NCBI GenBank assembly: GCA_009782015.1
Contig: WQUP01000133.1
Span: 1-11,912 of the forward strand
Reading direction: 5' to 3'
Origin: Endomicrobiia bacterium
GTDB taxonomy: Bacteria; Elusimicrobiota; Endomicrobiia; Endomicrobiales; Endomicrobiaceae
DNA: 11,912 bases
Positions 1 to 11,912 of this stretch are shown here, piece by piece. Under the pieces are notes generated by a model. That model worked only from the letters and a program-made list of their open reading frames with translations, was not told where the DNA came from and searched no databases. The first letter of the stretch is position 1, and every line of letters starts with the position of its first letter. The position numbers were made by a program, and so were the translations under genes.

Positions 1-13
1 TCCCAACCTCCGC

Positions 14-43
14 CATACTTTTTGCAGACGTTCAAAAAGTATG
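14..43. repeat. AT-rich perfect hairpin
   Basis: Eleven-base perfect inverted repeat: catactttttg at 14-24 and caaaaagtatg at 33-43, with an 8-base loop. An A run follows at 45-50. On the minus strand the stem is preceded by T residues rather than followed by a clear T tract, so a terminator role is not demonstrated. It sits at the left window edge, so the gene it may serve is not visible. Confidence 0.6.
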
Positions 44-99
44 CAAAAAAACTGCCGCCGGATGCACATTCGCTATGATTTTCACGGCAAATCCGGAAC

Positions 100-141
100 T
101 GACACGCAGTGTCACCCTGAAAGGACAAAGTCCTTGAAGGG
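100..141. repeat. Two adjacent triloop hairpins, one nested
   Basis: The hairpin tgacac-gca-gtgtca occupies 100-114. It is followed at once by an outer stem ccct (115-118)/aggg (138-141), which encloses the inner hairpin aaggac-aaa-gtcctt (121-135). Both inner loops are three bases closed by AC/GT. No coding sequence with a plausible ribosome-binding site covers this stretch. It looks like REP/palindromic-unit DNA; the family is not identified. Confidence 0.65.
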
Positions 142-153
142 TCTAGACCTCTA

Positions 154-206
154 GATCCTTCGTTGAGGACGAAGTCCTCGCCTCAGGATGACACCTTTGG
201 TGTCAT
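154..206. repeat. Nested REP-like palindrome plus hairpin
   Basis: Outer arms atcct (155-159) and aggat (185-189) enclose an inner hairpin gaggac-gaa-gtcctc (165-179). The outer right arm runs into atgacacc-ttt-ggtgtcat (188-206), an 8-bp perfect stem. The outer frame gatcc...aggatgaca resembles the REP-like sequence near 10277-10303 (gatccc...gggatgaca), with another hairpin in place of the usual loop. Confidence 0.65.
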
Positions 207-291
207 TTTGCTCAAACAACCGGATTTGAATAATCCGCAAAAATCCTACGCTCATAAGCCGCGCAAAATGCGGCAACAACGAAAAGATAAA

Positions 292-419
292 AACGGCAAA
301 GCCGTTAATTCCCCTTTTGTAAAAGAGCCTGCCCTGAGCGAAGGGACATCGTCCCGAAGTCGAATGGGGGTGGCAGGAGACAAGGTCTCGGCAGGAGACA
401 AGGTCTCCTGACGGGGTAT
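292..419. repeat. Dispersed palindromic repeat, copy A
   Basis: It begins with the hairpin aacggc-aaa-gccgtt (292-306) and the motif gccgttaattcccctttt. It contains a gccctgagcgaa...gtcgaatggg REP-like piece interrupted by gggac-atc-gtccc (343-355). It ends with ggggtggcag, an arm/loop/arm, and ctgacggggtat. The terminal hairpin is caggagac-aag-gtctcctg (392-410). The 18-base unit ggcaggagacaaggtctc is exactly duplicated in tandem (372-389 and 390-407). Copies B (4841-5008) and C (6466-6534) share the frame but have different arms. Confidence 0.75.
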
Positions 420-557
420 CGCCGTTGCAGCAGTGTTGTTCCTTAAAGACTTTAAAGTCCTTAAGGACCTTAATGTCCTTAAAGTCGTAAGAAGTAGCCT
501 CAAATGAAGAAAATCATAGCAATCAACTGCAGTCATCGTGAGGGGAATTAACGGCTT
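299..557. repeat. 17-bp perfect inverted repeat bounding a 259-bp block
   Basis: aagccgttaattcccct at 299-315 is the exact reverse complement of aggggaattaacggctt at 541-557. The block between holds the rest of copy A and a 9-bp tandem array, with no credible gene. It could be a MITE-like unit or simply two repeat copies in opposite orientation. No target-site duplication was recognised. The rightmost arm ends only 20 bases beyond the stop codon of the minus-strand autotransporter gene. Confidence 0.6.
442..486. repeat. Five degenerate 9-bp tandem units
   Basis: Successive units are cttaaagac, tttaaagtc, cttaaggac, cttaatgtc and cttaaagtc, each 9 bases. The second half of unit 1 with unit 2 forms the 12-base palindrome gactttaaagtc (448-459). 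A nine-base period keeps frame, so false open reading frames cross it on both strands. No sign of expression is visible. The rest of the spacer up to 577 shows no further structure beyond the inverted-repeat arm. Confidence 0.65.
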
Positions 558-577
558 ATCTAAATGAAGCCATGTTT

Positions 578-3500
578 TTACTGTCCGAGAATCTTTTTTG
601 CGGTTGTCGTGGCCCAGTCAACCGTCTTTTTGTAGAACGAAAGAGGTATGCCGTTTGGCGCGGCTATGTAAATGCTGTTTTGCACAACGGCTTTAGGTTT
701 GAGTTCGTCAAGGCCGGAAAGTTTATATTTATAGTTGTTCAAAAGCGTGTTATCCATAATGCCGGATTTCTTTGCCGAAGTTTGTTTTGATGCGGACGCT
801 CCTTCAGTCTGGCTGTCTGGCTCTTCGCTGCCGCTGATTTCATCTTCCGGCTCTATTGTTGAGATAGCCACAGCTTCCGTCGGTTCCTGCCTGTCTTGCG
901 CTTGCCGGGCTTCTTCCAAAAGTCTTGCTTGTTCCTGTTCGGCCGCCAGCTTTTCGGCTGTAAGCTTTTCAGCCGCAAGTTTTTCAGCTGCAAGCTTTTC
1001 GGCTGCAAGCCTGGAGGCTGCAAGCCGATCGGCTGCAAGCCTATCGGCTTCTTCTTGAGCTTTCTTTTTTGAGGCAGCTTCTGCCTTGGCAGCTTCGGCA
1101 ACTTTTGCCGCGGCCGCTGCTTTTGCTTTTTCTTCGGCTTGCGCTTTTTGCTGCGCAAGTTTAGCTTGCTGCGTTTCAAGTTTTGCCTGCTCGCCGGCTT
1201 TAGCTTTTGCCGCTTTAGCCTCAAGCTTTGCTTGTCTGTTTTCCGCGGTTATCCTTGCCTGCTCGTCAGCTTTTGCCTGTTTTGCGGCGGCCGCCTGCGC
1301 CGCTGCTTCGGCTTTCTGTCTTGCCTTTTCTTGCGCTATAATTGCCTGCGCTTGACGCTCCTGCTCGGCTTGTTGAGCTTCGGCTTGTTGAGCGGCATTC
1401 TCTTTAGCCTGCTGTTCTTCCAAAGCTTTTTGCTGCGCTTTTTGTTGCGCTGCTGCCTGGCGTTGTGCTGCCTGCTGTTGCGCTGCCTGAAGTTCAGCTT
1501 CTTTTTGGGCAGTTTCTGCCCTGGCAACTTCGGCAACTTTTGCCGCTTCTGCCGCCGCTGCAGCTTGTTGCTGTTTCAGCGATTCTTTTTCCGCGGAATT
1601 GTTTGAAGAGCAGAAAGTATATCTCAAGCCGAGATTGCCGTATATGTTTTGAAATTTGTCCGCCGCGTAGTAACTTGCGTTTGCAAAAACTTTAAGCCTT
1701 TCCCAAACTCTTACCGCTGCGCCGATGCCTGCTCCGAATATTACCTGGGATTCTTCGTATCCGCGGCTGTAGAAGCTTTCGGAAGTTCCGTCAAAAACGG
1801 ATTTTACTTCCGGCGCGGTACCGCTAAAAAGATATTTTGCTTCCGTATTTACGTAAGCGCTCCATTTTTTGTCGTCATACGCAGCTCCGGCTCCGAGCCG
1901 GCCGGCTGATCTGAAATAGTTTCCGCCGTCAACTTTTAAATCAAAAGCGCCTGCTCCGCTTTCCGTAAATCCGCCGTAATTTGAGTTTCTCGCTTCAAGC
2001 CCTGCATACGGCCTGAAATTTATATTTTGCGCCGCTTCAAATTTCAACGCGCCTTCAACATCGCCGCCGAAAGTCATGCCGCTGAAACTGCCTTTGGCAG
2101 TTCCGTTATTAAAAGGTATGTATCTTGTAGTATCATAGCTGTCGTAACTTCCCGCAACCAAAGCTTTCACTTCCCAAAAATTTTCGATATAGCCGCCGTA
2201 AACGCCAAGCCCGGTGTCTGAAATATCCGCGCTGTTTCCGGGAATCTGGCTTATGTCGTGCCCGTCGTACTTTCCGTATATGCCTAACATTATTTTGCTG
2301 TCAGCCAAAAATTTGTCGTAACCGCCCATCGCTCCGTAAGAAACGTCCTGATAATCGTTGATAGAGTTGTCATCCCCGCCGTATCTGGCGTATCCGCCGG
2401 TCGCCTGTAACCATACGCCGCTGCTTGTGTTTCCGTCGGGACAGTGGTTCTTTATTCTGTCGTAAATCTTATCGCTTTCCGAGTCAAGAGCCGCGCTCCT
2501 GATAACGTTTGCAAGAAAGTATCCCGAAATCTGCGAAAGAGCGGCTCTTTGTCCCTGCTCGTCCAATGCGGTAATGTCGTTTATAACTGTCATAAGCGCC
2601 GAGGGCGCTGCCGAGCCTGCGGAAATGGAGTCTAAGACTCCGGCGGTTTGCCGCTGGTTGTAAGAAATGCCGCTCAGCGCGGCAAAATTGGTGAGAAAAG
2701 CGCCGTTTATAATCAGCCTTACCAAATTGGGAATGCTGTAATCTATTGAGTATGCCAGCTCCGCGCTGTTTATCGAGCTTGACGCAAAAGTTCCGGAAAC
2801 TGTGGTATTTGTGCTTTCCACTATGTTAAACACGGAGTTGTTATACGTTCCGACGCCGGCTTGTATGGAAAGATTTCCGCCGACCTGCGCCGAGCCCGAG
2901 GTTACTTTGTCGTTTGTGCCGTCGTCAAATATGTCAACTTTCAAGTTAGAAAAGCTTTTAAAAGTTCCGGCTTCAACGGTTTCCGCCGTGCCGTTTTGCA
3001 TGTCAAGCGCGCTGCCCGAAGGAAGCGCAAGATTTGCGCATTTTAAAGAAGCGCCCGAAAGAAGGGCGATGTCGCCCGCCGATATATTAAAACTTCCCCA
3101 TATTTTGTTTATTCCGCCGAGGCGCAAAGTTTGCACCCCCGTTTTGTTTATAATTATTCCCGCTGAGAGCGGGTCAGTGACTATGCCGCCTTCCATAGTT
3201 ATGGGATTTGCTGCCGCGTTAAGATTCAGCGTTGAGTTGATATCCATATATATGTCGTTAGGCGTTCCGTTTGCGGTGTTTCCCGTAAAAGTAATTGCGC
3301 CTCTGTCGGCGTTAAGCGTTACATTGCTTGCGGAGATATACAACGCGCCGCCGTTTGCGCTTACCGTGTTGTTTTCAAAAAGGATTTCGCCGCCGAAAAC
3401 CGCGGCGGTATTGTTTGCAATCGCTATCGCGCCGCCGGAAGCGGCCGAATTGTTTTTAAAAGAGGCCTGCGTTGTCCACGCAAAATCAAGCGTTGAGCCG

Positions 3501-4114
3501 GACGAGTAAACCGCGCCGCCTTCCGCGCCCGCCGAGTTGCCCGAAAAAGATACGTTTCCGCTGAAACTTGCTATGCTTGGCGCGCCTGCCGCCGAAGAGT
3601 TTGCGGCATATATCGCTCCGCCGCTGCCTCCGGCAGAATTGCCGTTAAAAGAGTTTGTCTGTCCGAAAATGGATACGCCGCCGAGAAGATACATCGCTCC
3701 GCCGTCTGCGGACGCGGCATTGTTTGAAAAAACCGTTGCCGTAAAATTTCTGTAGTCGGCCGGAACGCCTGCGGAGTTATTTTCAAGATACATCGCTCCA
3801 CCGTTGCCCGCTCCGCCGTTTGTCACAAAAAGATTGGATATAGTCAAATTGAGAAGCGATGATGACGCGTCGTTGAGGAATCTGTTGCCTGCGAGATTGA
3901 CGGCGTAATTGTTGCCGTTGAATGTTTTGGAGTAAATAAAATCAGGGAGAGGGGCGGAAAGCGTTATTGAAGAGGTAAACGTTTCCAAAGAAGACAAAGG
4001 GTCGGCTATTTCCGAAGACAGCGACGCAAAATCAGAGACGTCTCCGGCGTATGCCGCCGCAGAAAAGTTCAGCATCGCTGCCGCTAACAACATGCATGAA
4101 AATTTTTTGATCAT
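578..4114 (-). CDS. Autotransporter with Pmp-like passenger and C-terminal coiled-coil tail
   Basis: Predicted surface protein of 1178 residues. The start at 4114 puts a signal peptide (about 1-23, ending AYA before GD) first; an in-frame ATG at 4213 would add 33 residues without a signal and is rejected. Residues 105-280 carry repeated GGA[IMV]Y and FxxN motifs, as in chlamydial polymorphic membrane proteins, indicating a beta-helix passenger. Residues 493-557 are a helical linker (QRAALSQISG, then DKIYDRI). The barrel spans about 565-834 (SGVWLQATGGYAR to GLRYTF, ending in F834). Unusually, the protein continues: 838-1077 is Ala/Gln/Lys/Glu-rich, TolA-like helix including seven LAAEK-type pentads (1026-1060), then an acidic linker and a roughly 60-residue tail. 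Known barrels place residues after the last strand in the periplasm, so the tail is inferred to be periplasmic. The RBS is weak (AAGG, about 9 bases upstream). Function of the passenger is unknown. Confidence 0.9.
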   Translation of the reverse strand: MIKKFSCMLLAAAMLNFSAAAYAGDVSDFASLSSEIADPLSSLETFTSSITLSAPLPDFIYSKTFNGNNYAVNLAGNRFLNDASSSLLNLTISNLFVTNGGAGNGGAMYLENNSAGVPADYRNFTATVFSNNAASADGGAMYLLGGVSIFGQTNSFNGNSAGGSGGAIYAANSSAAGAPSIASFSGNVSFSGNSAGAEGGAVYSSGSTLDFAWTTQASFKNNSAASGGAIAIANNTAAVFGGEILFENNTVSANGGALYISASNVTLNADRGAITFTGNTANGTPNDIYMDINSTLNLNAAANPITMEGGIVTDPLSAGIIINKTGVQTLRLGGINKIWGSFNISAGDIALLSGASLKCANLALPSGSALDMQNGTAETVEAGTFKSFSNLKVDIFDDGTNDKVTSGSAQVGGNLSIQAGVGTYNNSVFNIVESTNTTVSGTFASSSINSAELAYSIDYSIPNLVRLIINGAFLTNFAALSGISYNQRQTAGVLDSISAGSAAPSALMTVINDITALDEQGQRAALSQISGYFLANVIRSAALDSESDKIYDRIKNHCPDGNTSSGVWLQATGGYARYGGDDNSINDYQDVSYGAMGGYDKFLADSKIMLGIYGKYDGHDISQIPGNSADISDTGLGVYGGYIENFWEVKALVAGSYDSYDTTRYIPFNNGTAKGSFSGMTFGGDVEGALKFEAAQNINFRPYAGLEARNSNYGGFTESGAGAFDLKVDGGNYFRSAGRLGAGAAYDDKKWSAYVNTEAKYLFSGTAPEVKSVFDGTSESFYSRGYEESQVIFGAGIGAAVRVWERLKVFANASYYAADKFQNIYGNLGLRYTFCSSNNSAEKESLKQQQAAAAAEAAKVAEVARAETAQKEAELQAAQQQAAQRQAAAQQKAQQKALEEQQAKENAAQQAEAQQAEQERQAQAIIAQEKARQKAEAAAQAAAAKQAKADEQARITAENRQAKLEAKAAKAKAGEQAKLETQQAKLAQQKAQAEEKAKAAAAAKVAEAAKAEAASKKKAQEEADRLAADRLAASRLAAEKLAAEKLAAEKLTAEKLAAEQEQARLLEEARQAQDRQEPTEAVAISTIEPEDEISGSEEPDSQTEGASASKQTSAKKSGIMDNTLLNNYKYKLSGLDELKPKAVVQNSIYIAAPNGIPLSFYKKTVDWATTTAKKILGQ
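935..1039 (-). repeat. Seven 15-bp in-frame tandem units in the autotransporter tail
   Basis: The plus strand shows units such as cggctgcaagctttt and cagctgcaagctttt repeated with few changes. They encode seven pentapeptides of type L-A/T-A-x-K/R (residues 1026-1060 of the autotransporter). Because each unit is a multiple of three, gain or loss of units would change tail length without a frameshift. Confidence 0.8.
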
Positions 4115-4231
4115 GCCGCAAAACCTTTTTGGCGTAGTCGGACTTCGGGAGATACTGCGAACACGAAAATGGTATAAAAAAATAAGACCATTTACAAATA
4201 AAAACCGCCGCAAAATGCAAAAAAATTGTGA

Positions 4232-4237
4232 ATTATA
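4232..4237 (-). promoter_or_regulatory. Possible -10 element for the autotransporter gene
   Basis: The minus strand reads TATAAT at 4237-4232, a perfect sigma-70 -10 hexamer, about 118 bases upstream of the start codon at 4114. No good -35 hexamer lies 16-18 bases further upstream. The position inside an AT-rich patch makes chance occurrence plausible. It implies a leader of about 110 bases. Confidence 0.3.
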
Positions 4238-4241
4238 ACGG

Positions 4242-4316
4242 CGGAAGTTCAGCGGCTCGGAAGTTCAGCAGCTCAGCAACTGCAACGACGAAGCCTTTGC
4301 CTTTGCCGAACTTCCG
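4242..4316. repeat. GAAGTT-type dispersed repeat, copy 1
   Basis: Two 16-base units, cggaagttcagcggct (4242-4257) and cggaagttcagcagct (4258-4273), differ at one base. The segment 4259-4315 runs ggaagtt...aagcctttgcctttgcc...cttcc and is similar to 6568-6617. Arms cggaagttc (4258-4266) and gaacttccg (4308-4316) are perfect inverted repeats. It occupies the divergent spacer between the autotransporter and the receiver gene. Confidence 0.65.
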
Positions 4317-4339
4317 GGCTTCTGAGCTCTCCTAGCTTC

Positions 4340-4369
4340 GGCGCGCGATGCGCTTGCGCATTGCGCGCC
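4340..4369. promoter_or_regulatory. Strong GC-rich hairpin in divergent promoter region
   Basis: Bases 4340-4352 pair with 4357-4369 around a 4-base loop (cttg): a 13-bp stem with one G-T wobble (4347/4362). No T tract follows directly on either strand, so an intrinsic terminator is unlikely. Its right arm overlaps the best -35 candidate for the receiver gene. It could be an operator, a repeat unit or a transcription-blocking cruciform; the sequence does not distinguish these. Confidence 0.6.
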
Positions 4370-4389
4370 TCACCGTATTTTGATAAAAT
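4361..4389 (+). promoter_or_regulatory. Candidate sigma-70 promoter for the receiver gene
   Basis: An extended -10, TG-A-TAAAAT (4381-4389), lies 27 bases upstream of the ATG at 4417. A weak -35 (ttgcgc, 4361-4366) sits at 17-base spacing. The -35 falls inside the right arm of the 4340-4369 hairpin, so folding or protein binding there would affect it. Confidence 0.4.
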
Positions 4390-4416
4390 CTCAGCCGCAG
4401 CCAACGGGGTAATATT

Positions 4417-4788
4417 ATGATAAAAATACTGCTTGTTGATGACGAAGTTTACGCAAGAGACAATATGGCAAGGCTGATACAGCGCAAAGGCTTTGCGGTA
4501 TGCGTCGCAGGCAATGCCGACGAATGTCTCAAAGTTTGCAAAGAAGAAAAGCCCGACGCGGTTTTTTTAGACATTATGCTTCCCGACAACGACGGCGACC
4601 ACCTTTTTCCTTACATAAAAGAAATAAATCCCGACATCGCAATTTACTTTATCACCGGCTCCGGCACCATTTTTACCGAAGAGCACGCCAAAGAACTCGG
4701 CGCCGCCGGTTACATGCAAAAGCCGGTTTACATGGAAAACCTGTTCGCGCTGCTTGAAGAGATAAAGAAGAAAGCGGAGAGCAAATAA
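4417..4788 (+). CDS. Stand-alone response-regulator receiver protein
   Basis: CheY-like receiver of 123 residues with no output domain. The acidic pair D8/D9 (VDDE), phosphoacceptor D52 (VFLDIMLP), T80 (FITGSG) and K102-P103 (MQKPV) are all in canonical places, so it should be phosphorylatable by a sensor kinase. The ATG is preceded by ggggtaat about 7 bases upstream. With only a receiver it must act through protein contacts (like CheY or Spo0F) or as a phosphate sink. No kinase gene is in the window. It is transcribed away from the autotransporter gene, with a 302-base spacer, and is followed by repeat DNA rather than an operon partner. Receiver assignment is secure; the target pathway cannot be told. 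Confidence 0.93.
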   Translation: MIKILLVDDEVYARDNMARLIQRKGFAVCVAGNADECLKVCKEEKPDAVFLDIMLPDNDGDHLFPYIKEINPDIAIYFITGSGTIFTEEHAKELGAAGYMQKPVYMENLFALLEEIKKKAESK

Positions 4789-4792
4789 AGGC

Positions 4793-4824
4793 GATGCAGG
4801 GATGCGAAGATGCAGGGATGCAGA
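4793..4824. repeat. Four 8-bp tandem units after the receiver gene
   Basis: Units gatgcagg, gatgcgaa, gatgcagg and gatgcaga lie head to tail starting 4 bases after the receiver stop codon. They are part of the repeat DNA filling 4789-5081. The 8-base period does not preserve frame, so a coding role is unlikely. Confidence 0.7.
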
Positions 4825-4840
4825 GAAACAGCTTTATCAG

Positions 4841-5008
4841 CGGCAAAGCAATAAATTCCCCTTTACTTAAAGGGGTGAGTGTGCGACGAATAAGAGCCTG
4901 TCCCGAAAGGTAGCAGTTCGGGAAGCACGAGACGCGAACGGGCGCGATGGCACAATGTGCCTGTGAGCGCCCCGGATGGCAAAAAACGAAGTTTTCTGAC
5001 GGGGCATG
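4841..5008. repeat. Dispersed palindromic repeat, copy B
   Basis: It has the same frame as copies A and C: cggcaaagc, ttcccc, a ccccttt/aaagggg stem (4858-4875), then ggatggca and ctgacggggcatgg at the right end. The terminal hairpin is aaaac-gaa-gtttt (4983-4995). Between them are tcccgaa/ttcggga (4901-4923) and a nested pair: outer gggcgc (4940-4945)/gcgccc (4967-4972) around ggcac-aat-gtgcc (4949-4961). An open frame from an ATG at 4947 crosses this repeat into the next gene, but it is repeat-derived. The remainder to 5081 holds an imperfect ggggac/gctccc hairpin and the RBS of the next gene. Confidence 0.75.
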
Positions 5009-5081
5009 GCTTTTATTAGCAGAATCGGGGTGCGGGGACAAAGCTCCCGACGCAGTATTTGCCGGCAATGAGGAAATAAAA

Positions 5082-6437
5082 ATGTCATTTACAGAAAACA
5101 ACAGAATTGAATATAAAGAGAAGCTTACCGACAACTTGGAGAAATATGTTGTCGGCTTTGTTAATTCTAAGGGCGGAGAAATTTATATCGGAATAAGAGA
5201 CGACGGGAGTGTTGCCGGCGTTCATAATCCCGATGAAATTCAACTAAAAATCAAAGACAAACTTATCAACAACATACGTCCGAGCATTCTGGGGCTTTTT
5301 GATATTGTTGCGGAAAAAAGAGACGGTAAAACTATAATAAAAATTTCTCTTTCCGGCGGAATGGAAATGCCTTATTATATCAAGCAAAAAGGCCGTTCGG
5401 AATCCGGCTGTTTTATGCGCATAGGAAGTTCTACCCAGCCGTTAACCGAACAAATGATAACGGACTTGATGTCAAAGCGGCATCCCATATCTCTTGCGAG
5501 AATGCCTTCTTTGCATCAAGACCTTACGTTTAAACAGCTTAGAATGTATTATGCCGAAAATAACAAACCCTTAAACGAAAACCTCGCGCAAACTCTGGAC
5601 TTCTATACTCCGGAAAAGAAATACAATCATGTCGCATATCTGTTTGCCGACAATAATAATGTTTCGATTCGTCTCGGAAAATATGCGGGAAAAGATAAGC
5701 TTGATTTGATAGGAACGGAAGAATACGGCAACTGTTGTTTTGTCAAGGCAATGCAGAAAATTATAGACCGGTTTGAGATAGAAAATATCACGCAATCCCA
5801 AAAACGCGGATTGAAAACCCGGCTGGACAAAAAATTAGTCGATAAAGACGTTTTGCACGAGGTAATAATAAATGCTTTTGCGCACAACGATTATTCCCGC
5901 GGCGACACCCCTATTTTTGAAATATTTTCAGACCATTTTACGATTACTTCTTTCGGCGGATTAGTTGAAGGCTTATCTTTAGAGAAATTCTTTAACGGCA
6001 TCTCTATGCCGAGAAACCGCGAAATAGTAAGAATCTTCAAAGACCTTGAATATATGGAGCAGATAGGCTCCGGCATCCCTAAGATTATTTCCAAATACGG
6101 CAAAGATTCCGTCTCAATAGACGGCGCGGTTATGCAAATATTATTGCCTTTTGACTTTTTAGGAAATGAAGATGCGGCATATAGCGCAGCCGGTCAAAAA
6201 ACTAGCCTAAAAACTAGCCTAAAAACTGACCTAAAAACTGACCTAAAAATACTTAATGCCATAAGAAGAAATCCGGCTGTTTCTACCATTGAATTGTCTG
6301 AAATTTTAAACTTAAGCATATCCGGAATAAAATGGAACTTAAACAAGCTGAAAAAAGACGGACTTATCAGACGCGCCGGAGCGAAGAAGGGCGGGTATTG
6401 GGAAATGATTAACGGAAGAGTGAAGAGCGGAGAGTGA
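5082..6437 (+). CDS. AlbA_2 / HATPase_c_4 / winged-helix regulator (COG2865-type)
   Basis: Predicted transcriptional regulator or ATP-binding protein, 451 residues. Residues 5-120 match the Schlafen AlbA_2 domain (IEYKE, then FVNSKGGEIYIGI). Residues about 250-345 resemble the divergent GHKL ATPase HATPase_c_4: E260-x3-N264-A-x2-H268-N-D270-Y271, PRNREI (310-315) and GSGI (329-332). A linker with four KT[SD]L tetrapeptides (373-388) leads to a winged helix (about 389-445: STIELSEILNLSISGI, then GLIRR). Such proteins are often mislabelled RecG-like helicases; no helicase motif is present. I chose ATG 5082 because aggaaataaa lies just upstream and the AlbA_2 domain begins at once; an upstream ATG (4947) adds 45 residues translated from repeat DNA. 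The last residues (RVKSGE) and stop come from a 7-bp tandem repeat, so the original C terminus may have been altered. Confidence 0.88.
   Translation: MSFTENNRIEYKEKLTDNLEKYVVGFVNSKGGEIYIGIRDDGSVAGVHNPDEIQLKIKDKLINNIRPSILGLFDIVAEKRDGKTIIKISLSGGMEMPYYIKQKGRSESGCFMRIGSSTQPLTEQMITDLMSKRHPISLARMPSLHQDLTFKQLRMYYAENNKPLNENLAQTLDFYTPEKKYNHVAYLFADNNNVSIRLGKYAGKDKLDLIGTEEYGNCCFVKAMQKIIDRFEIENITQSQKRGLKTRLDKKLVDKDVLHEVIINAFAHNDYSRGDTPIFEIFSDHFTITSFGGLVEGLSLEKFFNGISMPRNREIVRIFKDLEYMEQIGSGIPKIISKYGKDSVSIDGAVMQILLPFDFLGNEDAAYSAAGQKTSLKTSLKTDLKTDLKILNAIRRNPAVSTIELSEILNLSISGIKWNLNKLKKDGLIRRAGAKKGGYWEMINGRVKSGE
6197..6244 (+). repeat. Four 12-bp in-frame units in the regulator linker
   Basis: Two units of aaaaactagcct are followed by two of aaaaactgacct. 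They encode K-T-S-L twice and K-T-D-L twice (residues 373-388), between the ATPase-like domain and the winged helix. Similar short tetrapeptide runs before the HTH are, to my knowledge, a common feature of COG2865 proteins. Units are exact within each pair, indicating recent slippage or duplication. Confidence 0.85.
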
Positions 6438-6452
6438 CGAGTAACGAGTGAA
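6418..6452. repeat. Five 7-bp tandem units spanning a stop codon
   Basis: Units gagtgaa, gagcgga, gagtgac, gagtaac and gagtgaa lie head to tail. The third contains the tga stop (6435-6437) of the AlbA_2 gene, so the array supplies the end of that protein and continues into the spacer. A seven-base period shifts frame, so array length sets where translation ends. Confidence 0.75.
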
Positions 6453-6465
6453 GATACGGCGATAG

Positions 6466-6534
6466 CGGCAGAGCCGTTAAATTCCCCTTTAGCATAAAGG
6501 GGTGGCAGAAACGGAGTTTCTGACGGGGTATGGT
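6466..6534. repeat. Dispersed palindromic repeat, copy C (most compact)
   Basis: Order: cggc-aga-gccg (6466-6476), ttaaatt, the hairpin ccccttta-gca-taaagggg (6484-6502), tgg, the hairpin cagaaac-gga-gtttctg (6506-6522), and acggggtatggt. This is the cleanest version of the frame shared with copies A and B. Both main stems have 3-base loops. It lies between the regulator and the 272-residue membrane protein. Confidence 0.8.
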
Positions 6535-6567
6535 CTTGCGGTAACTAAAATAGAAGCTGAGATGGCT

Positions 6568-6617
6568 GGGAAGTTGAGCAGCAACGATAACAAAGCCTTT
6601 GTTTTTGCCAAGCTTCC
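6568..6617. repeat. GAAGTT-type dispersed repeat, copy 2
   Basis: The segment starts gggaagttgagcagcaacga, continues with aaagcctttgtttttgcc and ends agcttcc. It aligns with 4259-4315 with small gaps (shared ggaagtt, agcagc, aacga, aagcctttg, tttgcc, cttcc). It lies directly upstream of the next gene, so it may carry promoter or leader sequence. Confidence 0.55.
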
Positions 6618-6664
6618 AAACATCCTAACTTCTAAACTTCTGTCTTTTAACAAAAGAGGGGCAA

Positions 6665-7483
6665 ATGAAAAAATTTTTGATAGTTCTTCTTTGCTGCTGT
6701 TTTACGTTGTCCGTTTTTAAAGTTCCGGTTTATTCTTACGGAAGCCAAAATTACGAAGATTTCAGCGAAGAAAAATCAAAGTACAGAATTCTAATAGGCA
6801 TCATTCTCGTAGTCGGCGGCGGCTTCCTGGCCTACGACGGCTTCAGATCAGTCAAAGTGGATATATCAAAGCCTTCATACAGCATATTAAATCTTCAAAG
6901 CAGGTGGAATGTTCGATCAGATGGCTTTTCACTTTGGATAAAATCAAGAGGCGATATTGTCAATACCGGCAATGTAACGCTTCATGTAACCAATATGGAG
7001 GTAAGATATCAAACCAACAGTCCGAATTACTACTACCCTGATCAAGGAGCACTGGGAAATATTTCGGGCGATAGCGTAAACATAGGGGCAGGACTTACGC
7101 TCAATGTCAATGATCAAGTATATTGGTCTGTGGCTAAACCACATACGAGAGATATAATGCATCCAAATGATCCAAAGGGGGATCAAGGACAAAAAGGAGA
7201 CGATGATGGAAACGATAACTGGTTTCCCGACAATATAGATTCTAATACCTATGCCGAAGTCGTAAACCTGAAATACACATGGGACAAAAAATATAAAACA
7301 CAGATGAACAGTCCGTACGAAGGCATAGCCGGAGTTGTTCTTTTGGGAGCCGGCGCATATCTGCTTATAGACTACATAGTCAGTCTCAATAAATTTGAAT
7401 ACTACATGAAAAAACACAGCATGGACGTGTATGTCCAAAACTCGTCCGACGAATTCCGTCTGATGTTTTCTAAGAGAATGTGA
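6665..7483 (+). CDS. Uncharacterised envelope protein with two hydrophobic segments
   Basis: No family recognised. The product has 272 residues. The start is supported by agagggg a few bases upstream of ATG 6665. Residues 1-24 look like a signal peptide (MKKFLIVLL, three adjacent cysteines, ending VYS); the cysteine context does not fit a lipobox. Two glycine-rich hydrophobic segments follow at about 41-58 (ILVVGGGFLAYDGF) and 220-240 (GVVLLGAGAYLLIDYI). They flank a polar, Asn/Tyr/Asp-rich central part with many alternating hydrophobic residues (TLHVTNMEVRYQT) that suggests beta structure. Residues about 170-180 hold a short D/G-rich stretch (KGDQGQKGDDDG). The polar middle is probably extracytoplasmic and membrane-anchored at both ends. 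Repeats separate it from both neighbours, so an operon is not evident. Confidence 0.75.
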   Translation: MKKFLIVLLCCCFTLSVFKVPVYSYGSQNYEDFSEEKSKYRILIGIILVVGGGFLAYDGFRSVKVDISKPSYSILNLQSRWNVRSDGFSLWIKSRGDIVNTGNVTLHVTNMEVRYQTNSPNYYYPDQGALGNISGDSVNIGAGLTLNVNDQVYWSVAKPHTRDIMHPNDPKGDQGQKGDDDGNDNWFPDNIDSNTYAEVVNLKYTWDKKYKTQMNSPYEGIAGVVLLGAGAYLLIDYIVSLNKFEYYMKKHSMDVYVQNSSDEFRLMFSKRM

Positions 7484-7528
7484 TAAAGGCAATTAACAAA
7501 GCGCTTTTATAAAAATTCCTTGCATTTT

Positions 7529-7631
7529 GTGTCATTCCCGTGAAAACGGGAATCCACATGTGTCGTTAAAGGAATAAGGTAAAAAGCAAACGATGAGCAA
7601 AAATGGATACCCGCTTTCACGGGTATGACAC
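7529..7631. repeat. Pair of inverted dRS3-like palindromes
   Basis: The left copy contains attcccgtgaaaacgggaat (7534-7553), the ATTCCC-N8-GGGAAT form of the neisserial dRS3 repeat. The right copy (7607-7626) is in opposite orientation, with atacccg...cgggtat. Over 28 bases the outer arms (gtgtcat...tcca and tgga...atgacac) match with three differences. Each copy can fold alone, and the two can pair with each other around a 46-50-base loop. The right copy ends 27 bases upstream of the ATG at 7658. Confidence 0.8.
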
Positions 7632-7657
7632 TTCTTAACTAAAAAATAGGTTAAAAA

Positions 7658-10177
7658 ATGAAAAGAATTTATCTTTTTTTAAGTTTATTTTTTTTAAGTT
7701 TCCCAGCTTTAGCTGATGAAATTAAAAAAGATACTGATTTTTTTACAAATGATTGTCAAACATCTTTTCCTGCAATAAAAGTTAATCGTTTCGATAATGT
7801 CAATGAATTTTTTGTTAAAAACACAGGACTTTTGTGCGAAATAGATTACGATAATTACGTTCAAACCGTTAATCCATTTGATGTTCCTACAATCGGTTAC
7901 ACTTCTTCTGGGTCGTCGAATAGAGATGACGGTTTAAAAATATCCAGAGATATGAATAATGATATTTATTTAGCTGGGAATCCAGGGGTCGGGCCATATG
8001 ATGTAATAAAAAAATATACTAATAGTATTGAACAATGGAGTATTGCCCCCAGTACTTCAACAACTTCTACCATAGTTGCCAATGGATTAATCCTTTCAAA
8101 AAATAATAATTTTTTATATGCGATATATAATAATGACGGAAATCCGCTTCCTGCTACTACAAAAAGAGAAATATATAAAATTAATAAGCAGACCGGAGCG
8201 TATTCAGTTATATATAGCACTCCGAGAGCAACGGTGTCTCAAGCTTGTCTTCCAATAAGTTATGTTGTTGATGAAAATGATGACAGTATTTATCTGCTGT
8301 CTGCAACAGATAATAAAAAACTTATTCTCCAAAAAATAAATTCCTCCGGGGTTCAGGTTTTTCAGAGAGAATTTACCGGGACATCGGGGCAATATATCTA
8401 TGCCGACAAAATGATGTTTTTAAATAATGGTTTGATTTTTATAAGAGGTGTTGACGGTTTTCTTGCAAACGGGCAACGTTCTCAATGCAATGACATAATT
8501 GCACTGGTTGATAAGCAAGGCAATATTGTTTCAAATTTTATTATAAACAATACGTTGGCCCCTTCTGGACAAACCGGACAAATAGATTATATCTTTGCTG
8601 GTGCTGATGAATACTGTATTTATTACATATGTCAAAGTATTTATGATTCAAGTAATCCATTAAGGCAGACAGAGAATGGCGCGTGTAAGGTATTGTTGTA
8701 TAACTATCAAAACCAATTAATCAAAACTCTTTATTTACCTGGTAGAACAAATAATGCTAATTATCAATATCCTTTTTTTACATATGATCATTTCAATAGT
8801 TATGATCAGCATACAAATCCATTGTATGAGGCATTTGTAAAAAATAAAAAGTTATGTGTACCTTTTTCTTATGATACTAATACTGGCATGAAATACTCAT
8901 ACAACGTAGATCTAAACAACCCCCTCATATCCTTAAAATACAGCGAAGATCAAAACTTTATTGACAAAACATCTAACCCGACGTACATATCTCAAAAAAG
9001 CCAGAATATAACATTTAGAGTAAAGTATAAAAATTTCAGAGCAAAAGCGCCGGCGCTTTTAAGGGTGCATATTTACGCCGATGGAGTTTCAATAGCAAGC
9101 AGTCCTTTTTCTCTGTCTGCTATTAATCCCAGCGATATTGACTATGCTAAAGGCGTTGATTATTCCGTTGCGGTTCCGATGATTTGTAGCGCTAACACGG
9201 CATATACTTACCAATTTGAGCTAACCGACGGAGTAAGCCTGTTTAACAGCGATACATACACTTTGCCCAATTACCTGCCCGGAAAACCGGTTGCTGTAAG
9301 TCCGAACGCTCACGGCGAAAAAGTCAGCTATGTAAACGTTCCGTTGGAGTGGTCTTGCGGTACTTCAAGCGTTACTTATACTTTGCAAATAGCAGGGCCT
9401 TACGATGTTCCCTCAAGCGTTTATTCGTGGACAACGGCATATTCCGGCAGCAGTCCGACGTATTCTCTTGCGCAGTTGGAAACCGGAAAATATTACTACT
9501 GGAAAGTTTCGGCGGCGAATTTTTCCGGCGTTAGCGAAGAGAGCGATGTTTTTTTCTTCAAGGCTTTTGATATTCCTATACCGCCGAAAAGAGTGAGCCC
9601 TAATGAGAAAGTCGAGATAATCGGGAATTCGAATATCCGTATTGAATGGTATTGCCCGACCCGCAACGTAACGTATTCGCTGAAAATGGCAGGGCCTTAT
9701 TACTCTCCTACAAACGCTTATATGTGGAGAGAAGCGTATAGCGGTTCAAGAAACTATTATAATGCGCCGTTCTTGGAAGCCGGCAAATATTACTACTGGA
9801 AAGTTTCTGCGGCGAATTTTGAAGGCGACAGCGCCGAAAGCGAAATATTTTCTTTCAATATCACAAAGCTGTCCGGACAAAAGGCTTTTAACGCTCCTAA
9901 TCCCTTTAATCCGGCAAAAGGACAGAGAACTCAGTTTGTTTTCAATATGCCAGAATCCGGAACGGCGAAAATAATTATTTATTCCGAATACGGCGATAAA
10001 GTGTGGGAATCCGAAACCGTTTCCGCATCATCCGCGCAAGGCAGCGCGATAATTACGTATGACGGCAGGGACAATTCGGGAAAAATGTTGTATAACGGAT
10101 CATATCTTGCCGTAATAACAAAAAAATACGGCGGAAAAACAAGCATGGAAAGAGTCAGGATTCTCATAGTAAAATAA
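7658..10177 (+). CDS. Secreted propeller-like protein with two Fn3-like repeats and C-terminal FlgD-like Ig domain
   Basis: Predicted secreted or surface protein of 839 residues. The signal peptide is about 1-19 (MKRIYLFLSL, ending ALA before DE). Residues about 60-400 contain recurring short strand motifs (NDIYLAG, FLYAIYNNDG, EIYKINKQTG, SIYLLSATDN, IIALVDKQGN) typical of beta-propellers. Residues about 545-740 are two similar fibronectin-III-like domains, 99 residues apart, each ending GKYYYWKVSAANF. Residues about 744-839 are a FlgD-like Ig domain (APNPFNP, IIIYSEYGDKV, YDGRDNSGKMLYNGSY), like C-terminal modules in T9SS and related secreted proteins. This suggests a sorting or attachment role, but no T9SS gene is visible. 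The RBS is weak (AGG, 7 bases upstream). DNA up to about 8930 is much more AT-rich than the rest, suggesting a mosaic gene. Ligand or enzymatic role unknown. Confidence 0.88.
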   Translation: MKRIYLFLSLFFLSFPALADEIKKDTDFFTNDCQTSFPAIKVNRFDNVNEFFVKNTGLLCEIDYDNYVQTVNPFDVPTIGYTSSGSSNRDDGLKISRDMNNDIYLAGNPGVGPYDVIKKYTNSIEQWSIAPSTSTTSTIVANGLILSKNNNFLYAIYNNDGNPLPATTKREIYKINKQTGAYSVIYSTPRATVSQACLPISYVVDENDDSIYLLSATDNKKLILQKINSSGVQVFQREFTGTSGQYIYADKMMFLNNGLIFIRGVDGFLANGQRSQCNDIIALVDKQGNIVSNFIINNTLAPSGQTGQIDYIFAGADEYCIYYICQSIYDSSNPLRQTENGACKVLLYNYQNQLIKTLYLPGRTNNANYQYPFFTYDHFNSYDQHTNPLYEAFVKNKKLCVPFSYDTNTGMKYSYNVDLNNPLISLKYSEDQNFIDKTSNPTYISQKSQNITFRVKYKNFRAKAPALLRVHIYADGVSIASSPFSLSAINPSDIDYAKGVDYSVAVPMICSANTAYTYQFELTDGVSLFNSDTYTLPNYLPGKPVAVSPNAHGEKVSYVNVPLEWSCGTSSVTYTLQIAGPYDVPSSVYSWTTAYSGSSPTYSLAQLETGKYYYWKVSAANFSGVSEESDVFFFKAFDIPIPPKRVSPNEKVEIIGNSNIRIEWYCPTRNVTYSLKMAGPYYSPTNAYMWREAYSGSRNYYNAPFLEAGKYYYWKVSAANFEGDSAESEIFSFNITKLSGQKAFNAPNPFNPAKGQRTQFVFNMPESGTAKIIIYSEYGDKVWESETVSASSAQGSAIITYDGRDNSGKMLYNGSYLAVITKKYGGKTSMERVRILIVK
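9289..9883 (+). repeat. Internal 297-bp (99-codon) duplication
   Basis: Corresponding blocks recur at a fixed 297-base offset: gcagggccttac at 9392 and gcagggccttat at 9689, and aaatattactactggaaag at 9488 and 9785. The encoded Fn3-like domains share the order SPN, EW, TY[TS]L, AGPY, AYSGS, GKYYYWKVSAANF. DNA identity is high in short blocks and low between them, so the duplication is not very recent. Confidence 0.85.
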
Positions 10178-10236
10178 CGGAATTATGCTTTCTTTGCAGC
10201 GCAGTTAGCCGACCAATTCCGACATTAATATTTTCA

Positions 10237-10303
10237 CGACGAGATGCTGAAACAAGTTACGGAAGTAAACTTCCGAGATCCCTAAACAAGTTCGGGATGA
10301 CAC
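10237..10303. repeat. REP-like palindrome with half copy and inserted hairpin
   Basis: The half unit gatgctgaaacaagtt (10243-10258) lacks its right arm. It is followed by cggaag-taaa-cttccg (10260-10275) and then a full unit: gatccctaaacaagtt with atccc (10278-10282) pairing to gggat (10294-10298), ending gatgacac. The two units match at 13 of 16 positions. This is the main content of the 343-base spacer 10178-10520, which otherwise shows no credible gene. Confidence 0.65.
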
Positions 10304-10337
10304 TTACTGGGAAGTGTAGGTTTTAGGTTTTTTTTGG
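10300..10337 (+). terminator. Weak terminator-like hairpin with T tract
   Basis: Stem acactt (10300-10305)/aagtgt (10312-10317) with a six-base loop, then T4 and, ten bases past the stem, T8 (10328-10335). It lies about 120 bases after the stop of the secreted-protein gene. The stem is short and the T tract is displaced, so efficiency is doubtful; it also overlaps the end of the REP-like unit. Confidence 0.3.
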
Positions 10338-10453
10338 AGACATCAAAATGCGATAATGAGATGTTTCGGGCGGCGTTCTCAAAGAGATTGCGACGGCAAC
10401 GGCAATTAACAAAGTGCAATCTGCAAACGGGTCTCTCTAAAAACTCCGGCAAG

Positions 10454-10482
10454 GCCGTGTCATTTCAGCGAAAACGGGAATT
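10454..10482. repeat. Degenerate dRS3-like copy
   Basis: The sequence ccgtgtcatttcagcgaaaa followed by cgggaatt resembles the left arm at 7529-7553 (same gtgtcatt, cgaaaa/tgaaaa and cgggaat parts). The left half of the core is mutated (ttcag for tcccg), so it no longer forms the perfect stem. It lies about 40 bases upstream of the AAA-ATPase-like gene. Confidence 0.5.
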
Positions 10483-10520
10483 CGCGAGAGGTTTACGTTT
10501 AGAGGCAAGCAAGAGGGAAA

Positions 10521-11912
10521 ATGAAAAAATTACCAATAAGCATCCAGTCATTTGAAATTTTAAGACGAAACGGTTGTGTGTATGTTGACAAGACAAAGTA
10601 TGTTTTTGACTTGATAAACAACGGAAGAGTTTTTTTTCTTTCCCGGCCGCGCAGGTTTGGGAAATCTTTGCTGATAAGCACTTTTGAGGAATTGTTCAAG
10701 GGCAGCAAGAGTCTTTTTGAAGGGCTGTATATTTACGACAAATGGAATTGGGCTGAAAAATATCCCGTGATTCATTTGGATTTTGCGGAAATAAATTATG
10801 AAACTAACCTGAAACTTGAAACGGACTTGCTTAATTTTATATCCGAAACGGCAAAACAATATGGTATTGAATTGACAGCCGACAATCTTGTAAGCAGATT
10901 TTCGCAGCTGATAAAGCAATTGCACGGCATAACCGGAAAAGGCGTTGTAATCTTGGTTGACGAATACGATAAGCCCATAACAGACAGCCTGTCAAACAAA
11001 GAAGTTTTAGCGTCAAACAAAAGAACGCTCCATGATTTTTATCAGGTAATAAAAGCAACCGACGAGCATTTAAAGTTTGTTTTTCTGACGGGCGTATCAA
11101 AATTTTCCGGACTTTCCGTATTTTCGGCGTTAAACAGCATTAACGATATAACGGTTGATGAAAGATATTCCGCCATTTGCGGCTACACGCAAGAAGAGTT
11201 GGAAGAAAATTTCAGAGATTATATAACGGAACTTTCAAAAAAATTAAACTTAACACACGAAGAAGTCGCCGCCTCCGTTAAAGATTGGTATAACGGCTAT
11301 TCTTGGGACGGAAAAATATCGGTTTACAACCCGTTTTCAACTCTTATGCTTTTTGACAAAAAAGAATTTAAAAATTATTGGTTTCGCACCGGTACGCCTA
11401 CTTTTCTTATGGAATTAATCCTCAAGCGCAACAGGCCGCAGGCGTTTCTTGAAGCAATAGAATTGCCGGACAGCTCTTTTGAAAGTTATAATCCGGATAA
11501 TTTAAGCGAGATTCCGTTATTGTTTCAAACGGGATATTTGACGGTAAAAGACAAAAAATCAAGTCAAAAAGGCGTTCAATACACCCTTGATTTTCCAAAC
11601 GCCGAAGTGAAGGAGTCTTTTTTTCAGTATTTGTTAAGCGCCTACACCGCAAATACGCCGGACATCATCCCTGAAATGTTTAACAGAATATCGCGGCAGC
11701 TGGAAAATTTAGATTCCGCCGGACTGCAAGACAGCATAACCGCTTTGTTTGCCAATATTCCGTATCAAATAAAAACCGACAGCGAAGCGTATTATCATTC
11801 TATATTTTTAATATGGCTTAAAACATTGGGCTTTGACATACAAGGGGAGATAAGCACAAACAGAGGCAGAATAGACGCGGTTTTAAAGCAAAATAATTAT
11901 ACGGTTATAACC
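10521..11912 (+). CDS. AAA-ATPase-like / PD-(D/E)XK nuclease-like protein (3' end cut by window)
   Basis: Partial: 464 codons stay open to the last base. The ATG at 10521 follows agaggg. The N-terminal AAA-ATPase_like domain (PF09820 family) has FLSRPRRFGKSL, with the Walker A-type G47-K48-S49, and Walker B VVILVDEYDKP with D147-E148. Conserved GVSKFSGLSVFSALN, then the family signatures GYTQEELEENF and DWYNGYSW, follow. The C terminus enters the PDDEXK_9-like nuclease module: YYHSIFLIWLKTLGFDIQGE, then STNRGRIDAVL with D452. The window stops just before the expected E-x-K catalytic strand, so catalytic completeness cannot be judged. These genes are often multicopy in gut and host-associated bacteria; their biological role is unsettled (mobile-element or defence-like roles have been proposed). 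No frameshift is seen. Repeats just upstream suggest an independent transcription unit. Confidence 0.93.
   Translation, partial: MKKLPISIQSFEILRRNGCVYVDKTKYVFDLINNGRVFFLSRPRRFGKSLLISTFEELFKGSKSLFEGLYIYDKWNWAEKYPVIHLDFAEINYETNLKLETDLLNFISETAKQYGIELTADNLVSRFSQLIKQLHGITGKGVVILVDEYDKPITDSLSNKEVLASNKRTLHDFYQVIKATDEHLKFVFLTGVSKFSGLSVFSALNSINDITVDERYSAICGYTQEELEENFRDYITELSKKLNLTHEEVAASVKDWYNGYSWDGKISVYNPFSTLMLFDKKEFKNYWFRTGTPTFLMELILKRNRPQAFLEAIELPDSSFESYNPDNLSEIPLLFQTGYLTVKDKKSSQKGVQYTLDFPNAEVKESFFQYLLSAYTANTPDIIPEMFNRISRQLENLDSAGLQDSITALFANIPYQIKTDSEAYYHSIFLIWLKTLGFDIQGEISTNRGRIDAVLKQNNYTVIT

Follow-up and report, generated by a model that had tools for sequence, protein, structure and literature searches.

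The nine triloop hairpins in the window, by which we mean the whole 11,912-nucleotide stretch of DNA analysed here, act as structural joints within short interspersed DNA elements and do not make up a family of their own. We hold it very probable that they are the loops and linkers of structured repeats, of which two kinds with conserved outer frames were recognised: F1, a REP-like element tagged with CGTC, and F2, whose sequence makes it a variant of the known intrastrand triplex elements (PIT, BoxC and TMECO) that departs from them only in the published length of the second loop, and for which a triplex is predicted. An account in which the hairpins link the strands of such a triplex in F2 and form the tip of a stem in F1 is likely to explain the hairpins as a whole.

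Triloop hairpins and the repeats that carry them

Perfect AC-NNN-GT triloops whose arms measure 5 bp or longer number nine in the window (Table 1), compared to 0.35 on average and never more than 2 across 60 dinucleotide shuffles, and triloops of all kinds numbered 41 versus 15.75 in shuffled sequence (maximum 26). All nine had been listed by the first-pass annotation, which placed one of them at 395 where its 8-bp arm begins at 392, and which described the set as hairpins with unrelated arms that share a three-base loop closed by AC/GT. The diversity of the arms was borne out, with 23 distinct arms in the 34 inner hairpins of F1 and no clustering into one or two sequence families; because the arms are unrelated and the geometry is constant, copying of the arms cannot explain the hairpins. 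The predicted excess over shuffled controls also extends beyond the window. Necks were counted in noncoding DNA from 80 contigs of this genome (479,843 bases in total, including the contig of the window, with a coding mask set by ORF length alone), and among hairpins with arms of at least 6 bp and a 3-base loop the neck GC occurred 40 times (0.3 in shuffles), AC 29 times (0.7) and CC 18 times (0.7). Since GC and CC necks are equally over-represented, AC/GT is ruled out as the defining rule, which is instead a C-G pair over three bases.

Nor are the hairpins of one kind, as had been supposed, since the elements whose loops they occupy are of two or more kinds. F1 frames contain the hairpins at 121 and 165, and F2 frames contain those at 377, 392, 4983 and 6506; the hairpin at 343 belongs to an F1-like frame that splits an F2 copy, the one at 4949 lies in the long insert of another F2 copy, and the one at 100 only borders an F1 copy. 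The source genome comprises 1.58 Mb in 290 contigs and is 71% complete. Stretches of it are 70-71% identical to three Endomicrobium or Endomicrobia MAG loci (L149, L179 and L125) and 75% identical to another (L212).

Table 1. Repeat copies, their hairpins and a stretch missing from three related genomes in the window
Feature	Position	Strand	Details
Hairpin TGACACgcaGTGTCA	100-114		Borders and overlaps the GTCA end of an F1 copy
F1 copy, GTCA-CCC-TGA-AAGGACaaaGTCCTT-GAA-GGG-TC	111-143	+	Inner hairpin 121-135
F1 copy, inverted, GTCA-TCC-TGA-gGCGAGGACttcGTCCTC..-GAA-GGA-TC on the - strand	154-192	-	Inner hairpin 165-179; dimer with 111-143
F2 copy, disrupted	311-419	+	CCCC arm 311-314; GGGG 366-370 split from the purine arm by an F1-like piece with hairpin 343-355
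Linker and third stretch of F2 copy 311-419	377-419	+	Tandem hairpins 377-389 and 392-410; GGGGTAT 413-419; reading of the sequence
Stretch absent in G001, G002 and G003	4789-6664		Between response-regulator gene and next gene
F2 copy with long linker insert	4858-5007	+	Arms 4858-4864 and 4869-4875; hairpins 4949-4961 (in the insert) and 4983-4995
Third stretch of F2 copy 4858-5007	5001-5007	+	GGGGCAT; reading of the sequence
F2 copy, intact	6484-6531	+	Arm CCCCTTTA 6484-6491; loop GCA; purine arm TAAAGGGG 6495-6502
Linker and third stretch of F2 copy 6484-6531	6503-6531	+	Linker 6503-6524 (hairpin 6506-6522); GGGGTAT 6525-6531

The F1 frame reads GTCA-XXX-YGA-[hairpin]-GAA-xxx-TC. Across the 140 contigs of this genome, XXX and xxx were complementary in 63 of 68 pattern matches, in seven kinds, and a stricter pattern gave complementary outer triplets in 38 of 39. 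An inner arm of at least 4 was present in 34 of the 63 copies (2.4 in shuffled inner parts); 25 of these 34 inner hairpins have a 3-nt loop, and 23 of the 25 a C-G closing pair. The whole genome holds 75 matches to the YY/RR form of the pattern, versus 3, 1, 0 and 0 in four genomes of the same genus. GTC is preceded by C in 27 and by T in 35 of the 63 copies, which gives the unpaired CGTC or TGTC end of CGTC-tagged REPs; the stem begins with AT in 58, the tail is CCAG in 30 and CTAG in 30, and the pairs of copies comprise 15 with GTC ends outward, 3 facing and 3 on one strand. An unpaired (C/T)GTC end, a stem starting with AT, a CCA/CTA tail, the formation of dimers and the lack of any associated transposase found are likewise features of the CGTC-tagged REPs in the parts of Di Nocera et al. 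2013 (PMC3733652) that describe them. However, the published elements have stems of 8-9 bp and loops of 4-5 bp, whereas in F1 a variable hairpin between GA..GA junctions replaces the plain loop; F1 works like a CGTC-tagged REP but lacks the plain loop of 4-5 nt. The C-NNN-G type hairpin would then be the tip of a longer stem. Folded as single-stranded DNA, positions 100-206 of the window gave a z of -6.4 versus shuffles.

A predicted third strand in F2 and BoxC-like elements

The F2 frame reads CCCC-arm-loop-arm-GGGG-TGGC-[hairpin]-GAC-GGGGT-xx, so that a hairpin connects the Watson-Crick stem with a purine-rich third stretch. The stem, taken as CCCC with at least 2 further pairs upstream, is present in 115 of 138 elements from other genomes and in 9 of 13 copies from this genome. 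As single-stranded DNA, the intact copy at 6484-6531 folds at -12.1 kcal/mol compared to -3.7 when shuffled (z -5.5, in a model without a triplex term), and the disrupted copy at 311-419 reaches a z of only -1.8. A relaxed pattern found 16 copies in the 140 contigs of the genome, and the full pattern occurred in 9 of 198 genomes of the phylum (30 elements). A scan of 84,980 species genomes, with CAG and CTG fixed at the ends of the linker and both stem and tail left free, returned at least 116 stretches, with more than 12 phylum-level names among the 80 labelled matches listed. The strand order in F2 and in the BoxC-like elements (F5), namely pyrimidine arm, loop, purine arm, hairpin linker and third purine-rich strand, is that of an intrastrand purine-motif triplex, and its second loop would be a mini-hairpin with a C-NNN-G triloop. 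The possibility that the tail forms Watson-Crick pairs within F2 was rejected, since read antiparallel it does not complement the arm.

Read in the mirror register, the sequence that follows GGGGT can be predicted from the purine-arm bases that lie outside GGGG. Among the matches listed, 118 distinct F2 elements pair A with A in 19 of 21 and G with G in 95 of 96 at position 2, and G with G in 83 of 86 and A with T in 21 of 24 at position 3, and mutual information peaks on the mirror diagonal (0.61 and 0.53); these are counts of sequences, uncorrected for relatedness, and not of independent events, so that much of the signal could derive from a small number of old master copies. A code of G:G and A:A/T fits 259 of 266 positions in the genomic F2 elements among the matches listed (mean 185 and maximum 205 in 2000 tail shuffles) and 24 of 25 in the copies of this genome (mean 13.5, maximum 22); in IMG/VR, where the matches are mostly due to chance, it fits 85 of 154 (mean 64, maximum 80). 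Elements with a stem fit at 17 of 17 positions in this genome, 222 of 226 in other genomes (among the matches listed) and 34 of 35 in IMG/VR, and those lacking one at 7 of 8, 37 of 40 (among the matches listed) and 51 of 119, respectively; because the genomic elements without a stem also fit, the contrast between the two groups comes from the IMG/VR set. The 30 elements of the phylum set agree at position 2 in 29, at position 3 in 30 and at position 4 in only 17, so the antiparallel third-strand code is followed by F2 but is weak at position 4. Within this genome AAA goes with AT in 8 of 8 cases, AAG with AG in 2 of 3 and AGG with GG in 3 of 3. Among the matches listed, 80 loci are labelled, and in these AGG-GG, AAG-AG and AGA-GT are shared by several phylum-level names; AAA-AT appears once in these loci and was otherwise seen in this genome and the set of 198 genomes of the phylum, mainly in genomes of Endomicrobia type.

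A second type of element follows the same rule. Four BoxC-like patterns with fixed bases in stem and third strand were scanned in IMG/VR, and the concordant forms A/A and G/G each gave at least 120 stretches, compared to complete counts of 8 for the discordant A/G and 22 for G/A; 5 of the 7 distinct A/G cases hold a concordant GGATGAG within the stretch counted as linker. In addition, a de novo scan for purine arms of 7 that have a partner gave 15 mirror versus 2 parallel third strands in the DNA of this genome, and 157 versus 49 in other genomes, at loci that had been chosen for F2. As the third stretch of F2 co-varies with the stem and the BoxC-like scan agrees, F2 is thus classed, on sequence grounds, as a new family of intrastrand triplex (PIT/BoxC) elements.

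BoxC, PIT and TMECO are described as class II purine-motif intrastrand triplexes in the sections of Holder et al. 2015 (PMC4666352) that deal with their structure. According to these sections, the published elements share with F2 the order of pyrimidine arm, loop, purine arm, second loop and third strand, as well as the triplet code and the numerous interspersed copies. They differ from F2 in its CCCC/GGGG core with 2-4 variable triplets and in its second loop, which is a hairpin (22 nt in the intact copy of the window). The sequence of F2 is also distinct from the TMECO type (CCCTCNCCC N3-6 GGGNGAGGG N3 GGGNGAGGG), while F5 copies fit the TMECO 9-mer pattern save for loop 2. In the same source the search range for loop 2 is 1-6 nt, with 0-10 nt cited for Hoyne, compared to linkers of mostly 12-27 nt in F2; because this length is a search setting and not a property of the fold, F2 is called a variant and not a plain member. 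Searches with short second loops would miss the F2 class, whose linker exceeds the length that they allowed.

The third strand is likely to be a real structural partner, judging from the covariation. Natural covariation of a third strand is independent evidence that a three-strand fold is kept, and the comparison of bacteria points to a role of this strand in nature. Whether intrastrand triplexes exist in cells is debated, and the in vivo footprint published for TMECO, in the portion of Holder et al. 2015 that reports it (PMC4666352), found no DMS protection and does not support a stable triplex. No report that joins such covariation to a triplex was found among the literature matches listed, where Hoyne et al. 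2000 and 2002 were reached through Holder alone; no mention of it was found in the searched text of Holder et al. 2015, and a sequence-string search gave no literature title on repeats of these sequences among the matches listed.

Linker hairpins and their possible turnover

Full hairpins with a 3-base loop fill the linkers of 10 of 20 IMG/VR F2 elements that have the CCCC arm (0.14 when shuffled) and 2 of 84 that lack it (0.73). The corresponding counts are 14 of 124 (0.24) and 1 of 24 (0.05) for BoxC-like linkers of 9-30 nt, and 84 of 110 (1.6) and 13 of 17 (0.2) for genomic F2 among the matches listed, in which pairing is aided by the CAG and CTG fixed at the linker ends in the scan pattern. 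A looser control that allowed any loop length gave no signal (36 versus 33.5); the excess is seen in the strict version with 3-base loops. Among the matches listed, 58 of 155 A/A BoxC-like linkers of at least 9 nt are hairpins (8.3 when shuffled) with 14 kinds of arm, all 58 have a C-G closing pair, and 55 a GNA loop. The G/G set, which is enriched for long linkers, holds 12 hairpins in 88 linkers (0.34 when shuffled), and most G/G elements have short linkers and no hairpin, again among the matches listed. Outside this genome GNA loops account for 74 of 104 linker loops (among the matches listed); in this genome AAN loops are as common. GNA loops closed by C-G are extraordinarily stable DNA mini-hairpins of the d(GCGAAGC) type, known from the consulted parts of PMC4686876 and PMC6479982 as in vitro structures and parts of aptamers, whereas the same C-GNA-G triloop dominates here, outside this genome, as a recurrent natural linker. 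The linker conserves its pairing, the size of its loop and the junction and nothing else, which leaves its arms free to vary. Hairpins that keep their shape as their arms change also occur in fungal mitochondrial DNA, as double-hairpin elements with another host and layout.

The first-pass annotation had proposed a mechanism that writes hairpins. In favour of this, a few single hairpins of 13-15 nt in this genome stand in loops of elements of which exact hairpin-free copies exist elsewhere, with 2-3 nt duplicated. Comparison of L288 8546 with the window and L266 gave such a case, with 0 mismatches in 28 nt and AA duplicated, which was also seen in an alignment. Hairpin-free sister sites also exist for L272 944, for L283 2876 (5 nt in a second reading) and for L285 15258, where another hairpin lies in the linker of a triplex-type element, each with GAA duplicated; for L074 3703, with AA duplicated and not in a loop; and for L047 2926, with no duplication. 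The unit GGGACNNNGTCCC occurs 40 times in the examined contigs (0.24 expected), with a direct duplication of at least 2 nt at its ends in 17 of 40 copies (7.8 with shuffled right flanks) and none in 20. Direct repeats of the GA..GA type surround the inner hairpin in 29 of 88 cases in this genome (13.3 expected), and no such junction excess was seen in the other two sets (1 of 38 versus 2.1; 11 of 167 versus 9.2). Another hairpin, ACAACAAGGTTGT, was found once, with no donor in the examined DNA. The wider part of the proposal fared less well: a bulk test found empty sites for 27 of 677 hairpins, some of them tandem repeats, compared to 14, 12, 23, 18 and 22 in shifted controls, and a general proof of hairpin insertion was rejected since this count is just above the controls, which leaves the case for insertion to the single examples. 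We read these cases as occasional copying of hairpins into loops, probably by template switching with loop bases as microhomology; that the hairpins are written into loops by copying is put forward tentatively, as a possibility of rather less than an even chance.

Explanations and genomic context

There are several potential explanations for these patterns besides the predicted triplex linkers and stem tips. The strongest competitor, though a doubtful one, is that mutation alone writes the hairpins: quasi-palindrome correction or template switching would make mini-hairpins in any loop, and the elements would merely show where. The exact hairpin-free copies, the abundance of GGGACNNNGTCCC and the GA..GA junctions of this genome speak for it, but the bulk count barely exceeds its controls, half of the GGGAC copies lack a duplication, and the junction excess is missing elsewhere. 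Far less probable is descent alone, in which a few old subfamilies with a fixed stem and tail have spread and the third stretch has no structural role. Subfamilies are indeed visible and the covariation counts ignore relatedness; however, all four combinations of two stem positions are found, each with the tail that matches it, and several of them share one genome; the AGG, AAG and AGA combinations recur across phylum-level names among the matches listed, and the BoxC-like elements obey the same rule. A G-quadruplex built from the three G runs of F2 was also considered, but does not predict the agreement of A and T. The same covariation would also be compatible with a pyrimidine arm paired in parallel with the tail, a reading that sequence alone does not separate from the triplex but that needs T-T contacts.

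It is also unlikely, slightly more so than descent, that the elements act as RNA, either as terminators or as hairpins that stabilise mRNA, with compensatory drift in the arms. Intergenic sites are common, complementarity is retained, and among the matches listed F2 elements in other genomes lie co-directional with both neighbours in 24 cases and opposite in 16 (inside ORFs by length, 21 and 12), so that a strand bias against genes, which would prove a role at the DNA level, was not found. However, this lean is small, the BoxC-like elements of IMG/VR among the matches listed lie along their neighbours in 13 cases and opposite in 9 (inside ORFs, 33 and 45), the relevant passage of PMC4666352 holds that RNA does not form purine-motif triplexes, and the window has no Rfam match at E up to 1. 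Least probable of all is transposition of the REP/RAYT type, which had been suggested for these hairpins and in which a Y1 transposase recognises the folded element. The elements are REP-like and often form inverted pairs, such as the 15 with GTC ends outward, but Y1_Tnp, the gene expected of a RAYT-REP or REPIN system, was found 0 times in this genome (71% complete) and 0 times in two F2-carrying genomes of the same genus (G002 and G003, 93% and 100% complete), and no transposase is linked to CGTC repeats in the pertinent text of Di Nocera et al. (PMC3733652). Two other genomes of the genus have 2 (G001) and 3 (G004) copies of Y1_Tnp, which is present in 13 of 59 genomes of the family.

Under the preferred reading of triplex linkers and stem tips, the fold would form when the DNA is single-stranded, for example during replication. 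Stalling or template switching at the fold would spread copies and swap hairpins, and selection or expansion of master copies would keep the triplets concordant. A broader and more speculative proposal, which we regard as possible and rather below an even chance, is that such elements are pan-bacterial machines of single-stranded DNA, with co-evolving triplex strands and an exchangeable mini-hairpin joint that is renewed by insertion of a palindrome of 11-15 nt with duplication of loop bases. Were this true, living cells would form intrastrand triplexes at a frequency sufficient for their retention, and few units with the behaviour of mobile DNA would be smaller than the inserted palindromes.

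A Schlafen/AlbA-type gene (ORF 4947-6437) lies between two F2 copies of the same orientation, within the stretch that is absent from three genomes of the genus (Table 1), and this absence fits the genome instability around TMECO noted in the corresponding part of Holder et al. 2015 (PMC4666352). No orthologous F2 copies were found beside the response-regulator gene in G001-G004. In G001, G002 and G003 the gene that comes directly after the response regulator is related to the one at 6665-7483, with about 40% identity; in G004 a different gene lies there. A relative of the Schlafen-type gene with 55% identity is located elsewhere in G001.

Hairpin loops and their frames

The sequence ACCCGATTWAGACAYTCGAGTGTAAACTCC, a module roughly 30 nt long, occupies hairpin loops across differing frames in the source genome, namely kinds of F1 (the CGTC-tagged REP-like element with an inner variable hairpin as its tip), F2 (the candidate intrastrand-triplex element) and plain CGTC-like frames. 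The 3' part of this module gave eight matches in the same genome. A further frame, GTATCAT-[hairpin]-GTATCATTTCC, carries GGGGACNNNGTCCCC hairpins, either one or in tandem. CGTC-REP-like elements that lack the inner hairpin are also present in the window, as read by eye.

Other repeats and genes in the window

Another interspersed repeat type has the layout ..CAACGAC..AAAGCCTTTGC..TTTGCC..CTTCC, and many of its relatives were found in the source genome among the matches listed. The autotransporter gene combines Chlamydia-PMP-like repeats with a long tail rich in alanine, glutamine and lysine. The AAA-ATPase_like / PDDEXK_9 gene is incomplete, being interrupted by the contig end.

Features in the window and at numbered loci of the source genome
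Feature	Location	Position	Strand
ACCCGATTWAGACAYTCGAGTGTAAACTCC module	L018	6496	
ACCCGATTWAGACAYTCGAGTGTAAACTCC module	L045	4116	
ACCCGATTWAGACAYTCGAGTGTAAACTCC module	L079	772	
ACCCGATTWAGACAYTCGAGTGTAAACTCC module	L089	5788	
ACCCGATTWAGACAYTCGAGTGTAAACTCC module	L252	14399	
ACCCGATTWAGACAYTCGAGTGTAAACTCC module	L054	10200	
ACCCGATTWAGACAYTCGAGTGTAAACTCC module	L248	7033	
ACCCGATTWAGACAYTCGAGTGTAAACTCC module	L268	5647	
GTATCAT frame	L083	3843, 4050	
GTATCAT frame	L047	1771	
GTATCAT frame	L258	3525	
Plain CGTC-REP-like element and inverted partner, GTCATTCCCG..CGGGAATCC (by eye)	window	7531-7555, 7604-7628	
Plain CGTC-REP-like element, GATCCC..GGGATGAC (by eye)	window	10270-10305	
Other interspersed repeat, ~100 bp	window	4240-4330, 6555-6650	
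Autotransporter gene	window	578-4213	-
AAA-ATPase_like / PDDEXK_9 gene	window	10521-11912	+
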